From Halostagnicola kamekurae (GTDB lineage: Archaea > Halobacteriota > Halobacteria > Halobacteriales > Natrialbaceae), in NCBI RefSeq assembly GCF_900116205.1, contig NZ_FOZS01000001.1:868001-932000 (forward strand): a stretch of DNA of 64,000 bases. Direction: 5' to 3'. Shown here one piece after another: positions 1 to 64,000 of this stretch. The number at the start of each line of letters is the position of its first letter. Position 1 is the first letter of the stretch. The position numbers were made by a program, and so were the translations under genes. The notes beneath the pieces are model-generated. The model was not told the DNA's origin. It searched no databases and saw only the letters and a program-made list of their open reading frames with translations.

Positions 1-732
1 GTCGATCACGTCTCGGCCCATCTCCCGCCAGGAACCGCGCAGGTCGTCGTACTCCGACTCGGTCAGCGCGCCCGCGAGCATCGTCTCGCGGTCGTCCGCT
101 AGCCCGGATCCGGTCGCTTTCCGCCGGGCGTCGAGCACCGCTCCCTCGCTATAGGGCGGTTCGACGCGTCGGACGTGATCGTACCGGCGCGTCTCGTGGA
201 CGTCGAGGCCGGCAGATTCGAAGGCCTCGCGCGCTCCCCCGCCCAGCGTCACGTCGGTCCGAACGCCCTCGAGGTAAGCCCGACGCGCCCGCCGCTCGAG
301 TCGTTCCTCGCGGTCGACGCTCGAGTCGACGTCGACGGCACCGTTGTCGGGTTCGATCGCCGCGACCAGATCGCTCGAGACGCGGGCGAACTCCGCGAGC
401 GCCGCCGCCGGGTCCGGGAGGTTGATCAACAGGGCCTGACAGACGACCAGATCGAACGCGTCGTCTGCGAACGGGAGCTCGAGCGCGTTTCCGGCGACCG
501 TCGAGACGCCGTCTCGAGTTCGCGCGCTCTCGAGGAGCGTCGCGTCAACGTCACAGCCGACGACCTCGCCCGGCGAATCGGCGGCGAGGACGGCGCTCAA
601 CTCGCCGGTTCCACAGCCCACGTCGAGAATCCGGCTCCGTGACTCGAGCGAAAGCGGCTCGAGCGCCGCTCGAGAATCCGCCCACATGCCCTCGCGGGTT
701 CGACGAAGGTATTCCGCCGTAAACTCGCGCAC
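1..732 (-). CDS. Class I SAM-dependent methyltransferase, C-terminus beyond window edge
   Basis: The 244 visible residues open with a Rossmann methyltransferase core. The glycine-rich SAM-binding motif ILDVGCGTG lies at residues 35-43, an acidic ribose-binding position follows in GCDVD (about 59-63), and the post-motif segment LPFADDAFDLVVC resembles UbiE/type 11 enzymes. The start chosen is GTG at 732, the first codon that leaves a normal N-terminal helix before motif I; no in-frame ATG lies closer upstream. The reading frame is still open at base 1, so the gene continues past the left edge. The substrate cannot be told from the sequence. It is convergent with nothing visible and is followed on the other strand by a small amphi-Trp gene. 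Confidence 0.8.
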   Translation of the reverse strand, partial: MREFTAEYLRRTREGMWADSRAALEPLSLESRSRILDVGCGTGELSAVLAADSPGEVVGCDVDATLLESARTRDGVSTVAGNALELPFADDAFDLVVCQALLINLPDPAAALAEFARVSSDLVAAIEPDNGAVDVDSSVDREERLERRARRAYLEGVRTDVTLGGGAREAFESAGLDVHETRRYDHVRRVEPPYSEGAVLDARRKATGSGLADDRETMLAGALTESEYDDLRGSWREMGRDVID

Positions 733-868
733 GGGTCAACACTGCGGCGTCTCGAGTAAAAGCGGGTCGGTTTCTCCCGCGACGGCTCGCTCCTCTCGTC
801 GCCGATCGACCGGCCGAGCCTGCGGATTCGCGGCCAACCTATTTCCGATCGATCGGTGATGAGTCCGT

Positions 869-1117
869 ATGGGAGATACGACAACCTATACGGACGACCT
901 CGCGCGAGAAGAAGCGTCGGACCTAATTCAGGAACTGGCTCGAGAGCTCCGCGAGGGCGACACCGCGGAGGTCCGCATCGGGAACAAGATGGTCGAGTTG
1001 TCGCCCGCCTCGGAGGTCGAGTACTCGATCGAAGCCAACGAGCGGTCACCGATGCTCGGGGGTGCTCACGAATCGATCACCGTCGAGGTCTCCTGGTCGG
1101 TGCCGGATAAAAGCTGA
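869..1117 (+). CDS. Amphi-Trp domain protein, small
   Basis: This 82-residue acidic protein starts MGDTTTYTDDLAREEASDLI and ends with the pattern EVSWSVPDK, in which one tryptophan sits in an amphipathic strand. The layout, an N-terminal helix followed by short strands (AEVRIGNKMVEL, ITVEVSW), matches the amphi-Trp domain family common in haloarchaea, whose molecular role is not established. The ATG at 869 is the first start in a frame with strong haloarchaeal codon bias; a longer overlapping frame starting at 856 has a proline- and arginine-rich shadow composition. It stands alone between a methyltransferase and endonuclease IV, both on the other strand. Confidence 0.75.
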   Translation: MGDTTTYTDDLAREEASDLIQELARELREGDTAEVRIGNKMVELSPASEVEYSIEANERSPMLGGAHESITVEVSWSVPDKS

Positions 1118-1249
1118 CATCGGGCGCGACACGTTCGCCGCGGCGGACGTCAGTTCGCTGTGGCGGTCTCGAGTCTGCGGTCGTTCCGCGCGAGTTTACC
1201 GTCGGTTCGTACGGGTTCGTCGTCAGTCCCGCGCCGCCGCGAATCGCGG

Positions 1250-2119
1250 TTAGTCCTCGCGGAGTTCTCTGACTTTCTCGATGTTCCACGCGAAGCCGCG
1301 GCCGTCTTCGGTCGGGGTCTCGAGCGCGAACGGCAGGTCCCGGAGATCCGGGTGGTTCACGATGGCGCGCATGCCGTCCTCGCCGATGTACCCCTCGCCG
1401 ATGAGCGCGTGTTCGTCCTTGTGGGTCCCCACGTCGTGTTTCGAGTCGTTCAAGTGAATGTACTCGAGGTACTCGAGTCCGACCTCGTCGTCGAAGCGGC
1501 CGATCGTCTCGTCGACGGCCGCGGGCGTTGTGAGGTCGTTGCCCGCGACCAGCGTGTGAGCGGTGTCGATGCAGATGCCGATGTCGGTCTCGGTGCGGTC
1601 GATGATCCCCGCGAGGTGGGCGAACTCGCCGCCGAGTTTCGTCCCGCTGCCCGCGTCGGACTCGATGAGGATCGTCACGTCGTCGGGAACCTCGAGGTCG
1701 TCGATGACGCCCGCGGCGTTGTCGAGGCCTCCTTCGACGCCCGCGCCGGTGTGGGCACCCAGGTGGACGTTTACGTAGGGAATGCCGAGGCGTTCGGCCG
1801 CGTCGAGTTCGGCCTGCATGCTCTCTTTTGACTTTCGGCGCAGGTCCTCTTTGGGCGTACAGAGATTGACCAGATACGCGGAGTGGATCACCCATGGTCC
1901 CTCGAGTTTGTCGTCGGTCTCTTCTTTGAACCCCTCGGCGGCTTCCTCGCTGATCTCTGGCTGCGCCCAGACCTGTGGCGAGGTCGTAAACACCTGTCCG
2001 CAGTTCCCGCCGAAAGCGAGCTGGCGGTGTACCGCGTTTCGGATGTCGTCGTAGGGCGGTGTCTCGTCGTCGGAGGAAACGCGCGATCCGGAAATCGAAA
2101 CGTGTGCGCCGACCTTCAT
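1250..2119 (-). CDS. nfo: Deoxyribonuclease IV (endonuclease IV, AP endonuclease)
   Basis: This 289-residue TIM-barrel enzyme cleaves DNA 5' of abasic sites in base excision repair. It begins [12 protein letters not shown], the usual family N-terminus. The family's metal-binding signatures are in order: HLGAHTG (about 120-126), [15 protein letters not shown] (about 152-166), GICIDTAH (about 186-193) and [16 protein letters not shown] followed by IGEGYIG (about 223-246). The His, Glu and Asp ligands of the tri-zinc centre are therefore present. Length is normal for the family. It is transcribed away from the lipoate ligase end with about 120 bp between them and is probably monocistronic. Confidence 0.93.
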
Positions 2120-2243
2120 AGGCCCTCGTCAGTACTGGTTCGTGATAGGTATACCGAAGCGATCTCGTCCCTGACGCTAACCAGCCTATCGCCGACAGCC
2201 TGACGCCAACCAGCCTGCCTCCAACCGACGCGCTGCGGATCGA

Positions 2244-3068
2244 TCAGTGTTCGCTCGCCTCGAGTACCTCCCGGTCGCGAACCCACGCGTCGCTGCCGAA
2301 CTTCCGCTCGGCGAGTTCCTCGGCGGCCGCGAGTTCGTCGTCTCGCCACGACCCCGCCTCGGCGTCACACCACGCGCCGAGCGTGTCGGCGAGCGCGTCG
2401 ACCGCCTCACCGCGCTCGAGACCCGTCTGTTCGCGGATGCTCGTTACGCGATCCGTAAACGTCGCCTCCTCGAGGTCGGTATCGAAGACGCCGACGTGGC
2501 GCGCGGGCTCGAGTCCGTAGCTTATCGAGCCGTGCTGGATGACGACGTCGCGCTGTCGGTACTGGGCGTTGCCGCTGATCTTCGCCCCGTCGACGACGAT
2601 GTCGTGGGCCGGGTTGATGTCTCGAAGGTAACAGGACGGCCGGTAGATCGACTCCCGTTCGGACTCGGCGAAGGCGGCGTCGACGCCCATCTCGGCGAAC
2701 GCCTCGAGAATCGGCTCGCAAAACAGGGCGTAACACTCCATGAGGTCGCCGGGCACCTCCGCGGCGGGCGCGACGATCGTATAGGAGATGTCGGCGGTCG
2801 CGTCGTGGTAGATGCCCCCGCCGCCGGTCTGTCGGCGCGTGACGCCGACGCCGTTTTCTACACACCAGTCCCAGTCGACCGTCTCGGCGTCCTGTCGGTA
2901 CCCCAGCGAGAGTGTTCCGGGCTCCCAGGAGTAGACTCGAACCGTCCGCAGGTCGTCCTCGAGGGCGGTTCGGGCGGCGACTTCTTCGAGAGCCATCTGC
3001 ATCGCGCCCTCGCGAGCGTCGTCCGTAATCAGTCGCCAGTCCCGGTTTTCGAGATCCGTCGCGGTCAT
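2244..3068 (-). CDS. lplA: Lipoate-protein ligase A family protein
   Basis: A 274-residue biotin/lipoate transferase-fold protein that would attach lipoate to acceptor domains of 2-oxoacid dehydrogenases or the glycine cleavage H protein. Characteristic motifs are RRQTGGGGIYHD (the lipoyl-AMP binding loop, about 83-94) and GAKISGNAQYRQRDVVIQHG (about 166-185), which carries the catalytic lysine. The start is ATG at 3066-3068 (MTATDLENRDW); the frame is open 318 bases further upstream, but that extension has no start with family similarity and is arginine-rich shadow sequence. Archaeal lipoylation often uses a split LplA/LplB; this protein is long enough for the catalytic part only, and no small partner gene is visible nearby. 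Confidence 0.85.
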   Translation of the reverse strand: MTATDLENRDWRLITDDAREGAMQMALEEVAARTALEDDLRTVRVYSWEPGTLSLGYRQDAETVDWDWCVENGVGVTRRQTGGGGIYHDATADISYTIVAPAAEVPGDLMECYALFCEPILEAFAEMGVDAAFAESERESIYRPSCYLRDINPAHDIVVDGAKISGNAQYRQRDVVIQHGSISYGLEPARHVGVFDTDLEEATFTDRVTSIREQTGLERGEAVDALADTLGAWCDAEAGSWRDDELAAAEELAERKFGSDAWVRDREVLEASEH

Positions 3069-3169
3069 ACCTCTCGAGAGGAGTGGAATCGTGTTAGAGA
3101 TTGTGGAGGCGATCGCTCGCGAGGAATTCAGGACGACACGCGGGCGGAATCCGTGGCCGTCGCAGATCG

Positions 3170-4096
3170 CTAGCTCGACGGAACGCTGACCAGCCCGGAC
3201 GGGCGTTCGTCGGTCGACCTCCGCACGACGAGTTCCCACGTCGAGGACGACCCGTCGATCGGTTCGGCCCGGGAAATCGAGATCGGCGACTCGGGAGCGT
3301 GGCGAAACAGTTCGATCGCCAGCGGGAGCGTGACGACGCCCGTCTCCGCGCGCCCGAGCGGGTACGCCGACAGCGTCACCGTCCACGAGCGCGTCTGAAC
3401 CTGCTTTTCGAGGGCGTTTCGCTCGAGCGTGTAACTATCGAAGAGCGCGACCGACTGCAGCCGAGACAGCGCGAACTCGAGGGGGTCGTCGTCCGCGGGC
3501 GGTGAGGACAGTCGCTCGGCCGCTGCCGCGAGAATCGCGGCCTGGGCCTCCGGATCGAGTCGCCGCTCGAGTTCGATCGCCATGCTCTCGAGGAGTCGAA
3601 GGCAGAGTTCGTCCGGCGTTTCGATCGTCTCTGCGATCTCGAGATAGGTGTCCATGATCGCCCGTTCGACCGACTGGTGGGACGATTCGGCGACGGTTTC
3701 GAACACCGCCCCCGCGATGGCGTGACAGAAATCGACGAGCGACTCCTCGGACGCCGACCGATCGTCCGGCGGGGAAAGCGGTGTCTCGCGACTCGCAGTC
3801 GCGCCTCGAGCGTGATTTGTACTGACTGTCTCGGACTCGTTCGGTGAGGAGTGGCCGTCTTCTTCACAGACGATTACGTCGTAACGCGGCAGTTGCGGAT
3901 CGTACCGCCGCAGTGCTGCACGATACTGTTCGGTCGCCCGCGCGGCCGCTCTGGCCGTCGGTCTGTTCTCGAAGCGAAGTCCGATCGCGGGTGAGGGACG
4001 TTCGCCGGTTCGTCCGCAGACCAGGTAGTACTGGCCCGTCTCCTCGGCGAGCGCCTCGAGGTGCTGGCGGATGTCTCCGAGTGTCGTTCCGATCAT
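3170..4096 (-). CDS. Iron-box-controlled haloarchaeal protein of unknown function
   Basis: A 308-residue protein that belongs, from memory of the family, to a haloarchaea-restricted group: its first 80 residues (MIGTTLGDIRQHLE, then YYLVCGRTGERPSPAIGLRFE and a Tyr/Arg-rich helix ending YDVIVCEE) form a compact conserved domain. A Ser/Thr-rich linker of about 50 residues (near 85-130) leads to a helical C-terminal half. No catalytic motif is visible. The key clue is regulation: a perfect 16-bp DtxR/IdeR-type palindrome lies at 4119-4134, between a TATA-like element and the start codon. The two genes upstream in the same orientation, a flavoprotein and a siderophore-binding protein, have the matching box. 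It is probably part of the iron-starvation response; biochemical role unknown. Confidence 0.7.
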   Translation of the reverse strand: MIGTTLGDIRQHLEALAEETGQYYLVCGRTGERPSPAIGLRFENRPTARAAARATEQYRAALRRYDPQLPRYDVIVCEEDGHSSPNESETVSTNHARGATASRETPLSPPDDRSASEESLVDFCHAIAGAVFETVAESSHQSVERAIMDTYLEIAETIETPDELCLRLLESMAIELERRLDPEAQAAILAAAAERLSSPPADDDPLEFALSRLQSVALFDSYTLERNALEKQVQTRSWTVTLSAYPLGRAETGVVTLPLAIELFRHAPESPISISRAEPIDGSSSTWELVVRRSTDERPSGLVSVPSS

Positions 4097-4118
4097 TGGT
4101 CTCGCCGTCGCTTCATAC

Positions 4119-4134
4119 TTTAGGCTAGCCTAAA
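4119..4134. promoter_or_regulatory. DtxR/IdeR-like iron-box operator upstream of the 308-aa gene
   Basis: TTTAGGCTAGCCTAAA is a perfect 16-bp palindrome and matches the TTAGGCTAGCCTAA core recognised by iron-dependent DtxR-family repressors (SirR/Idr in haloarchaea). Read on the minus strand, a TATA-like TTATAATG sits just upstream (about 4137-4144) and the start codon is at 4096, so bound repressor would cover the stretch between TATA box and transcription start. A near-identical site lies at 6439-6454. Confidence 0.8.
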
Positions 4135-4360
4135 ACATTATAACTGCTTTGATTGTTCGACGGATCGACCGGCGGGCGCGGCGACGATTCCGAACTTTGG
4201 TCTGACGATGCTGTCCCCATCGGTCTGATAACGCTGTGTCCCGATGCGGTCTGACGATGCGTGCGTGACACTCGACGGAGAACCAGCGGTCCTGACCACC
4301 AGTCGTCGAATCGATCCCGTTCGGTTCCGCTCGATTGCGAAAGTCGCCGTGGAACCGCTC

Positions 4361-5305
4361 CTACTCGTCGGTCGAAATCTCGGATTCTCGGTTCGCGGTG
4401 ATTTCCCGCGCCGCCTCGAGGATTCGCTCGTCGTCGACGTGTTCGAGCAGTCGTTCCTGCCCGCGGATACGTCGGCGCTCTCGGTCCGAACGGTCGATGT
4501 ACTGCTCGAGTCGGCGGTTGATTTCCCGTTCGCGAATCTCGAGGCGGGTCACCTCCTCGAAATCGTGATCCTCGGGAATGCGCTCGTCGAAAAACCGCTC
4601 CCACCGATTTCGGTCCCGCCACTCGCCCTCGAGTTCCGCTTCCCGTCGCACCCAGTCGTAGTAGTTCGCGACTGAATCGGGATACCCCTGCGCCCGACGA
4701 GCGTCTTCGACGACGCCGATCCCGACCCGCGCCCCGCGACCGGCGGCGACGATGGCCTGCGTATCGCTCTCGGCGGACGGCGACGCGACGTAGAGCCCCT
4801 CGATCGGTGTCGTCCCGTCGGTTTCGGCGTACTCCCTGTCGAACTGCTCGCGTTCCTCGCCGTCGTGTTCGTACGATTCGAACATCGCGTCCTCTTCGTC
4901 GAGTCCGCGCAGATACTCGCCGCCGTAGCGCGTTGCCGCGATGAGGCGGCGGGTAGTGATTCGCTTACCCTGCTCGGTCTCGACGACGAACCCCGATCGC
5001 TCGCTGGAACCTTCCCCGCCGGTACGCGTGACCGTCTCCACGAGATCGGGGACGCGTTCGCATCCGGCTGTCTCGGCGTGATCGTGCATCAGCCCGTACA
5101 GTGTTTCGACGTCTATCCCGGCGGGGAACCCGAGGTAGTTCTCGAGGTGTGCGCACCGCCGAATCGAGGAGCGGCCGCGGTCGAATATGGCCGTCTCGAG
5201 TCCATACCTGGCGACGAAAACGCCCGCGGAACAGCCGGCCGGGCCACCGCCGACGATGACGACGTCGTAGTCGAAGGACGCTGGCGAATCTGGCTCGGAG
5301 GTCAT
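4361..5305 (-). CDS. Thioredoxin-reductase-like FAD protein lacking the NADPH domain and CxxC
   Basis: A 314-residue protein with an N-terminal FAD-binding Rossmann motif VVIVGGGPAG (15-24), a ribose-binding Asp in IFDRG (about 40-44), the CAHLENYLGFPAG segment typical of thioredoxin-reductase-like flavoproteins (51-63), and the second FAD motif GLYVASPSAESDTQAIVAAG (about 169-188). Between the two halves there is no second GxGxxG NADPH domain and no redox CxxC. The last 110 residues are a highly charged helical tail (YYDWVRRE onward) not found in classical TrxR. Its ATG overlaps the TGA of the upstream siderophore-binding gene by 4 bases (5302-5305), so it is co-transcribed and probably iron-repressed. 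A role in reductive iron release from siderophores is inference only. Confidence 0.75.
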   Translation of the reverse strand: MTSEPDSPASFDYDVVIVGGGPAGCSAGVFVARYGLETAIFDRGRSSIRRCAHLENYLGFPAGIDVETLYGLMHDHAETAGCERVPDLVETVTRTGGEGSSERSGFVVETEQGKRITTRRLIAATRYGGEYLRGLDEEDAMFESYEHDGEEREQFDREYAETDGTTPIEGLYVASPSAESDTQAIVAAGRGARVGIGVVEDARRAQGYPDSVANYYDWVRREAELEGEWRDRNRWERFFDERIPEDHDFEEVTRLEIREREINRRLEQYIDRSDRERRRIRGQERLLEHVDDERILEAAREITANRESEISTDE

Positions 5306-6435
5306 TCGGCTCTGTCGCCGTTGACGATGTCGCTCACCCGTTCGCGGTCGAACAACTCCTCGTCGACGTCGTAGACCTGCTGTGCCGCGCGCTCGGTGAG
5401 CACGAGGTTCGTTATCGGGCCCTGATACAGCGGGCCGCCGCGGTAGACATCACCGTTTTCGACGGCGGTGAGCTCTTTGGCGACGGTGTGATCTCGCATA
5501 TAGGCAAGGACCGTCTCTTCGAACTCCGCTGCGGTTTTATCTTCCAGGCCGCGAAGCAGGATAATCTCGGGATCGATCTCGTGGAGGGTTTCGTAGTCGA
5601 TCTCGCCGCGATCGCTGTGGAAGTCCTTCACGCCGGTTTCGGCCAGCGCGTCGGTGACTTGCAGGTCGTTCCACTGCTTGAAACTCGTTCCCTCGTCGAT
5701 GAGATACGGTGAGAACGACTCCGGTTCCTCGCCGTAGGCCCAGAAGATCGCCACGTTCGGTCGCTCGCCTTCGGGCGGAACGATCTCGGCTAACTTCGAC
5801 TGGAACTCCTCGTGGAGCCGTTCGAAAGCGTCGTAGCGCGCCGTCTCCTGAAAGACTTCGGCGAGTTTCCCGAACGCCTCGTACAGCGAGAGGTACTCGT
5901 AGTCGTGCCAGTCGTAGCCGCGCGAGAAGATCGAATTTCCGAAAAACGGACCGAGTCGCCGTTCGATTTCGTCGATATCGCTCTGTTCGACTCCATCGAA
6001 GCGATTCTTCAAAAAGTTCGGATCCATGACGTGGACGTCGGCGTTCATCTCGTAGAAGACCTCCGGGTCGATGGATCCGTCGTTCGAGAGTGTGATCATG
6101 TCGCTCGTGTCCACGTCGACGCCCGGGATTTCGTCGTAGTACTGGGTGTGGTATCGATTGACGAGCCAGGCGCTCGTCGGTAGATCCTGCCCGAGCGCGA
6201 TGCCCATGTCCGCCCAGCTCCCGTTGTTCGCGGCCCACGTCTCGGGAACCGAGTCGAACGACACATCTCCGACCGGTTCCATCGTTACGGTGTAGGACTC
6301 CCCGTCCGCTGGCTCGTCTCCCGAACTGGAATCGTCGATACAGCCGGCTAACAGTCCGGCGCTCGCGGCTGCGCCGCCATACGCAACACATTCGCGCCGG
6401 CTCAGTGCCCCATCCGCTTCGGTGAATCGCTCCAT
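5302..6435 (-). CDS. Iron/siderophore ABC transporter substrate-binding lipoprotein
   Basis: A 377-residue FepB/BtuF-type binding protein. Residues 12-32 form a Tat-type lipoprotein signal: twin arginines at 13-14 (SRREC), a short hydrophobic stretch and the lipobox LLAGC ending at Cys32, followed by an acidic linker. The body shows type III binding-protein features such as NVAIFWAYGEEPESFSPYLI and YETLHEIDPEIILLRG near the C-terminal lobe. It would hold ferric siderophore or haem at the cell surface. No permease or ATPase gene is adjacent, so the cognate importer must be encoded elsewhere. A DtxR-like box ends 4 bases upstream of the ATG, and the next gene downstream overlaps it by 4 bases. 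Confidence 0.85.
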   Translation of the reverse strand: MERFTEADGALSRRECVAYGGAAASAGLLAGCIDDSSSGDEPADGESYTVTMEPVGDVSFDSVPETWAANNGSWADMGIALGQDLPTSAWLVNRYHTQYYDEIPGVDVDTSDMITLSNDGSIDPEVFYEMNADVHVMDPNFLKNRFDGVEQSDIDEIERRLGPFFGNSIFSRGYDWHDYEYLSLYEAFGKLAEVFQETARYDAFERLHEEFQSKLAEIVPPEGERPNVAIFWAYGEEPESFSPYLIDEGTSFKQWNDLQVTDALAETGVKDFHSDRGEIDYETLHEIDPEIILLRGLEDKTAAEFEETVLAYMRDHTVAKELTAVENGDVYRGGPLYQGPITNLVLTERAAQQVYDVDEELFDRERVSDIVNGDRAE

Positions 6436-6438
6436 ATG

Positions 6439-6454
6439 TTTAGGCCCGCCTAAA
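6439..6454. promoter_or_regulatory. DtxR/IdeR-like iron-box operator at the siderophore-binding gene start
   Basis: TTTAGGCCCGCCTAAA has 7-bp inverted arms around a 2-bp centre (CC) and so nearly repeats the perfect palindrome at 4119-4134. It ends 4 bases before the ATG of the binding-protein gene and overlaps the AT-rich TATA region (about 6452-6462), a position that suits repression of a leaderless transcript. The divergent RIO2 gene starts 190 bp away. Confidence 0.78.
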
Positions 6455-6647
6455 ATACTAAAGAGGTTTCGATCCCGAACTCGCGACCGAGATATTTCGC
6501 AAGCGACGCTGTTCGGTCGGACTCGCTTCGACGACCGTTTCGAGCAGATTTTCGATTTGATATCGCACTATGTGATTTACTGTCCCGACGTATTCCGCCG
6601 TCGCGCCACGTCACGACGTTTTTACGTACCCGGCGGATACACCGCCT

Positions 6648-7556
6648 ATGGTGCGGAACGTCGCAGGTCTCTTGCCGGAACTCGAGACGGAGGACTTCTA
6701 TCTCCTCTCCGGAGTCGAACAGGGGATGCGCTTCTCCGAGTGGGTCCAGCGAGAGAAATTGACGAATTTCTCCGGACTGACGCCCGAAGAGGTCGACTAC
6801 CGCCTCGAGCGCTGTCTCAAACGCGGGCTGGTCGAAAAGAAGACGATCCAGTACGAGGGGTACACGCTCCAGTTCGAGGGCTACGATACGCTGGCCCTGC
6901 GCGCGCTCGTCGAAAGCGAGACGATCTCCGAATTCGGATCGCCGCTCGGCGTCGGCAAGGAAAGCGACGTCTACGAGGTCAAATCCTACAAACCGCTCGC
7001 GCTGAAGTACCACCGCGAAGGCTACACGAACTTCCGCGAGGTACACAAAGAGCGCGATTACACCGCCGACAACGACCACGTCTCCTGGATGTACACCGCG
7101 CGGAAAGCCGCCGAGCGAGAGCACGAGATCCTCGAGTCGCTCTATCCGGACGTGTCGGTCCCGCGGCCGATCGACCAGAACCGCCACGCCATCGTGATGG
7201 AGAAGATGGACGGCGTCGAGCTCTCCCAGACGAAACTCGAGGACCAGCAGGTGCGGGGCGTTCTCGATCTCCTGGTGACGGAACTCGCCCGCGCGTACGA
7301 ACACGGGTACGTCCACGCCGATATGAGCGAGTACAACGTCTTCGTCAGCGAGTCCGGCGTGAAAATCTTCGATTGGCCCCAGGCCGTCCCGACCGATCAC
7401 GAAAACGCCTCGACGTTCCTCCGGCGGGACCTCCAGAATCTGGTGGGGTACTTCCGACGAAAGTACCCGAACCACGTTTCGTCGGACCTCGAGAGCGATC
7501 GAGTGGCCGACGCGATCGCGGACGGTTCGTTCGAGTCGATCGCCGAATTCGAATAA
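6648..7556 (+). CDS. rio2: RIO2 serine protein kinase / ATPase
   Basis: A 302-residue atypical kinase required in archaea and eukaryotes for small ribosomal subunit maturation. Residues 1-95 are the RIO2-specific winged-helix domain (MVRNVAGLLPELETEDFYLL at the start). The kinase part has the flexible nucleotide loop GVGKESDVYEV (101-111), the lysine of LALKY (about 120), the catalytic loop HADMSEYNVFV (223-233) with catalytic Asp225, and the metal-binding IFDWPQAV (240-247). Length is typical. A TATA-like region and the iron operator of the divergent gene share the upstream 210 bp. No gene lies close enough downstream to be co-transcribed on this strand. Confidence 0.95.
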   Translation: MVRNVAGLLPELETEDFYLLSGVEQGMRFSEWVQREKLTNFSGLTPEEVDYRLERCLKRGLVEKKTIQYEGYTLQFEGYDTLALRALVESETISEFGSPLGVGKESDVYEVKSYKPLALKYHREGYTNFREVHKERDYTADNDHVSWMYTARKAAEREHEILESLYPDVSVPRPIDQNRHAIVMEKMDGVELSQTKLEDQQVRGVLDLLVTELARAYEHGYVHADMSEYNVFVSESGVKIFDWPQAVPTDHENASTFLRRDLQNLVGYFRRKYPNHVSSDLESDRVADAIADGSFESIAEFE

Positions 7557-7617
7557 TACGCTCCGATTTTCGAGTCGATACTACCCACCGGCAACGCTAG
7601 AAAACGGTGTCGCTCGG

Positions 7618-7779
7618 TTAGGCCGCGCTCGAGTCGATGTCGTTGATCTGGACGAAGCCGTACTCGCAGTCCGGGCAGTGCCACTTGACTTTCTTTCCGA
7701 GGTGCAACGTCGTACTGGCGGCCCGGTAGAACGTTTTGACCCCGCATTCGGGACACTCGTGTTCGAGTTCCTGAGACAT
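7618..7779 (-). CDS. Small two-CxxC zinc-ribbon protein
   Basis: A 53-residue protein, MSQELEHECPECGVKTFYRA at the N-terminus, with two CPxC knuckles (CPEC at about 9-12 and CPDC at about 36-39) spaced like a zinc beta-ribbon. Small ribbons of this kind are abundant in haloarchaea and mostly uncharacterised. The start is the ATG at 7777-7779, immediately before the conserved ribbon; the longer frame to 7827 adds residues with no similarity to such proteins. Nearest neighbours are RIO2 (convergent) and the tRNA-Val gene. Confidence 0.75.
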   Translation of the reverse strand: MSQELEHECPECGVKTFYRAASTTLHLGKKVKWHCPDCEYGFVQINDIDSSAA

Positions 7780-8017
7780 GGGTATTCGTAGCGACCGGAC
7801 CGAGTTTAACGTACTGATTCTGAACACGTGTTTCCGGCTTCGTACTAGTAGTATATTCTATAACGATATATGGAATCCGAGGTCGTCTCGATCGTCCTGT
7901 CATCTCCCCTCGAGACTGAAATCGCGGTGAAGTGCGGTCGACGGCGGATTCTCGAGCGTTTCGCTGGCGATGACTGAAAGGAAGCCTTAAGTCGAACGCA
8001 CGGATACACACGGCTGC

Positions 8018-8092
8018 GGGTTGGTGATCTAGTCCGGTTATGATACCTCCTTCACACGGAGGAAGTCGGCAGTTCAAATCTGCCCCAACCCA
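8018..8092 (+). tRNA. tRNA-Val (anticodon CAC)
   Basis: The acceptor stem GGGTTGG (8018-8024) pairs with CCAACCC (8085-8091). The anticodon stem CCTCC/GGAGG encloses the 7-base loop TTCACAC, giving anticodon CAC for valine codon GUG. The T arm is CGGCAGTTCAAATCTGCCC. No intron and no encoded CCA is seen. Bases 8068-8094 are repeated exactly at 10093-10119, so this gene served as the attachment site of the element that follows. Confidence 0.95.
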
Positions 8093-8094
8093 CT
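8068..8094 (+). repeat. attL: left copy of the 27-bp att direct repeat, inside tRNA-Val(CAC)
   Basis: The repeat runs from GGCAGTTCAAATCTG to the ACT just after the tRNA. It is identical to 10093-10119 and covers the T arm and the 3' acceptor strand, so the integrated DNA restores an intact tRNA. Confidence 0.85.
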
Positions 8095-8265
8095 CGTCGC
8101 CTTACTCCTCGTGAACCCATAGACAGCGTAGGGACGTTTATAGGTAACACCAGTATTGATGAACTGGATTCCGTCAAGTCCCTTGTCGGGGGCCGTCGCC
8201 GTTGTGCGGTTATACAATAGAAGTCAAGAATGTTAGTTCTATCGACTATAAAATCCTGGAAATCT

Positions 8266-9126
8266 TCAACGGTCCATCTGATCGATCACATCTATCCACA
8301 GGAAATAACACAGTAGATTAAGTACTATCCCATATTGAACATCCGCTTCGCCTTGACCATGTAGCTGTGTATTCCTCCAACGATATAGAAGGCCGTATGC
8401 GTGTTCTTTATCCCCATCAACAAATTTAGCCACCTCTTCCCGGAATCTGTTGAGGTTTGACTCATGATGGTCGTCTACGATGGATTCTTCAAAATATACC
8501 AATAAGTCCGTGAGACTGCTACATGTTGTATCAGATTTATAATATTCACCATTCTTATGACTCCAAATTTCACCCTCTTTTTTAACAGTACCATCTCTTT
8601 CAATTACATCGCCAGATCTTGATTTGACATAGCCTTCCAAGACAGGATAAGCTACGTATGAGGCGACATAAGCAGTGTTATTTAACACCTCTGAACTATG
8701 TGACCGATCAACAGAGTGTTTTGTGCTAAGGGCGAGGTTAAATAACATTCTTGATTCAAACCACATGTCGCGAGTTATCATTGGCAATCTATTTTGAACT
8801 GAATCAAGAATCTCGTAGGTTAGGTTCCAATATCGCCTGTGGTCTGAAGTTATCTGAACCCGGAGTATGTTGGTTAATTGTACCGGCAGTTTCTGCAACA
8901 CATCAAACGGCAATTCTTCTATAGCTGGAAGAGAAGGATTCTCGGAAAACAAGTACTCTCTCTCCAACTCCCCAACGTTAGCATCATAGACATGACCACT
9001 TCCTGTTAGAATTGAGTCATTGAGAGGGAGTCCAGTTGGTCCAGAAGTAGAAAACATTCTTCGTTCAGGATACTGATCAACATAATCAGAATAATTCTCT
9101 TGGACCTGGCCCAAAATTCCACCCAT
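8266..9126 (-). CDS. Element-borne orphan protein with a C-terminal HEPN-like Rx4H motif
   Basis: A 286-residue protein with low-GC codon use unlike its neighbours, so recently acquired. I do not recognise the N-terminal 200 residues, which are mostly helical with conserved-looking aromatic residues. The C-terminal segment has LLYRWRNTQLHGQGEADV followed by a hydrophobic helix (YGIVLNLLCYFLWIDVI). Arg251-Asn252 and His256 form an R-N-x3-H motif of the kind that marks HEPN ribonuclease domains of abortive-infection and toxin proteins. Its place as the only cargo gene of a tRNA-inserted element fits an anti-virus or toxin role. The family assignment is inference from this motif and the flanking helix. 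Confidence 0.5.
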   Translation of the reverse strand: MGGILGQVQENYSDYVDQYPERRMFSTSGPTGLPLNDSILTGSGHVYDANVGELEREYLFSENPSLPAIEELPFDVLQKLPVQLTNILRVQITSDHRRYWNLTYEILDSVQNRLPMITRDMWFESRMLFNLALSTKHSVDRSHSSEVLNNTAYVASYVAYPVLEGYVKSRSGDVIERDGTVKKEGEIWSHKNGEYYKSDTTCSSLTDLLVYFEESIVDDHHESNLNRFREEVAKFVDGDKEHAYGLLYRWRNTQLHGQGEADVQYGIVLNLLCYFLWIDVIDQMDR

Positions 9127-9472
9127 TTATCATTAGTTTGGGGTAAACCTTCTTTAGTGTTATCCACCAAAGGAGTCCCTCAATTCCTTACGAACTGACC
9201 AAGGCATCTTTGTTAAGCAGGAAGGCCGACGCCCCGATCCGGGTTCCGGTAATTCGGCTCTGGTGAATCGCCATAGGGCGTTGGGTTGGACCTACATAGT
9301 GGCACTGCGAATGAGTCCAATCGTTTCGCCAGCGGAGATTCGGCGGAAACCGAAGCCGAAATTGTCCAAGAGTAGCGCATCGAGCCACCTGATATGGAGT
9401 TGAAAGTCGCCAGCGTCTAGGGATTCACCAGAGCCGGTAATTCAAAACGGCATTGAGATATAGAGACTATAG
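9127..9472. other. Gene-poor interior of the tRNA-Val element
   Basis: No open frame here has codon bias or a recognisable product. A 66-codon frame on the minus strand (9188-9388) begins and ends without family features. The stretch lies just beyond the truncated recombinase end, where the missing catalytic half (HxxR and Tyr motifs) would normally be; I do not find it in any of the six frames. Confidence 0.5.
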
Positions 9473-10060
9473 TCAGTAGCTAAGATTCTGGTCGGTGTTT
9501 GAAACGGACAAGTCCATATCGCCGTTTTCCCGCTGTTGAACTGGCTTGTAATCTTCAAGATCAAGCCCTCTAAGTGCCCCTCGACGACATCCACTGTGCC
9601 AAAACACGACGAACATAGCGTGTTTGGCAGTAGCATATTCGAACTTATCGAAGTACTGTAGCAATTTCTTCACCTCATCAAAGTCCATCATATCGTCGTG
9701 AGAGAGATCGCCCTTGGCGAAGTCGGGAGTTTCCAGCTTAGTGTGAAGCTCTTGGTTCCCGTCGGTCGCGTCTATCCTCTTGCAGAACTTGAAAAACGTT
9801 CTAAGGGTGCTGAAATGGTTGCGAATAGTTGAACCTGCTATTTTCTGTCGAAGGTGGAATTTGTACTCAAGGAAGTGTGACCCATCAATGTCCTGCACTG
9901 ATTCTATCCCTTGCTCCTCACACCAGTCACAAAACTGGTTGAGGTGATCCCTGTCTTTGTAGATCGTTGATTTGGCCTTCTCGCCGGTCCGGTCTTTGAT
10001 GTATAGTTCTATCAACTCATTCGGACTGTGATCGTCATCTGTTATTCGTTCTCCGCACAC
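9473..10060 (-). pseudogene. Truncated tyrosine recombinase/integrase (XerC/D-like)
   Basis: About 195 residues from a GTG at 10060. They contain the SAM-like core DNA-binding domain (helical; ISTR-like NHFSTLRTFFKFCK about 100-115) and the start of the catalytic domain through the first active-site arginine in WHSGCRRGALRGLDLEDY. After that point the protein ends within about 25 residues, so the HxxR box and the nucleophilic tyrosine are missing. No ATG precedes the conserved part; an alternative TTG at 10102 would start inside the att repeat. It sits against the right att copy, as expected for the element's own integrase. I see it as broken, but a frameshift-restored C-terminus was not found downstream. 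Confidence 0.75.
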
Positions 10061-10092
10061 GGCGACACAAACGGAGCGAAGCGGAGTGCGTA

Positions 10093-10119
10093 GGCAGTTC
10101 AAATCTGCCCCAACCCACT
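10093..10119 (+). repeat. attR: right copy of the 27-bp att direct repeat
   Basis: Identical to 8068-8094. Beyond it lies sequence that also follows the other tRNA-Val gene of this window (67 identical bases, 10093-10159 against 53601-53667 on the minus strand), which supports it as the original chromosomal flank. Confidence 0.85.
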
Positions 10120-10268
10120 ACTTCTGTCGCGAGCAAATTCGCGAGCGACAGGATCGTTACGTTGGGCAGATTTGAACGAGGCAAGTCACGCGCAGCGAAG
10201 CGAGCATGTCTTGACGTGGTTCAAATCTCCCTCAATCCATACTTTCTGTCAACCCACTACTTTCTGTC
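10093..10268. repeat. Array of direct and inverted tRNA-Val 3'-end copies (locus 1)
   Basis: After the att copy come an inverted tRNA tail (GTTGGGCAGATTTGAAC, 10161-10177), a second degenerate direct tail (GGTTCAAATCTCCCTCAATC, from 10218), then ACTTTCTGTC and a further AACCCACTACTTTCTGTC (10251-10268). The direct tail can pair with the inverted tail over about 17 bases, enclosing a smaller CTGTCGC/GCGACAG hairpin. Blocks 10093-10176 and 10208-10250 match 53584-53667 and 53386-53428 of locus 2 in the same order. Confidence 0.8.
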
Positions 10269-10360
10269 TCGAGGATCCACCGTCGGCGGGAGTAAAATAG
10301 TGTATCGTTCCACGTGATGTAAGCGGCATGATTAATACGATCCCACAGTGACTGCGATAT

Positions 10361-10528
10361 ATGGACGCGATCCGGATACGAAAATTCGGCGGGGTCGCAT
10401 CGATCGTCGTCGGCGTACTCGTGGCGGGCTCATCCATCGGCGTCAATGACCCGCTCGCTGGGTCGGTGGGCCTTCTTTGTGCGCTCATTGGAGTTGCGTC
10501 TCTGTACGACCTCCACGCCGCGGCGTAA
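10361..10528 (+). CDS. Small two-helix membrane protein
   Basis: A 55-residue protein (MDAIRIRKFGG at the start) with two hydrophobic segments, GVASIVVGVLVAG (about 11-23) and AGSVGLLCALIGVASLY (about 33-49), separated by a short polar turn with SIGVNDP. Composition and codon bias are haloarchaeal. A TATA-like AATACGATC element lies upstream. Function unknown; small membrane proteins of this shape are frequent in haloarchaea. The overlapping minus-strand frame is Pro/Thr/Arg-rich and looks like a shadow. Confidence 0.55.
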   Translation: MDAIRIRKFGGVASIVVGVLVAGSSIGVNDPLAGSVGLLCALIGVASLYDLHAAA

Positions 10529-10630
10529 GCAACGGTTTCGAGAGTCGACCGGTCCAACCCAGCGCCGTCCCGATCCGTTCTCATCTCGAAAACGTTGAAT
10601 CGGGCACTCGGACTGGGAGAGGGATCCCCG

Positions 10631-11446
10631 TTACCTCGAGAACAGCCCTTTCAACCGTCCGAACACGCCGCCCGAGTCGGACTCCGAATCTTCGCTCTCA
10701 TCCGCTTCGGTAGAGTCGTCATCGTCGGAATCCGCGTCGCCGGACCCGACAGAACCCGACAGCGGGCCGTCGGTCGAGGATCGACCGCGCTTTTGCCCCG
10801 ACGAACCGGCGCTCCCGCTCGAGGACTCGAGGTCGTCCATCGAGAGGTCGATCTCGCCGATGTCGGTCGTCTCCTCGCGGTCGTCGCCCGATTCGGCGGC
10901 TCTGACGTCCGCACCGGTGACCGCGCCGCGTTCGATACGCGCGGCGAGGTCCGCATCGTCGTCCTCTCGAGTGGCGCTCCCCTCACTTTCGGCCGTCTCC
11001 GCCGGTGCGGGGTCGTCGGCCGCTCCGACCGAGTCCGCGTCTCCGGTGACGGCGTTGGGATCGGCCGGCTGACCGGTTTCGATGGTCGTCGTGGTCGGAC
11101 TCGAGTCGCCGATCGACTCGGCGTCGAACGCGTCGTCGTCTGACTCGCGGGAGCGGTCGCTCGAGTCGCCGTTTTCGTCCGATTCGGTCGTCTGCGCTCG
11201 GTTCGGCGTTTCTCGACTCGTCGCTTCTCGATTAGTCTTCTCGCTGTCCGTCTCCTCCCGGTCGGCCTTCTCTCGATTCGTCTCCCGTCGAGTCTCCGCC
11301 GCTCGCTCCGTTTCGTCGTCGGATGGATCCGCTTCCGAAGACGAGTCGATCGACTCGAGGATGTCGTCGACGCTCGTCTCGGAAACGACTCGAGTCGGGC
11401 CGCCGCCGGGCGTCGATCGGTCCCCAGAATCCGAATCGTCGGTCAT
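10631..11446 (-). CDS. Long acidic, disordered protein
   Basis: A 271-residue protein from ATG 11446 that is dominated by Asp, Glu, Ser and Thr with few hydrophobic residues. The only segments likely to fold are VVSETSVDDILESIDS near the N-terminus, the stretch ADLAARIERGAVTGADVRAA (about 170-190), and the C-terminal amphipathic tail GGVFGRLKGLFSR, which could bind a membrane. A run of ETRRETNREKADREETDSE is charge-repetitive. I do not recognise the family. It is followed about 100 bp away by a YihY/BrkB membrane protein in the same orientation, and the two may be co-transcribed. Confidence 0.65.
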   Translation of the reverse strand: MTDDSDSGDRSTPGGGPTRVVSETSVDDILESIDSSSEADPSDDETERAAETRRETNREKADREETDSEKTNREATSRETPNRAQTTESDENGDSSDRSRESDDDAFDAESIGDSSPTTTTIETGQPADPNAVTGDADSVGAADDPAPAETAESEGSATREDDDADLAARIERGAVTGADVRAAESGDDREETTDIGEIDLSMDDLESSSGSAGSSGQKRGRSSTDGPLSGSVGSGDADSDDDDSTEADESEDSESDSGGVFGRLKGLFSR

Positions 11447-11551
11447 GGTTTGGTTTCCCGTCGCCGACAGCATAATCTTTCTCCACGACGCTGGGCGATC
11501 GGTCCGAAATACCGGCCGACCGGTTCGAAAAACGATCGCGTTCGCGAGCGC

Positions 11552-12334
11552 TCACTCGGCGAGTTCAGGACGGGAGCCAACGACGTTGACGACGGCGCCG
11601 AACAGAATGAGGATTCCGGCGAAGTACAGCCAGGTGACGAACAGCAAGATCGCACCGACGGCGCCGTAGGCCTCGTACTGACCGGCGTTGGCCGCGTAGA
11701 TCTGGAAGCCCGCTTGGAGGACCGTCCAGCCGATCGCGGCGAAGACGGCCCCCGGAATCGCCTCTCGAGGCTCGAGTGAGATCGGCGGCAGGACGTAGTA
11801 CATCGGGTAGAAGACGGCGAAGAGTCCGACCACGAGAAGCGGCCAGCTCAGGAGGCCGGCGAGCGGAACCGTCTCCGAGAGCACGCCGATGATCGCGGCC
11901 GTCACGACCATCAGACCGAGCCCGCCGGCTCCCGCCAGGATGACGACCAGTCCGTCCGTGATCTGCTCGAGAAGCGAGTTCTCGGCGTCGGTGCCGTAGA
12001 TCCGGTCGAACGCGAGACTGAGTCCCCGAAACACCTTCAGGCCACCCCAGGCGGCGACCAAGAGCGCGACGATGGTCGCTTCCGCGCGGCCCGACTCGGT
12101 CGTCAACGCGTCAGTGACGAGGGTTTCACCGGCTTCGGGGAGGAAATCGCCGGCGACCCTGATCAGCTGTTCAGCGACGTCCTCGCCGCCGAGCAGCGAG
12201 CCGACGACGATCGCCAGCAGTATCAGCGGGATCACCGACACGAACGCGTAGTAGGCGAACCCCGCGGCGAGATACGTCAGGTCGCGGTCGCTGGCCGTGG
12301 CGTAGATCTCGAGGATCGTTTCTTTCGGATTCAT
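11552..12334 (-). CDS. YihY/virulence factor BrkB family integral membrane protein
   Basis: A 260-residue protein with about six transmembrane helices. The N-terminal DLTYLAAGFAYYAFVSVIPLIL is the family hallmark, an amphipathic entry followed by a helix with Tyr-Tyr-Ala-Phe. Later hydrophobic segments (LLVAAWGGLKVFRGLSLAFDRIY; VILAGAGGLGLMVV; LLVVGLFAVFYPMYYVLPP; AIGWTVLQAGFQIYA; LLFVTWLYFAGILILFGAVVN) follow the usual order. Family members were once called ribonuclease BN, an assignment now considered wrong; transport or lipid-related roles are suspected. Length is typical. A CAP-domain gene starts just upstream in the same orientation. Confidence 0.88.
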   Translation of the reverse strand: MNPKETILEIYATASDRDLTYLAAGFAYYAFVSVIPLILLAIVVGSLLGGEDVAEQLIRVAGDFLPEAGETLVTDALTTESGRAEATIVALLVAAWGGLKVFRGLSLAFDRIYGTDAENSLLEQITDGLVVILAGAGGLGLMVVTAAIIGVLSETVPLAGLLSWPLLVVGLFAVFYPMYYVLPPISLEPREAIPGAVFAAIGWTVLQAGFQIYAANAGQYEAYGAVGAILLFVTWLYFAGILILFGAVVNVVGSRPELAE

Positions 12335-12410
12335 AGCGAGTGTGTTCCGTCGTTCGGCTCGGAGCGAGTCGTGTTCGAAATCGGCTCGGGGCGGGTCGTC
12401 TCCACGGTCG

Positions 12411-13175
12411 TCACCACTCCGTACAGAAATTCTGCGTCGCGTATACTTCTCCCTCCTCGGAGAGATAGACGCCGACGCCGGCGCGATCCCACGAGTGGCT
12501 CTGGCCGTTCTCGAGGATCGCGTCGCGGTGGTCCGGCGAGTTCATCCACTGAACGACCAGCGCCTCGGCGATCCCTTCTGCGGTCTGGTACTCCTCGGTC
12601 GTTTGCTCGTCGGGTACTTCGACGGGACGCTCGAGCCAGTTCATCGCCAGGTTCTCCCCGTAGCTTCGGCAGTAATCAGCGACGTCGTTGTACCGGTCGT
12701 AGGGATCTTCGCCGTCGGGGTTCGTGTGGGAGAAGTAGTCTCGGTCGTGCATGTCCTCGCTGTGGGCTCGAGCGACGGAGGCGATCGTACCGTCCCACTC
12801 GAGGGGCTCGAGGCCGTGTTCGGCGCGCCGATCGTTGACCTTCGCGTGGACGAAGTCTTCGACGGATTCGGACGTCACCGTCTCGACTTCGGTTTCGTAG
12901 CTCGTGGCGTTCGGATCGTCGGGATCGGTGACGTCCGGATCGCGCTCGCCGGCCGGCGGCGGATCCCCGCTCGGTGCGGGAAGGTCGTCGAACTCGCCGA
13001 AATCGTCGATGAGCGACGGACCAGCCGCTATCGCACCGATGGCGAGCCCGGACAGTACCGCGAGCGCGAGGAGGAATCGAACCGCGGACGCCAACCGAGA
13101 CCCGCCGCTAGAGGACGATTCCGGTTCGTCGATGGATTCTGCATCGGGGGAATCGGTCGGTGGGCCAGGGCCCAT
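12411..13175 (-). CDS. Membrane-anchored CAP/SCP-domain protein
   Basis: A 254-residue protein with one N-terminal transmembrane segment (FLLALAVLSGLAIGAIAA, about 34-51), an acidic linker rich in Pro and Asp, and a CAP (cysteine-rich secretory/SCP) domain from about residue 105. Domain motifs are VNDRRAEHGLEPLEWD, ARAHSEDMHDRDYFSHTNPD, YGENLAMNW and VQWMNSPDHRDAIL, with the cavity His/Glu residues in place; the C-terminus ends ATQNFCTEW. CAP domains are exported proteins with protease-like or lipid-binding roles, and the haloarchaeal function is not known. The nearest gene downstream is the YihY-like protein 77 bp away. Confidence 0.87.
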   Translation of the reverse strand: MGPGPPTDSPDAESIDEPESSSSGGSRLASAVRFLLALAVLSGLAIGAIAAGPSLIDDFGEFDDLPAPSGDPPPAGERDPDVTDPDDPNATSYETEVETVTSESVEDFVHAKVNDRRAEHGLEPLEWDGTIASVARAHSEDMHDRDYFSHTNPDGEDPYDRYNDVADYCRSYGENLAMNWLERPVEVPDEQTTEEYQTAEGIAEALVVQWMNSPDHRDAILENGQSHSWDRAGVGVYLSEEGEVYATQNFCTEW

Positions 13176-13293
13176 TCGTTTCTATCGAGACGCCCGAGTA
13201 CCAAGACGTTCATGGTTACTCGCAGAACATGATGGCTGGCACACATCGAATTTGCCACATTACAGCGCCTGATCGGCCGACACTGCGTCGTGC

Positions 13294-13620
13294 TCAGTCA
13301 CCTCGCGATGCCGACCCGTCACTGCCGCCGAAGATGGTCTCGTGAAAGCCGATCACCAGCCCGGGAACGACGGCCATGAAGAGGTGCTCCTCGAGCGGGA
13401 TGCCGGCGATATCGATTCCGGTGCGGAGTTCGATGTCGAAGACGCCGACCGCGAGCGTGTACCGGTCCCAGACGTAGGCCACCGGGTACAGGGCGAGAAT
13501 CGTCACGGCGGCCTTTCGGAGCGCACCCGCTCGACGGAGAAGGAAGAGTGCGAGCGCTCCCCAGAACAGTTCCGTCACGAGGTAGGTGTACCGACCGAAG
13601 ATTCCGATATCGGGTACCAT
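13294..13620 (-). CDS. Lycopene cyclase domain protein (single domain)
   Basis: A 108-residue membrane protein with about three hydrophobic segments (YTYLVTELFWGALALFLL; AAVTILALYPVAYVWD; HLFMAVVPGLVIGFHETIF) and the signature IPLEEHLFM, which matches the PxEE motif of CrtYc/CrtYd-type lycopene cyclase domains. Each half of a heterodimeric cyclase is this long, while haloarchaeal CrtY proteins usually carry two such domains. This gene could be a lone half, a carotenoid-related paralogue, or a functional homodimer. The start is ATG at 13618-13620; the extension to 13713 lies in a neighbouring promoter region. It is divergent from the CBS-domain gene. Confidence 0.75.
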   Translation of the reverse strand: MVPDIGIFGRYTYLVTELFWGALALFLLRRAGALRKAAVTILALYPVAYVWDRYTLAVGVFDIELRTGIDIAGIPLEEHLFMAVVPGLVIGFHETIFGGSDGSASRGD

Positions 13621-13721
13621 GGGCCTCCTACATCTCCAGTGCAAAAAAAGCGCGTCCCCCGGAACCGTTCGTGACGGGCGGTATCTTAAATACCCCGGCG
13701 CGAGTACTTCCATCCGTAACG

Positions 13722-14879
13722 ATGGATATCGCTGATATCGCCACCAAAGACTTCATCGAAGTAGACGTCGGAACGCGCATGGGGAAAGTCCGTTCGACCT
13801 TCGAGAACGGCAACCCCAAAGGAATCATCGTCACCGACGACGGGGAGTACGAAGGCGTCATCAGCGAGCGGGAGGTCCTTCAATCCCACGTCGAGGACGA
13901 CGCGAAAGTCTCCGCGCTTTTGAAGCCGAGTCGAAACTCGCCGGCCCCAAAACTCGACCGCTACGAGGACGTTCGCGAGACCGCACGACAGCTCATCGAG
14001 AGCAACTCGAAAGTCGCCCCGGTGTTCGAAAACGACGACCTCTGGGGGGTCATCAGCGGCGACGCGATCCTCGAGGCCGTCCTCGAGAACCTCGATACGC
14101 TCACCGTCGGCGACATCTACTCCGACGATCCGATCACGGTCGACGAGAACGACGGGATCGGTAAGGCGATCAACTACCTCCGGGAAAACGGCATCTCCCG
14201 GCTGCCAGTCGTAAACGAGAACGGCTACCTGACCGGCGTCGTCACCACCCACGACATCGCGGACTTCGTCATCCGCGAGAACGAGCGGACGACGACCGGC
14301 GACCGCGTCGGGGACAACGATCGAATGCTCGACGTGCCGGTCTACGACATCATGAACAGTCCCGTCGAGACGACGACCCTCGACACGACGGCGAGGGAAG
14401 CGGTCGAGGAGATGCTCGACGACGACTACGCTGGGCTGATGGTCACGCCCGACGACGACGACCGCGTCGTCGACGGCATCGTGACGAAGACCGACGTCCT
14501 GCGCGCCCTTACCTACACGGAAGAAGAGCACATGGACGTCCAGATCACGAACGTGTCCTTGCTCGACACCATCACTCGAGAGTCAATCACGGAGAGCATC
14601 CAGGCGGTCGCGGACAAGTACCAAGAGATGCAGGTGATGCACGCCCACGTCCGCCTCCACCAGCACAACGAAAAGCTCCGGGGCACGCCGCTAGTGCAGG
14701 TGCAGATCCGCCTCCGGACGAACAAGGGACAGGTCGCGGGCACCGGCGAGGGCTACGGGGCCGAGAACGGCTTCCGCGTCGCGCTCGACAAACTCGAGCG
14801 CAACGTCCTCGAGATGAAAGGCATCGCGAGCGACGAGGAGTACCGCGGCCAGTTGTTGCGAAAACTCAACGAAATCTGA
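13722..14879 (+). CDS. Four-CBS-domain protein with a C-terminal HPF/RaiA-like domain
   Basis: A 385-residue protein. Four CBS motifs form two Bateman modules: about 1-55, 65-120, 128-186 and 207-265, each with a GV(I/V)(S/T)xxD ending such as GVISEREVL, GVISGDAIL, GVVTTHDIA and GIVTKTDVL. Such modules bind adenine nucleotides. The last part, about 272-368, has the order strand-helix-strand-strand-strand-helix: ITESIQAVADKYQEM, then VMHAHVRLHQHNE, LVQVQIRLRTNKG, QVAGTGEGYGAEN and FRVALDKLERNVLEM. This matches the S30AE/HPF fold and the AxDKL pattern of hibernation factors. I infer a nucleotide-sensing ribosome-binding protein. Start is ATG at 13722 below a TATA-like CTTAAATAC. Confidence 0.8.
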   Translation: MDIADIATKDFIEVDVGTRMGKVRSTFENGNPKGIIVTDDGEYEGVISEREVLQSHVEDDAKVSALLKPSRNSPAPKLDRYEDVRETARQLIESNSKVAPVFENDDLWGVISGDAILEAVLENLDTLTVGDIYSDDPITVDENDGIGKAINYLRENGISRLPVVNENGYLTGVVTTHDIADFVIRENERTTTGDRVGDNDRMLDVPVYDIMNSPVETTTLDTTAREAVEEMLDDDYAGLMVTPDDDDRVVDGIVTKTDVLRALTYTEEEHMDVQITNVSLLDTITRESITESIQAVADKYQEMQVMHAHVRLHQHNEKLRGTPLVQVQIRLRTNKGQVAGTGEGYGAENGFRVALDKLERNVLEMKGIASDEEYRGQLLRKLNEI

Positions 14880-15059
14880 GCCGGCGGTGCGAGTCGATCG
14901 GTCTTTTTCTTGGTGCATCGATGCAAAGCGACGGTGGCGTATCAGCGCCGGTTCGACGCTGCCCGATCGGAATTTCGGCCTATCGTGCTTCCGCTCGATC
15001 GCCACCCCGACTCGTCGTGCTCTCCTCGAACAAAACCCCGCCCGTGTTCCTGCCTTCGA

Positions 15060-15779
15060 TTAAAAGCCCGACCCGTCACTGCTCCCCTCGAGTCCGGCAT
15101 CGGTGATCTGGAACTGGACCGATTCGCCGGCGGCCTTCGAGCGGTGTTTTTCCAAGGTCGCTCGCCGCTTGCCGCCGCGGAATCGCTCGACGCGGACGAC
15201 GACGCCGGTCCAGTGCTCTAAGGTGTTCCCGCCCAAGGCCCGCGTTCGATCCGAGTCCGGATCGGCGAACACCTGATTGGTCAGGACGACCGCGAGGTCG
15301 TACTTGCGCGCGAGCGAGAGGAGGTGAGTCACCTGACGGGTCACGCTTCGGAGCGCTTCCCCGCCGTCGCTGTCGCCGGTCCGCTCGAGGCGGTAGAAGC
15401 CGGTCGCGCTGTCGAGGACGATCAGGTCCGCGCGCTCGGCGAACTCTTCGGCGTCCCTGACGGCCTCTTCCTGTTCCTCGAAGTCGAGCGCGTCCTCGAT
15501 GACGATTCGGGAGGCGACGTCCTCGACCCGCTGGTCCGATGCCCCGGAGTCGACTCGAGCGGACAGCAGTTGCTGAAACCGATCGACGGAGACGCCTTCC
15601 GTGTCGATGTAGACCGCTGTCCCACCGCTCGCGCCCGTCTCGACGGCGCTCGAGAGGGCCAGGTTGGTCTTGCCCGCGGCCGGCGGGCCGTACAGTTGGG
15701 TCACGGTACCGCGCTCGAACCCGCCGCCGAGCAGGTCGTCGACCGGGGGACAGCCGGTCAGAATCGCCTCGTCGTTCAC
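15060..15779 (-). CDS. radB: DNA repair and recombination protein RadB
   Basis: A 239-residue RecA-family ATPase, the archaeal Rad51 paralogue that assists RadA. It lacks the N-terminal helix-hairpin-helix domain of RadA and goes straight into the core (MNDEAILTGCPPVDDLLGGG). Walker A is GPPAAGKTN (31-39), the Walker B region is ADLIVLDSATGFYRL, and the core ends with the LTNQVF motif and a Gly/Arg-rich loop (RFRGGKRRATLEKHRS). Length is normal for RadB. The nearest gene, a RuvC-fold protein, is divergent 143 bp away. Confidence 0.93.
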   Translation of the reverse strand: MNDEAILTGCPPVDDLLGGGFERGTVTQLYGPPAAGKTNLALSSAVETGASGGTAVYIDTEGVSVDRFQQLLSARVDSGASDQRVEDVASRIVIEDALDFEEQEEAVRDAEEFAERADLIVLDSATGFYRLERTGDSDGGEALRSVTRQVTHLLSLARKYDLAVVLTNQVFADPDSDRTRALGGNTLEHWTGVVVRVERFRGGKRRATLEKHRSKAAGESVQFQITDAGLEGSSDGSGF

Positions 15780-15922
15780 GGTCGAACGTGGGCCGCTGCC
15801 AGCAAAAACCTCCCGGAACCGTCCTCGAGACGACCGGTCCAGACTCGAAGGCCACGGGAGGGTCCGGAGGCGCCTTCTCGAGAACGGGATAGTTTATTCC
15901 GCGTCGGGCCGAACGCAACGGT

Positions 15923-16684
15923 GTGATCGTCGTCGCAACGACCGACTTCGAAGTCTATCACGGCGTCGTCAACGAGCTTCGCGATCGCGGAGCGACGTTT
16001 ACGACGGTCGAACCCGACGACGAGCTTCCGGAGCAGACCGACGTCGTCATCACGGACGAAGACAACGCAGACGCGTTCGAGGGTGTTCCCACGATCGTCG
16101 CGGCACCGAACGAGTCACGACGCGCCGTCGAACAGGCCCTCGCTGCACTCCGGGGCGAGGGGGGCCGAACGATCATCGGCGTCGATCCTGGCCGAAAGCC
16201 GGGTATCGCCGTCCTCGCGGGGGAGATGATTATCGCCACGTTCCAAGTTCCGATCGCCGACGCCGTCGACGTCATCACCCGCGAAGCGGCCGAAGCCGTC
16301 GACCCGCTAGTTCGGATCGGAGACGGCTCCCGGCTCCAGAGCGCAAAGCTCGTCAACCAACTCGAGGGCGTTCGCGTCGAACTCGTCGACGAAACGGGGA
16401 CGACGCCGTACCTCGGAACGGGCGCTCGAGGGGCCGGTGACCTCCTCGCGGCCGCGAATATCGCGAGACTCGAGGGCGAACCCGTCGAACGTCGGGAGAT
16501 CGAGCCCACCGCAGGCGAGTTACAGGCAATCAAAGATCGCTCGCGCGAGCGCAGCGAGACGAACCGCGCGATCGACGATTCGCTGGCCGAGCGCGTCGCC
16601 GCGGGCGAGTTGCGCATCGACGAGGCACTAGCCGAGCATCGCGACACCGACGAATCGGCGACCAGCGACGCCGACGAAGAATAA
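15923..16684 (+). CDS. Haloarchaeal RNase H/RuvC-fold protein
   Basis: A 253-residue protein with a GTG start at 15923 and no good in-frame ATG nearby. The first 75 residues are an alpha/beta region (IVVATTDFEVYHGVVNELR) without a known motif. From 83 on there is a RuvC-like core: IIGVDPGRKPGIAVL (85-97) with Asp88, the strand/helix VRIGDGSRLQSAKLVNQL, VELVDETGTTPY with Asp156 and Glu157, and GAGDLLAAANIAR with Asp173. The three acidic positions are those of a two-metal nuclease, so resolvase- or YqgF-like cleavage is possible but unproved. The tail (190-253) is charged and disordered. It is divergent from RadB, a recombination gene, which fits a role in DNA processing. Confidence 0.7.
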   Translation: MIVVATTDFEVYHGVVNELRDRGATFTTVEPDDELPEQTDVVITDEDNADAFEGVPTIVAAPNESRRAVEQALAALRGEGGRTIIGVDPGRKPGIAVLAGEMIIATFQVPIADAVDVITREAAEAVDPLVRIGDGSRLQSAKLVNQLEGVRVELVDETGTTPYLGTGARGAGDLLAAANIARLEGEPVERREIEPTAGELQAIKDRSRERSETNRAIDDSLAERVAAGELRIDEALAEHRDTDESATSDADEE

Positions 16685-16805
16685 GAACGTACGTCCCCGA
16701 ACACTACCGCTGGCGCTCTTTTGGACGATACGTGCGCGCGAAAAATCGGGAACGGTTCGATCTCGAGACCGCCTCGAGATGACGTTTTGCTGTGAGTGCA
16801 GATCG

Positions 16806-18353
16806 TTAGGCGGGGATCGCAGACGGAGCGATCGCGGAGCCGAACTGCACGTTCTCCTGAGACTGCATGCTCACTTGCGAGGCCGTCGCTTCACCGTCGT
16901 CCTCGGCGACTGCGTACGCGGCGTGCTGTTCGTTCAGGTTCTCTTGGAAGAGCGACTGGTACTGGTCAACGTTTGCATCGGGCTGGTAGGCGACGTCCTG
17001 TTTCTGCTGGCCGCCGACGTCCGAGTCGATCGTCATGATCGGGTTCTCGGTGGAGTTTTCACCCTTCAGGGAGACTGTCGTCTCTTCGCTGTAGAGCACG
17101 CCCGGTGACGATCCGGCCGCGTTCGACGGAAGCGCCTGTGAGATGCCGATCTGGGCGTTGTGGTTCTCTTGATGGGAGATCTGAATCGCGGTCGCCTCGC
17201 TTCCGTTGAGCGCGATCGCGACGGCCGCGCTCTGCTGGTTGAGGTTGAGCTGGCTCACGTCCTGGTACTGGCTGACGCTCGCGTCGGTGGATCCGCTTCC
17301 TTTCTTTTTCTTGTCGTGGGGGGTCTTCTGTTTGTCACTGGTGCTCTCGACGACGTCGGAGCCGCCGTTGGTGCTCGCCGACGCGACGTTCATCCCTTCG
17401 GTCGCCTCGAGGACGGACGCCGAGTAGGCGCTACCGATTTGCTCGTTGATGTTCGACTGCTCGGTCGTCTGGATCGACGTCGCCGTCGACTCGTTGCCGA
17501 TGGCGATCGCGACGGCGAAGCCCTGGTGGTTGATGTTGGTCTGCATGCTATCCTGGGCTTGATCCAGCTCGGCGGTAGCGACCTGCGTACCACCGCTCGC
17601 CCTACTCGGGTTTACGTTTTCGGCGTTCGCGACGGCGCTCTGGGAGTTGACGTTGTGCTGGGAACTGTCCTGAATCGCGAGCGCGTCGCTGCCGTTCTCG
17701 GCAATCGCGAAGGCGACGCTCTGTTCGTTGACGTTCGCCTGATCGACCTGCTGTAGCTGCGTGACGGTCGCTTCCGAGTACTCTACCTCTTTGTCGGGTT
17801 TCTCGTCGTGGTCGCCGCCTTTCTCACCGGCGACCGCCCAGCCGTCGAAGCGCTGGTTGTTCTCCTCGCCGAAGAGGAAGTAGACGTCACCGACGTCCTG
17901 GAACTCGACGTGTTGGTCCTGCAGGTGCTGGTTCTCGGAGATCGCCTCTCCCTCCTGCGTGTTCTCGTTCGTCTGTCTGGAGTCCTGGATGGCCGTCGCG
18001 TCACCGCCGTCGATCGAGATGGAGGCCGCCCCCTCCTGTACGTCGACATTGGTCTGGTTCACGTCCTGGTACTGGACGATATCGGCGGCCGGACTCGAGG
18101 TGCCGGACGCGTCGCTTTCCCTGCTCTCGAGGTGTTCGTCTACGTACTCTTCGACTGATTGGTCGCCGAGGTCCGCACCGAAGACGAAGTAGAGGTCCTC
18201 TCCGTCCTGGAGCGTGTGGAGCGTTCGCTCGTCCTCGCCGGTACCATCCCCGCCGGAATCGTCCTGCGCGGTCGCGGGAAGGGCCGCGCCCGTCATCGAG
18301 AGCGCGAGCATCGCGACGACGAGAACTGTCGTGAGTTGTGATCGTGATATCAT
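16806..18353 (-). CDS. Secreted Q/N-ladder repeat protein, curlin-like
   Basis: A 515-residue exported protein: Sec signal 1-29 ending LPATAQ, then an acidic linker. It carries five imperfect copies (about 94-134, 199-240, 265-307, 362-403, 464-505) of a 42-residue unit. Each unit has two cores of the form Q-D-x-x-Q-x-N-x-N-x-Q, about 27 residues apart, joined by a small-residue strand such as SAAVAIALNGSEATA. Regular Gln/Asn ladders flanked by Ala/Val strands are typical of curlin repeats and other amyloid-like beta-solenoids. A different motif, DLYFVFGADLG / DVYFLFGEENN, occurs twice near 53 and 156. An amyloid or adhesin role is inference. A TTG at 18377 is an alternative start. Confidence 0.7.
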   Translation of the reverse strand: MISRSQLTTVLVVAMLALSMTGAALPATAQDDSGGDGTGEDERTLHTLQDGEDLYFVFGADLGDQSVEEYVDEHLESRESDASGTSSPAADIVQYQDVNQTNVDVQEGAASISIDGGDATAIQDSRQTNENTQEGEAISENQHLQDQHVEFQDVGDVYFLFGEENNQRFDGWAVAGEKGGDHDEKPDKEVEYSEATVTQLQQVDQANVNEQSVAFAIAENGSDALAIQDSSQHNVNSQSAVANAENVNPSRASGGTQVATAELDQAQDSMQTNINHQGFAVAIAIGNESTATSIQTTEQSNINEQIGSAYSASVLEATEGMNVASASTNGGSDVVESTSDKQKTPHDKKKKGSGSTDASVSQYQDVSQLNLNQQSAAVAIALNGSEATAIQISHQENHNAQIGISQALPSNAAGSSPGVLYSEETTVSLKGENSTENPIMTIDSDVGGQQKQDVAYQPDANVDQYQSLFQENLNEQHAAYAVAEDDGEATASQVSMQSQENVQFGSAIAPSAIPA

Positions 18354-19086
18354 CGTGTATTTTTGGTATCGTTTCAAATGCCCTGTGAGGGTCTTTTTTA
18401 CTGCATCTTCGCGGTGCGAACCATCATTTTCCGAATAGTGTCTTTGTTATCTGTAGGTTGTCGGGCAGAACAAGGTCGTTACCGCCTCGAACGAGCCGTT
18501 CGAATTCCGAGACGAACTCGAAGCCTGTCGCTACTCGCGGAAACCGTTCGGACCGGCGGGATTCCATGTGCTATGAGAGCTACTGACACACTAGCTCGCG
18601 GCCGAGACGTTCAGTAACTCGAGCATGTAGGCCTGTATATCCACGAAACGGGGACTCTCCGTGTCGATAGACACTCAAGCGAACCGGACACACAGCAGAT
18701 TCGATTCGTGTGTATGCGAAATTACCCGCTCGCGCTGCCGGTATAGCCGCTGCATACGATCTCGAGACACCGATTAAATCGTCGGTAGGTTTCCCGTTCC
18801 GGCGATAAATTGGTGATACAGTGACTGACAACTCGAGAGTGACGTGTAACGGTGATCGAACGGCGACACAATCGAAAATAGACCATTGAAACTGTAATTC
18901 GGGTTAATACGGGCGCTGGTGGTCGGGACCAACCGGGCAACGCGCCGTGGCATCGCTCGGATCGGTCGACAACCCGCGAGGAACCGCGCACTCGAAGTGC
19001 TGGGAGAACCCAGAAACGCGGTGCGCTGGTGACGACCCGGTTTCGGCGGTCCGCGCGTGTATGCCCGGACGATGCACTAAGCAAAC
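18354..19086. other. Divergent intergenic region between two secreted-protein genes
   Basis: This 730-bp stretch has no coding frame with haloarchaeal codon use. It is more AT-rich than its surroundings and separates the repeat protein on the minus strand from a second exported protein on the plus strand. It probably holds both promoters and long leader sequence. I see no clear operator palindrome. Confidence 0.5.
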
Positions 19087-19731
19087 ATGAAACGCACATT
19101 CACAGCGCTGATGGTATTCGCACTCCTCGGCAGCCTCGCATTCATGGGGTTCGCCGGGACTGCAGCGGCACAGAACGATGGCGTCGGAGCACCCGGACCC
19201 GGCGATGACGGTGGATTCGGTGATATCGGCGTCGGCGTCGGCGGCGATGGTGGCGACGGCGGCGACGCCACGCACGAAGGGCACGAAGTCGACGTGAGCA
19301 CCGGACCAGCGATCGTTGATCAAGAACAAGACGCGTCGAACTCCAACACCCAGGCGGCGAGCAGCTCGAGTCCTGGTGAGAACCCGAACCACAACAAGTA
19401 CCACGATGACAACGGCGGTAACGGTGCTGATGTGGTCCAGGGTCAGGAAGTCGAGCAAGAGAACGAGCAAGCACAGGCCGGATACGCTGACTCCTCCGCC
19501 GACGTCGACGTCGACGGTGACGCTGAAGCCGGAGACGGTGGCGACGGTGGCGACGCTGACGTCGACCAGAGCGAGGAAACTGATTTCGAATTCAGTCCCG
19601 GTCCAAATGACAACGTTGGAGAAGAGCCTGACACCGGTAACGGTGACACCGGTAACGGTGACACCGGTAACGGTGACACTGGCACCGGTAGCAGTCTCCT
19701 CGATCTCCTCGTCGAACTTGGACTGTTCTAA
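19087..19731 (+). CDS. Secreted Gly/Asp-rich protein with one curlin-like Q/N unit
   Basis: A 214-residue exported protein with a Sec signal (MKRTFTALMVFALLGSLAFM, cleavage near TAAAQ at 29). The mature part is Gly/Asp-rich and highly acidic. Two patches, IVDQEQDASNSNTQAASSSS and VVQGQEVEQENEQAQAGYA, follow the Q..Q.N.Q pattern of the large repeat protein across the intergenic region, so the two are probably related parts of one surface system. A GNGDT repeat (three 15-bp copies, 19631-19675) links to a hydrophobic C-terminus LLDLLVELGLF. Codon use is haloarchaeal. The gene ends in three consecutive hairpins. Confidence 0.7.
   Translation: MKRTFTALMVFALLGSLAFMGFAGTAAAQNDGVGAPGPGDDGGFGDIGVGVGGDGGDGGDATHEGHEVDVSTGPAIVDQEQDASNSNTQAASSSSPGENPNHNKYHDDNGGNGADVVQGQEVEQENEQAQAGYADSSADVDVDGDAEAGDGGDGGDADVDQSEETDFEFSPGPNDNVGEEPDTGNGDTGNGDTGNGDTGTGSSLLDLLVELGLF
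19631..19690 (+). repeat. 15-bp tandem repeat coding GNGDT units
   Basis: ACACCGGTAACGGTG is present three times without change (19631-19675) and a degenerate fourth copy follows. It is in frame in the secreted protein and could vary in number by slippage, changing linker length. Confidence 0.85.
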
Positions 19732-19733
19732 AA

Positions 19734-19798
19734 TAGCAGGGGAGAACTGCTAGCAAGCGGGTTTCTACCCGCTTTCCGATCACGGAAGGTGTGATCGG
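19734..19798 (+). terminator. Three back-to-back perfect stem-loops after the secreted-protein gene
   Basis: Directly after the stop codon (19729-19731) lie TAGCAG/CTGCTA (19734-19739 with 19747-19752), AAGCGGGT/ACCCGCTT (19755-19762 with 19767-19774, loop TTCT) and CCGATCAC/GTGATCGG (19776-19783 with 19791-19798). The stems are 6, 8 and 8 bp with no mismatch and 1-2 bases between hairpins. The position suggests a terminator or 3' RNA-stabilising element; archaeal terminators are usually T-runs, so the structure may have another role. Confidence 0.6.
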
Positions 19799-19852
19799 GC
19801 ATAACCCAAATTCGATATTTTATACACGAACTTCAGATACTACGTAAAAATC

Positions 19853-19900
19853 ATGAAACAACATTCACTGTGCGATTTCGGGCGACAATACGGTGAGTAA
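19853..19900 (+). CDS. Possible 15-codon leader ORF of the 180-aa gene
   Basis: ATG at 19853 opens MKQHSLCDFGRQYGE and stops at TAA 19898-19900, 3 bases before the ATG of the next gene. A TATA-like TTTATA at 19819-19824 would start the transcript close to 19850, making this a leaderless first cistron. The sequence GGTGAG within its last two codons sits where a ribosome-binding site for the next gene would be, so translation of the two could be coupled. Expression is unproved. Confidence 0.35.
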   Translation: MKQHSLCDFGRQYGE

Positions 19901-19903
19901 CCG

Positions 19904-20446
19904 ATGGGACGATCGACAACGGGAATTGTAGTGGCGGTGGGTTTACTACTCGTGATCGGCGCAGGAGTCGTTGCCGTCGCCGGTATCGGCGGCCCGGCGG
20001 ATGTCGACGATTCCGAGAACGAAACGAACCTGACCGACGAGTGTCACGAGGCCCTCAATGCGTCGAACGAATCCATCGATGCCAACGTCTCCGTCGACGA
20101 ACTGCCCGACGACGCCGAGATCGAATGTGAAGGACTGGAAGACGACACCATGTTCAACATAACTATCGAAACGAACGAATCGAGCGACGACGGAACCACG
20201 GTCACCTCGACGGTGCGGACGATCGTCTGGGACACGGAAGACGAACGGGCCGTCTCTCACAGCGTCGCGACGAGCACCTCGTCGCAGCACACCGAGTCGA
20301 ACGGGTCGACGAGCCAGCGCACGTCCACGAACCAGAGCAGCACGGTCGTGACCGGCGGGGAAAGCGTCGACATCGATCGAGGGGACGTTGTCGCCGAAGA
20401 CGGTGAAGACGGCGAAGACGGCGAGGTAAACGTAAGTACCGAGTAG
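19904..20446 (+). CDS. Membrane-anchored acidic, Ser/Thr-rich extracellular protein
   Basis: A 180-residue protein with one N-terminal hydrophobic segment (GIVVAVGLLLVIGAGVVAVAGI, about 6-27) that could be an anchor or an uncleaved signal. The rest is Glu/Asp/Ser/Thr/Asn-rich, with many N-x-S/T sites (for example NETNLT, NASNES, NQSS), which suit N-glycosylation. A Cys pair (near 47 and 75) could form a disulphide. A tail of EDGEDGEDGE repeats follows. I do not recognise the family. It shares its neighbourhood and composition with two other exported proteins, so a joint surface role is likely. Confidence 0.6.
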   Translation: MGRSTTGIVVAVGLLLVIGAGVVAVAGIGGPADVDDSENETNLTDECHEALNASNESIDANVSVDELPDDAEIECEGLEDDTMFNITIETNESSDDGTTVTSTVRTIVWDTEDERAVSHSVATSTSSQHTESNGSTSQRTSTNQSSTVVTGGESVDIDRGDVVAEDGEDGEDGEVNVSTE

Positions 20447-20479
20447 TATAACGTCAGTACCAGGTAATCAGCACCGCCC

Positions 20480-21967
20480 TCAGTCCTCGAGCAGTTCCCG
20501 CCCCTTCGCTTCCGCGCGTCGAAGCACCTCCCGGATCGACCACTGGGTATCGAGCGCGATCGCCGCCGCGTCGTCGTACTCCCCGCTCACGTCGTAGACG
20601 GTCCCGTCCGCGTCACTCGCGATTTTCACGCCGACATCATAGCGGTCTCCGTCGTGCTCGAGTGCGACGGTTTCGAACTCCCGGTTGGCGATCCACCTGT
20701 GGGTCGCTCCCGTTTCGCGGATGCCGAGCGTTCCGGTTTCCTCGGCCAGCGCTCGAGCGACGCGCTCGCGGTTTTCGGGTTTGCAGATGACCTTCACGAG
20801 GTGGCCGGGCCGGGACTTCTTCATCGTCGTCGGGACGATCGAGACGTCTCGAGCGCCCGCCTCGGCGAGCGTTTCCTGCAGTCCGCCCAGTATCTCCGGC
20901 GTCGCGTCGTCGAGGTTCGTCTCGAGAACCGTAATGTCGTCGCGCACGAGCGGGCCCGCGTCGTCGGACTCGCCGACCAGCGCGCGGAGAACGTTCGGAT
21001 GCGGGTCTAGATCGTAGCCGCCAGCGCCGTAGCCGGACTCCTCGAGCGAGAGCGAGGGGAGGGAATCGACGCCGTCGGCGACGTGGCCCAGAATCGCCGC
21101 CCCCGTGGGGGTGAGCAGTTCGGTTTCGACGGGCCCCCCGCGAAGCGACCAGTCCGCGCGCTCGGCGATCTCGACGACCGCCGGGGTCGGGACCGGGTAC
21201 TGCCCGTGGCTCATCGAGATCGCGCCGCCGCCGGTCGAAAGCGGCGTGGTTACGACGCGATCGACGTCGGTATCGTCGAGCAACAGGGTCGCTCCCACGA
21301 CGTCCGCGATGGCGTCGTCCGCGCCGACCTCGTGGAAGTGGATCTCCTCGAGTGGCTCGCCGTGGACGCTCGCCTCCGCTTCGCCCAGCAGTTCGAAGAT
21401 GGCGAGCGCGTCGCGTTCGACCGCCGGTTCGAGGGCCATCTCCTCGACGATTTCACAGACCTCGAGGTAGCTTCGGTGCGGACCGTGGCCCTCGGCGTGG
21501 ACGGCGTCGTCGCCGTCTCGAGCGTCGCCGTCGTGACTGACGTGGGCATGATCGTGGTCACCGTCGTGGTGGGTATGACCGTCGCTTTGGTGACTGTGGC
21601 CGCCGTGATCGTGTTCGTCGTGGTTGTGGCCGTGACCCCCGTGACTGCAGTCCTCTCCGTGGTCATGGCCGTGAGCGTGATGGTCGCGGCTGCCGTCGCT
21701 TCCGTCGTGACCGCCGCCGTCGTGGTCGTCATCGCCGATTTCCTCGAGGCTGCCGTCGGCTCCGGTTTCGGCTCGCTCCCCGGACAGGACCACGTCCACC
21801 GTCGTCGCGGAGATTCCACACTTCGTCGTCTCGTCGATCCGGTACTCGAGCGAGAGCGCGTCTTCGACTGGCTCGAGGACCGCGGGATCCCCGCCGGCGT
21901 CGAGAAGGGCTCCGAGCAGCATGTCGCCGCTCGCCCCCATTCGACCGTCGAACGTCAGGAGTGTCAT
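20480..21967 (-). CDS. larC: LarC, nickel-pincer cofactor cyclometallase with a His-rich segment
   Basis: A 495-residue protein of the LarC family (formerly DUF111), which inserts nickel into the pincer nucleotide used by lactate racemase and related enzymes. The N-terminus MTLLTFDGRMGASGDMLLGA is the family signature. Residues 82-164 hold 25 histidines, rich in HGHDH-type runs with interspersed Asp/Glu and one Cys, as expected for nickel capture. A LarC C-terminal domain (DVSIVPTTMKKSRPGHLVKV, then GTLGIRETGATHRW) follows. Start is ATG 21967; the frame continues upstream but without family similarity. No larA, larB or larE gene is visible here, so the partner enzymes lie elsewhere. Confidence 0.9.
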   Translation of the reverse strand: MTLLTFDGRMGASGDMLLGALLDAGGDPAVLEPVEDALSLEYRIDETTKCGISATTVDVVLSGERAETGADGSLEEIGDDDHDGGGHDGSDGSRDHHAHGHDHGEDCSHGGHGHNHDEHDHGGHSHQSDGHTHHDGDHDHAHVSHDGDARDGDDAVHAEGHGPHRSYLEVCEIVEEMALEPAVERDALAIFELLGEAEASVHGEPLEEIHFHEVGADDAIADVVGATLLLDDTDVDRVVTTPLSTGGGAISMSHGQYPVPTPAVVEIAERADWSLRGGPVETELLTPTGAAILGHVADGVDSLPSLSLEESGYGAGGYDLDPHPNVLRALVGESDDAGPLVRDDITVLETNLDDATPEILGGLQETLAEAGARDVSIVPTTMKKSRPGHLVKVICKPENRERVARALAEETGTLGIRETGATHRWIANREFETVALEHDGDRYDVGVKIASDADGTVYDVSGEYDDAAAIALDTQWSIREVLRRAEAKGRELLED

Positions 21968-22210
21968 GTCTACGAGGCCGGGAGGCGGAACCAAAAGTCC
22001 TCGTTCTTTCGGCCGACTGGCTCGCCGGATCGAGTCGCCATCATGACGGCGAAATCGGACGACGCCGGTACATCTATGTACCTCCCTGTCCGACCACCAT
22101 GTGTTAGACGATAGCATGGTCGAACGCCGGCTCACAGCCGCTGCTCACACGAGCACAAAACCTATCCGATCACGTACCGGAGTTACAGACAACGCCGTCC
22201 ATCCCGAAAT

Positions 22211-24442
22211 ATGAACGAAGTTCAACTCGAGGTTGCGAAAGCGTACCCGAACGACTCGGGGCGCGGTATCGCCCGACTCGATCCGGACACGCTGTTGCAT
22301 CTCAAGCTCAGTCCGGGCGACATCATCGAAATAGAAGGTGCAGACACGACCGCCGCGAAGGTGTGGCGGGCCGACCGACAGGACTGGAACACGGACACCG
22401 TCCGCATCGACGGCTTTACGCGCCAGAACGCCGACGTGGGGATCGGCGAACGGGTCACGATCCGGAAGGCGGAGGCGACGAAGGCGAACGAACTCGTCCT
22501 CGCGCCGCCCGAAGAGGCGTCGGTGCAGTTCGGTTCCGACGCCGCGGGCATGGTCAAACGCCAGATTCTGAAGCGACCGGTCGTCGGCGAGGACATCGTC
22601 CCGGTCATGTCCTCGACGAACCACCCGTTCATGCGCTCGCCGGGGCAGGCGATCCCCCTGATCGCCGTCGAGACCGAACCGGACGGCGTCGTCTTGATCA
22701 CGGAGGATACTGACGTGGAACTCCGAGAAGAACCGATTTCAGGCTTCGAGAAAACCGGCGGTGGCATCACCTACGAGGACATCGGTGGCCTCCAGAGCGA
22801 GATCCAGCGGGTCCGCGAGATGGTCGAGTTGCCGATGAAACACCCCCAGATATTCAAGAAACTGGGGATCGAGCCGCCACAGGGCGTGTTGCTCCACGGT
22901 CCGCCCGGGACCGGCAAGACGCTGCTCGCGAAAGCGGTCGCAAACGAGACCTCCGCGAGTTTCTTCTCTATCGCGGGGCCGGAGATCATCTCGAAGTACT
23001 ACGGCGAGTCCGAACAGCAGTTGCGCGAGATCTTCGAGGACGCGAGCGAGGAGTCGCCCGCGATCATCTTCATCGACGAACTCGACTCCATCGCGCCCAA
23101 ACGCGAGGACGTCACGGGCGAGGTCGAACGCCGCGTCGTCGCACAGCTATTGACGATGATGGACGGCCTCGAGGCCCGCGGCCAGGTCATCGTGATCGCC
23201 GCGACCAACCGCGTCGATTCGGTCGATCCGGCGCTGCGACGGCCCGGCCGGTTCGACCGCGAGATCGAGATCGGCGTCCCGGACGAGGTCGGTCGCGAGG
23301 AGATCCTGCAGATCCACACGCGCGGGATGCCCCTCTCCGACGACGTCAGCCTCTCGCACCTGGCAGACGAGACCCACGGCTTCGTCGGCGCGGACATCGA
23401 GAGCCTCACCAAAGAGGCGGCGATGAAGGCGCTCCGACGCTACCTCCCCGAGATCGATCTCGACGAGGAGGACATCCCGCCGAGCCTGATCGACCGGATG
23501 ATCGTCAAACGCGACGACTTCGGCGGCGCGCTCAACGAGGTCGAGCCCTCGGCGATGCGGGAGGTCCTCGTCGAGTTACCGAAGATCTCTTGGGACGACG
23601 TCGGCGGCCTCCACGATGCCAAAGATCAGGTCCAAGAATCCGTCGAGTGGCCGCTGAACAACGCCGAGCGCTTCGATCGGATGGGTATCGATCCGCCCGC
23701 TGGGGTCCTGTTGTACGGGCCGCCTGGCACCGGCAAGACCCTGATGGCGAAAGCCGTCGCTAACGAGACCAACGCGAACTTCATCTCCGTCCGCGGGCCA
23801 CAGCTCCTCTCGAAGTGGGTCGGCGAGTCCGAGAAGGCGATCCGTCAGACTTTCCGCAAGGCCCGGCAGGTCTCCCCGACGGTGATCTTCTTCGACGAAC
23901 TCGACGCGCTCGCGCCCGGCCGCGGCGGCGAGGTCGGATCGAACGTCTCCGAACGGGTCGTCAACCAGCTGCTGACCGAACTCGACGGCCTCGAGGACAT
24001 GGGCAACGTGATGGTCATCGGCGCGACGAACCGCCCGGACATGATCGACCCCGCGTTGCTCCGCTCGGGTCGGTTCGACCGCCTCGTCATGATCGGCGAA
24101 CCGGACGTCGAGGGCCGCGAGCGCATCCTCGAGATCCACACCCAGGACACGCCGCTCGCCGCCGACGTCAGTCTCGCGGAGATCGCGGAGATCACGGACG
24201 GCTACGTCGGCAGCGACCTCGAGTCGATCGGGCGCGAGGCGGCCATCGAAGCCCTTCGCGAGGACACCGAGGCGGACGTCGTCGAGATGCGTCACTTCAG
24301 ACAGGCCATGGAGAACGTTCGCCCGACGATCACCGACGATATCCTCGACTACTACGAGCAGATCAAAGAGGACTTCGCGGGCGGCTCGAGCGTGACCGAA
24401 CCGGGGACGGGTCGCCGGGGCAGTCGTATCGGCTTCCAGTAA
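22211..24442 (+). CDS. cdcH: CDC48/VCP-type AAA+ ATPase (CdcH)
   Basis: A 743-residue double-AAA+ unfoldase, which works with archaeal proteasomes to unfold proteins. An N-terminal double-psi beta-barrel domain (1-185, starts [20 protein letters not shown]) precedes two ATPase rings. D1 has Walker A GPPGTGKT (230-237) and Walker [16 protein letters not shown]2 has Walker A GPPGTGKT (about 503-510) and [14 protein letters not shown]. Arginine fingers are in [10 protein letters not shown] and [10 protein letters not shown]. No intein insertion is present. The C-terminus ends GSRIGFQ. It stands alone, with 390 bp of non-coding DNA after it. Confidence 0.96.
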
Positions 24443-24830
24443 CCGCTTTCCCGTTTCGCTCGCGTCCCCGAGCTATCGGGATCGATCGTTCGGTTCCTCG
24501 ACGAGCGCGGCCGCTCGATTTCTGTGAGTGTGGTTTCGGTCGCCGGTGAAAACGTCAGTTCAGTCGCCGGTGAGAACGGACACTCGATCAACGGTCCGTT
24601 AACCGACCGTTTCGTCGGGACACGCACCCGTTGGTAGCGGGCACGATCGCGGTTTCGCTGCGACTGACTCGAATTCGGGCCACGGGGGTAGCTGACTGGG
24701 TTTTCCGCCGATAGCCGTCGATATCTGGCGTCACATTCGTCTTCATTCGTCTGAATTCTCCACAACTTCTCGAGACGATCGGGGCCCTATTTCCACGCCA
24801 GCGGAGTAGCCCGTTCTATCTCGAACCGTA
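24443..24830. other. Non-coding stretch after cdcH
   Basis: I see no supported gene. A short near-direct repeat (GTCGCCGGTGA-AACG, around 24539-24575) is present. The last part, near 24780-24830, probably contains the promoter of the small membrane protein that follows. Confidence 0.5.
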
Positions 24831-25115
24831 ATGTCAAACCAATCACCACACGATCGCCGGCGGACTTCGTCGGGCGAATCTGTCGACGGGCAAGAGGCAA
24901 CACAGCGGCCGCTCGAGCGTTACCTCCCGTCGGTCGCGAAGCCGATCCGAGTGGCGAGTTTCTGGCTGGCTATCATCCTGCCGTTCGTCTACATTCCGCT
25001 TTTGCTCACCGGGCTCTCGAACGGGCCGGAAACCGGAACCTTCCTCGCGCTGCTGGGGTGCAACCTCGGGGCGCTCTACGTGGGTCACTCATATCGAATC
25101 GAAGACGAACTGTGA
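24831..25115 (+). CDS. Small two-helix membrane protein
   Basis: A 94-residue protein. The first 40 residues are hydrophilic and disordered (MSNQSPHDRRRTSSGESVDG). Two transmembrane helices follow: VASFWLAIILPFVYIPLLLTG (about 42-62) and FLALLGCNLGALYVGHSY (about 71-88). Codon bias is haloarchaeal. I do not recognise a named family. It lies between CdcH and a divergent DMT transporter gene. Confidence 0.7.
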   Translation: MSNQSPHDRRRTSSGESVDGQEATQRPLERYLPSVAKPIRVASFWLAIILPFVYIPLLLTGLSNGPETGTFLALLGCNLGALYVGHSYRIEDEL

Positions 25116-25161
25116 TCGGTTGGCGGTTCCACCGTTGTGATCGGTAGGTAGTTCCAGCCGT
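25111..25161 (+). repeat. Two-copy degenerate 25/26-bp tandem repeat
   Basis: TGTGATCGGTTGGCGGTTCC at 25111 recurs as TGTGATCGGTAGGTAGTTCC at 25136, and a third partial TGTGACTGG begins at 25162. The first copy overlaps the stop codon of the small membrane protein. It is probably a slippage product. Confidence 0.6.
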
Positions 25162-25201
25162 TGTGACTGGGGACGGTTCGGCTCGAGTCGTTCGGCGAGG
25201 G

Positions 25202-26113
25202 CTATCGACCCACGGAGGCGATCGCGCGCCGGATCGCCTCGCGCTTGACGAGGAGAAAGCCGGTGGCGATACAGGCGAAGCCGACGGCCGTCGCGGGCTC
25301 GATCGCTTCGTCGAGGTAGAGCCAGCCGACGACGGCGGCCACGATCGGGGCGACGTACGAGACCATGTTGATCTCGACGGCGCCGAGTCGCTCTAGTAAC
25401 TCGAAGTAGAGCAGGAATCCGACCGCGCTCGCGGCACACGCGAGATACGCCAGCGCACCGATCGCTTCGGGTGCGGTCCACGCCGAGGGATCGATCGGTT
25501 CCCGAATCGCGAGACTCGCGCCGTGCATCACGAGCGCGCCGCCGAGCATCGACCAGGCCTCCATGGTCTCGATCTCGATCGGCGCGTCGATCCGTCTGAC
25601 GAGGACGCTTCCGAGCGCGAACGCCGTCGCGGCGAGAAAGACCAGGATCGTCGCGACCACGTCTGTCGCGAACAGGTCTCCCGGGTCGGGTTGAGCGATG
25701 ATCGCGACGCCGAGGAGTCCGAGGACGACGCCGCCGAGTCCGGCCGACGAGAGCGCGTCGGCCGGGAACAGCACCCGCGAGAACCCGGTGGTCAGAACCG
25801 GCGAGAGGCTTACCAGGATCGCCGCTGCGGCGGCGGTGGTGTGGCGCTGGCCAACGAACAGGAACGCGTGGTAGCCGGCGATGAGAAACACCGCACCGAC
25901 GGCGACCGCGTACCACTCCCGGCGTCCGCGCGGGAGCCAGTTCTCGGCGGCGTAGGCGGCGTAGCCGAGCATCAGCAAGCCCGCGATATCGTAGCGAAAC
26001 GCGGCGAACAACACCGGCGGGAAGTGTTCGAGACCGGCGCTGATCGCGACGAACGCCGATCCCCAGAGGATCGAGAGGAGGCCAAACAGGAAGGCGGGAC
26101 GACTTCGACTCAC
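25202..26113 (-). CDS. DMT superfamily (EamA) transporter
   Basis: A 303-residue protein with ten hydrophobic segments in two homologous five-helix halves, the EamA layout. The N-terminus has PAFLFGLLSILWGSAFVAI and the second half begins at VVATILVFLAATAFALGSVLV. The end, ATGFLLVKREAIRRA, is cytoplasmic and positive. Members export amino acids or other small metabolites; the substrate here cannot be told. A bend motif in AILVSLSPVLTT is conserved in the family. No neighbour gene suggests a pathway. Confidence 0.88.
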   Translation of the reverse strand: MSRSRPAFLFGLLSILWGSAFVAISAGLEHFPPVLFAAFRYDIAGLLMLGYAAYAAENWLPRGRREWYAVAVGAVFLIAGYHAFLFVGQRHTTAAAAAILVSLSPVLTTGFSRVLFPADALSSAGLGGVVLGLLGVAIIAQPDPGDLFATDVVATILVFLAATAFALGSVLVRRIDAPIEIETMEAWSMLGGALVMHGASLAIREPIDPSAWTAPEAIGALAYLACAASAVGFLLYFELLERLGAVEINMVSYVAPIVAAVVGWLYLDEAIEPATAVGFACIATGFLLVKREAIRRAIASVGR

Positions 26114-26352
26114 GCATCGCCGTTCGAGTCGCGAATCCTATACGTTGTGGTATTCCGTCGATGAGAGCGGACTTCGATGCGGCTATCGTCCTCGCTCGAG
26201 CGACGCTGCAAGTCGGCCCCAATTGGGAGGGTTCGGGCACGTATTGGCAATCCAGAATTTGGTGTATTGCACAACTCCCTGCGCTGTTCGAGGCGATTTC
26301 ACGGGCAGATACCTGGCAAAACTTTAAGTTGCCTTCAGAACCAACGTGTGGT

Positions 26353-26985
26353 ATGGCCGCTCACGGCCGCCCCGCACTGCGGGACCTGTTCGACGAGTCG
26401 CCGACCCCACACATCGCACACCCACCCCGAACCCACCATCGAGACTTCTACGTCGCGACGGACGGGTCGTTCCGACAGACGGGTGGCGGGCTCGGCGCAG
26501 TTATCGAAACCAGAGACGGCACTCGAGTCGCACGCGTTGCGACCGCGGACGCCCCGCCCGATAACAACGTCGCCGAGTATCGGGCGTTGCACCTCGGGCT
26601 CGACGTGCTTGCCGCACGCGCACCGAAACACGCGAGCGTCGGCGTTCTCATCGACCACGATTCGCTGGCCAGTAACGTCAACAACGCGATTCTGGCGACG
26701 AACCATCCCGATCGGAAGCCGCCGCGACCGTTTTCGATCCCGTCGAACACGGAACACCACTGGCGGGGCATTCGGGCTCGAGTCAACGGCTTCGACGAGA
26801 TCCGTGCGGCCCGCATCGACAGCGACCAAAATCCGGCTCACGCCCTCGCGAACGAGCCGTCCCAGTACGAACACGTCAACCGGGAACTCGATCGGTGCGT
26901 GCTCCCCGATCCGCCCGAGCCGACGATTTCGGAGGTTCCGCCGCCGTCTCGAGCCAACCGAAACGGCGGTCGCGCCTCCGATTGA
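26353..26985 (+). CDS. RNase H-like domain protein (RNase HI family)
   Basis: A 210-residue protein with an RNase H domain from about residue 30. Catalytic acidic residues are in FYVATDGSF (Asp37), NNVAEYRALHLGLDVL (Glu75) and VLIDHDSL (Asp101/Asp103). At the fourth position the family's Asp is replaced in QNPAHALANEPSQYEH by His, as in many archaeal type 1 proteins. It would cut the RNA strand of RNA/DNA hybrids. The start is ATG at 26353, 20-30 bases below the TATA-like CTTTAAGTTG; an upstream frame from 26161 has no conserved content. A DUF2240 protein gene follows 127 bp downstream. Confidence 0.82.
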   Translation: MAAHGRPALRDLFDESPTPHIAHPPRTHHRDFYVATDGSFRQTGGGLGAVIETRDGTRVARVATADAPPDNNVAEYRALHLGLDVLAARAPKHASVGVLIDHDSLASNVNNAILATNHPDRKPPRPFSIPSNTEHHWRGIRARVNGFDEIRAARIDSDQNPAHALANEPSQYEHVNRELDRCVLPDPPEPTISEVPPPSRANRNGGRASD

Positions 26986-27112
26986 TCGACGCCGCCAACC
27001 CAGACGAGCGGGCCGTCGTTCGGTCCGGCGACCGCTTCGGTTCGATCACCCGTATCGATCGCTCCGGTTCGAACCGCCATCGTTATTTTCTCGCCCTGAA
27101 GAATCAATTTCG

Positions 27113-27568
27113 ATGAGTCTTCGCGTCGCCGTCGCTGCGCCGTTCGTCCAGAACGGCACAGACAGACTTCGAGAAAACGAGTTCGTCGTCGCGCTCTCGC
27201 TGGACCGGGACTGGTTTTCGCCCGATCAGGCGACGCGACTGATCGACGTCGCGACCGGCGAAGACCTCCTGTCCCGGGACGGAACCGACCTCGAGCTATC
27301 GTTCGACCCCGCGACGGTGACGATCCCCGACGACTTCGTTCCGGACGAGGACATCCTCGCGGAGCGGTCGGCGTTCGAGCGCGTCCTCGATGCGCTCGTC
27401 GCCGAGGGAATGGAGAAACACGAGGCCGTCGGCGCGATCAACACTCTCCAGCAGGAACTCGACGTCACGATCGAAGCCGCGGCCGTCGTCTACGCGCGCC
27501 GGGAGGGAATCGACGTCTCCGACCTGGCTCCCGTCGCCAGAAACGCCTTAGTCGGGTCCGAGGACTGA
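27113..27568 (+). CDS. DUF2240 family protein
   Basis: A 151-residue protein that begins MSLRVAVAAPFVQNGTDRL, has a helical first domain (EFVVALSLDRDWFSPDQATRLI) and ends with a UBA-like region (ALVAEGMEKHEAVGAINTLQ, then DVTIEAAAVVYARREGIDV). It belongs to the haloarchaeal DUF2240 family, whose function is unknown. The start is ATG at 27113; an open frame extends far upstream over the RNase H gene but in a different phase and without coding character. It is followed 46 bp later by another small gene and may be co-transcribed. Confidence 0.85.
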   Translation: MSLRVAVAAPFVQNGTDRLRENEFVVALSLDRDWFSPDQATRLIDVATGEDLLSRDGTDLELSFDPATVTIPDDFVPDEDILAERSAFERVLDALVAEGMEKHEAVGAINTLQQELDVTIEAAAVVYARREGIDVSDLAPVARNALVGSED

Positions 27569-27614
27569 ACCCCGCGATCGAAGACGATTACTCCGTCGGG
27601 GCCGACCTGACCGT

Positions 27615-28124
27615 ATGGTCGAGACGCGAGTTACGGACGGCCGTCGCATCGCCGAACTCCTCGCGAGCGAAATCGACGGCCGAGAAGACGGCAACCTCGA
27701 GCGGCTGGCAGTCGTCGACGCCGACACGGACGTCGAGCCGACGACCGACGGCGCTCGAGCGTACGACGTCGGACGAACGGAGGGGTCGGACCGAACGGAG
27801 GGGTCGGACCGAACGGAGGGGTCGGACCGAACGGAGGAAACGAAACGTGAGGCGCAGGAAACGGACCGTGAAGCAGAGACAGAACGCGAGGGGCCGGCAG
27901 AACGGGAGCGGCCGGTCGCCAGCGTGTTCGTCCACGAGGATCGGGTCCGCGTCGAGTTCGAACGGGGCCGCGATCGCGCGGCAAGCGCCGCCGAGGCGGT
28001 CGGACTCAGGGTTCGGCCGAAAGCGACGACGCCGCCGAAAACGCTCGTGTTCGTCGAAGACGGCGGCGAGGTCAAGCGAGCGTCTGACGTCTTCGACGAC
28101 GTGAGCCGATCGATTTCGGAGTGA
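27615..28124 (+). CDS. Haloarchaeal protein with an in-frame 18-bp minisatellite
   Basis: A 169-residue protein. The folded ends are MVETRVTDGRRIAELLASEI at the N-terminus and a C-terminal domain with VASVFVHEDRVRVEFERG, RVRPKATTPPKTLVFVEDGG and VKRASDVFDDVS. Between them is a disordered linker with three identical TEGSDR units and several Glu/Arg-rich repeats. I do not recognise the family. It lies 46 bp after the DUF2240 gene in the same orientation. The linker repeat makes length variation between strains likely. Confidence 0.65.
   Translation: MVETRVTDGRRIAELLASEIDGREDGNLERLAVVDADTDVEPTTDGARAYDVGRTEGSDRTEGSDRTEGSDRTEETKREAQETDREAETEREGPAERERPVASVFVHEDRVRVEFERGRDRAASAAEAVGLRVRPKATTPPKTLVFVEDGGEVKRASDVFDDVSRSISE
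27775..27838 (+). repeat. 18-bp tandem repeat, three full copies
   Basis: GAACGGAGGGGTCGGACC occurs three times without change (27775-27828) and a partial fourth copy follows. The repeat is a multiple of three, so gain or loss keeps the frame, adding or removing TEGSDR units. Confidence 0.9.
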
Positions 28125-28226
28125 CTTTTCGGGAGATTCGTCGCCGCAGAAACGCGTTCACTCAGCGTGGAAGCGTAACACTCAGCGTCGAAAGTGCGTC
28201 CAATCTGCGTCGGACCTGGGTTTCAC

Positions 28227-28886
28227 TCACTCGAGCGTCGCGAGCACGTCCGGGAGCTCCGTCGCGATCGAATCCTGCGCTAGGTGGCCGGCGGCCCGGT
28301 CGTCCGGTGCGGGACCGTCGGGTTTCAGCACCTGAATCGCGTCCATTCCGGCGTTAGTCGCGCCGGCGATATCGGCCTCGACGTCGTCGCCGACGTAAAC
28401 CGCGTTCTCGGCGTCGACGGCCAGTTCGGACAGGATCGCGTCGAAGGCTCGCGGGTCGGGTTTGCCCGCCTCGAGTTCGCCCGTCACGAGCGCCGCGTCG
28501 AAGGCCCGTTCCCAGCCCAGCGTCTCGAGTTTGTCCCGCTGGGCCCGAACGGGGCCGTTCGTGAGCAGGCCGACGCTGTAGCGGTCCCGGAGGTCAGCGA
28601 GCAGCGATTCGACGCCGGCGACGGGCGACAGCGAATCGGCGATGGTCTGGCGGTACGCGACGGCGAGTTCCTCGGCGTCCGCGTCGGTCTCTCGATCGGC
28701 CAACAGTTCGGCGAAGATCGGCTTGCGGGTCGTTTGCGTGAGGTTCTGGCGGTGCGCATCGAGGTACGACTCGCGGCTGATCGATGGTATCCCCGTCGCA
28801 GCGGTGACGTCCTCGAGAATCGTCTCCCGATCCCGGTCCGGGACGGCCAGCGTTTCGTCGAGGTCGAAGACGACCGCCTCTACCAT
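28227..28886 (-). CDS. HAD superfamily hydrolase
   Basis: A 219-residue phosphatase-like protein. HAD motif I is VVFDLDETLAV (about 6-16) with two catalytic Asp, motif II is GLLTNGP with its Thr (about 105-111), the motif III lysine is in GKPDPRAF, and motif IV is YVGDDVEADIAGA with two Asp. A helical cap (about 20-85) puts it in the subclass I type with small phosphoesters as substrates. The substrate is not known. It neighbours an antiporter gene, from which it is about 57 bp away. Confidence 0.88.
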   Translation of the reverse strand: MVEAVVFDLDETLAVPDRDRETILEDVTAATGIPSISRESYLDAHRQNLTQTTRKPIFAELLADRETDADAEELAVAYRQTIADSLSPVAGVESLLADLRDRYSVGLLTNGPVRAQRDKLETLGWERAFDAALVTGELEAGKPDPRAFDAILSELAVDAENAVYVGDDVEADIAGATNAGMDAIQVLKPDGPAPDDRAAGHLAQDSIATELPDVLATLE

Positions 28887-28942
28887 GCTCGGTGCAAGGA
28901 ACCGGACGGGTTTGAAGGTATCTCTTTTCGGGATTCAGTCCC

Positions 28943-30223
28943 CTAATTTCCGGGTCGTCCCTCCGCGCCTGCGGCGCGCTCGAGTCGCGGGACGAGCGCC
29001 GCTTCGACGCGGTCGGAGTACTGCATGAGCGTCGTCCCGAGGATGCTCATCAACAGCACGTAACCGACCGAGAAGGCGTAGATCGTATCGACGGTACCCG
29101 TCCCGATCGCGCCGCCAGAACCCGAACTGGCGACCGCGATGACAGTGCTCGCGATGATCAGCGAGAACTCACCGCGGGTGACCATCCCGAGGCCGACTCG
29201 AATCGATCGGCGCTCGTCGAGGTCGTAGATCCGACCGCCGAGGTAGCCGCTGACGAGTTTCGCCGGCGTCGTGAACAAGGCGGCGACCACGATCATGCCC
29301 GCCACGCCGCCGAACACGCTCGGATCGGTCAGCAGGCCGATCCAGAAGAAAAAGACCGCAGCGAACGTGTCTCGCAGGGGCGCGAGCAGTTGCTCGAGGT
29401 CGTGGACGTGGTCGGTCGAGGAGAACGCCATCCCGACGAAGAAGGCCGCGACGGCCTCGCTGACGCCGAGCGAGAGGGCGGCGCCGGAGACGAGCACGAG
29501 GACACCGAGCGTCCGGAGGACGAGAAACTCGAAGGAGTCCGTCTCGAGCAGTCGCTGGAACCACTCGGTTCCGAAGTAAACGAGCACCAGCAGTCCGACG
29601 ATGAACGCCATCGCGGCGCCGATCTGACCGATCGCGTCGCCGACGCTGCCGCCGCCGAGAACGAGCGCCGAGACGACGGCGAGGTAGATCGCGATGAACA
29701 GGTCCTCGTAGACGAGCGTCCCGAGCATCGCGTCGGCCTCGTCGTTCGCGATCCAGCCGAGGTCGATGAGTGATTTGGTGATGATCGCCGACGAGGAAAT
29801 GTAGACGATCCCGGCGAGGATGAACGCAGCCAGGAGGTCGCCGAAAAAGAGCCAGCCGAGTACCAGTCCGACGCCGAAGTTCAACGCGAGGTCGATCGAC
29901 CCGGCTTTGCCGATCCGGTTTCTGGTCTCGAGCAGTCGCTCGAGGTTGAACTCGAGGCCGAGAAAGAAGAGCAGGAAGACGATTCCGAGTTCGGCCCCGA
30001 GGTAGATGAAGTCGGTCTCGGCCAGGTAGGGGAATGTCTCGCCGACGACTGGGGTGAGGAACTCGGGGACCGGCGCGGAACCGAGCACGTACTCGTTCAA
30101 GACCATTCCGAACAGGATGTACAACGGGATGACCGACTGTCCGAGTCGGTTCGCGAGAACGCCGGCACTCGCCGCCGCGGCGAACAGGACGCCGATCTCG
30201 ATCAGCGTGGTTTCAGTCGCCAC
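28943..30223 (-). CDS. CPA2-type cation:proton antiporter (KhtU/KefB-like membrane subunit)
   Basis: A 426-residue protein with about twelve transmembrane helices of the monovalent cation:proton antiporter-2 type. Helices start IGVLFAAAASAGVLANRLG and show family features such as ELGIVFLLFFLGLEFNLERL and GVSEAVAAFFVGMAFSSTD. It would exchange K+ or Na+ for H+, which matters in a salt-in halophile. No TrkA-N domain is attached. The regulatory subunit is encoded just upstream (start of this gene is 33 bp after its stop), so the pair resembles the bacterial KhtTU arrangement. Confidence 0.87.
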   Translation of the reverse strand: MATETTLIEIGVLFAAAASAGVLANRLGQSVIPLYILFGMVLNEYVLGSAPVPEFLTPVVGETFPYLAETDFIYLGAELGIVFLLFFLGLEFNLERLLETRNRIGKAGSIDLALNFGVGLVLGWLFFGDLLAAFILAGIVYISSSAIITKSLIDLGWIANDEADAMLGTLVYEDLFIAIYLAVVSALVLGGGSVGDAIGQIGAAMAFIVGLLVLVYFGTEWFQRLLETDSFEFLVLRTLGVLVLVSGAALSLGVSEAVAAFFVGMAFSSTDHVHDLEQLLAPLRDTFAAVFFFWIGLLTDPSVFGGVAGMIVVAALFTTPAKLVSGYLGGRIYDLDERRSIRVGLGMVTRGEFSLIIASTVIAVASSGSGGAIGTGTVDTIYAFSVGYVLLMSILGTTLMQYSDRVEAALVPRLERAAGAEGRPGN

Positions 30224-30256
30224 TCGCTGTCACCCCCTGCGAGCCCTCCACGGCGA

Positions 30257-30751
30257 TCACTCCTGCCCGCCGTTCCCGAGCAACTGTTCGAACTCGATGC
30301 AGTCCTCGCGCTCGCCGACGACGACGACCGTATCCTCGGCCTCGAGGACGGTTTCGGGCGTCGGCGGCGTGATGACTTCGGAGCCGCGCTGGATCGCGAT
30401 GATCGAAACGCCGGTTCGTTCGCGGACCTTCGCGTCGGCGATCGCCTGCCCAGCGAGGTCCGAATCCGCCGGCACGCCGTACCACTCGATGAACGTTTCG
30501 TCGGCGAGCATCGTTTCGACCCGGTTCGTCTGGACCGGCTGGAAGTACGCGCCCTCGAGGATCGTGCCCACTTTTCGAGCCATCCGATCCGGCAGTTCGA
30601 ACAGTTTGTCGCTGTCTGCGTCCGCGTCGGGTTTCAGGTAGACCTCACGCTTTCCGGTGTTGTGTGTCACGATAACGAGGCGTTCTCCCCCCTCGAGTTC
30701 GACCTCGTATTTCTTCCCGACGCCGGGAAGGTCGCTCTCGTAGATAGTCAT
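30257..30751 (-). CDS. TrkA-C-type regulatory subunit of the antiporter
   Basis: A 164-residue protein: MTIYESDLPGVGKKYEVELE, a KhtT-like N-terminal beta domain with ERLVIVTHNTGKREVYL, and a C-terminal RCK_C domain (GKAI-like stretch LAGQAIADAKVRERTGVSIIAI, then VLEAEDTVVVVGERED). Start is ATG 30751; a longer frame to 30805 is not family-like. RCK_C domains bind small ligands and gate the channel or antiporter, here the downstream gene 33 bp away. No Walker or Rossmann NAD domain is present. Confidence 0.88.
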   Translation of the reverse strand: MTIYESDLPGVGKKYEVELEGGERLVIVTHNTGKREVYLKPDADADSDKLFELPDRMARKVGTILEGAYFQPVQTNRVETMLADETFIEWYGVPADSDLAGQAIADAKVRERTGVSIIAIQRGSEVITPPTPETVLEAEDTVVVVGEREDCIEFEQLLGNGGQE

Positions 30752-30886
30752 ACCCTCTAGTCGAGACGGACGGATATTAAATACCGTGACACTCCCTCCG
30801 AGCACCGAACGATCGTCCGCTCACCCCGGGTCTCTCGAGGAGTCAGTTCGTCCTCGAGAGCGAGAGGAAGTTCCTTGAGGACCCGA

Positions 30887-31339
30887 TCAGGACTGTTCGG
30901 CGTCCCGGCGCGCGACGATGCCGAGTCCGATCCACGTGATCACGGCCTCGTCGTCCTGGTTGTACGCCGTCAGTCTGGTGTCGACGTGACCGACCGTCGG
31001 GTCGTCCTCGAGCGGTCGTTTGTCGACGACTTCGACGGTCATCGAGAGCGTGTCGCCGGGCGTGACGGGTTTGATCCAGCGGAGTTCGTCGATGCCGCGA
31101 GCCCCGAGCCACGCCTCGTCGGCGATGTTTTCGACGAACTCGCGCATACACAGCGACGCCGTGTGCCAGCCGCTCGCGATGAGTTCCCCGAACATGGAAT
31201 CTTCGGCGGCGTCCTCGTCGACGTGGTACGTCTGGGGATCGTACTGCTCGGCGAACTCGATGATCTCGTCTTTCGAAATCGTTCGGTCGCCGAAGGTGTG
31301 GGTATCTCCGACGTCGATGTCCTCGTAGTACGTTGCCAT
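30887..31339 (-). CDS. MaoC-like hotdog dehydratase
   Basis: A 150-residue protein of the hotdog fold. The R-hydratase motif appears as YDPQTYHVDEDAAEDSMFGE with its Asp/His pair (about 33-40), followed by IASGWHTASLCMREF. Such proteins hydrate trans-2-enoyl-CoA in fatty acid or polyhydroxyalkanoate metabolism. The start is ATG at 31337-31339; the open frame to 32665 beyond it overlaps the PyrF gene on the other strand and is shadow sequence. The enzyme substrate is not evident from neighbours. Confidence 0.85.
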   Translation of the reverse strand: MATYYEDIDVGDTHTFGDRTISKDEIIEFAEQYDPQTYHVDEDAAEDSMFGELIASGWHTASLCMREFVENIADEAWLGARGIDELRWIKPVTPGDTLSMTVEVVDKRPLEDDPTVGHVDTRLTAYNQDDEAVITWIGLGIVARRDAEQS

Positions 31340-31455
31340 GCCTCGAGAACGCCGGTGAACCGAGAAATAGCTTGCTGGATCGATCGACCGGAGCGCCGAC
31401 GCCGCGTCGGCGTTCGAACTCTTCGAGCGGAGTCCGAGACGGTTCGACGCGCCGA

Positions 31456-31833
31456 CTAGTCGTCCGAGTCGGCCACGCCCTCGAGCAGGTACGTCGCGCT
31501 CTCTACGTTCGTCGCCAGCGCGGTGTCGTGGACATCGCAGATGCGCAGCAGGGCCGAGATGTCCGGCTCGTGGGGCTGGGCGGTCAGCGGATCCCGCAGG
31601 AAGACGATGCCATCGAGTCGTCCCTCCGCCACCTGCGCGCCGATCATCAGGTCGCCCCCGAGCGGTCCCGATTCCATGCGGTCGATCTCGAGGTCGGTGG
31701 CTTCCATCAGTCGCTTGCCGGTCGTCCCGGTCGCGATCAGGTCGTACTCGAGCAGTTGCGATCGGTGGGCCTGTGCGAACTCGATGAGTTCCGGTTTCTT
31801 CTCGTCGTGTGCGATGAGCGCCAGTCGCGTCAT
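31456..31833 (-). CDS. mgsA: Methylglyoxal synthase
   Basis: A 125-residue enzyme that converts dihydroxyacetone phosphate to methylglyoxal and phosphate. The N-terminus MTRLALIAHDEKKPELIEFA has the active-site His and Lys pair. TGTTGKRLME binds phosphate, ESGPLGGDLMIGAQVAEG carries the catalytic Asp/Gly loop, and DGIVFLRDPLTAQPHEPDI follows with a conserved Asp and His. Length is somewhat short of bacterial MgsA (about 150), as in haloarchaea. It stands alone between a hotdog enzyme and PyrF. Confidence 0.92.
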   Translation of the reverse strand: MTRLALIAHDEKKPELIEFAQAHRSQLLEYDLIATGTTGKRLMEATDLEIDRMESGPLGGDLMIGAQVAEGRLDGIVFLRDPLTAQPHEPDISALLRICDVHDTALATNVESATYLLEGVADSDD

Positions 31834-32005
31834 ATTCCTGTCTTAAGACGAGTGTTGGGATAGTTTTCCGTGTCGATTCCATGACACCGCGCAGTTTCTC
31901 GAGTGACGGCGACAGCGTCGTATCCGGATCACCGTCCTCGGAGGCATCGCACTCGAGGCGCGGCCGATAGCAACACTTTCGGCCGTCGGGTTTGCACTCG
32001 AGGGC

Positions 32006-32806
32006 ATGAACTTCTTCGATCGACTGCACGACCGCATCGCCTCGGTCGACAGCATCGTCAGCGTCGGGCTGGATCCCGACCCGAAACGTATCCCGGACCA
32101 CCTCGCGGAGTACGACCTCCCGCGGTGGGCGTTCAACCGCCGGATCATCGACGCGACCCACGAACACGCCGCTGTCTACAAACCAAACGCCGCGTTCTAC
32201 GAGGACCCCGACGGCTGGCGCGCCCTCGAGGAGACGGTCGCCTACGCCCACGGCAAGGGCGTCCCGGTCCTGCTCGACGCCAAGCGGGCCGACATCGGCA
32301 ACACGACCCGACAGTACGCCCAGATCCTCGAGACGGTCGACGCGATCACCGTCAACCCCTACATGGGCCGTGACTCCCTCCAGCCGTTTCTCGCCGAGGA
32401 GGAAGCCGGCGTGTTCGTCCTCTGTCGAACCTCGAACCCCGGCGGTGCTGATCTGCAGGACCTCGAACTCGCGTCCGGTGAACCGCTCTACGAACGGGTG
32501 GCGGCGCTGGCAGACACCTGGAACGCGAACGACAACGTCGGCCTCGTCGTCGGCGCGACGAACCCGGACGAACTCGAGGAGGTCCGAGAGCTGGCACCGG
32601 ATCTGCCCTTCCTCGTGCCGGGGATCGGCGCGCAGGGCGGGGACGCGGAAGCCGCCGTCGAGCACGGCCTCGCCGACGGCGTCGGCCTCGTCAACTCCTC
32701 TCGAGGGATCATCTTCGCCGGCGAGGACGCGGGAGAAGAGTTCGCAGCCGCCGCCGGCCAGGCCGCGGCGAAGTTGCAGTCCAGATTGAACCAGTATCGA
32801 GAGTGA
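32006..32806 (+). CDS. pyrF: Orotidine 5'-phosphate decarboxylase, type 2 (UMP synthesis)
   Basis: A 266-residue (beta/alpha)8 enzyme that makes UMP from OMP. VSVGLDPDPKRIPDHL is at the start, the catalytic signature VLLDAKRADIGNTTRQYA holds the Asp-Lys-x-x-Asp catalytic centre, and VPGIGAQGGD with a GLVNSSRGI end forms the phosphate site. This version is longer than type 1 (about 230 residues) and belongs to the type 2 family usual in haloarchaea. It is divergent from mgsA and about 170 bp away. Confidence 0.94.
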   Translation: MNFFDRLHDRIASVDSIVSVGLDPDPKRIPDHLAEYDLPRWAFNRRIIDATHEHAAVYKPNAAFYEDPDGWRALEETVAYAHGKGVPVLLDAKRADIGNTTRQYAQILETVDAITVNPYMGRDSLQPFLAEEEAGVFVLCRTSNPGGADLQDLELASGEPLYERVAALADTWNANDNVGLVVGATNPDELEEVRELAPDLPFLVPGIGAQGGDAEAAVEHGLADGVGLVNSSRGIIFAGEDAGEEFAAAAGQAAAKLQSRLNQYRE

Positions 32807-32939
32807 GATTCCTGACTAGTACTGAGACCGAGCCACTGAATCGGTATCGGAACTGAGGCCGGCCGGTGTCGACGCCGCCGGTAGCTGTTTTTCCAGCGGT
32901 GGGCTATCCACCAGTGAAACGAACCGGTCGAATGGTCGA

Positions 32940-33119
32940 TCAGAATCGGTGAATATCGGTATCGTCCGGTTGCTCGCCCGGTCGCGCCTGGGCCGCACAG
33001 TCCGCACAGAGTCCGAGGTCGCGCTCGTAGTGTTGCTCGCAGGCCAGCGTCCCGCAGTTGTCACACCGAGCCTGGGCCGGTCGCGCTTCACAGATCTGGC
33101 AGAGCCCACTTACGCTCAT
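32940..33119 (-). CDS. Small HIT-type or B-box zinc-finger protein
   Basis: A 59-residue protein with CQICEARPAQARCDNCGTLACEQHYERDLGLC and a further CADC; eight potential Cys/His ligands are spaced as in a double zinc knuckle of the HIT or B-box kind. The charged C-terminus (PGEQPDDTDIHRF) is disordered. The start is ATG at 33117-33119; the longer frame to 33203 adds sequence without zinc-finger character. Function unknown. It is divergent from a GTPase gene 150 bp away. Confidence 0.78.
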   Translation of the reverse strand: MSVSGLCQICEARPAQARCDNCGTLACEQHYERDLGLCADCAAQARPGEQPDDTDIHRF

Positions 33120-33268
33120 ACGTCTTCGTAGGGACTCCAGGCGCTTGAAACCGCTCCCGGAATTGGTCATCCATAGTTGATATTCGCGCGAGAAACCCAT
33201 CATTGTCCAGTGTCAACGTCTGACACTCAACGAGAAGGCTTTTGCGCTGTGACTCTCTACCGTGGCAC

Positions 33269-34942
33269 ATGAGCCGTGACCGGGCCTTACTCGAGCGGGC
33301 CCTGGAACGTGGTGAACAGGACGGCGGCAGCGTCGAATTCAAGGAACGACTCCTTCGCGACGTCCACCTCGAGGGCGGGCGACGCGAGAGTCTGGCCGCC
33401 CAACTGCGACACCGCGTCCTCTCCGGCGACGGCGAAGCGACGTACGTGGTCGGCGTCACCGACGACGGCGGCCTCGCGGGAATCGATCCGGAGACGTTCT
33501 CCGAGTCGATGGACGTCCTCTCCTTGCTCGCCGAGGAGGCCGACTGCCACATCGACGACGTACAGACGTGGGGCGTCGGCTCCGGTACCCAGACCACGGC
33601 GAGCGGCACGGATCGATCCGGCGCGAGCGACGACACCGCCTCCTCGGACGCTACGGGTCTCGTCGGCGTCGCTCGTATCTGTGAGGGTGCCGTCCTCGAG
33701 ACCGACGACGAACACGTCGTGGTCGGAACCGCGGGCCACGTCGACCACGGAAAGAGTACGCTCGTGGGTTCGCTCGTGACCGGCAAGCCCGACGACGGCG
33801 ACGGGGCGACGCGGGCGTTTCTGGACGTTCAACCCCACGAAGTCGACCGCGGGCTCTCCGCCGACCTCTCCTACGCCGTCTACGGCTTCGACGACGACGG
33901 CCCGATCCGCGTCAGAAACCCGAACCGAAAGGGCGACCGCGCGCAGGTTGTAGAGGAGGCCGACCGACTCGTCTCGTTCGTCGACACCGTGGGCCACGAG
34001 CCGTGGCTCCGGACGACGATCCGTGGGCTGGTCGGCCAGAAGCTCGATTACGGCCTGTTAGTCGTCGAGGCCGACGACGGGCCGACGCGGGTCACCCGCG
34101 AACACCTCGGCATCTTACTCGCGACGGAGCTGCCGACGATCGTCGCGATCACCAAGGTCGACGCCGTCGACGACGACCGCGTCGAGGAGGTGACGCGCGA
34201 AGTCGAACGACTGCTCAGAGAAGTCGGCAAGTCGCCGCTCAGCGTCGCGCGCCACGGGATCGACGCCGCGGTCGAGGAGATCGACGAGACCGTCGTCCCA
34301 ATCGTCGCCACCAGCGCGATCACGATGGCGGGACTCGAGACGCTCGACGAACTGTTCGATCGGCTCCCGAAGACGGCGGGAAACGACGGCGAGTTCCGGA
34401 TGTACGTCGACAGGAGCTACTCGGTGACCGGCGTCGGCGCCGTCGCCTCGGGGACGGTGATGGCGGGATCCGTCGAAGCGGGTGACGAGTTACTGCTCGG
34501 GCCGATGCCGGACGGCCGCTTCGAGGCGGTCGAGGTTCGATCGATCGAGATGCACTATCACCGCGTCGATCAGGCCCAGGCGGGTCGGATCGTCGGCATC
34601 GCACTCAAGGGAATCCAGGAGGACGCCATCGAGCGCGGGATGGTCCTTCTGCCCGCCGACGCCGACCCCGAGCCAGTTCGGGAGTTCGAAGCGGAGGTCA
34701 TGGTCCTCAACCATCCCACCCGCATCGGCGAGGGGTACGAACCGGTCGTCCACCTCGAGACGATCGGCGAAGCCGCTGCCTTCTATCCGGAGAACGGGCG
34801 TCTCCTGCCGGGTGACAAAGGAAAGACGACGGTCGAGTTCAAGTTCCGGCCGTACCTCGTCGAGGAAGGACAGCGGTTCGTCTTCCGCGAGGGCCGCAGC
34901 AAGGGCGTCGGCACCGTGACAGACGTGAATCCAGCGGACTGA
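33269..34942 (+). CDS. GTPBP1-family GTPase (archaeal HBS1/EF-Tu relative)
   Basis: A 557-residue GTPase: an N-terminal extension (1-150) with a conserved LAAQLRHRVLSGDGEATYVV region, then the G domain with GTAGHVDHGKST (P loop), HEVDRGLSADLSYAVYGF (switch I), DTVGHEPWLRTTIRGL (G3) and AITKVDAV (G4), and C-terminal EF-Tu-like domains II and III (ATVAS-like GVGAVASGTVMAG, VEFKFRPYLVEEGQRFVFREGR). Members are linked to mRNA and ribosome handling in eukaryotes. The start is ATG at 33269. It is one of several ribosome-related genes in the window (RIO2, Pelota). Confidence 0.88.
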   Translation: MSRDRALLERALERGEQDGGSVEFKERLLRDVHLEGGRRESLAAQLRHRVLSGDGEATYVVGVTDDGGLAGIDPETFSESMDVLSLLAEEADCHIDDVQTWGVGSGTQTTASGTDRSGASDDTASSDATGLVGVARICEGAVLETDDEHVVVGTAGHVDHGKSTLVGSLVTGKPDDGDGATRAFLDVQPHEVDRGLSADLSYAVYGFDDDGPIRVRNPNRKGDRAQVVEEADRLVSFVDTVGHEPWLRTTIRGLVGQKLDYGLLVVEADDGPTRVTREHLGILLATELPTIVAITKVDAVDDDRVEEVTREVERLLREVGKSPLSVARHGIDAAVEEIDETVVPIVATSAITMAGLETLDELFDRLPKTAGNDGEFRMYVDRSYSVTGVGAVASGTVMAGSVEAGDELLLGPMPDGRFEAVEVRSIEMHYHRVDQAQAGRIVGIALKGIQEDAIERGMVLLPADADPEPVREFEAEVMVLNHPTRIGEGYEPVVHLETIGEAAAFYPENGRLLPGDKGKTTVEFKFRPYLVEEGQRFVFREGRSKGVGTVTDVNPAD

Positions 34943-35004
34943 GTTGCCCCGGCGGACTCACTCATCTCACGCATCATATCTTTCTATACCGACCAGAACC
35001 GCCC

Positions 35005-35460
35005 TTAGCGGAGCCGATACCGGCCCGAATCGACCGCGACGAGTTCGAGGAGCTCGGCCCACTCGAGGAGCCGTTCGGTGCGCTCGAGCGCCTCCTCGCC
35101 GCTCGCTCGGGTCCGAACGCGGTTGCAGATGTCCGCGGGCTCGAGCGGCCGGTCGGCCGCCTCGAGCGTCTCGAGGATCCCTACGACGCCGACGACCCGC
35201 TCCCGAAACGCCGTTCGAAGGGACTCGGGATCGATCTCGTTCGACGTCTGGGCGAATCCCGCGGGCCCGTCCGCCGCTAACTCGAGCGCCCGGAGGAAGG
35301 TCAGCCAGTCCGCGGCCTCGTCGCGCTCCTCGAGGTACGTGCGCTCAATCAGCCGAGCACAGCAGTCGATTCTCTCGTCTGGACGCTCCGGAACCGCCGC
35401 TCGAATCGTCGCCACGTCCGCGAGGGCGGCGGGCGGTTCGGGAACTGGTTTGAATCGCAT
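35005..35460 (-). CDS. Haloarchaeal protein with helical repeat and possible winged helix
   Basis: A 151-residue protein. The N-terminal 60 residues are helical (MRFKPVPEPPAALADVATIR, then LIERTYLEERDEAADWLTFLRAL), and the C-terminal part reads like a winged helix (ILETLEAADRPLEPADICNRV, then ELVAVDSGRYRLR, where the wing would be). I do not recognise the family. It is in the same orientation as the mch gene, whose stop codon lies 31 bp upstream of this start, so co-transcription is likely. Confidence 0.65.
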   Translation of the reverse strand: MRFKPVPEPPAALADVATIRAAVPERPDERIDCCARLIERTYLEERDEAADWLTFLRALELAADGPAGFAQTSNEIDPESLRTAFRERVVGVVGILETLEAADRPLEPADICNRVRTRASGEEALERTERLLEWAELLELVAVDSGRYRLR

Positions 35461-35491
35461 GGCGAGATGCGTAGCAGTGTAAACGCTACGC

Positions 35492-36424
35492 TTAGAGGTC
35501 GAACGACTCGACGAGCAGGGACTCGTTCGTCTCGCCGACGACGTGGGTCGGACCGCCCAGCACGTCTATCGTCACCTTCCCGGGCGCGAACAGGTCGGCG
35601 GGGACCTCCGAGAAGTCCCACTCGAGGTCGTCGAAGATCTCGGCAAACGGTCGGCCGTGTTCGTCGGCGGCCGTCGAGGCGACGTGCTCGAAGACGTCCG
35701 CGTCCTCGCGGACGGTGAGATGGGCCGTCCCGCCGTATGCCAGTGCGTCGTTCGTGCGGGCGATCGCCTCCTGTTCGTCCCCGGCGACTGGTGCGACCGG
35801 CGCTCGCCCGCTCGCCGAGACGATGTCTCGCGGATCGTAGCCCAGTTCCGTCAGCCGGAACGTCGCCATCTCCGCCGCTCTGGCCGCGCTGGTCACGCTG
35901 CCGACGAGGCTCCCGGTCGAGTAGGCGAGCAAGAAGACGCCGCTCGATTCGACCTCGGCGAGGTCGGCGACCTGCGCCGCAGCCGCCTCCGTCGGCTGCT
36001 CGTCGGTTTCGACTGCGAGCGCGGTGAGGTCGAACGCGTCGGTGTAGCCCATCTGGCGGAACTCGGTTTCCTCGGCGACCAGCGCTCGAGCGGGGCCGCT
36101 TCCGAGCCCCTCGAAATCGTCGGTCGTGAGCTCCCAGCTCGCCTTCTGTGAACACAGAAGGGCGAGAGCGGGCTGGTCGGTCGACAGTTCGACGTGCGGG
36201 ATCGGGGCCCCGCCCACGTCGTCCAGTTCGGTGCTGGGGGTCGCCAGACCGGCCGTCTGGATCTCCGTCAGCAACAGTCCCGCTTCGATTCCGCCGTCGA
36301 AGTCGACGCCGAAGTCGAGGACGGTGGCCTCGTTCTCGAGATCGAAGCCGCCGATGTTCAACTCCTCGGCGTACTCGAGGGCTTCGTCGACGAGCTCGAT
36401 CGCCATTCGGTTGAGACTCTCCAT
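35492..36424 (-). CDS. mch: Methenyltetrahydromethanopterin cyclohydrolase
   Basis: A 310-residue enzyme of the archaeal C1 pathway that converts N5,N10-methenyl-tetrahydromethanopterin to the N5-formyl form. The family pattern starts MESLNRMAIELVDEALEYAEEL, and later segments such as GLGSGPARALVAEETEFRQMGY, IVSASGRAPVAPVAGDEQEAI and NDALAYGGTAHLTVR match conserved cofactor-binding loops. In haloarchaea this serves one-carbon metabolism, not methanogenesis. No other C1 gene is visible here. The gene after it (minus strand) is probably co-transcribed. Confidence 0.93.
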   Translation of the reverse strand: MESLNRMAIELVDEALEYAEELNIGGFDLENEATVLDFGVDFDGGIEAGLLLTEIQTAGLATPSTELDDVGGAPIPHVELSTDQPALALLCSQKASWELTTDDFEGLGSGPARALVAEETEFRQMGYTDAFDLTALAVETDEQPTEAAAAQVADLAEVESSGVFLLAYSTGSLVGSVTSAARAAEMATFRLTELGYDPRDIVSASGRAPVAPVAGDEQEAIARTNDALAYGGTAHLTVREDADVFEHVASTAADEHGRPFAEIFDDLEWDFSEVPADLFAPGKVTIDVLGGPTHVVGETNESLLVESFDL

Positions 36425-36587
36425 AGGTTCGCTTCACCCGCCTCCCTAAAACAGTTTATTAGTTCGAACCCCGAAACGGCTGACACGTGTCTTGCGCTCG
36501 CATCCGTTCATCGCTTCCGGGTTCGGGGTCCTGCGGGGAATCGTCCGAAAAACTACCGACGCCGACTCGAGCGAACCGAAGCGACGA

Positions 36588-37559
36588 TCAAGCGACCTCT
36601 TCGCGCTCGGCTCGGTCGCGGATCACGTCGCGCAGGTCGTCGGCCTCGCGGAGGTCCTCGAGTTCGTCGCGTTCGACCAGCGCCGTGCCGTCGACGGCGT
36701 CTCGTTTGGCCCTGTCGACGACGTAGACGGAGTGGGTTCGGGTCACCTGCCCGATCGAACTCATGATCCGGGCGCGCTTTTCGGCCGCCTTCGTAAACTC
36801 GGAGTGACCGGTCAGAACGACCTCGTTGTCGCCGTCGTCTTGGTCCTCGCTGATCGCCTTGAACGGGGATCGGAGCGTCGGGTGAACGCTGTAGCCGGCG
36901 TTCGACAACACCGCGACGACTTCCTCGTCGTCGGGGTCTGCGGCCGGGTCCTCGGGGGTCGAGTCGCTCTCGTGGACGTCCTCTGCCCCCTCGAGCACGT
37001 CGACCGGGCTGGTCAGTTCGGAGGTGAACAGTTCCTCCAAGGCCATCGCGACCTCGATGGAGGCGTTCATACCGTCCTCGTACTTCGAGACGGTGCGACG
37101 GGAGACGCCGAGTTCGTTCGCGAGGCGTCCGAGACTCCAGTCGCGGTCCTCGCGTTCGTCGGCGAGCAAGTCGCCGTCGATGTTGACGTACAGGCCGCCG
37201 GGCGCGGCGTAGATCAGCGGCGGCACGCCCTCGATGAACAGGTTGTAGGCCGTGTCGGGGCTGAACACCGGAACTCCGTGTCGGAAGTAGACGACGTCGG
37301 GCTTGAGATCCTCGTCGCGACTCCGCAGGCCGATGACCAGCGGCGTCGCGTGGAGGTAGGTTCCGAGTCGCTGCATCTCGTGGCCGGTCGCCCGATTGAA
37401 CGCGTCGATGTTGCCGAGGATTTTGACGAGCAGGAGGTCGTCGCCGCGGCGTGCTGCGATGTCGAAACTCTTCGGTCGAATCGCACACCGGTCGCTGACC
37501 ACAAAGCCCGCGTCCTCGAGCATCGCGGTGACGTTGCCGACCAGTGCGGATCGGGACAT
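36588..37559 (-). CDS. Archaeal HTH-type transcriptional regulator
   Basis: A 323-residue protein of a widespread archaeal family: an N-terminal nuclease-fold-like domain ([40 protein letters not shown]), a central XRE-type helix-turn-helix ([21 protein letters not shown], about 145-165), and a C-terminal domain (about 220-323). The target is not known. Upstream of its start (37559) is a 250-bp AT-richer region which also precedes the citramalate synthase transcript on the other strand, so the two could share control. Confidence 0.87.
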
Positions 37560-37813
37560 GGGATAAAGTAAGCGACTGCTTCTACATAAGAGTTGTCCCG
37601 CACATCCCCCGGTCCCGTATTGCGTTTTCCCGAAATATCGGAGGTATATTTATATAGTATCGTTCACCCGGTCGAGGGCCGCTCGAGGCGCAGTCAGCTA
37701 GAATTCGACGGGCGGTTCGAGAAACGATCCGACGCGCTCGAACGGCGACGGCGCGGCGAACGTGCTCCGGCATCGGGGGCTTTAAGTTCTTCCTGTTCGA
37801 CTGTCCCAGTGTA

Positions 37814-37900
37814 ATGGCACGAGATACCATCTCAACGCCGAACGACGAGGATAGAGGAAGTCGGGGCGACCCGGCTGGATGCGAAATTCCGCGATTCTGA
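37814..37900 (+). CDS. Possible leaderless 28-codon leader ORF of the LeuA-family gene
   Basis: ATG 37814 opens MARDTISTPNDEDRGSRGDP and ends TGA 37898-37900, 19 bases before the TTG start of the synthase gene. A TATA-like TTTAAGTT at 37781-37788 would place the transcript start close to this ATG, as in leaderless haloarchaeal messages. The downstream gene has no ribosome-binding site of its own that I can see, so coupling through the small ORF is attractive. Expression is unproved. Confidence 0.45.
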   Translation: MARDTISTPNDEDRGSRGDPAGCEIPRF

Positions 37901-37919
37901 AAATCGCAGTTCATCACTC

Positions 37920-39452
37920 TTGCCCGTAACACACTCCCCCGAACAGACGATTCCGTCCGATCGTACCGTCCGCCTGCTCGATACCACGCTCCGCGATGGC
38001 GAACAAGCACCCGGCGTCTCGCTCTCTCCCGACGAGAAAGTCGAGATCGCTCGAGCGCTCGAGCGCGCGGGCGTTTCGGTCATCGAAGCCGGAAGCGCCT
38101 GTACCGGCGCGGGCGAGCGACAGGCGATCTCTCGGGTCACCGACCTCGATCTCGAGGCGCGCGTGACGAGTTTCTGTCGGGGGATCCAGTCCGACATCGA
38201 CCTCGCGCTCGAGTGTGACGTCGACGGAATCCACCTCGTCGTGCCGGCCAGCGACCGGCACGTCGAGGGGAAAGTCGGGACCTCCCGGGAAGATAACCTC
38301 GAGAAGACCGCGGAACTGGTCTCCTACGCGAAAGACCATGACCTCTGGGTCGAGGTCATCGGCGAGGACGGCTCGCGCGCGGATCTCGACTACCTCGAGA
38401 CGCTGATGGAGACCGCACTCGAGGCCGGTGCCGACAGAACCTGCTTCGCCGACACCGTCGGCCACACGGGCCCGGAACGCACCGCCGAGGCCGTCTCGCG
38501 ACTCGCCGAACTCGGTCCCGTAAGTGCACACACCCACGACGACTTGGGCCTTGGCGTCGCGAACGCCCTCTCTGCCGTCTCCGCCGGTGCCGACCTCGTT
38601 CACTGCACCGTCAACGGGCTCGGCGAGCGGGCTGGTAACGTCGCCTTGGAGGAGGTCGCCATCGCACTCGAGCACGTCTACGACGTCGAGACGCTCGAGC
38701 TCGAGGAGGTGTACGACCTGGCGCAGGTCTGCTCTCGCGCGACCGGCATTCCGCTCGCGCCGAACAAGGCCGTGATCGGCGAGAACGCCTTCACCCACGA
38801 GAGCGGCATCCACACCGACGGCACGCTCAAGGACGACAAGATGTACGAGCCCTACGAGCCCGAGACCGTCGGCCGCGAGCGACGACTCGCACTCGGGAAA
38901 CACGCCGGCCGCGCGGGCGTGAAAGCCGCGCTCGAGGAACACGGCGTCGACGCCAGCGACGACGAGGTCGCCGACATCGCGACGCGGGTGACCGAACTCG
39001 GCGACCGCGGTCGGCACGTGACGGACGCGGACCTGCTGGCCATCGCCGAAGACGTCACCGGAACCGAGCGCGAGCGCGTCGTCGAACTGGTCGACATCGC
39101 CGCGACCAGCGGGGGTCCGATCCCGACCGCGAGCGTTCGCCTCGACGTCGGCGGCGAGGAACGCGTCGCGAGCGGCACCGGCTCCGGACCGGTCGACGCC
39201 GCCGTCTCCGCCGTCCGCGAGGCGCTCGGCTCCGCGGCCGACGCCGAACTCGAGTCCTACCACGTCGACGCGGTTACGGGCGGCACCGACGCCGTCGTGA
39301 CCGTCGAAGTCACGATGTCTCGGGACGACCGCACCGTCACCGTCGCCCGCAGCGAGGCCGACATCACCCGCGCCAGCGTCGAGGCGATGGTCGACGCGCT
39401 CGATCGGCTCCTCGAGTCCGATCGACAGGCGCTCGCGATGGCCGACGACTGA
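37920..39452 (+). CDS. cimA: LeuA-family synthase: (R)-citramalate or 2-isopropylmalate synthase
   Basis: A 510-residue enzyme of the homocitrate/isopropylmalate/citramalate synthase family: LLDTTLRDGEQAPGVSLSPD near the start, ECDVDGIHLVVPASDRHVEG, HTHDDLGLGVANALSAVSAG with the metal-binding His pair, GLGERAGNVALEEVA, and NAFTHESGIHTDG. The C-terminal 120 residues are a LeuA-type allosteric dimer domain. It condenses acetyl-CoA with pyruvate or a 2-oxoacid in isoleucine or leucine synthesis; sequence reading alone cannot choose, and haloarchaeal orthologues are usually called CimA. The start is a TTG at 37920 since no ATG or GTG lies before the conserved part, which is unusual. A leader ORF precedes it. 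Confidence 0.85.
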   Translation: MPVTHSPEQTIPSDRTVRLLDTTLRDGEQAPGVSLSPDEKVEIARALERAGVSVIEAGSACTGAGERQAISRVTDLDLEARVTSFCRGIQSDIDLALECDVDGIHLVVPASDRHVEGKVGTSREDNLEKTAELVSYAKDHDLWVEVIGEDGSRADLDYLETLMETALEAGADRTCFADTVGHTGPERTAEAVSRLAELGPVSAHTHDDLGLGVANALSAVSAGADLVHCTVNGLGERAGNVALEEVAIALEHVYDVETLELEEVYDLAQVCSRATGIPLAPNKAVIGENAFTHESGIHTDGTLKDDKMYEPYEPETVGRERRLALGKHAGRAGVKAALEEHGVDASDDEVADIATRVTELGDRGRHVTDADLLAIAEDVTGTERERVVELVDIAATSGGPIPTASVRLDVGGEERVASGTGSGPVDAAVSAVREALGSAADAELESYHVDAVTGGTDAVVTVEVTMSRDDRTVTVARSEADITRASVEAMVDALDRLLESDRQALAMADD

Positions 39453-39494
39453 GGGTCGGTGTCCGGCGCGGCTTTTGCCGATTCAATTACGCGG

Positions 39495-39692
39495 TCAGTG
39501 AAACCGCCGTTCGGTGATCAGGCCGCGGGGATCGAACAGATAGACGAACCCCAGAAACAGCGCCATTAGGACGACGAACACCCGAAGGATTTCGACCACA
39601 GTGGTCGGCACGCTCGGCTCGAGCGTCGTCGCCATGATGCACGCGACCGCGATCCAGATCGTCCCGACGATGAGACGTGAGCGTTTGTCCAT
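39495..39692 (-). CDS. Small two-helix membrane protein
   Basis: A 65-residue protein: charged MDKRSR start, then two hydrophobic stretches, LIVGTIWIAVACIMAT (about 7-22) and VEILRVFVVLMALFLGFVYLF (about 34-54). The tail DPRGLITERRFH is polar. The ATG at 39692 is preferred over an in-frame TTG two codons upstream. Function unknown. It lies 42 bases past the LeuA-family gene on the other strand. Confidence 0.6.
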   Translation of the reverse strand: MDKRSRLIVGTIWIAVACIMATTLEPSVPTTVVEILRVFVVLMALFLGFVYLFDPRGLITERRFH

Positions 39693-39822
39693 ACCCAATC
39701 GTTTCGCTCGAGCAACGAGAATCGATCGGCTTTCGCTCGAGCGCGCGGGTGGTCAGCGCTCTCGTCTTAACGTGGTCTGCGCGTTCGTCTCTATCGCGGT
39801 CACCGCTCCCGTTTTCTCGCGG

Positions 39823-40890
39823 TCACTCGAGTCGATACCGCAACAGCGCCGCGATCCCGCCGAGATTCGAGAGCTGTTGGCCCGGCGGAAACTCGCTCGA
39901 GAAGACGGTCACCTCGCCGCCTTTCTGTTCTGCGGTGCGGACGATGTCGTCGACGTCGAGCGCCCACTCGCCGTCGGGGCCCCGTTCCTTCCGGAGTTTG
40001 TCGTCGAGGATCAGCAGTTCTTCGATCGCTCCGTACTCGGCGGCTTTGTTGACCTCCTCGGGTCCGTAGGCCGCCTTCGCGCCCTCGGCGATCCGGCGAG
40101 TGAGTTCGTCGATGGCCTCCGCCTCGCTCTCGATTCTGGTCTCCTGCTGGACGTCCGCGACCGCGCCGCGCTTGAGCACTTCGTGAACGCCTCGGTCGCC
40201 GACCGCGGAGGTGTCGACCATGGTGATCAAGTCGGTCAGGTCGGCGTTGTTCTTCTCGAAGTGCTTGAGCGCGTCCTGCTTGGTGAAGCCGGGCCCGGCG
40301 AGGATGATCGCGTCGACGTCCATCCGATCGAGTACCGCCGCGAGTTCGTCGAACAGTTCCGAGCGGTCGCGTGCGAAGTCACCCTTGCCGGTCGGTCCGG
40401 AGATCGTCGCCCGCTCTTCGGTGCCGTACTGGGCGACCGTGTGGACGTGGGCGGCCCCTTCCTCGACCGTGGCGATGGCGACGTCTGGGTTCTCCGTCGC
40501 CTCCTCGGCCTCCTCGAGGCGGGCCTCCTGGTCGGGTTTGAACCGCTTCTCGATCGAGAGTTCGTCGCGCTCCTCGACGTTTAAGGTGTGGTGAAAGCCG
40601 AGCTGGTCCTCGCGCGAACAGGCGACGATCTCGCCGCCGACGCGCAGTCGGTTGGCGAACTTGTGGAACTCGATGTCCTCGACGGCGATGGCGACCCACA
40701 TCGGCTCGCGCTCGCCGCCCGTATCGCGCATCTGCTCGTCGTTTCGCTGGATCCGCCGGGTCGTATCGCCCGCGACGCGGTCGCCGGGCTCTAGGACGTA
40801 CTGCAAGTGCCAGAGGTCGTCGATGCTCTCGGGGACGACCTCGACGCGCTCGCGGCCGCCCTCGACCTGCTCCCGGCTCTTGATCTGCAT
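39823..40890 (-). CDS. pelA: mRNA surveillance protein Pelota (aPelota)
   Basis: A 355-residue relative of release factor eRF1 that rescues stalled ribosomes with a GTPase partner and recycles subunits. The N-terminal Sm-like domain starts [20 protein letters not shown] and continues [16 protein letters not shown]. The central domain shows [16 protein letters not shown] and the C-terminal domain has [20 protein letters not shown], a family hallmark. No GGQ motif is present, as expected for Pelota as opposed to eRF1. Start is ATG 40890; the frame to 41178 is shadow sequence. Confidence 0.94.
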
Positions 40891-41083
40891 GGGCGTGTGT
40901 TCCGCGGGGGTGGGTAAGTGCTCTGCGATCCCTCGAGATGTAGCGGGCGCTCGAAGGTGTAGCGGTGCTCGAGGTCGATGGACTGGACGCAGGCTCGAAA
41001 TAACAATGTCGAGCGGACTCGAGCCGACCCGGTAACATCGATGTCGCCGCCTCGTTTTGTGTCTGGACTGTCTACCGTCGGGT

Positions 41084-42091
41084 ATGAACCAACTCGTCGA
41101 CGGGGAGTGGCGGACCGACGCGTACGAGACTACCGGGGAGGACGGCTCGTTCGAACGCCAGGAGACGACGTTTCGCAACGAGATCCGAGACGATCCGGAC
41201 GCCCGGTTCCAGCCCGAGGCTGGTCGCTACCACCTCTACGTCTCCTACGCCTGTCCCTGGGCGCACCGAACGCTGCTCGTCCGATCGCTGAAAGGGCTCG
41301 AGGACGCGATTTCGGTATCGGTCGTCGACCCGTATCGCGACGAGGACGGGTGGCAGTTCACGCCAGAGAAAGCGGGCTGTACGCCGGATCACCTGTACGG
41401 TTCGGACTACCTGCGGGAACTGTACGTCCGCGCCGATCCGGACGCGACCTGTCGGGTGACGGTACCCGTTCTCTGGGACACGCGCGAGGAGACCATCGTC
41501 AACAACGAGTCCCAAGAAATCTTGCGGATGCTCGACACCGAGTTCGACGACGTCGCGAACCGGGATGTGGACCTCTATCCGGAGGGGTACCGCGAGGAAG
41601 TCGATCGAATCATCGACGACATCTACGAGCCGATCAACAACGGGGTCTATCGAGCGGGCTTTGCCACCGAACAGGAGCCCTACGACGAGGCCATCGACGA
41701 CCTCTTCGGCGCGCTCGAGCACTGGGACGAGGTGCTCTCCGACCAGCGGTATCTCGCCGGCGATCGACTCACGGAGGCGGACATCTGCATGTTCACGACG
41801 CTCGTCCGGTTCGATCAGGTCTATCACACCCACTTCATGTGTAACGTCCAGTTCATCCGCGAGTACGAGAACCTCTGGCCGTACTTGCGCGACCTCTATC
41901 AGACTCCCGGCGTCGCACAGACGGTCGAGATGGATCACATCAAGGAACACTACTACACGACCCACCCGGACGTGACGCCGTCAGGAATCATCGCGCGCGG
42001 CCCGAATCTCGACTTCGAGGCCGCACACGACCGCGACGAGCTCCCAGGCGGACCGCCGACGGAACTGGCCGCCTCGAGCGCCGACGACTGA
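41084..42091 (+). CDS. Xi-class glutathione S-transferase / hydroquinone reductase
   Basis: A 335-residue protein of the glutathionyl-hydroquinone reductase class. The thioredoxin-fold motif [15 protein letters not shown] carries the active Cys, followed by [14 protein letters not shown], and an all-helical C-terminal domain with [20 protein letters not shown] and [20 protein letters not shown]. In haloarchaea the thiol is likely gamma-glutamylcysteine since glutathione is not made. It would reduce conjugated quinones or halophenols. The start is ATG at 41084, preferred over an earlier TTG. Confidence 0.9.
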
Positions 42092-42203
42092 CGGTACAGG
42101 TTTCGTTCGACAAGCGGTTAGTAGCAAGACAAGCAGCAAGCGGTAAGCAGCGAGCGGCGACGCGGCGAGAATCTTTTTGACGACTCCGCGTCGACTCGAG
42201 GCT

Positions 42204-42554
42204 GTGCGACTCGTCCACCACGCCGACGGAACGCGGGAACCGCTCGCGAGCGACGTCGAAATCGCGGACACCCTCGTGAGCCAGACCCGCGGACTGATGT
42301 TCAGGCGGTCGATTCCCGACGGCTACGGACTCGCGTTTACCTACGACACTGCGAAGGCTCGAGACATCCACATGCTGTTCGTTTTCATGTCACTCGACGT
42401 CGTCTGGGTTCAGGACGATGTCGTCCAGCGCGTCGAGACGCTTCGACCCTGGCGCGGGTTCGCGAAGGAGACGGCGGACCTGATCGTCGAACTTCCAGCG
42501 GGAACCGCGAGCGCGGTCGATGTCGGCGACCGACTGGTTCTCGAGGACGACTGA
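42204..42554 (+). CDS. DUF192 family protein
   Basis: A 116-residue protein of the small beta-barrel DUF192 family: VSQTRGLMFRRSIPDGYGLAF near the start, HMLFVFMSLDVVWVQDD, then VVQRVETLRPW and an AxDVGDRLVL end. The start is GTG at 42204. Family members are secreted or cytoplasmic proteins of unknown function with a possible redox or binding role. Codon bias and composition match the surroundings. It neighbours the GST gene (about 110 bp) in the same orientation. Confidence 0.8.
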   Translation: MRLVHHADGTREPLASDVEIADTLVSQTRGLMFRRSIPDGYGLAFTYDTAKARDIHMLFVFMSLDVVWVQDDVVQRVETLRPWRGFAKETADLIVELPAGTASAVDVGDRLVLEDD

Positions 42555-42633
42555 ACCGGCCAGCCATACGCCATTTGCCGTCACGTCGACGACAGTACCG
42601 AGACGCGATGGCATCGTTCAGCCGCGGCGCGTA

Positions 42634-43140
42634 CTAGCTGTCGGCGTTCTCGGGGATCGCCTGATACTCCTCGAGCCAGGGCGGACGATCCGTGTATCGC
42701 CACTCGGCCCACTCGGCTTTTTCACCGGCGTAGTACGCCCGATACGCTTCGACCGGGTCTTCGCGGCGATATTCGTCGGGCATGGCCTGCGGACGCGGGG
42801 TCGGTTCCGTCGTCGGGAACTCGAGGTCGTCGGGGTCGATCCGCTCGATAACCTGCCAGCTCGCGTGGTCCTCGTCCTTGTCGTAGCGCTCGACGAACTC
42901 CGTGTTGAGCGCCGCGGCATGCTCGCGGAGTCGGAGCCAGTTCGCTCGCGATTCACTCGCCCACCGCGTCACGGGGTGGTCGACGTGGGTCGAGCGGTAG
43001 AGGAACTCCGCCTCGAGGCCGTTCTCCCGCGCGGCGGTACACAAGACCTGGGCCGCCTCGAGGAGGAGCTTGTTCACGTGCTGGTCGCAGTGATAGCGGG
43101 CGGCCAGCCGCGGGTCGTCGTCGAGCCAGAAGACGTTCAT
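42634..43140 (-). CDS. Phage-type conserved protein (MNVFWLDDDP family)
   Basis: A 168-residue protein with MNVFWLDDDPRLAARYHCDQ at its N-terminus, then HVNKLLLEAAQVL, HPVTRWASESRANWLRL, and a C-terminal PxxMPDEYRREDPVEAYRAYY. This layout matches, from memory, a protein common in tailed phages of bacteria whose function is unknown. Its presence in a chromosome away from any prophage genes suggests an old transfer or a cellular origin. The conserved Asp and His residues near the N-terminus could bind metal. Codon use is haloarchaeal. Confidence 0.75.
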   Translation of the reverse strand: MNVFWLDDDPRLAARYHCDQHVNKLLLEAAQVLCTAARENGLEAEFLYRSTHVDHPVTRWASESRANWLRLREHAAALNTEFVERYDKDEDHASWQVIERIDPDDLEFPTTEPTPRPQAMPDEYRREDPVEAYRAYYAGEKAEWAEWRYTDRPPWLEEYQAIPENADS

Positions 43141-43536
43141 GGGGTCCGTAGACGGCGACGGTGGTTGAGACCGTCGCCTTACGAGTTTGGTCTGTCACGC
43201 TATCGAGAACGTCGAGAAATCGTTTCGATTCGAACGAACGCTCACCCACTCTCGAGAGCCCGCCGATCTCGGGAGCACGGACGGTTCGCCGAATCCAAGG
43301 CGCTCGTTTCTGCAGGCCAGCAGTATTTCAGTCGATAGCAGCGTCATCCGTAACGGGTATCGGGGTTTGGTATCGGTTATCACCGTTCAGATATCCGCAA
43401 GTGACGGGTTGGTGGCCGTTACTTCGACCGCGCTGTCGCCGGCTCGAGTCTCGGTTTCGATTGTGGTGGTCGCAACGGTTCTCGAGCGGGTAACCGCTAC
43501 AATACAATTAGCGAAGTCCTGTAATTATCTGACCGC
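43141..43536. other. Non-coding stretch before the Tat-exported protein
   Basis: I see no supported gene in either strand; open frames here carry Arg/Pro-rich or low-complexity translations. The last part, with GTAATTATCT close to the start codon, probably contains the promoter of the exported protein. Confidence 0.5.
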
Positions 43537-44715
43537 ATGGAAGAGCATTCGAATCCCGAGCGAACGGACGGAGAGCGATCGAACTCACGCGACGAACGGC
43601 GAGCGTCAGAACGGCGAGCAACGCCCGCGGTCACCCGACGCCGAGCGCTCCAGACGGGCGCGCTTGCGGGTGCGGGGGCCGTCCTCGGTGCAATCGGATT
43701 GGGGACCGGCAGCGTCGCGGCGGCACCAGCGGGGAGTCGGCCCGACGATATCATCCATCTCGACTACGACGAGTACGACGACGTCAGCGACCTCTACTGG
43801 CTGTCCAACGGCGACGTCGACAACATCAACTTCGTCTCCGATCCGGTCTATTCCGGCGAAAGCGCGATCCAGATAGAGGTCAACGGTGACACCCACTGGG
43901 GTGCAAACGCCCACTACGAGTTCGAAGACGGCCTGTTCGAACTCAACACCCGCATGCGATTCGCGCTGAACACGAACTGGTCGATGGAAGGCCGAGATCC
44001 GTCGAACTGTCGGCTCTGGAACTGCGCGCTTTCTCTCGGCGAGGCTTCCGCCGGAGGGGAAGTCCCTGACGGGACTAACGGCTGGAGCAACCGCATGTAC
44101 GTCACCAGCCGAGGAACGGACCCCGACGGCCCGTTTCATCTGCTTTCGGACACCTACCACATCGACGCGGCACAGGATCACAACTACATCATGGACGACG
44201 ACGAGTACGCCCTCGCCCAGCCGGATATCGTCCCCGGCGTCTGGTACGACTTCGAGAGCTACGTCTGCGTGAACTCGGTCTCCAACGGCGAGGCCAACAG
44301 CGACGGTATCGTCCGCTACTGGCTCGACGGTGACCTCATCTTCGAGCGCGAGAACTTCAGCTTCACCTCGGATCTCGGCGACAACATCATCGACACCACC
44401 GGCCCCGTCAATCACTACGGCGGCCTCTACGAGGCCCCGAAGGATCTCTTCAGCTACTACGACGATCATTCGATGGCGCTCAACGGCACCTTCGAGTTCG
44501 AACCCTGTGGGTCCGGTAACTGCACGACGATCCCTGAGGAGGAGTCGGATCCCGAATCCGACGACGAGTCGTCCTGTGATTCGGGGTCGGACGACGAGAC
44601 GGATTCGGACACCGCGGGCGACGTGGCCGAAGACGATCTCGAGGAACTCGAGGAAGCGCTCTCAGACGCCGGCGTGGAGCTACCGCAGGGATTCGGTGAG
44701 CTGTTTTCGCGGTAG
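43537..44715 (+). CDS. Tat-exported protein with a concanavalin-like beta-sandwich
   Basis: A 392-residue protein with a long twin-arginine signal: TRRRALQTGALAGAGAVLG (33-51) and likely cleavage near SVAAAPA (59-65). The mature domain (70-330) is rich in strands: VYSGESAIQIEVNGDTHW, AHYEFEDGLFELNTRMRFAL, PDIVPGVWYDFESYVCVN, YWLDGDLIFERENFSF, GGLYEAP. This order resembles the concanavalin A-like or polysaccharide-lyase-like jellyroll of carbohydrate-active exoproteins, but no catalytic residue can be assigned. Four or more Cys (SNCRLWNC, YVCVN, PCGSGNC) suggest disulphides. The tail is an acidic disordered segment. No glycan-gene cluster surrounds it. Confidence 0.65.
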   Translation: MEEHSNPERTDGERSNSRDERRASERRATPAVTRRRALQTGALAGAGAVLGAIGLGTGSVAAAPAGSRPDDIIHLDYDEYDDVSDLYWLSNGDVDNINFVSDPVYSGESAIQIEVNGDTHWGANAHYEFEDGLFELNTRMRFALNTNWSMEGRDPSNCRLWNCALSLGEASAGGEVPDGTNGWSNRMYVTSRGTDPDGPFHLLSDTYHIDAAQDHNYIMDDDEYALAQPDIVPGVWYDFESYVCVNSVSNGEANSDGIVRYWLDGDLIFERENFSFTSDLGDNIIDTTGPVNHYGGLYEAPKDLFSYYDDHSMALNGTFEFEPCGSGNCTTIPEEESDPESDDESSCDSGSDDETDSDTAGDVAEDDLEELEEALSDAGVELPQGFGELFSR

Positions 44716-44889
44716 GTGAAGCGCCGAAACCGTAGACTCGAGGCAAACTCGACAGTGAAACCCGTTCGAGGCGGTACCGCGAATGGCCTTCCCCCTCGTG
44801 GTCACGACGGCTCGAGACCAGACGACAGATCTGACGGAGACAGAGAGGCGGCTGAGCTGCTCGGAGTTGAGGAGTTATAAAAATTCTGA

Positions 44890-44960
44890 TGGGACCGCCG
44901 AGAGTCGAACTCAGGTCCTACGGACCCCATCCGCAGAGGATACCACTACCCCACGGTCCC
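44890..44960 (-). tRNA. tRNA-Pro (anticodon GGG)
   Basis: On the minus strand the acceptor stem GGGACCG pairs with CGGTCCC, and the anticodon arm TGCGG/CCGTA encloses ATGGGGT, giving anticodon GGG for proline. The T arm is CTGAGTTCGACTCTCGG. No intron is present and there is no att repeat beside it. Confidence 0.92.
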
Positions 44961-45033
44961 GCGTATTGACCGATGGGAGTGTAGCGTTTAAGCGTGTCGT
45001 TTCACGAAAACCGGCAGGCGGCGACTCCGACGA

Positions 45034-45939
45034 TCACACGAGTACGCGTTCAAGTTCCACGACGGTCCCCGTCTCGCTCGAGGCGTCACCGACCAGCGTT
45101 CCGAGACAAACCGCCGATCCGTTCGGCGTGTAACAGGTGACGAGCGAGCCACGGTCCGCGTCCGGGACCTCGAGCACACCGGGGGCGTACACCGGCGCGC
45201 CTTCGGCGACCTCTCGAGCTGCACTGTCGGCGATGACGACCGCAGGGATATGCTCGAGGATTCGCTCGCCGGGGCTGACGAGTTCGAAGAGCGGCTCTGG
45301 CTCGTCGTCCTCGAGCCAGAAGGCGAGCGCGTCGACGAACTCCTCGGCGGTACAGAGCGTGCCGTCGTCGAACGGTTCCGTGGCCGTTCGACGGAGGTGG
45401 CCCATGTGGCCGCCGGTGCCGAGCGCCAGACCGATGTCGTGACAGAGTTTTCTGACGTACGTGCCGCTCTCGCAGCGAATCCGTAACAGAACCTGTCTGT
45501 CGGCGGCTTCGAGCACCTCGAGGTCGTACAGCTCGCGAACGCGCAGGCGACGTGAGACGGCGCTCTTCCGAGGGGGTTTCTGGTAGATCGGTCCCTCGAA
45601 CTCCTCGATGACGGACTCGGCGTCCGATGGGACCGGCGCGTGGGTCTCGAGGACGGTGACGTACTCCTTTTGGCCCTCGAGAAAGGCCTGTGCGAGACGA
45701 GTTGCATCCCCGAGCATGACCGGTAGACAGCCGGTAACCTTCGGGTCGAGCGTACCGGCGTGGGCCGCCCGATCGATCGTCGTTCCGGCGTTGGCTCGCT
45801 CGAGCGAGTCAGCGACGGCGTCGCGGATCCATCCGCTCACCTGATGGGAGGACGGTCCGGGCGGTTTGTCGAGGTTGACGACGCCGAAGCTGAGCAACTC
45901 GGCGGGCGACCGGTCGTCCGGTGGGCCACGGAGAGCCAT
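45034..45939 (-). CDS. cbf5: RNA-guided pseudouridine synthase Cbf5 (TruB family)
   Basis: A 301-residue TruB-family enzyme that is the catalytic part of H/ACA ribonucleoproteins and also modifies tRNA position 55. The start VNLDKPPGPSSHQVSGWI and the catalytic HAGTLDPKVTGCLPVML (active-site Asp near 65) are standard, followed by RRLRVRELYDLEV and a PUA domain at the C-terminus (GERILEHIPAVVIADSAARE, then GVLEVPDADRGS). The start ATG overlaps the TGA of the cmk gene by one base (sequence TGATG), so the two are co-transcribed and probably translationally coupled. The tRNA-Pro gene lies just after its end. Confidence 0.94.
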   Translation of the reverse strand: MALRGPPDDRSPAELLSFGVVNLDKPPGPSSHQVSGWIRDAVADSLERANAGTTIDRAAHAGTLDPKVTGCLPVMLGDATRLAQAFLEGQKEYVTVLETHAPVPSDAESVIEEFEGPIYQKPPRKSAVSRRLRVRELYDLEVLEAADRQVLLRIRCESGTYVRKLCHDIGLALGTGGHMGHLRRTATEPFDDGTLCTAEEFVDALAFWLEDDEPEPLFELVSPGERILEHIPAVVIADSAAREVAEGAPVYAPGVLEVPDADRGSLVTCYTPNGSAVCLGTLVGDASSETGTVVELERVLV

Positions 45940-46514
45940 CAAAACTCGGCGTCCAGTTCGATCGGGGCTTTCCCTTCGTCCCCCTGTCGGTCGTATTCGT
46001 CGACCGCGGTGACGAGCATGTCGAGGACGGCGTCGGGCTCCCATCGGGCGGTGTTGACCGAGAGATCGTAGATCGTCAGATCCCGGATATCGATCCCGTA
46101 GTACTCCTGATAGCGCTGGGCTTCGCTGGCTTCTCGAGCTTGCGTTTCCTCCGTCGCTCGGTCCGGATCTTTGTCTTCTCGCTCGGCGATCCGTTCGCCA
46201 CGAACGCTCGCGGGGGCGTCGAGCCAGAACCGGAAGTCAGCGTAGTCACCCGCAAGCCAGCCCGCGAGTCGCGACTCGAGGACGAGGTCGTCTTCCTCGA
46301 TCGCGATCTCGCGAAGTCGCCGATCGAGATCGCGATCGATGTCGTCGTTTTCCTCGGCGAGTTTGTTGAACTCGAGGGGGGTATAGCCGCGTTCGTCTGC
46401 GAGCTCTCGGAAGATATCACCGCCGCTCACGTGCGAGAGACCGAAGGCGTCAGCAAGCAACTCGGCTGTCGTGCTCTTTCCGCTTCCCGGCGGTCCGGAG
46501 ACGGTGAGTAACAT
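45939..46514 (-). CDS. cmk: Archaeal (d)CMP kinase
   Basis: A 191-residue P-loop kinase of the archaeal cytidylate-kinase type. Walker A is [18 protein letters not shown] (about 7-24), then [30 protein letters not shown] and [19 protein letters not shown]. It makes CDP from CMP with ATP. Gene order cbf5-cmk with a one-base overlap is conserved in haloarchaea, together with the DUF106 and adk genes upstream, so the block forms a housekeeping series. Confidence 0.93.
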
Positions 46515-46680
46515 ATCTCACCTCCTCGCTACCCGGTAAAATGGGTTTTGAATCGAGCCCAATCGAGCGGGCGGAAAACAGCGAGTGAAATACTCGAGTG
46601 AACGGCTGGTCGAAGCCAAGACGGGATACTCGGCGCAAGTCGGACGATCGGCGTAAAACGGACGGCGTCGTTTGTGTTCG

Positions 46681-47631
46681 TCAGGTACTCGAGGGCGTCA
46701 TGTCGATGTTGAGCGCTTTCCGTAACAGCTGAGAGAACCCCATCGAACAGAGGAAGTACCAGAGGATCCAGGCCATCATCGGTCCGAGGACACCCTGTTG
46801 CCACCGAATCTCACCGACCAGTGGCATGATGACGTACTGCTCGGCCCCCTGGAGCCTCGAGACTTTCCAGTACATCCAGAGGAACAGCGGAATCGTAAAG
46901 AGCATGATCCAGACCATCGGGCGGAACTGCTCTTTGAACATGCCCAGATTGTCCGCCATGGCTTCCATCTGCTCTTCGCGAGCCTGTTCCATCTCGTTTT
47001 CGAGCGCCTCGAGTTCCGCTTCGCTCGCACCGCGTTCTTCGGCTTCTTTCTTGCGCTCCCGAACGTCCTTCTGTTTCTCCTGTACCGCGTTCAGCCGCTC
47101 CTGATACTTGCCGATGCGGTCGGTGTCCATCAGGTTCGCCTGAAGCAGGGTCGAATAGAGACCGGTGAGCATCGCGACGGCGATGATCACGGCGTAGAAC
47201 GGAAGTGCAGCATCGAGCGGACCGAAGATCATATTGACGGTTTGCCCGACCGCGTCCCCGATCGAGTTGATCCAGTAGCCGAACATCAACAGAAGGGAGG
47301 CGACACCGGCGATCTTGTCCCACTGCGACCACTTGGACCCCTCCTCGTCGATATCGACATCCGGCACGTCGATTCCACCGCCGTCGCTATCACCGTCTAA
47401 CGCCTCGTCGTAGGCGTCCCGATTCGCGATTTCGAATCCCTCGTCGCCATCGACCAGAATGCCCTTCTCGATCAGCCGGCCCCACTGCCCGCTCGAGAGA
47501 TCGTCGCTGACGTCCGACCACTCGACCTCTCCCCCGTTTCGATCCGCCGTTTCGCGGATCGACTCGAGGGCGTCGGCCATCGAAGCGTCCTCGCGGACGA
47601 GAGTGTCGATTTTATCGGCTGTACGAGTCAT
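46681..47631 (-). CDS. DUF106 family membrane protein (archaeal Oxa1/EMC3-type insertase)
   Basis: A 316-residue protein of the archaeal DUF106 family, now grouped with the Oxa1/YidC/EMC3 insertases. A soluble N-terminal domain (1-110) precedes hydrophobic stretches at about 118-143, 158-180, 244-262 and 280-300. Between the second and third is a charged coiled coil (ERKKEAEERGASEAELEALE, then MEQAREEQMEAM, about 198-235), typical of this group. It would help insert membrane proteins near the Sec translocon. Upstream lies adk, in the same strand; a TATA-like TTGTATATC about 28 bases before the ATG suggests a leaderless transcript of its own. Confidence 0.87.
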   Translation of the reverse strand: MTRTADKIDTLVREDASMADALESIRETADRNGGEVEWSDVSDDLSSGQWGRLIEKGILVDGDEGFEIANRDAYDEALDGDSDGGGIDVPDVDIDEEGSKWSQWDKIAGVASLLLMFGYWINSIGDAVGQTVNMIFGPLDAALPFYAVIIAVAMLTGLYSTLLQANLMDTDRIGKYQERLNAVQEKQKDVRERKKEAEERGASEAELEALENEMEQAREEQMEAMADNLGMFKEQFRPMVWIMLFTIPLFLWMYWKVSRLQGAEQYVIMPLVGEIRWQQGVLGPMMAWILWYFLCSMGFSQLLRKALNIDMTPSST

Positions 47632-47757
47632 CTACTCGCCCTTTGGGCGGTCCGATATACAAGTGTTTTTCTTCGAATATCGGCGGGGGTGATCGACAGC
47701 GTGTGATACGGTTCAGGAGCCACGAAGATAGATCGACAATCTGTGGCTGACAGCCGG

Positions 47758-48393
47758 TCAGATCGCTGACTCGATGGTCTCTCTGACGTCGTCCCAGACC
47801 TGATCCGGCGCTTTCTCCCCGTCGACGCGCTCGAGCAGGCCTGCCTCTTCGTAGTGTTCGATAACCGGTTCGGTATTCTCGCGATACACCCGAAGCCGTT
47901 CTTTGACGGTCTCTTCGGTGTCGTCGTCCCGTTGGACGAGCCGTGCTTCGACGTCGTCGTCTTCCGGCGGGTTGTACTCGACGTGATAGATGTCGCCGGT
48001 TTCCGGGTCCAGGCGTCGGCCGGTGAGGCGGTGGACGAGTTCGTCTTCGCTCACGTCGAGCATGAGCGCGAGGTCGAGTTCTGTCATCGACTCGAGTTCC
48101 GACGCCTGCTCGAGGTTTCGCGGATAGCCGTCGAGAACGAACCCGTCGGCCTGGGACAGCGCCTCGTCGACGATCTCGTTGACGACCTCGTCGGGGACGA
48201 GCTCGCCGGCGTCCATGTACTCGCCCGGCGTGTCGTACTCGAGGTCGAGGTGAGAGATGTCCATCTCTTTGTTCGCCCGCAGCGCGTCTCCCGTCGTGAT
48301 GTGCTCGATGTCGAAGTGATCGGTGATGTTCGCACTCTGCGTGCCTTTCCCTGCCCCGGGAGCACCCAGGATCAAAATTCGTGGCGATGCCAT
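47758..48393 (-). CDS. adk: Adenylate kinase
   Basis: A 211-residue P-loop kinase: [20 protein letters not shown] with Walker A, the AMP-binding [30 protein letters not shown] with the family's catalytic Arg, the LID region [20 protein letters not shown] (no zinc Cys) and a C-terminal helical tail. It interconverts ATP, ADP and AMP. Start is ATG 48393; the frame to 48408 adds MVLLG with no similarity. A short divergent promoter (TTAAGCCTTTAT on its strand) is shared with a gene 58 bp away on the other strand. Confidence 0.95.
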
Positions 48394-48451
48394 ACCGAGC
48401 AGTACCACACCGTCGCATAAAGGCTTAAAGAAACGAGCACGTGAGACGGGT

Positions 48452-48859
48452 ATGACCAGATTCGACGCGTCTGACCCCCAATCTCGGCGCTCGCTGTACG
48501 TCGATGCGATCGCCGCCCATCGGGACCGAGGGAGTCAGTTCGTCACGATCGAAGTCGACGAGAACGCGACCGCTGAAAACCCGGAAGCTGCCGATCTCGG
48601 CGTCCCGTGGCTCCAGTTTGCAGAGGGCATCGTAAACCTCGATTGCACGGGCGACGAACTCGAGCGGCTGAAATCGCTCCTCTCTGAGTTTCCCGCGTTC
48701 AGCATCGACGAGCTAACCCGGCCGGAAGACGCCGAGGGTGTCAACGTCCGCGTGAGTGCGACCGCCGATTCGGATCGAATCGCGCAGTTTCTCGATAGGG
48801 TAATTCGAATCGTCTACGCGTTTCCCGAAACGACGAGAGTCTGGGTCGTCGAATTGTAG
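48452..48859 (+). CDS. Haloarchaeal conserved protein of unknown function, divergent from adk
   Basis: A 135-residue acidic protein: [20 protein letters not shown], a strand [33 protein letters not shown], then [21 protein letters not shown] and a last strand TTRVWVVEL. The mixed alpha/beta layout with a hydrophobic end looks like a small domain, but I do not recognise a named family. ATG 48452 lies about 25 bases after a TATA-like GCTTAAAG, so its transcript is leaderless and divergent from adk. A perfect hairpin follows its stop. Confidence 0.65.
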
Positions 48860-48880
48860 AAACAGTGATACGACGGGCCG

Positions 48881-48898
48881 TGCGTGCACTAGCACGCA
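48881..48898 (+). terminator. Hairpin after the 135-aa gene
   Basis: TGCGTGC and GCACGCA form a perfect 7-bp stem with an ACTA loop, 21 bases after the stop codon. It may help end the transcript. No long T-run follows. Confidence 0.4.
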
Positions 48899-49279
48899 GT
48901 TGAACGAGGTTCGACCGCTCGCGCGCTGGACATTGAGATCATCGAGAGAGGTTGCTCGAGCGTGCTAGAACAGATGCGACATTCACGGCCCGAACATCTT
49001 CGCCTCAATGGCCGGCTCGAGCGGTAATACGTAGTTTCTCTCCGAAATGAGCGGTTCAAGAGCGACAGAAAAAAGACCCGTGGGTCGAAGAAGGACTCAC
49101 GGACACTGTGGAGCACGCTCTCGCCGACGCGACACGGAGGGCCGCCTCGGCGTGCGTAGGGCTCGGGAAGCGTTTCCAAATAGATAAGTGCTCCCAGCGT
49201 GCATCGTCCGACATATACTCGGTATACAACAGAGGTGAATACAATCTACAGCGCACTTCCAACTCCGACTCCACTGCAG
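48899..49279. other. Non-coding region before the cytochrome oxidase operon
   Basis: I see no supported gene. The part near 49180-49280 has AT-rich elements (AAATAGATAAG, TATACTCGGTATACAACA) that probably hold the oxidase promoter. No clear operator palindrome is visible. Confidence 0.5.
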
Positions 49280-50284
49280 ATGGGTTCCGGTGCTGGAGAG
49301 ATGACACGTGTGGACGTGTTCGAGGAAATCTTCCTCGTCTTTCTTGCACTCGGTACACTCGTCGGTGTTCTCGTCGTCGCGTATACACTGTACAACGCGT
49401 ACAAGTATCGTGACACGGGAGATCGAACCGACGACGAAAATCTGCCGGCACTCGGAGAACTTCCGACGGGCGGCGGCAGCGGCAAAAAACTATTCGTCTC
49501 GTTCGCGCTGAGTGCAGCGGTCGTCATTGCACTCATCGCATGGACGTACGGGATGCTTCTCTACGTCGAGGACGGACCCGACGAACTCGACGAAGATTCG
49601 GTTCAGGTCGACGTTCAGGGCCAGACCTTTAGCTGGACCTACCAGTACGAAAACGGCCTTGAACCCGGTCAACTGGTCGTACCGGCCGGTGAACCAGTCT
49701 CGTTAAACGTGACGTCGATAGACGTCTGGCACACCTTTGGGATAAGTCAAGAGCGGGTAAAAGCCGACGCAATCCCCGGTGAACACGATGAAACATGGTT
49801 CACCGCAGACGAAGCGGGAACGTACGAAGGTGCGATCGAATGCTTCGAACTGTGCGGTCCGGGCCACTCCAATATGAAAAGTGATCTGGTCGTCTACGAG
49901 CAGGACCGGTACGAGGAGTGGGTCGACGAGCAGTTCACGCTCAACATCACGCTTCAGGACGGAAACGAAGAGCGAGTGACCAGCGGTGTCGATGAGCTCA
50001 CGCTCGAGCACACCGAAGAAGACGGCCACGATTACTCCTACGACGGCTCCGAGTTCGAAAACGGCTCGATCACGATTAACGAGATTGATCAGGGCGGTAC
50101 CTACAACCTCACGATCACGCCGGAGGACGACTCCGAGTTCGAGCCGATCGAGGAGGAACTCGACTTCACCGGACCGGCCGAGGAGACGTACACGCTCGAG
50201 TCGCCGAACGCCTCGAGCGAGGAATCAGGAGGTAACAATGGAGGAGACGACACCGGAAGTGACCAACAGGGAGGTGAGAACTGA
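49280..50284 (+). CDS. coxB: Cytochrome c oxidase subunit II
   Basis: A 334-residue haem-copper oxidase subunit II: two transmembrane helices (EEIFLVFLALGTLVGVLVVAYTLYNAYKYR near the N-terminus; FVSFALSAAVVIALIAWTYGML at about 75-97) and an outer cupredoxin domain with the CuA site IECFELCGPGHSNMKSD (two Cys, His, Met, Glu) and an upstream His in DVWHTFGI. The tail after 230 is an acidic, Gly-rich extension not seen in bacterial subunits. Start: ATG 49280 is used; ATG 49301 (MTRVDVF) is possible. It overlaps the subunit I-III gene by one base. Confidence 0.9.
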   Translation: MGSGAGEMTRVDVFEEIFLVFLALGTLVGVLVVAYTLYNAYKYRDTGDRTDDENLPALGELPTGGGSGKKLFVSFALSAAVVIALIAWTYGMLLYVEDGPDELDEDSVQVDVQGQTFSWTYQYENGLEPGQLVVPAGEPVSLNVTSIDVWHTFGISQERVKADAIPGEHDETWFTADEAGTYEGAIECFELCGPGHSNMKSDLVVYEQDRYEEWVDEQFTLNITLQDGNEERVTSGVDELTLEHTEEDGHDYSYDGSEFENGSITINEIDQGGTYNLTITPEDDSEFEPIEEELDFTGPAEETYTLESPNASSEESGGNNGGDDTGSDQQGGEN

Positions 50285-52770
50285 TGAGTGATCTGCCGCC
50301 GAAAACGTCCATCAAACGCTGGCTCGTTACGACGAACCACAAGGACGTCGGCGTACTGTATCTCGTAACGGCGCTGTTCTTCTTCGTCCTCGGAGGACTA
50401 CTCGCGCTGGTGTTCCGGGTCCATCTCTGGGAGTCCGGCGGAACCGGCCTCCTCTCGAGCAGCGGCTACAATCAGGCAGTGTCGGCACACGGGCTGTTGA
50501 TGGTGTTCTGGTTCCTCTCGCCGATCGCGAGCGGACTCGCGAACTATTTCGTCCCGCTACAGATCGGAGCCAAAGATCTCGCGTTCCCTCGACTGAACGC
50601 GTTGAGCTACTGGTTCTACCTGTTCTCGGGGCTACTCTTTGCCATCTCGTTCTTCCAGGGCGGAACGTACTCAGGCGGGTGGACGATGTACGCCCCCCTG
50701 AACGTCCCGACGTATACGCCAGCAGTCCAGGCGACGACTGGTGGGACGGCGACCATCTTCGCGTTGATTCTGTTCGTCTTCTCGATCACGATCGGGACGG
50801 TGAACTTCCTCGTCACGATCCACCGGTCGCGTGCTGAAGGCCTCGGTCTCTGGAATATTCCACTGTTCAGTTGGTCGTGGCTTCTGACGGTCTGGATGAT
50901 GTTGTTCGCGTTCGCGGCCTTGCTCGCTGCACTCATGTTACTGGGAATCGACCGCGTGTTAATGACCCAGTACTTCGCAACGAGTCAAGGCTCTGCACTC
51001 CTCTGGGGGCACCTGTTTTGGTTCTTCGGCCATCCAGAGGTGTATATCGTCTTCTTCCCCGCATTGGGGGTCATGTTCGAGACGTTCCAGACCTTCTGTG
51101 GTCGGCGTCTCGTCGGCCGAAAATGGGTTATTATCGCGATGGTCCTCGTGGCAGTCCAGTCGTTCCTCGTCTGGATGCACCACATGTTCCTGACGACGAT
51201 TAACCTCGAAATCAAGACGCTAATCATGGCGACGACCATCGGGATTTCGTTACCATTCGACCTGATGGTGTTCTCGCTGATCTACACCATGGTCAAGGGA
51301 CGGGTTCGGTTTACCACGCCGTTCCTGTTCAGTCTCGGTGCGCTCGTCCTGTTCATCCTCGGTGGCATCACCGGGGTCTTCCTCGGGGCCGTCGTGCTCG
51401 ACTACGAGTTCCGTGGCACCTACTGGGTCGTCGCACACTTCCACTACGTGATGGTCTCGGGAGTCACCGCACTGATCGCGGGACTGTACTACTGGTGGCC
51501 GAAGATAACCGGGAAGATGTACTCCGAACGGCTCGGCAAACTCAACTTTGCCGTCTACTTCTTCGGATTCAACCTGCTTTACTTCCCGATGTTCCTCGCC
51601 TGGGAAACCCCGCGACGGGTCTTCAACTACGGTGAAGGAATGCAAGTATACCACCAGATGGCGACCGTCGGCGCGTTCATCCTCGCGCTGTCGATCGCGA
51701 TCATGTTCATCACGTTCGCCCACAGCTACGTGTTCGGGCCGAAAGCACCCAACAATCCGTGGAAGTTCTCTCGAACGGCCGAGTGGGCGATTCCGTCACC
51801 GCCACCGCTCGACAACTGGAGTGGACGCCCCTCGTACGCGAGCGGAAAACTCGAGTTCGTCGACGACTCGGCGAAGGCAACCGACGGTGGCGTTACGGCG
51901 GAAACCGCCGTCGCCCAGCAGGAAGAAGAACACGCCGATCACGCGAGCATCTGGCCGTTCGGTATCGGTCTCGGTCTGTTCGTTTCGTTCCTCGGCGTTA
52001 GCGGTCTGACGCCGTTCGTGTTCAACTTCATGGAGACGGCGGTCAACTCCGGCAATGCCCACATCTCTGGTGGATTACCGTCCGGACCTGCCGCCGAGCC
52101 GAATATGCTATTCCCGGCGTTGACCGTCATCGGCGTCCTGATTCTCGGGGTCTCGCTGTTCAAGTTTGGTCTCGAGAACTTCAACGCGCCCGAAATGGCC
52201 ATCGCCGAACGCTGGCCGTTCGGCGGCGTCAACAACACCAAGATGGGGGTCTGGGTGTTCCTCGCATCCGACGTCGTCGTCTTCGGTGCTATCATCGGTG
52301 CGTACGTGTTCATGCGGATCCACATGGGCTGGACGAACTGGGAGACGATTCCGTTCGCCACCTGGCCGGGACTGCTGAACACCTACGTGTTGATCACCTC
52401 GAGTTTCACCGTGATTCTCGCGCTCGTGATGGCCGAACGCCAGAACAAGAAGGGGCTTCTCGCGACCCTCGGTGCGACGATACTGCTCGGATTCGTGTTC
52501 ATGGGCGTGAAAGGCTACGAGTACAGCGTGAAATTCGGCAATGGAGACTACTGGTTCTCCGGGCTCGAGTACTCGCTGTACTACGTGACGACGGGTATGC
52601 ACGCACTTCACGTGATCCTCGGCCTACTCGTCGCAGGCTTCATGTTCTACCGTGTGCTCTCCGTCGACGCCTATCTCGAGGACTCTAGGCCGGTGGAGTA
52701 CTTCGGTCTCTACTGGCACTTCGTCGATATCGTGTGGGTCCTCCTGTTCCCACTGTTCTACCTGCTGTAG
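50284..52770 (+). CDS. Fused cytochrome c oxidase subunit I plus III
   Basis: An 828-residue fusion. The first 530 residues form subunit I (twelve helices): haem ligands in SAHGLLMVFWFLSP and VAHFHYVMVSG, and the CuB site WGHLFWFFGHPEVYIVFFPA with HHMF. Residues of the proton channel follow the usual pattern. A linker near 530-570 leads to subunit III (about 570-828; GINNTKMGVWVFLASDV-like segment VNNTKMGVWVFLASDVVVFG, then YVTTGMHALHVILG). Fusions of this kind are known in haloarchaea and some bacteria. It reduces oxygen to water and pumps protons. Subunit IV is encoded 145 bp downstream. Confidence 0.95.
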   Translation: MSDLPPKTSIKRWLVTTNHKDVGVLYLVTALFFFVLGGLLALVFRVHLWESGGTGLLSSSGYNQAVSAHGLLMVFWFLSPIASGLANYFVPLQIGAKDLAFPRLNALSYWFYLFSGLLFAISFFQGGTYSGGWTMYAPLNVPTYTPAVQATTGGTATIFALILFVFSITIGTVNFLVTIHRSRAEGLGLWNIPLFSWSWLLTVWMMLFAFAALLAALMLLGIDRVLMTQYFATSQGSALLWGHLFWFFGHPEVYIVFFPALGVMFETFQTFCGRRLVGRKWVIIAMVLVAVQSFLVWMHHMFLTTINLEIKTLIMATTIGISLPFDLMVFSLIYTMVKGRVRFTTPFLFSLGALVLFILGGITGVFLGAVVLDYEFRGTYWVVAHFHYVMVSGVTALIAGLYYWWPKITGKMYSERLGKLNFAVYFFGFNLLYFPMFLAWETPRRVFNYGEGMQVYHQMATVGAFILALSIAIMFITFAHSYVFGPKAPNNPWKFSRTAEWAIPSPPPLDNWSGRPSYASGKLEFVDDSAKATDGGVTAETAVAQQEEEHADHASIWPFGIGLGLFVSFLGVSGLTPFVFNFMETAVNSGNAHISGGLPSGPAAEPNMLFPALTVIGVLILGVSLFKFGLENFNAPEMAIAERWPFGGVNNTKMGVWVFLASDVVVFGAIIGAYVFMRIHMGWTNWETIPFATWPGLLNTYVLITSSFTVILALVMAERQNKKGLLATLGATILLGFVFMGVKGYEYSVKFGNGDYWFSGLEYSLYYVTTGMHALHVILGLLVAGFMFYRVLSVDAYLEDSRPVEYFGLYWHFVDIVWVLLFPLFYLL

Positions 52771-52915
52771 GCGGTATCGGTTCCTGTTTTGCGGTTTCTT
52801 TTCGAATTCAAGTTCTTTGGAGTGTCCCGTGGGACGGTCGTCTCTCGAGGCACGTCTCGGCCGCGAAAACGATATGAGGAAGGTATAAGTGCCTCTCTCC
52901 CCCACTCATCTATCA

Positions 52916-53185
52916 ATGGCGTCTATACGGACCTACTCGATCATTTACGTCGCACTGCTCCTCCTAGGCACTGCGCAGTTCGCGCTGTTCGAGATCGACC
53001 TGATCGAATTCGGCTACTGGACGGCGCTGACCGGCGTGTTGCTGTTCTCGGTCGCCAAAATACTCCTCGTCGCTGGATACTTCCAGCACCTCATCGAAGA
53101 GCCACGGTCGATCACGTACATGATGGTGTCCGCACTGTTCATGGTGCTTTTGCTCACCATCGCTGCGGGATTCTCGATCCAGTAA
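52916..53185 (+). CDS. Cytochrome c oxidase subunit IV family protein
   Basis: An 89-residue membrane protein with three hydrophobic helices (TYSIIYVALLLLGTAQFALF; YWTALTGVLLFSVAKILLVAGYF; YMMVSALFMVLLLTIAAGF). This is the caa3/bo3-type subunit IV layout, and its place after the I-III fusion supports it. The ATG at 52916 fits the helix start; an in-frame start at 52889 adds MPLSPTHLS without family features. It probably stabilises the oxidase core. Confidence 0.85.
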   Translation: MASIRTYSIIYVALLLLGTAQFALFEIDLIEFGYWTALTGVLLFSVAKILLVAGYFQHLIEEPRSITYMMVSALFMVLLLTIAAGFSIQ

Positions 53186-53385
53186 TTCGATCGACCGGTT
53201 CGTCGTTTCGTCCGATGCGTCCGAGGCGTTTCTCGATGCTCGGTTCGTAGCTCTTCTCTCGTCCGTTCCGTGAGCCAATAGGGGTTTCTCTCATTTCGCA
53301 CGGCTCTGTGGCTCGTTACCGCGAATATCTCGTGCTAGCCCAGCGATGGCATCTCACATACGCCACCGCTCGCGAATTAGCTCGC

Positions 53386-53667
53386 GACAGAAAGTATGAG
53401 TTGGGGCAAATTTGAACAACGTCAAGACGGTCCGGGTCGCTCACTTCGTTCACTTCCCGGCTGCGACTTGCCTCATTCAACCTATCCAACAAAGAATATA
53501 CCTCTCACGAGTTTGTTCGGCGTGAAATTTGTGGGTTGGGGCAGATATGAACCACGGTCGTTTCGCTTCGCTTCACTCCCTGATTCAAATCTACCCAACA
53601 TAACGATCCTGTCGCTCGCGAATTTGCTCGCGACAGAAGTAGTGGGTTGGGGCAGATTTGAACTGCC
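53386..53667. repeat. Array of direct and inverted tRNA-Val 3'-end copies (locus 2)
   Basis: Read on the minus strand from the tRNA end: the intact tail, then an inverted tail (TTCAAATCTACCCAAC on the plus strand, 53584-53599), a second direct tail (GTGGGTTGGGGCAGATATGAACC, 53531-53553) and a third, degenerate tail (TGAGTTGGGGCAAATTTGAAC, 53397-53417). Between the tails are hairpin-prone CTGTCGC/GCGACAG and GC-rich blocks. Two parts match locus 1 in order: 53584-53667 equals 10093-10176 except for 2 bases, and 53386-53428 matches 10208-10250 with 6 differences in 43. Confidence 0.8.
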
Positions 53668-53717
53668 GGCCTCCTCCATGTCAAGGAGGTGTCATAACCA
53701 GACTAGACCACCAACCC
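53643..53717 (-). tRNA. tRNA-Val (anticodon GAC)
   Basis: On the minus strand the acceptor stem GGGTTGG pairs with CCAACCC. The anticodon stem CCTCC/GGAGG encloses TTGACAT, giving anticodon GAC for valine codons GUC and GUU. It differs from tRNA-Val(CAC) at only a few positions and has an identical T arm and acceptor strand. It is followed (on its own strand) by the tail-repeat array. Confidence 0.95.
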
Positions 53718-53891
53718 GTCCGGTTCTCTCGGCGTCCGTCACGCCTCGTGCAACTAATCGTTGCCCACCACCGTAATTGAAGGTTTCGAATCGGTCGGCG
53801 TACGCGAGCCATCACCACGGATCGTCCGATACGCTTAAGACGATGTACTCATTTGGACATTGTAAGACAACTACGTACATTGGTGTTTACT

Positions 53892-54902
53892 ATGCAGGAG
53901 TACGTCGAACGGGTGACTGACGGGGACGATCTCACACAGAAAGAGGCTCGAGCGGCCTCGAGCGCCGTGTTCGAGGACGCGACTGAGGCACAGATCGGCG
54001 CGCTGTTAGCGGCGTTGCGCGCGAAAGGTGAGACCGAAGCGGAGATCGCGGGCTTTGCTGAGGGGATGCGCGACGCCGCGCGCACGATCGAACCCGACCG
54101 CGAGCCGCTGGTCGACACCTGCGGCACGGGCGGGGACGACTACAACACGATCAACGTCTCGACGACGAGCGCTGTCGTCGCCGCGGGCGCGGGCGTCCCG
54201 GTCGCCAAACACGGGAACTACTCGGTGTCTTCCTCCTCGGGCAGCGCGGACGTCTTAGAGGAGGTCGGCGTCGACGTGGAAGCCGAACCGCCGGCCGTCG
54301 AGGAGGCCATCGAGACCGACGGCATCGGGTTCATGCTCGCGCCGGTGTTCCACCCCGCGATGAAGGCGGTCATCGGGCCGCGAAAGGAACTGGGCATGCG
54401 GACGATCTTCAACGTCCTCGGGCCGCTGACCAACCCCGCCGGCGCGGACGCACAGGTCGTCGGCGTCTACGATCCGGACCTCGTCCCCGTCCTCGCGAAC
54501 GCGCTCGCGCGGATGGACATCGACCGGGCGCTGGTCGTCCACGGTGCCGGCACCGACGAGATCGCGATCCACGGCGAAACGGTCGCCGCGATGGTCGACG
54601 GTTCGAGCGTCGAAACGAGGACCTTCGATCCCGTGGATATCGGCCTCGAGACACACGACATCGGCGACATCGCGGGCGGGACGCCCGAAGCCAACGCGGC
54701 GGACCTCCGCGGTATCGTCGACGGGTCGGTTACGGGCGCGAAGCGAGACGTGATCCTCGCGAACGCGGGCGCGGCGATATACGCCGCCGGCGAAGCCGAC
54801 TCGCTCGAGGAGGGCGCGGCTATCGCGGGAGACGCAATTGACAGCGGCGACGCGGCGGCGAAACTCGATCTGCTCCGCTCGGTCTCGCCGGAGGCACGAT
54901 GA
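53892..54902 (+). CDS. trpD: Anthranilate phosphoribosyltransferase
   Basis: A 336-residue enzyme that joins anthranilate and PRPP, the second step of tryptophan synthesis. The signature VDTCGTGGDDYNTINVST (about 72-89) binds PRPP; KHGNYSVSSSSGSADVLEEV (about 105-124) and PVFHPAMKAVIGPRKELGMR (about 149-168) form the anthranilate site. Length and order match the family. ATG 53892 is used; a TTG 39 bases upstream could be an alternative. The gene overlaps trpF by four bases and starts the trpDFEG operon, with a TATA-like GCTTAAGAC about 60 bp upstream. Confidence 0.94.
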   Translation: MQEYVERVTDGDDLTQKEARAASSAVFEDATEAQIGALLAALRAKGETEAEIAGFAEGMRDAARTIEPDREPLVDTCGTGGDDYNTINVSTTSAVVAAGAGVPVAKHGNYSVSSSSGSADVLEEVGVDVEAEPPAVEEAIETDGIGFMLAPVFHPAMKAVIGPRKELGMRTIFNVLGPLTNPAGADAQVVGVYDPDLVPVLANALARMDIDRALVVHGAGTDEIAIHGETVAAMVDGSSVETRTFDPVDIGLETHDIGDIAGGTPEANAADLRGIVDGSVTGAKRDVILANAGAAIYAAGEADSLEEGAAIAGDAIDSGDAAAKLDLLRSVSPEAR

Positions 54903-55555
54903 CGCGCGTCAAAGTCTGTGGCATCACGCGCTCTGCGGACTTGCAGACGGCGGTCGACGCGGGCGCGGACGCGATCGGTATCATTACCGACGTGCCGGTC
55001 GACACCCCTCGAGACGTCTCCCCCGAGCGCGCCGCGGATCTCGTCGCCGAGACGCCGCCGTTCGTCACGTCGGTGCTCGTGACGATGCCGTCGGACTACG
55101 CGCGGGCGATCGAACTGGCGACGGAGATCGAACCGGACGCGATACAGCTCCACGGCGAGATCCGCCCCGGCGATCTCGCGTATCTGCGCGCGAAACTCGA
55201 GAGCCGAATTCTGCTGGCGGTCGACGCCGAAGACGTCTCGGTTGCCAAACAGTACGACGACATGGTCGACGGCTTCGTCGTCGACTCCATCGGCGACGAC
55301 GGCGCCGGCGGCACCGGTCGAACCCACGACTGGGAGCGCACGCGAGCCGAGACGGCCGACCTCGAGTCGGCCGTGATCCTCGCCGGCGGACTGACCCCCG
55401 ACAACGTCGTTGAGGCGATTCAGACGGCCGAGCCGTTCGCCGTCGACGTCGCCAGCGGCGTCGAGGAACGCGGCGGGATCAAAGATCCGGCGGCGGTCGA
55501 GTCGTTCGTCTCGCGCGCGACCGGAAACGCACAGGCCGTCGAGCCGGGGCCCTGA
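54899..55555 (+). CDS. trpF: Phosphoribosylanthranilate isomerase
   Basis: A 218-residue (beta/alpha)8 enzyme for step three of the pathway. MTRVKVCGITRSADLQTAVD with the catalytic Cys, DAIGIITDVPVDTPRDVS, AIQLHGEIRPGDL and VILAGGLTPDNVVEAI are the standard TrpF motifs, and DVASGVEERGGIKDP closes the phosphate site. The ATG overlaps the trpD stop (ATGA). It is followed 27 bp later by trpE. Confidence 0.93.
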   Translation: MTRVKVCGITRSADLQTAVDAGADAIGIITDVPVDTPRDVSPERAADLVAETPPFVTSVLVTMPSDYARAIELATEIEPDAIQLHGEIRPGDLAYLRAKLESRILLAVDAEDVSVAKQYDDMVDGFVVDSIGDDGAGGTGRTHDWERTRAETADLESAVILAGGLTPDNVVEAIQTAEPFAVDVASGVEERGGIKDPAAVESFVSRATGNAQAVEPGP

Positions 55556-55582
55556 GAGCCACCGACCATCGAACTTCGATCC

Positions 55583-57280
55583 ATGACCGACCATTCCACA
55601 GCAGCCGACCCCGCAGATCACACCGCCGAGACGCCGACGTTCGACCTCGATCGGTCGGCGTTTTGCGAACACGCCGGCTCGAGCGATGACCGACCCGCCG
55701 TCGTCCGAGTCGTCGCGACGTACGACCTCGAGACGACGCCGCTTGCCGCCTACGCGACGCTCACCGGGCGATCGGCGCACAGTCGAGATCGGGCCAGTGA
55801 CGAAACCCCCTACGCGTTTTTGCTCGAGAGCGCGCAGAAAACGCCATCGAGCGATCCGGACGGTGCCTTTCAGCCGAGTTCCGCGGACGCCGAGCGCCAC
55901 GCCCGCTTTTCGTACGTCGGTTACGACCCCGAGGCCGTCGTAACGGTCGGCCCCGAGGGAACGTCGGTCGAGGCGCTCTCGGCGGACGTGCCGCTCGATT
56001 CGATGGATACCGACGGGGCCGACGACACCGTGGACGCGCTTCGCGGCGCGCTGCCGGACGTCCGGCTGGCGAACATGCCGGATCACGACCGTCAGCACTT
56101 AGAGGGCGGGCTCGTCGGCTTTCTCTCCTACGACGCCGTCTACGACCTCTGGCTCGAGGAGGTCGGACTCGAACGTCCGGAGTCGCGGTTCCCGGACGCC
56201 CAGTTCGTCCTCACGACGAAGACACTCACGTTCGACGAGCGCGACGGAACGGTCTCGCTCGTATTCACCCCGGTATTAGAGCCCGACGACGATCCGACCG
56301 CCGCGTACGAGGAGATTCGCGAGGAGGCCCGGCGCGTGGGCGAGCTCCTCGCGGGAGCCGAAGAACCCGAAACCGGTGGATTCGTCCGCGAAGACGAGGT
56401 CGCCGGCTCGAGAGGGGACTACGAGGAGAGCGTCCGGCGCGCGAAAGAACACGTCCTCGACGGCGACATCTACCAGGGCGTCATTTCGCGAACGCGCGAG
56501 TTGTACGGGGAGGTCGATCCGCTCGGGTTCTACGAGGCGATGCGGGACGTGAACCCCTCGCCGTACATGTACCTCCTCGATCACGGCGATCTCACGGTGG
56601 TCGGCGCCAGCCCCGAGACGCTGCTGTCGGTTCGCGGGACCGAAGTCATGTCGAACCCGATCGCCGGGACCTGCGACCGGGGCTCGAGTCCCGTCGAAGA
56701 CCGGCGGCTGGCGGGAGAGATGCTCGCCGACGACAAGGAACGGGCCGAGCACACGATGCTGGTCGACCTCGCTCGCAACGACGTGCGCCGCGTCGGCGAA
56801 CCGGGATCGGTCCGCGTCGAGGAGTTCATGAACGTCCTCAAGTACAGCCACGTCCAGCACATCGAGTCGACTGTGACCGGCCAGTTGCGCGCGGATTCCG
56901 ACGCGTTCGACGCCACGCGGGCCTCGTTTCCCGCGGGCACTCTTTCGGGCGCGCCGAAGGTGCGGGCAATGGAGATCATCGACGAACTGGAAACCGAGCC
57001 CCGAGGACTCTACGGCGGCGGCGTCGGCTACTACTCCTGGACTGGCGACGCGGACTTTGCGATCGTGATTCGAACCGCGACCGTCGAGAACGACACGCCG
57101 GCGACCGCGCCGGGCTCCCAGCGGATCACCGTCCGAGCGGGTGCGGGCCTGGTCGCGGACAGCGACCCGACCGCCGAGTACGAAGAAACTGAAAAGAAGA
57201 TGGGCGGCGTCCTCGCGGCGCTCGAGCGGATCGAAGAAGAGCCACCGATCACGACGCCGCCCACGGAGGTTTCGCGATGA
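55583..57280 (+). CDS. trpE: Anthranilate synthase component I
   Basis: A 565-residue chorismate-binding enzyme. The N-terminal domain has GGLVGFLSYDAVYDLWLE; the C-terminal catalytic domain shows DGDIYQGVISRTRELYGE, NPSPYMYLLDHGDLTVVGAS, NPIAGTCDRGSSPVEDRRLA and HVQHIESTVTGQLR, AGTLSGAPKVRAMEIIDELE. The first 60 residues are an acidic extension. It makes anthranilate from chorismate with ammonia supplied by TrpG. It overlaps trpG by four bases (ATGA). The order of domains and motifs is normal. Confidence 0.94.
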   Translation: MTDHSTAADPADHTAETPTFDLDRSAFCEHAGSSDDRPAVVRVVATYDLETTPLAAYATLTGRSAHSRDRASDETPYAFLLESAQKTPSSDPDGAFQPSSADAERHARFSYVGYDPEAVVTVGPEGTSVEALSADVPLDSMDTDGADDTVDALRGALPDVRLANMPDHDRQHLEGGLVGFLSYDAVYDLWLEEVGLERPESRFPDAQFVLTTKTLTFDERDGTVSLVFTPVLEPDDDPTAAYEEIREEARRVGELLAGAEEPETGGFVREDEVAGSRGDYEESVRRAKEHVLDGDIYQGVISRTRELYGEVDPLGFYEAMRDVNPSPYMYLLDHGDLTVVGASPETLLSVRGTEVMSNPIAGTCDRGSSPVEDRRLAGEMLADDKERAEHTMLVDLARNDVRRVGEPGSVRVEEFMNVLKYSHVQHIESTVTGQLRADSDAFDATRASFPAGTLSGAPKVRAMEIIDELETEPRGLYGGGVGYYSWTGDADFAIVIRTATVENDTPATAPGSQRITVRAGAGLVADSDPTAEYEETEKKMGGVLAALERIEEEPPITTPPTEVSR

Positions 57281-57888
57281 GCGCCGCTCCCTCGGCGACC
57301 GAAACCGGCCGCCCGACGGTACTGTTTATTGATAACTTCGATTCGTTCACGTACAACCTCGTCGAGTACGTGAGCCAGCACGCAGAGACGGCGATTCTGA
57401 AGAACACCGCCTCGCTCGAGGAGGTGCGGGCCGTCGATCCGGACGCGGTCATCATCAGTCCCGGCCCCGGCCACCCGAAACACGACCGCGACGTCGGCGT
57501 CACGAGAGAGGTGCTCCGCGAGATCAGCCCCACCGTGGCGACGCTGGGGATCTGTCTGGGTCTCGAGGCCGCGGTCTACGAGTACGGCGGCTCGGTCGGT
57601 CGAGCGCCAGATCCGGTCCACGGGAAGGCGTCCCCGATCGATCACGACGGAGAGCGCGTCTTCGACGGACTCGCGGACGGCTTTCGCGCGGGGCGATACC
57701 ACTCGCTCGTCGCGACGGAGGTCCCCGACTGTTTCGACGTTACGGCGACGGCCGATCACGACGGCGAGACGCTCGTGATGGGCGTTCGCCACCGCGAGCA
57801 CCCGATCGAGTGCGTGCAGTTTCACCCAGAGAGCGTCCTGACGGCGGTCGGACACGACCTGATCGAGAATTTCCTCGAGAATATCTAA
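57277..57888 (+). CDS. trpG: Anthranilate synthase component II (glutamine amidotransferase)
   Basis: A 203-residue class I amidotransferase: VLFIDNFDSFTYNLVEYV, IISPGPGHPKHDRDVG, the nucleophile in GICLGLEAAVYEYGG and the catalytic His-Glu pair in CVQFHPESVLT. It hydrolyses glutamine to supply ammonia to TrpE. Note GICLGLE where many members have GVCLGHQ; the Cys is present. It overlaps trpE by four bases and ends the visible operon, as trpC and trpBA lie outside the window. Confidence 0.94.
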   Translation: MSAAPSATETGRPTVLFIDNFDSFTYNLVEYVSQHAETAILKNTASLEEVRAVDPDAVIISPGPGHPKHDRDVGVTREVLREISPTVATLGICLGLEAAVYEYGGSVGRAPDPVHGKASPIDHDGERVFDGLADGFRAGRYHSLVATEVPDCFDVTATADHDGETLVMGVRHREHPIECVQFHPESVLTAVGHDLIENFLENI

Positions 57889-57945
57889 GGAATTCGAAAA
57901 CGGAAGACAGCTAATTCGTCAAGCGCGGTGTGACTCTGGTCGGGT

Positions 57946-58119
57946 TCAGACGACGCCCAGATGACCGGCGGTGTAGTAAGCGGCGAGAATAATCGCGGCC
58001 ACGATGCCGACGCGGACGGCGAGTTTGATCGCGATTTTGACCGCGACGATAACGACCATGAGGCCAGCCAGCAACGTGAGCCCGAGCAACACCGGGGAGC
58101 CTGTGAGTGACTCGATCAT
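57946..58119 (-). CDS. Small two-helix membrane protein
   Basis: A 57-residue protein, MIESLTGSPVLLGLTLLAGL, whose two hydrophobic helices run almost without a break to the end (VIVAVKIAIKLAVRVGIVAA and ILAAYYTAGHLGVV). Lysines and arginine in the middle mark the loop. The start is ATG at 58117-58119; the frame to 58350 beyond it has no family character. Function unknown. It is convergent with trpG. Confidence 0.6.
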   Translation of the reverse strand: MIESLTGSPVLLGLTLLAGLMVVIVAVKIAIKLAVRVGIVAAIILAAYYTAGHLGVV

Positions 58120-58537
58120 AGTCGATATCGTGAACGCAAGGACGTAACCTTTCTGGTGACGTGACAAACGGAGTTCGATGAACGACAGCGCCCAGAGACC
58201 GTTCGGATACGGCCTCGTTCGTGTGCTCGAGACGGATAAAGAGATCGAATATTCCACTTTCAGTTTGGTCTGAAAATCATTAAGGCCGTCCGCTGCGTAG
58301 AGTCTAATACCCTCGCAGGCGCCCGTCTGGGCTGTTCTGCGATCGACCATCGCACAAGATCACACAGTGGCTTCTGTACAAGTGAGATTGTGCTAATACA
58401 AGAAAAATAGGACCACATCACCATACTTTATGAGGAATGCATGAATACCGAACTTTCGTCACGAATGATTCGACCGAGGACTACCTACCGTACGGAAATG
58501 AGAGACGGCGGCGCGTTCACCTCGAGGTGTCTCGCGC
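58120..58537. other. Non-coding region before the ribonucleotide reductase gene
   Basis: I see no supported gene. The right part is AT-rich (CAAGAAAAATAGGACC, CATACTTTATGAGG near 58400-58440) and probably holds the reductase promoter and a leader of about 90 bases. No palindrome of the bacterial NrdR type is evident. Confidence 0.5.
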
Positions 58538-61500
58538 ATGAGTAAGTCTGACCTCTCTGCGGACGATTTGACACTGCCGATCAAGCGCACCGACGGGGAC
58601 ACGCTCGAGGAGCGCCTGACCGAAAACGCCTACCAGAATATTCTGCCGGCTCGCTATCTTCGGAAAAACGCGGACGGCGACCTGATCGAGACCCAGGAAG
58701 AGCTCTTCGAACGCGTCGGACGCAACATCGCGCTCGCGGAAGCGCCGTACGAGGCCGAAAAACGCGATCTCGAGATCACCGTCACGCCCGACCAGCTAAA
58801 GCCCGACCACCCGCGTCGGGACGAACTCGCCGCGGAGGTCTTCGGCGACGGTACCACTGCAACCGACGACGTCGAAACGACGCTGACGGAAGCCAACGTC
58901 AACAAGTTTGCCTACGACACCGTCGTTCCGGAACTACCCGCGGAAATCCGCGATCACGTCGAAGACGTCGCCGAGACGTTCACCGAGGGGATGGAATCGC
59001 TCTCTTTTATGCCGAACTCCCCGACACTGATGAACGCCGGCGACGAACTCCAGCAGCTCTCGGCCTGTTTCGTCATGAGCCCCGACGACGACCTCTCGGA
59101 TATTCACGAGACGGCCAAGAAGGCCGCGGAGGTCTTCCAGTCCGGCGGCGGCGTCGGCTACGGCTTCTGGAAGCTCCGCCCCTTCGGCGACGCCGTCGGA
59201 TCGACCGGCGGCATCGCGTCGGGCCCGATCACCTTCATGCGGACCTACGACCAGCTCTGTGAGACGATTGCACAGGGCGGGACCCGCCGCGGCGCACAGA
59301 TGGGGATCATGCGCGTCTCCCACCCCGACGTCATCGAGTTCATCCACGCGAAGAACAAGGACGTCTCGCTGGCCCACACGCTGCGGCTCAACGACCCCGA
59401 CGACTACACTTACACTTCCTTCAGCGAAGCGCTCGAGGAAGCTCGAGACCTCATCGACGAGGACGGCCGGGTGCCCAAACACCTGCGAAACGCCGTCGAA
59501 GGCCACCTGTCGAACTTCAACATCTCCGTCGGCGTCACCGACGACTTCATGGAAGCCGTCCAGAACGACGAAGAGTATACGTTCACCAACCCGCGCACGG
59601 AAGAGCCCCACATCGCCACCGAGGAGACCAAGGAGATGTACAGCCGGTACGACCTCGGCGAGCACGTCGAGGTCGGCGAACCGCTCTCGATCCCCGCCGA
59701 ACTCATCTTCGAGCGCATCGTCGAGGGCGCTCACGAGAACGGCGAACCCGGCGTGATCTACCTCGAGCGAGTGAACAAGGAACACTCCTTCGACGTCGAG
59801 GCCGAGCCGGACCACCGCATCCTCGCGACGAACCCGTGTGGCGAACAGCCCCTCGAGGAAAACGAGGCCTGCAACCTCGGCCACATCAATCTCTCGACGC
59901 TCGCCGCCCTCGACGCGCCCGACTGGCGGGTCTGGTCCGAAGAACACGCTGAGGAGTACGACTCCCACGAGGCCGCGATCGAGGCCTTCCTCGAGGAGGC
60001 CATCGACTTCGAGGAGTTCGACGAGCGCATCGAGTACGGCACGCGATTCCTCGAGAACGTCGTCACGATGTCGGACTTCCCCGTCGAGGACATCGAGCGG
60101 ACCGTCCGCGACATGCGCAAGATCGGTCTGGGCGTCATGGGCCTCGCGCAGTTGTACGTCCAACTCGGCGTGAAGTACGGCAGCGAGGAAGGAAACGAGA
60201 TCGCGAGCCAGCTGTTGACCCACATCAACCACGGCGCGAAGGCGAAGAGCCACGAACTCGCGACCGAGCGCGGTTCGTTCAACGACTGGGACGAGTCCAA
60301 GTACGCGAACCCGACCGAGTACCGCGAGTGGTTCGAGAAACAGACCGGCGAAGACGCCGAGGACTGGGCCGACGGCTTCCCGATCCGAAACCACAACGTC
60401 ACCACCATCGCCCCGACCGGAACCACCTCGATGGTCGGTAACACGACCGGCGGTTGCGAGCCAATCTACAACGTCGCCTACTACAAGAACGTCACCGACG
60501 ACGTGCAGGGCGACGAGATGCTGGTCGAGTTCGACGACTACTTCCTGCGCACCTTAGAGGACAACGACATCGACGTCGACGCCGTCAAGGAAGAAGCACA
60601 GGAGCAGATGGCGACCAACCAGTTCGACGGCGTCGAGGGTCTCGAGACGGTCCCGGACGCCATCGGCGAACTGTTCGTCATCACCAGCGACCTCTCGGCG
60701 AAACAACACGCCGCGGTCCAGTGTGCCTGCCAGAACGGCGTCGACTCGGCAATCTCGAAGACGGTCAACGCGCCGAACGACTCCACGCTCGAGGACGCCA
60801 AAGAGGTCTTCGAGTGGGTCTACGACAACGGCGGCAAGGGCGTCACCTACTACCGTGACGGCACCCGCTCGAAGCAGGTGCTGACGACCCGCGCGGACAA
60901 CGCAGACTTCGCCGATGAAACCGAAGCCGCCGAGACCTTAGTCGAGCAGATCGACGACATCTTTGGCGGACTCGAGGCCTTCCTCGAGAGCGAGGACGTA
61001 CAGGATATCCTCGAGGAAGACGTCGACTCGCTGCTCGAAGACGCCGAGAGCGAGGCGGTTCACGTCGACTTCACCGAGAAACGCGAGCGACCCGACGCCC
61101 TGAAGGGCGTCAGCCAACGGATCGACACTGGCTACGGGAAGGTCTACGTGACGATCAACGAGGACCCCGAGACCGGCCAGCCGTTCGAACTGTTCGCGAA
61201 CATCGGCCACTCGGGCGGCTTCACGAACTCCTTTACCGAAGCGCTGGCGAAGGTCATCTCGACCTCGCTGCGCTCGGGCGTCGATCCCGAAGAGATCGTC
61301 GACGAACTCTGTGGCACCCGCAGTCCGAAAGTCGCCTGGGACAAAGGCGAGCAGATCCAGTCGATTCCGGACGCTATCGGCACCGCGATGCGTCGGTACC
61401 TCGCCGACGAGATCGACAAACCGTACCCGAAACAGGCGACCCTCGAGGAGTCGGCCGACGCCGAGTTGGACATCGAACCGGCCGGCGCACACGAGACCGA

Positions 61501-61660
61501 CGGCGGGGCTGCGGCCCAGCAGCCCGTCGACGACACCGACGCAACCCAGGACTTAATCGATGCCGGCGAATCGCCGGAGTGTCCGTCCTGTGGCTCCCTC
61601 TCGCTTTACTTCTCCGAAGGCTGCAAGACCTGCGAGTCCTGTGGCTGGAGCGAGTGCTGA
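58538..61660 (+). CDS. nrdJ: Adenosylcobalamin-dependent (class II) ribonucleoside-diphosphate reductase
   Basis: A 1040-residue class II reductase that makes deoxynucleotides with vitamin B12 in place of an iron radical. ATP-cone-like sequence occupies the N-terminus; the catalytic barrel has LSACFVMSPDDDLSDIHE (active Cys near 176), NPCGEQPLEENEACNLGHIN (about 431-450) and PTGTTSMVGNTTGGCEPIYN (about 626-645). A late zinc-ribbon tail has CPSCGSLSLYF and CKTCESCGWSEC (about 1013-1040), typical of archaeal NrdJ. No intein is present. The B12 supply genes are not nearby. A small zinc-finger gene follows after 144 bp. Confidence 0.95.
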   Translation: MSKSDLSADDLTLPIKRTDGDTLEERLTENAYQNILPARYLRKNADGDLIETQEELFERVGRNIALAEAPYEAEKRDLEITVTPDQLKPDHPRRDELAAEVFGDGTTATDDVETTLTEANVNKFAYDTVVPELPAEIRDHVEDVAETFTEGMESLSFMPNSPTLMNAGDELQQLSACFVMSPDDDLSDIHETAKKAAEVFQSGGGVGYGFWKLRPFGDAVGSTGGIASGPITFMRTYDQLCETIAQGGTRRGAQMGIMRVSHPDVIEFIHAKNKDVSLAHTLRLNDPDDYTYTSFSEALEEARDLIDEDGRVPKHLRNAVEGHLSNFNISVGVTDDFMEAVQNDEEYTFTNPRTEEPHIATEETKEMYSRYDLGEHVEVGEPLSIPAELIFERIVEGAHENGEPGVIYLERVNKEHSFDVEAEPDHRILATNPCGEQPLEENEACNLGHINLSTLAALDAPDWRVWSEEHAEEYDSHEAAIEAFLEEAIDFEEFDERIEYGTRFLENVVTMSDFPVEDIERTVRDMRKIGLGVMGLAQLYVQLGVKYGSEEGNEIASQLLTHINHGAKAKSHELATERGSFNDWDESKYANPTEYREWFEKQTGEDAEDWADGFPIRNHNVTTIAPTGTTSMVGNTTGGCEPIYNVAYYKNVTDDVQGDEMLVEFDDYFLRTLEDNDIDVDAVKEEAQEQMATNQFDGVEGLETVPDAIGELFVITSDLSAKQHAAVQCACQNGVDSAISKTVNAPNDSTLEDAKEVFEWVYDNGGKGVTYYRDGTRSKQVLTTRADNADFADETEAAETLVEQIDDIFGGLEAFLESEDVQDILEEDVDSLLEDAESEAVHVDFTEKRERPDALKGVSQRIDTGYGKVYVTINEDPETGQPFELFANIGHSGGFTNSFTEALAKVISTSLRSGVDPEEIVDELCGTRSPKVAWDKGEQIQSIPDAIGTAMRRYLADEIDKPYPKQATLEESADAELDIEPAGAHETDGGAAAQQPVDDTDATQDLIDAGESPECPSCGSLSLYFSEGCKTCESCGWSEC

Positions 61661-61804
61661 CGCCGGGAGACCGTTCGTTTTCGGCTCTGAGAATCTGTTT
61701 TCGCGGTTTTGGTCGTTCGGGCAGTCATCGACGCGAGCAGTCGCCACGTTGATAGCGACGCCTGTCGTTGGATCGGTTACGAACCGTTACAGCGAGGATA
61801 CTCG

Positions 61805-61981
61805 ATGAACAATAGCGAAACAGCGTCCGGAGAGGGCTCCGATTCCGAAACTGAACGCGACCTCGAGCACGGAACCGGACCGCCGTGTCCGTTCTGCGAG
61901 ACGGCGATGTACAAGCGCCACTGCAAGTACGTCTGCCCGCAACACGGGGTCGTCATCGACTGTAGCGATCCGTTTCTATAA
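61805..61981 (+). CDS. HVO_2523-like small zinc-finger protein
   Basis: A 58-residue protein with disordered acidic first 25 residues and the motif PPCPFCETAMYKRHCKYVCP, then QHGVVIDCSDPFL. Four Cys and a His form two zinc sites. The core resembles the HVO_2523 family of Haloferax volcanii zinc fingers as I remember it. The ATG at 61805 is used; an in-frame start at 61709 has no family sequence. It is 144 bp after nrdJ, in the same orientation, and may be expressed from its own promoter. Confidence 0.8.
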   Translation: MNNSETASGEGSDSETERDLEHGTGPPCPFCETAMYKRHCKYVCPQHGVVIDCSDPFL

Positions 61982-62135
61982 CAGTAGATAGGAGCTCGAT
62001 TTCTTCACTCAGAATTGAACTGAAACTGAATCGGCCAACTCGGTAACTCCACACGCGTAGTTAGCAAGTCCGCTCACGCATAGCATTCACACAGAAACTT
62101 TCAAATTTATGTGAGATACAGACTATCGCTCTTTC

Positions 62136-62399
62136 ATGGAGCGATTCTACATCTTTCACATATGTATGGCAGCCTATGGGGCGACCTTCGCGATCAGGTC
62201 GGTTTCAGCTATTATTGAAGGGAGTACAAGCCTACCAATTACCGTGGCTGGTATCGCCGGAGTTGGAATGATAATCGCGTCAGTACACGAGGTACTCACC
62301 CGCTCCCCTTCCGACTTCGAAATCGGAAATCTAGCGTTCTGGGCCGTCGTTTTGGGTGTTGTTGGATTCCTCTTATTCCAAATACCTGAGTTGTTCTGA
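62136..62399 (+). CDS. Small membrane protein in the AT-rich island
   Basis: An 87-residue protein with hydrophobic segments FHICMAAYGATFAIRSVSAI, LPITVAGIAGVGMIIASVHE and LAFWAVVLGVVGFLLFQIP, three likely transmembrane helices. I do not recognise it. Its codon use and base composition are lower in GC than neighbours, so it was probably acquired by transfer. A TATA-like TTTCAAATTTATG lies upstream. Confidence 0.6.
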   Translation: MERFYIFHICMAAYGATFAIRSVSAIIEGSTSLPITVAGIAGVGMIIASVHEVLTRSPSDFEIGNLAFWAVVLGVVGFLLFQIPELF

Positions 62400-62562
62400 G
62401 CGGTCAATCCCTGAGAGGTGATTGCAAAGTAGAGCGTGCATGCAGAGCAAACCACCATTCTTCGTTGTAGCAGATTTAGGCTTGAATGACATAGTTAGTA
62501 TGATTTCATAAATATATAACAAGAAGGTATGCTATAACTCAATTGAACAGTACTTTACCATG

Positions 62563-62961
62563 ATGCTTGAAAGAAGGGATTTACTGACGTTTGCTGGCGG
62601 TGCAGTAATAGGGGGTGTTACAGTTTCATTTTTAGACAAGGGGTCTGGCTCTATTAGATGGTACAATGGAACTGATGAAACTCTCTGGACAGAAATCGAA
62701 ATTCAGTCAAAAGGAGGTGTACTATTTTCTCCAGAGACCATTTATGAGGATAGTTCTGAATTGCCTCAGACCCCCGAATATATGTTTTCAGTACCAAACA
62801 TAGTGCCAGCAGGTGATTATATTGTGAAGATAGAAGTTAGACGAAATTGGAATGAGAGTATTGCTGCCTCGGAGACAATTACGTGGAACGGGTCTGGACA
62901 GGAACATGCTCTTTTGACTATTGAAATTGATAGCGATTTGAATATCGAGACTATACAATAG
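62563..62961 (+). CDS. Tat-signal-like secreted protein in the AT-rich island
   Basis: A 132-residue protein, MLERRDLLTFAGGAVIGGVT, with a twin-arginine-type signal but no lipobox Cys. The mature part has aromatic strands (SGSIRWYNGTDETLWTEIEI; EYMFSVPNIVPAGDYIVKIE; AASETITWNGSGQEH; ALLTIEIDSDL) and could be a small beta-sandwich. Codon use is AT-rich. ATG 62563 is used since it opens the signal; the in-frame ATG 62560 is equivalent. No family recognised. Confidence 0.6.
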   Translation: MLERRDLLTFAGGAVIGGVTVSFLDKGSGSIRWYNGTDETLWTEIEIQSKGGVLFSPETIYEDSSELPQTPEYMFSVPNIVPAGDYIVKIEVRRNWNESIAASETITWNGSGQEHALLTIEIDSDLNIETIQ

Positions 62962-62963
62962 TT

Positions 62964-63086
62964 GTTGGTAGCGTGAGTGGCACAGTTTCTTTATCAGATT
63001 TGCCTGTGAAACTCACGACCCGTATACGCACTGTACTGAACACCAGTTTCGCAGGTCACTCTGGATAAAGAAACCGTATTACCAAC
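62964..63086. repeat. Long imperfect inverted repeat in the AT-rich island
   Basis: Outer arms are GTTGGTA (62964-62970) and TACCAAC (63080-63086); inner arms are GTTTCTTTATC (62985-62995) and GATAAAGAAAC (63064-63074), followed inward by CAGATTTGCCTGTGAAACT against CGAAACTGG-type sequence with mismatches. The centre is about 30 bases. The whole could fold as one long hairpin of about 120 bases. It lies between the island genes and the acyl-CoA-synthetase-like gene and may be a MITE-like remnant or a terminator. Confidence 0.6.
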
Positions 63087-63095
63087 GATTGGTAA

Positions 63096-63884
63096 CTAGA
63101 TCGAGACGGTTTCGAGAGCGATGCGTCGCGGTTCGGGCGTCGATTCGCGGTTCTCAGATGAGATGGCGTAGACCCCCCGCTCACCTGTCAAGCCATCCGC
63201 ATCGGTCTCGTCGGAACTACTCGACAGGACACAGACGCCGTCGGCGAGCAGCGGCGCGATCACGCCGGCTGCAACCGTCCGCGGATCCGAAAGCGGTGCT
63301 CGGACGACGACTCGATCCCCGGTTTCGAGCGCGTTCGCCTCGACGACGTCCCGCGCGCTCTCGAGGAGGTCACCGTGCGTGATCGTCCGGTTCCCGTCGG
63401 TCAGCACTGCCGTGTCGGGGTCGGTGTCGATCGGCGGGAACGAGGGGTTCTCGCTCCAGAGACCGGTATCGAGGTGGTGAACGGCGGGATCGTCCGGTTT
63501 CTCGCCGTAGCCGATTCGCTGGCCGCCCGTCGGCAGTCGGTAGTCGCCGACGGAGGCGGTCGGAGCGACGACCGTCCGATAGGCGGTTCCGTCGGGAGCC
63601 ACCGCCGAATCACCGTCGTCGACGAGGTTTCTCGGCGGATCGAACCTGGTCGTCCCCTCGAGCAACGCGGTTCCGAAAAACGAGAGCAGCGCCATCGGTC
63701 CCGAGCCGACGACGCCGACGGCCACGCCCTCGCGGACGCCGCTGTGTCGGAGGAAGTTCCCCGCCTTCCACGTGCTCGTACAGAGCCAGTGGGCATCGTA
63801 GGTCCGGCCGGCGGCGTCCTCGAGTGCGGGTCGGTCCGTTCGCCGCTCTCGAGCGAACAGGTCGCCGACCGTTGTCGCGGTCAT
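63096..63884 (-). CDS. Degenerate acyl-CoA synthetase-like (ANL N-terminal) protein
   Basis: A 262-residue protein resembling the first half of an AMP-forming acetyl/acyl-CoA synthetase: MTATTVGDLFARERRTDRPA, then WLCTSTWKAGNFLRHSGVRE and VAVGVVGSGPMALLSFFGTALLEGT. A later segment, THGDLLESARDVVEANALET, again resembles an adenylate-forming N-terminal piece. The TSGTTGxPK phosphate loop and the C-terminal lysine domain are absent, so it cannot be an active ligase by itself. It may be a regulatory paralogue or an old fragment. Start ATG 63884; ATG 63893 is an alternative. Confidence 0.55.
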   Translation of the reverse strand: MTATTVGDLFARERRTDRPALEDAAGRTYDAHWLCTSTWKAGNFLRHSGVREGVAVGVVGSGPMALLSFFGTALLEGTTRFDPPRNLVDDGDSAVAPDGTAYRTVVAPTASVGDYRLPTGGQRIGYGEKPDDPAVHHLDTGLWSENPSFPPIDTDPDTAVLTDGNRTITHGDLLESARDVVEANALETGDRVVVRAPLSDPRTVAAGVIAPLLADGVCVLSSSSDETDADGLTGERGVYAISSENRESTPEPRRIALETVSI

Positions 63885-64000
63885 ACCTGCCAATTCGTTC
63901 GGAGCCGAAAAAGGACGCCGACTCGCGGCGCTCGTCGTCGTTCGAAATCAGAACCCATCGCCGCTGAAACCGACACCGTTCGCTCGCGCCGATCAGAACG

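Follow-up and report, generated by a model that had tools for sequence, protein, structure and literature searches.

Do the genes at positions 16806-20446 of a 64,000-nt stretch of the Halostagnicola kamekurae genome (GCF_900116205.1, NZ_FOZS01000001.1, positions 868,001-932,000 of the forward strand; the window hereafter) encode an archaeal counterpart of the bacterial functional amyloids? The question is raised by two proteins encoded there, P1 and P2, which to judge from their sequences look like a conserved haloarchaeal pair of exported Gln/Asn ladder proteins, resembling the subunits of bacterial amyloid fibres (curli, Fap).

Repeat units of P1 and P2

The open reading frame of P1 gives 515 residues from the ATG at 18353, or 523 from the TTG at 18377; on sequence grounds the ATG is the better start, and the N-terminus it gives is hydrophobic, as is usual in Sec signals. 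Each unit of P1 has two Q...Q.N.N.Q cores, spaced by 27, 27, 28, 27 and 27 residues in units 1 to 5, and the linkers between ladder units measure 7-80 residues. The first core of unit 1 is degenerate (QDVNQTNVDVQ); nevertheless, P1 contains eight exact cores, whereas 20,000 composition-preserving shuffles averaged 0.0028 and never exceeded 2. The five units with two cores each that were named in the preliminary description are therefore present, but not the unit length of 42 residues given there, since the unit profile, built from 305 units, spans 55 positions. P1 has five sequons in total.

In an alignment of 38 P1 homologues, the Q, N and A of the ladder make up nearly all of the invariant columns. 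The unit profile reveals a strict in/out alternation, in which the inward Q, N, A and V are nearly fixed and the outward positions are variable; the inward Q/N columns of both cores are 84-100% conserved, whereas most of their outward neighbours do not exceed 40%. At profile positions 19-20 the phase shifts by two residues, which interrupts this continuous alternation. Exactly five units were found in 60 of the 61 distinct homologous proteins, and the tip sequon is present in 3/60, 47/61, 42/61, 53/61 and 7/61 of units 1 to 5, respectively. The scarcity of tip sequons in units 1 and 5 fits these units as the ends of a five-rung stack. A conserved segment of the DLYFVFG type is found twice in P1, at the N-terminus and between units 1 and 2, and might cap the protein and so block polymerisation.

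The ladder pattern had also been reported at two places in P2, and the unit profile indeed matches two halves of one unit there, in permuted order. The ladder count of P2 was not reached in any of 20,000 shuffles.

Table 1. Features of the locus, with coordinates in the window
Feature	Coordinates	Strand	Description	Basis
P1	16806..18353	-	Exported ladder protein of 515 aa with five units; candidate major subunit	ORF, homologues, alignment
P1 unit 5	16818..16982	-	Residues 458-512; tip EDDG, without sequon	
P1 unit 4	17124..17288	-	Residues 356-410; tip LNGS sequon	
P1 unit 3	17412..17579	-	Residues 259-314, one more than in each other unit; tip GNEST sequon	
P1 unit 2	17613..17777	-	Residues 193-247; tip ENGS sequon	
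P1 unit 1	17928..18092	-	Residues 88-142; tip IDGGD, without sequon	
P1 signal segment	18267..18353	-	Residues 1-29, Sec-type, approximate	Sequence; hydrophobic N-terminus kept in alignment
P1 upstream region	18354..18465	-	About 110 nt, kept across genera	
Conserved element	18887..18907	+	TGAAACTGTAATTCGGGTTAA, 180-200 nt upstream of P2	Sole genome copy at <=2 mismatches
P2	19087..19731	+	214-aa exported protein, one unit as two permuted halves; minor subunit candidate	
P2 half-unit	19321..19368	+	Residues 79-94, equal to profile positions 36-51	Unit profile match
P2 half-unit	19426..19479	+	Residues 114-131, equal to profile positions 3-20	Unit profile match
P3	19904..20446	+	180-aa membrane-anchored sequon-rich neighbour, probably outside the system	

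Distribution, export and gene neighbourhood

Homologues of P1 were detected in 39 of 80 relatives and in 58 of 292 Halobacteria genomes. They are widespread in the Natrialbaceae, some genera of which are devoid of the system, and also occur in the Haladaptataceae. Among 295 genomes sampled from the phylum, the unit profile had no match beyond the haloarchaea, and a scan of genome contigs with the single-sequence pattern retrieved only Halostagnicola sp. A56. The search for the ladder in other haloarchaea and for a conserved neighbourhood, which had been suggested as a check, thus yielded both: the syntenic order is radB, the RuvC-like gene, P1, the divergent P2, larC and cdc48. P2-type proteins, which have one unit, adjoin P1 in this syntenic locus and in three other, unrelated contexts (L062, L108 and L109).

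The proposal of an archaeal system of exported ladder proteins is supported. In five P1 homologues a twin-arginine (Tat) signal replaces the Sec-type signal. Six homologues (L034, L053 and L057-L060) end in a PGF-CTERM, i.e., a PGF motif followed by a hydrophobic helix, which is absent from the P1 of the window; this ending is also found in annotated proteins of Halomicrococcus and Natrononativus.

Accessory proteins had been proposed as well; however, none is conserved at the loci. The third protein, P3, has the hydrophobic N-terminal segment and the richness in sequons (10) ascribed to it, but it was rejected as a component of the cluster, given that it has no ladder and that, among the loci examined, it is present only in two of the same genus (L035 and L036). 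A viral origin was also discarded: there were no phage records, 83 pattern matches in viral contigs included no relative, and matches to a viral fold library were insignificant. NCBIfam and PHROGs gave only weak, spurious matches.

Predicted fold and proposed assembly

In the AF2 models, made for P1 and for a Tat homologue, each unit has two long strands, with a block pLDDT of about 76-89 for most P1 units and a mean pLDDT of 63-65 for the models. Foldseek searches of the PDB with the two models gave no significant match (best E 1.4 and 3.5, TM-scores <=0.25); FapC ranked second and first, with non-significant E values of 3.4 and 3.5, and we take the other weak matches to be parallel beta-helices. 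Adjacent units showed a weak in-register covariation (p = 0.041), and no covariation was seen for antiparallel pairing around the unit tip, both in underpowered sets of about 40 effective sequences. Covariation weakly favours the parallel over the antiparallel arrangement. The stacked-beta fold initially suggested is probably correct. Neither P1 nor the unit profile retrieved anything relevant in sequence searches of the PDB (the only match of the profile, with E 2, was irrelevant), and FapC and CsgA are among the PDB chains that the profile did not find.

In the AF2 models the two strands of a unit are 20-29 residues long and flank a tight turn, which is equally compatible with a hairpin and with an arch. 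Each unit could then be a long antiparallel beta-hairpin, the ten strands forming extended sheets with the Q/N columns paired across the hairpin, in a sheath- or coat-like protein; the Methanospirillum sheath proteins represent another kind of archaeal beta-structure that is amyloid-like (PMC10593813, PMC6242892). Nevertheless, the Foldseek matches, insignificant as they are, are to parallel beta structures, at ~40 effective sequences no covariation is seen along the antiparallel diagonal that surrounds the tip (negative for sums 56-59), and the phase shift at positions 19-20 coincides with a strand break in the model of the Tat homologue. We consider this arrangement improbable.

The beta rungs of P1 are predicted with moderate confidence, and we infer the direction of stacking, the polymerisation, the occupancy of the glycan sites, the function of P2 and an involvement in biofilms or adhesion. 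P1 shares with functional amyloids its imperfect repeats, its conserved Gln/Asn columns and its export. That P1 (major) and P2 (minor) constitute a new family of archaeal surface or matrix subunits with cross-beta stacking is a reading to which we give an even chance. P1 would leave the cell via Sec, or via Tat in some relatives, and every unit would fold into a single rung, a beta-arch whose interior is lined by Gln, Asn, Ala and Val and whose outer face carries the variable residues. In-register stacking of the five rungs would align equivalent Gln and Asn columns into hydrogen-bonded ladders, and the linkers would loop out sideways. Units 1 and 5 would be the ends of the stack and units 2-4 would bear N-glycans at their tips; the end rungs may bind the end rungs of a neighbouring P1 or the one-rung P2, which would nucleate or cap the assembly. 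The product would be a matrix or surface fibre, with the PGF-CTERM versions remaining anchored to the cell.

The fixed number of five units, the conserved linker segments and the repeated DLYFVFG segment, which may cap the stack, would also be expected if P1 were a monomeric capped beta-solenoid at the cell surface (an adhesin, an S-layer-associated protein or a ligand-binding scaffold), whose ladders stabilise its own fold, P2 being a truncated paralogue and no polymer being formed. The PGF-CTERM anchoring of some homologues agrees with this, as does the fact that most non-amyloid PDB matches of Foldseek are non-polymerising beta-helix proteins, e.g., SufD and PL3 pectate lyases; likewise, fibre formation is absent in many beta-solenoid proteins (PMC10192328). 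However, a one-rung P2 is unlikely to be stable unless stacked, and yet it is kept beside P1 in independent contexts; FapC, which does form fibres, typically has a fixed number of repeats too, namely three (PMC12822426); and tip sequons are almost absent from the end units, which would keep glycans off the end surfaces. A capped monomer is regarded as possible but rather unlikely. With regard to the cross-beta assembly, we tentatively suggest, as somewhat short of an even chance, that it represents an undescribed family of archaeal functional amyloids unrelated in sequence to curli and Fap, in which glycan-edged five-rung subunits and a one-rung nucleator or cap build a matrix fibre specific to the lineages Natrialbaceae and Haladaptataceae.

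Comparison with known amyloids

By analogy, the layout of P1 is nearer to that of Pseudomonas FapC than to that of CsgA. Like FapC/FapB (PDB 9u4u, 9nqd; PMC12392863), P1 is exported and has long imperfect repeats with Gln/Asn columns and variable linkers. The repeat number is nearly constant, three in Fap and five in P1, and in both systems the repeat recurs in a smaller partner protein, which here has one unit instead of three. In contrast, no sequence similarity to FapC was detected, and P1 has five units of about 55 residues with a different consensus, tip N-glycosylation sequons and no need for outer-membrane machinery. The FapC repeat is a Greek-key arch, whereas the P1 unit may be an arch or a hairpin. 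No fap-type gene was recognised among the neighbours of P1 (radB, RuvC-like, larC and cdc48).

To our knowledge, the archaeal amyloids described so far are methanogen sheaths. Methanospirillum SH and Methanosaeta MspA resemble P1 in being archaeal, extracellular and of amyloid-like beta-structure (PMC10593813, PMC6242892); they are sheath proteins of methanogens, and the unit profile of P1 had no match outside the haloarchaea in the 295 genomes sampled. Haloferax biofilms stain for amyloid, and the sole genetic candidate, HVO_1403, a homologue of an amyloidogenic factor, is tentative (PMC4180959). The conserved P1/P2 gene pair makes a haloarchaeal amyloid directly testable. If the proposal is true, the Gln/Asn-ladder design has also arisen beyond the bacterial families known to use it, here with edges that are glycosylated and with assembly at high salt, which would be relevant to the evolution of amyloids and to salt-stable biomaterials.

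The ladder logic and the export are common to P1/P2 and to curli and Fap, as would be expected if the archaeon had acquired true members of these bacterial families; the absence of any bacterial match among 72,556 plasmids argues against such an acquisition, which we deem very improbable. P1 was also rejected as a curlin: hmmscan at E <=10 gave no Pfam family, and the scan of 21 genomes with Curlin_rpt (PF07012) found nothing over the cut-off and nothing at P1. CsgG (PF03783) was likewise sought in 13 genomes, with nothing over the cut-off; as far as we know, archaea lack the outer membrane that CsgG serves. Curlin repeats are contiguous, of about 22-23 residues, with the consensus N-$-psi-$-psi-$-Q-x-G-x-x and a variable count (PMC10192328), in contrast with the units of about 55 residues, long linkers and constant count of P1. 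The kinship with curli initially put forward is thus not sustained, given the lack of Curlin_rpt and CsgG matches and the differences in repeat length and linkers.

What P1/P2 share with CsgA/CsgB are Gln/Asn ladders alternating inward and outward, the idea of a major and a minor subunit, and divergent genes with a long intergenic region (PMC10192328, PMC3521004). P1 and P2 are divergently transcribed, and the intergenic region has a median length of 682 nt. The region upstream of P1 was considered as a regulatory RNA and rejected, as no Rfam family and no consensus RNA fold were found. The divergent promoters that had been proposed agree with this gene arrangement and with the conservation of the upstream motifs: in addition to the element upstream of P2, the P1 upstream region contains ACAGATAACAAAGAC at 18440-18454, which has a single copy in the genome when no mismatch is allowed.

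The ladder proteins and their repeat unit

The preliminary description had proposed a cluster of exported proteins with curlin-like ladders of Gln and Asn in P1 and P2, followed by P3. The ladders are borne out for the putative major subunit P1, with ten cores in five pairs, and for the divergently transcribed P2, with two half-ladders; no ladder pattern was found in P3, the neighbouring 180-aa membrane-anchored protein, though its hydrophobic segment and N-glycosylation sites (sequons) are present.

Features of the window, with their positions
Feature	Positions	Strand	Description
P1	16806-18353	minus	515 aa with the ATG start; 8 aa longer if read from TTG
P2	19087-19731	plus	214 aa, exported, two half-ladders
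P3	19904-20446		hydrophobic N-terminal segment, 10 sequons
DLYFVFG / DVYFLFG segments	17829-18218	minus	P1 residues 46-60 and 149-175; flank unit 1, well conserved
Low-G+C stretch	8001-10000		G+C 0.456 versus ~0.64 in the surroundings
ORF in that stretch	9473-10102	minus	209 aa; resembles a truncated tyrosine recombinase/integrase

P1 is acidic (calculated pI 4.05) and its N-terminus is a Sec-type signal. A relaxed core pattern matches it nine times, eight of these being exact Q...Q.N.N.Q cores; together with a degenerate one they make up the five pairs, with spacings of 27, 27, 28, 27 and 27 residues. Exact cores were nearly absent from 20,000 shuffles of mature P1 (mean 0.0028, maximum 2), and therefore the pattern did not arise by chance. 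The unit consensus, AxAxVxQxQxVxQxNxNxQ-xx-AxAIAxx(D/N)GSxATAxQx(S/T)xQxNxNxQxGxAxAxN, was obtained from 305 units of 61 distinct proteins; alternate residues are fixed and those between are free, with a single two-residue phase shift ahead of AxA. Exactly five units are present in 60 of these 61 proteins, joined by linkers of characteristic length (38-51, 7-38, 35-80 and 34-66 residues). Sequons at the tip are scarce in units 1 and 5 (3/60 and 7/61) and frequent in units 2 to 4 (47/61, 42/61 and 53/61), hence the end units are distinct from the inner three; such a distribution would be expected of a stack of five layers in which the outermost two are special. A DLYFVFG-type segment that may act as a cap precedes unit 1, and a second copy lies between units 1 and 2.

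Distribution and linkage of P1 and P2

Relatives of P1 were detected in 39 of 80 related genomes by protein search and, by profile search, in 58 of 292 Halobacteria genomes, 55 of them from Natrialbaceae, the window's own family, and three from two other families. The ladder recurs in other haloarchaea, where the preliminary description had suggested looking for it, and with a canonical locus order: radB, a RuvC-like gene, P1, one to three divergent P2-type genes, larC and cdc48, the names being read from translated sequences. In a set of 295 genomes from the phylum, no family but the window's own contained the unit. The assignment to Natrialbaceae follows from Halostagnicola sp. A56, the closest relative with a name, and matches on plasmids of Natronorubrum and Haloterrigena agree with it. 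Plasmid records extend the protein family to Haladaptatus and Halomicrococcus (Haladaptataceae); relatives in these records are annotated as hypothetical protein or PGF-CTERM sorting domain-containing protein. P1 matched no Pfam family, and no relative was found in phage records or viral contigs.

P2-type proteins hold a single unit each, straight or permuted. In the P2 of the window the first half-ladder resembles the second half of a P1 unit and the second resembles the first half, so the two make up one permuted unit. The same natural circular permutation (second half, linker, first half) occurs in other P2-type proteins, e.g., L069, L070 and L047. P2-type proteins adjoin P1 also outside the canonical synteny, at the twin-arginine (Tat) locus L062 and on the plasmids of Halomicrococcus (L108) and Haladaptatus (L109). 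It is chiefly this recurrent pairing across contexts that speaks for a joint function of P1 and P2. At the loci measured, the P1-P2 intergenic region spans 505-828 nt (median 682), with two exceptions: in one it reaches 1106 nt, and in the other P2 was found only at 1727 nt. It contains two conserved blocks: the first lies in the 110 nt that precede P1, and the second is located ~190 nt ahead of P2. The genome has one exact copy of each element, and searches for an RNA family or fold were negative.

Six P1 homologues (L034, L053 and L057-L060) have an acidic linker and a PGF-CTERM tail appended to the C-terminus; one ladder domain is thus found both in proteins that are released and in proteins anchored by archaeosortase. 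Twin-arginine signals are present in five homologues (L061-L065), a second subfamily located outside the canonical locus and often bearing lysine-rich C-terminal tails; some genomes, e.g., G031, have P1 of both kinds.

Predicted structure and a possible mode of assembly

AlphaFold2 predicted beta rungs for P1 (38 sequences; mean pLDDT 63.5, pTM 0.50). Each unit was modelled as two long strands; pLDDT was 76-89 in most of the unit blocks, and in the long linkers it stayed for the most part under 50. For a Tat homologue (50 sequences; mean pLDDT 65.2, pTM 0.57) the strands were broken near the phase shift. Foldseek gave no significant match to the PDB for either model. The non-significant matches listed were SufD or SufB-SufC-SufD, PL3 pectate lyases, Awp3b and FapC, which ranked second for one model and first for the other; all are parallel beta-helices, except FapC, which is a parallel cross-beta fibril. 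These model-based matches lend weak support to parallel stacking of the units. In-register covariation between adjacent units was slightly above the permutation null (p = 0.041). For antiparallel pairing around the tip no such excess was seen, and both tests were underpowered.

FapC has one cross-beta layer per repeat and conserved Asn/Gln networks. Like P1, it has imperfect repeats with conserved Asn/Gln, long linkers and a nearly fixed repeat number (PMC12392863, PMC12822426); curli differ from P1 in repeat length, contiguity and repeat number (PMC10192328). The main rival reading is that P1 would be a capped solenoid that does not polymerise. The best single account is that P1 would be a secreted subunit stacking by cross-beta, with P2 as its one-rung partner. 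Export signals, repeats, conservation, linkage and the sequon pattern are established here, and the beta rungs are predicted; we infer the direction of stacking, the formation of fibres, a role in the matrix and glycosylation. The curlin-like label would then stand for a way of working similar to that of FapC or curli, and not for membership of either. In the literature, with incomplete coverage of journals, no haloarchaeal amyloid gene was found beyond a suggested Haloferax candidate.

Elsewhere in the window, the low-G+C stretch is suggested to be the remains of an integrated element, because of the integrase-like ORF that it contains.
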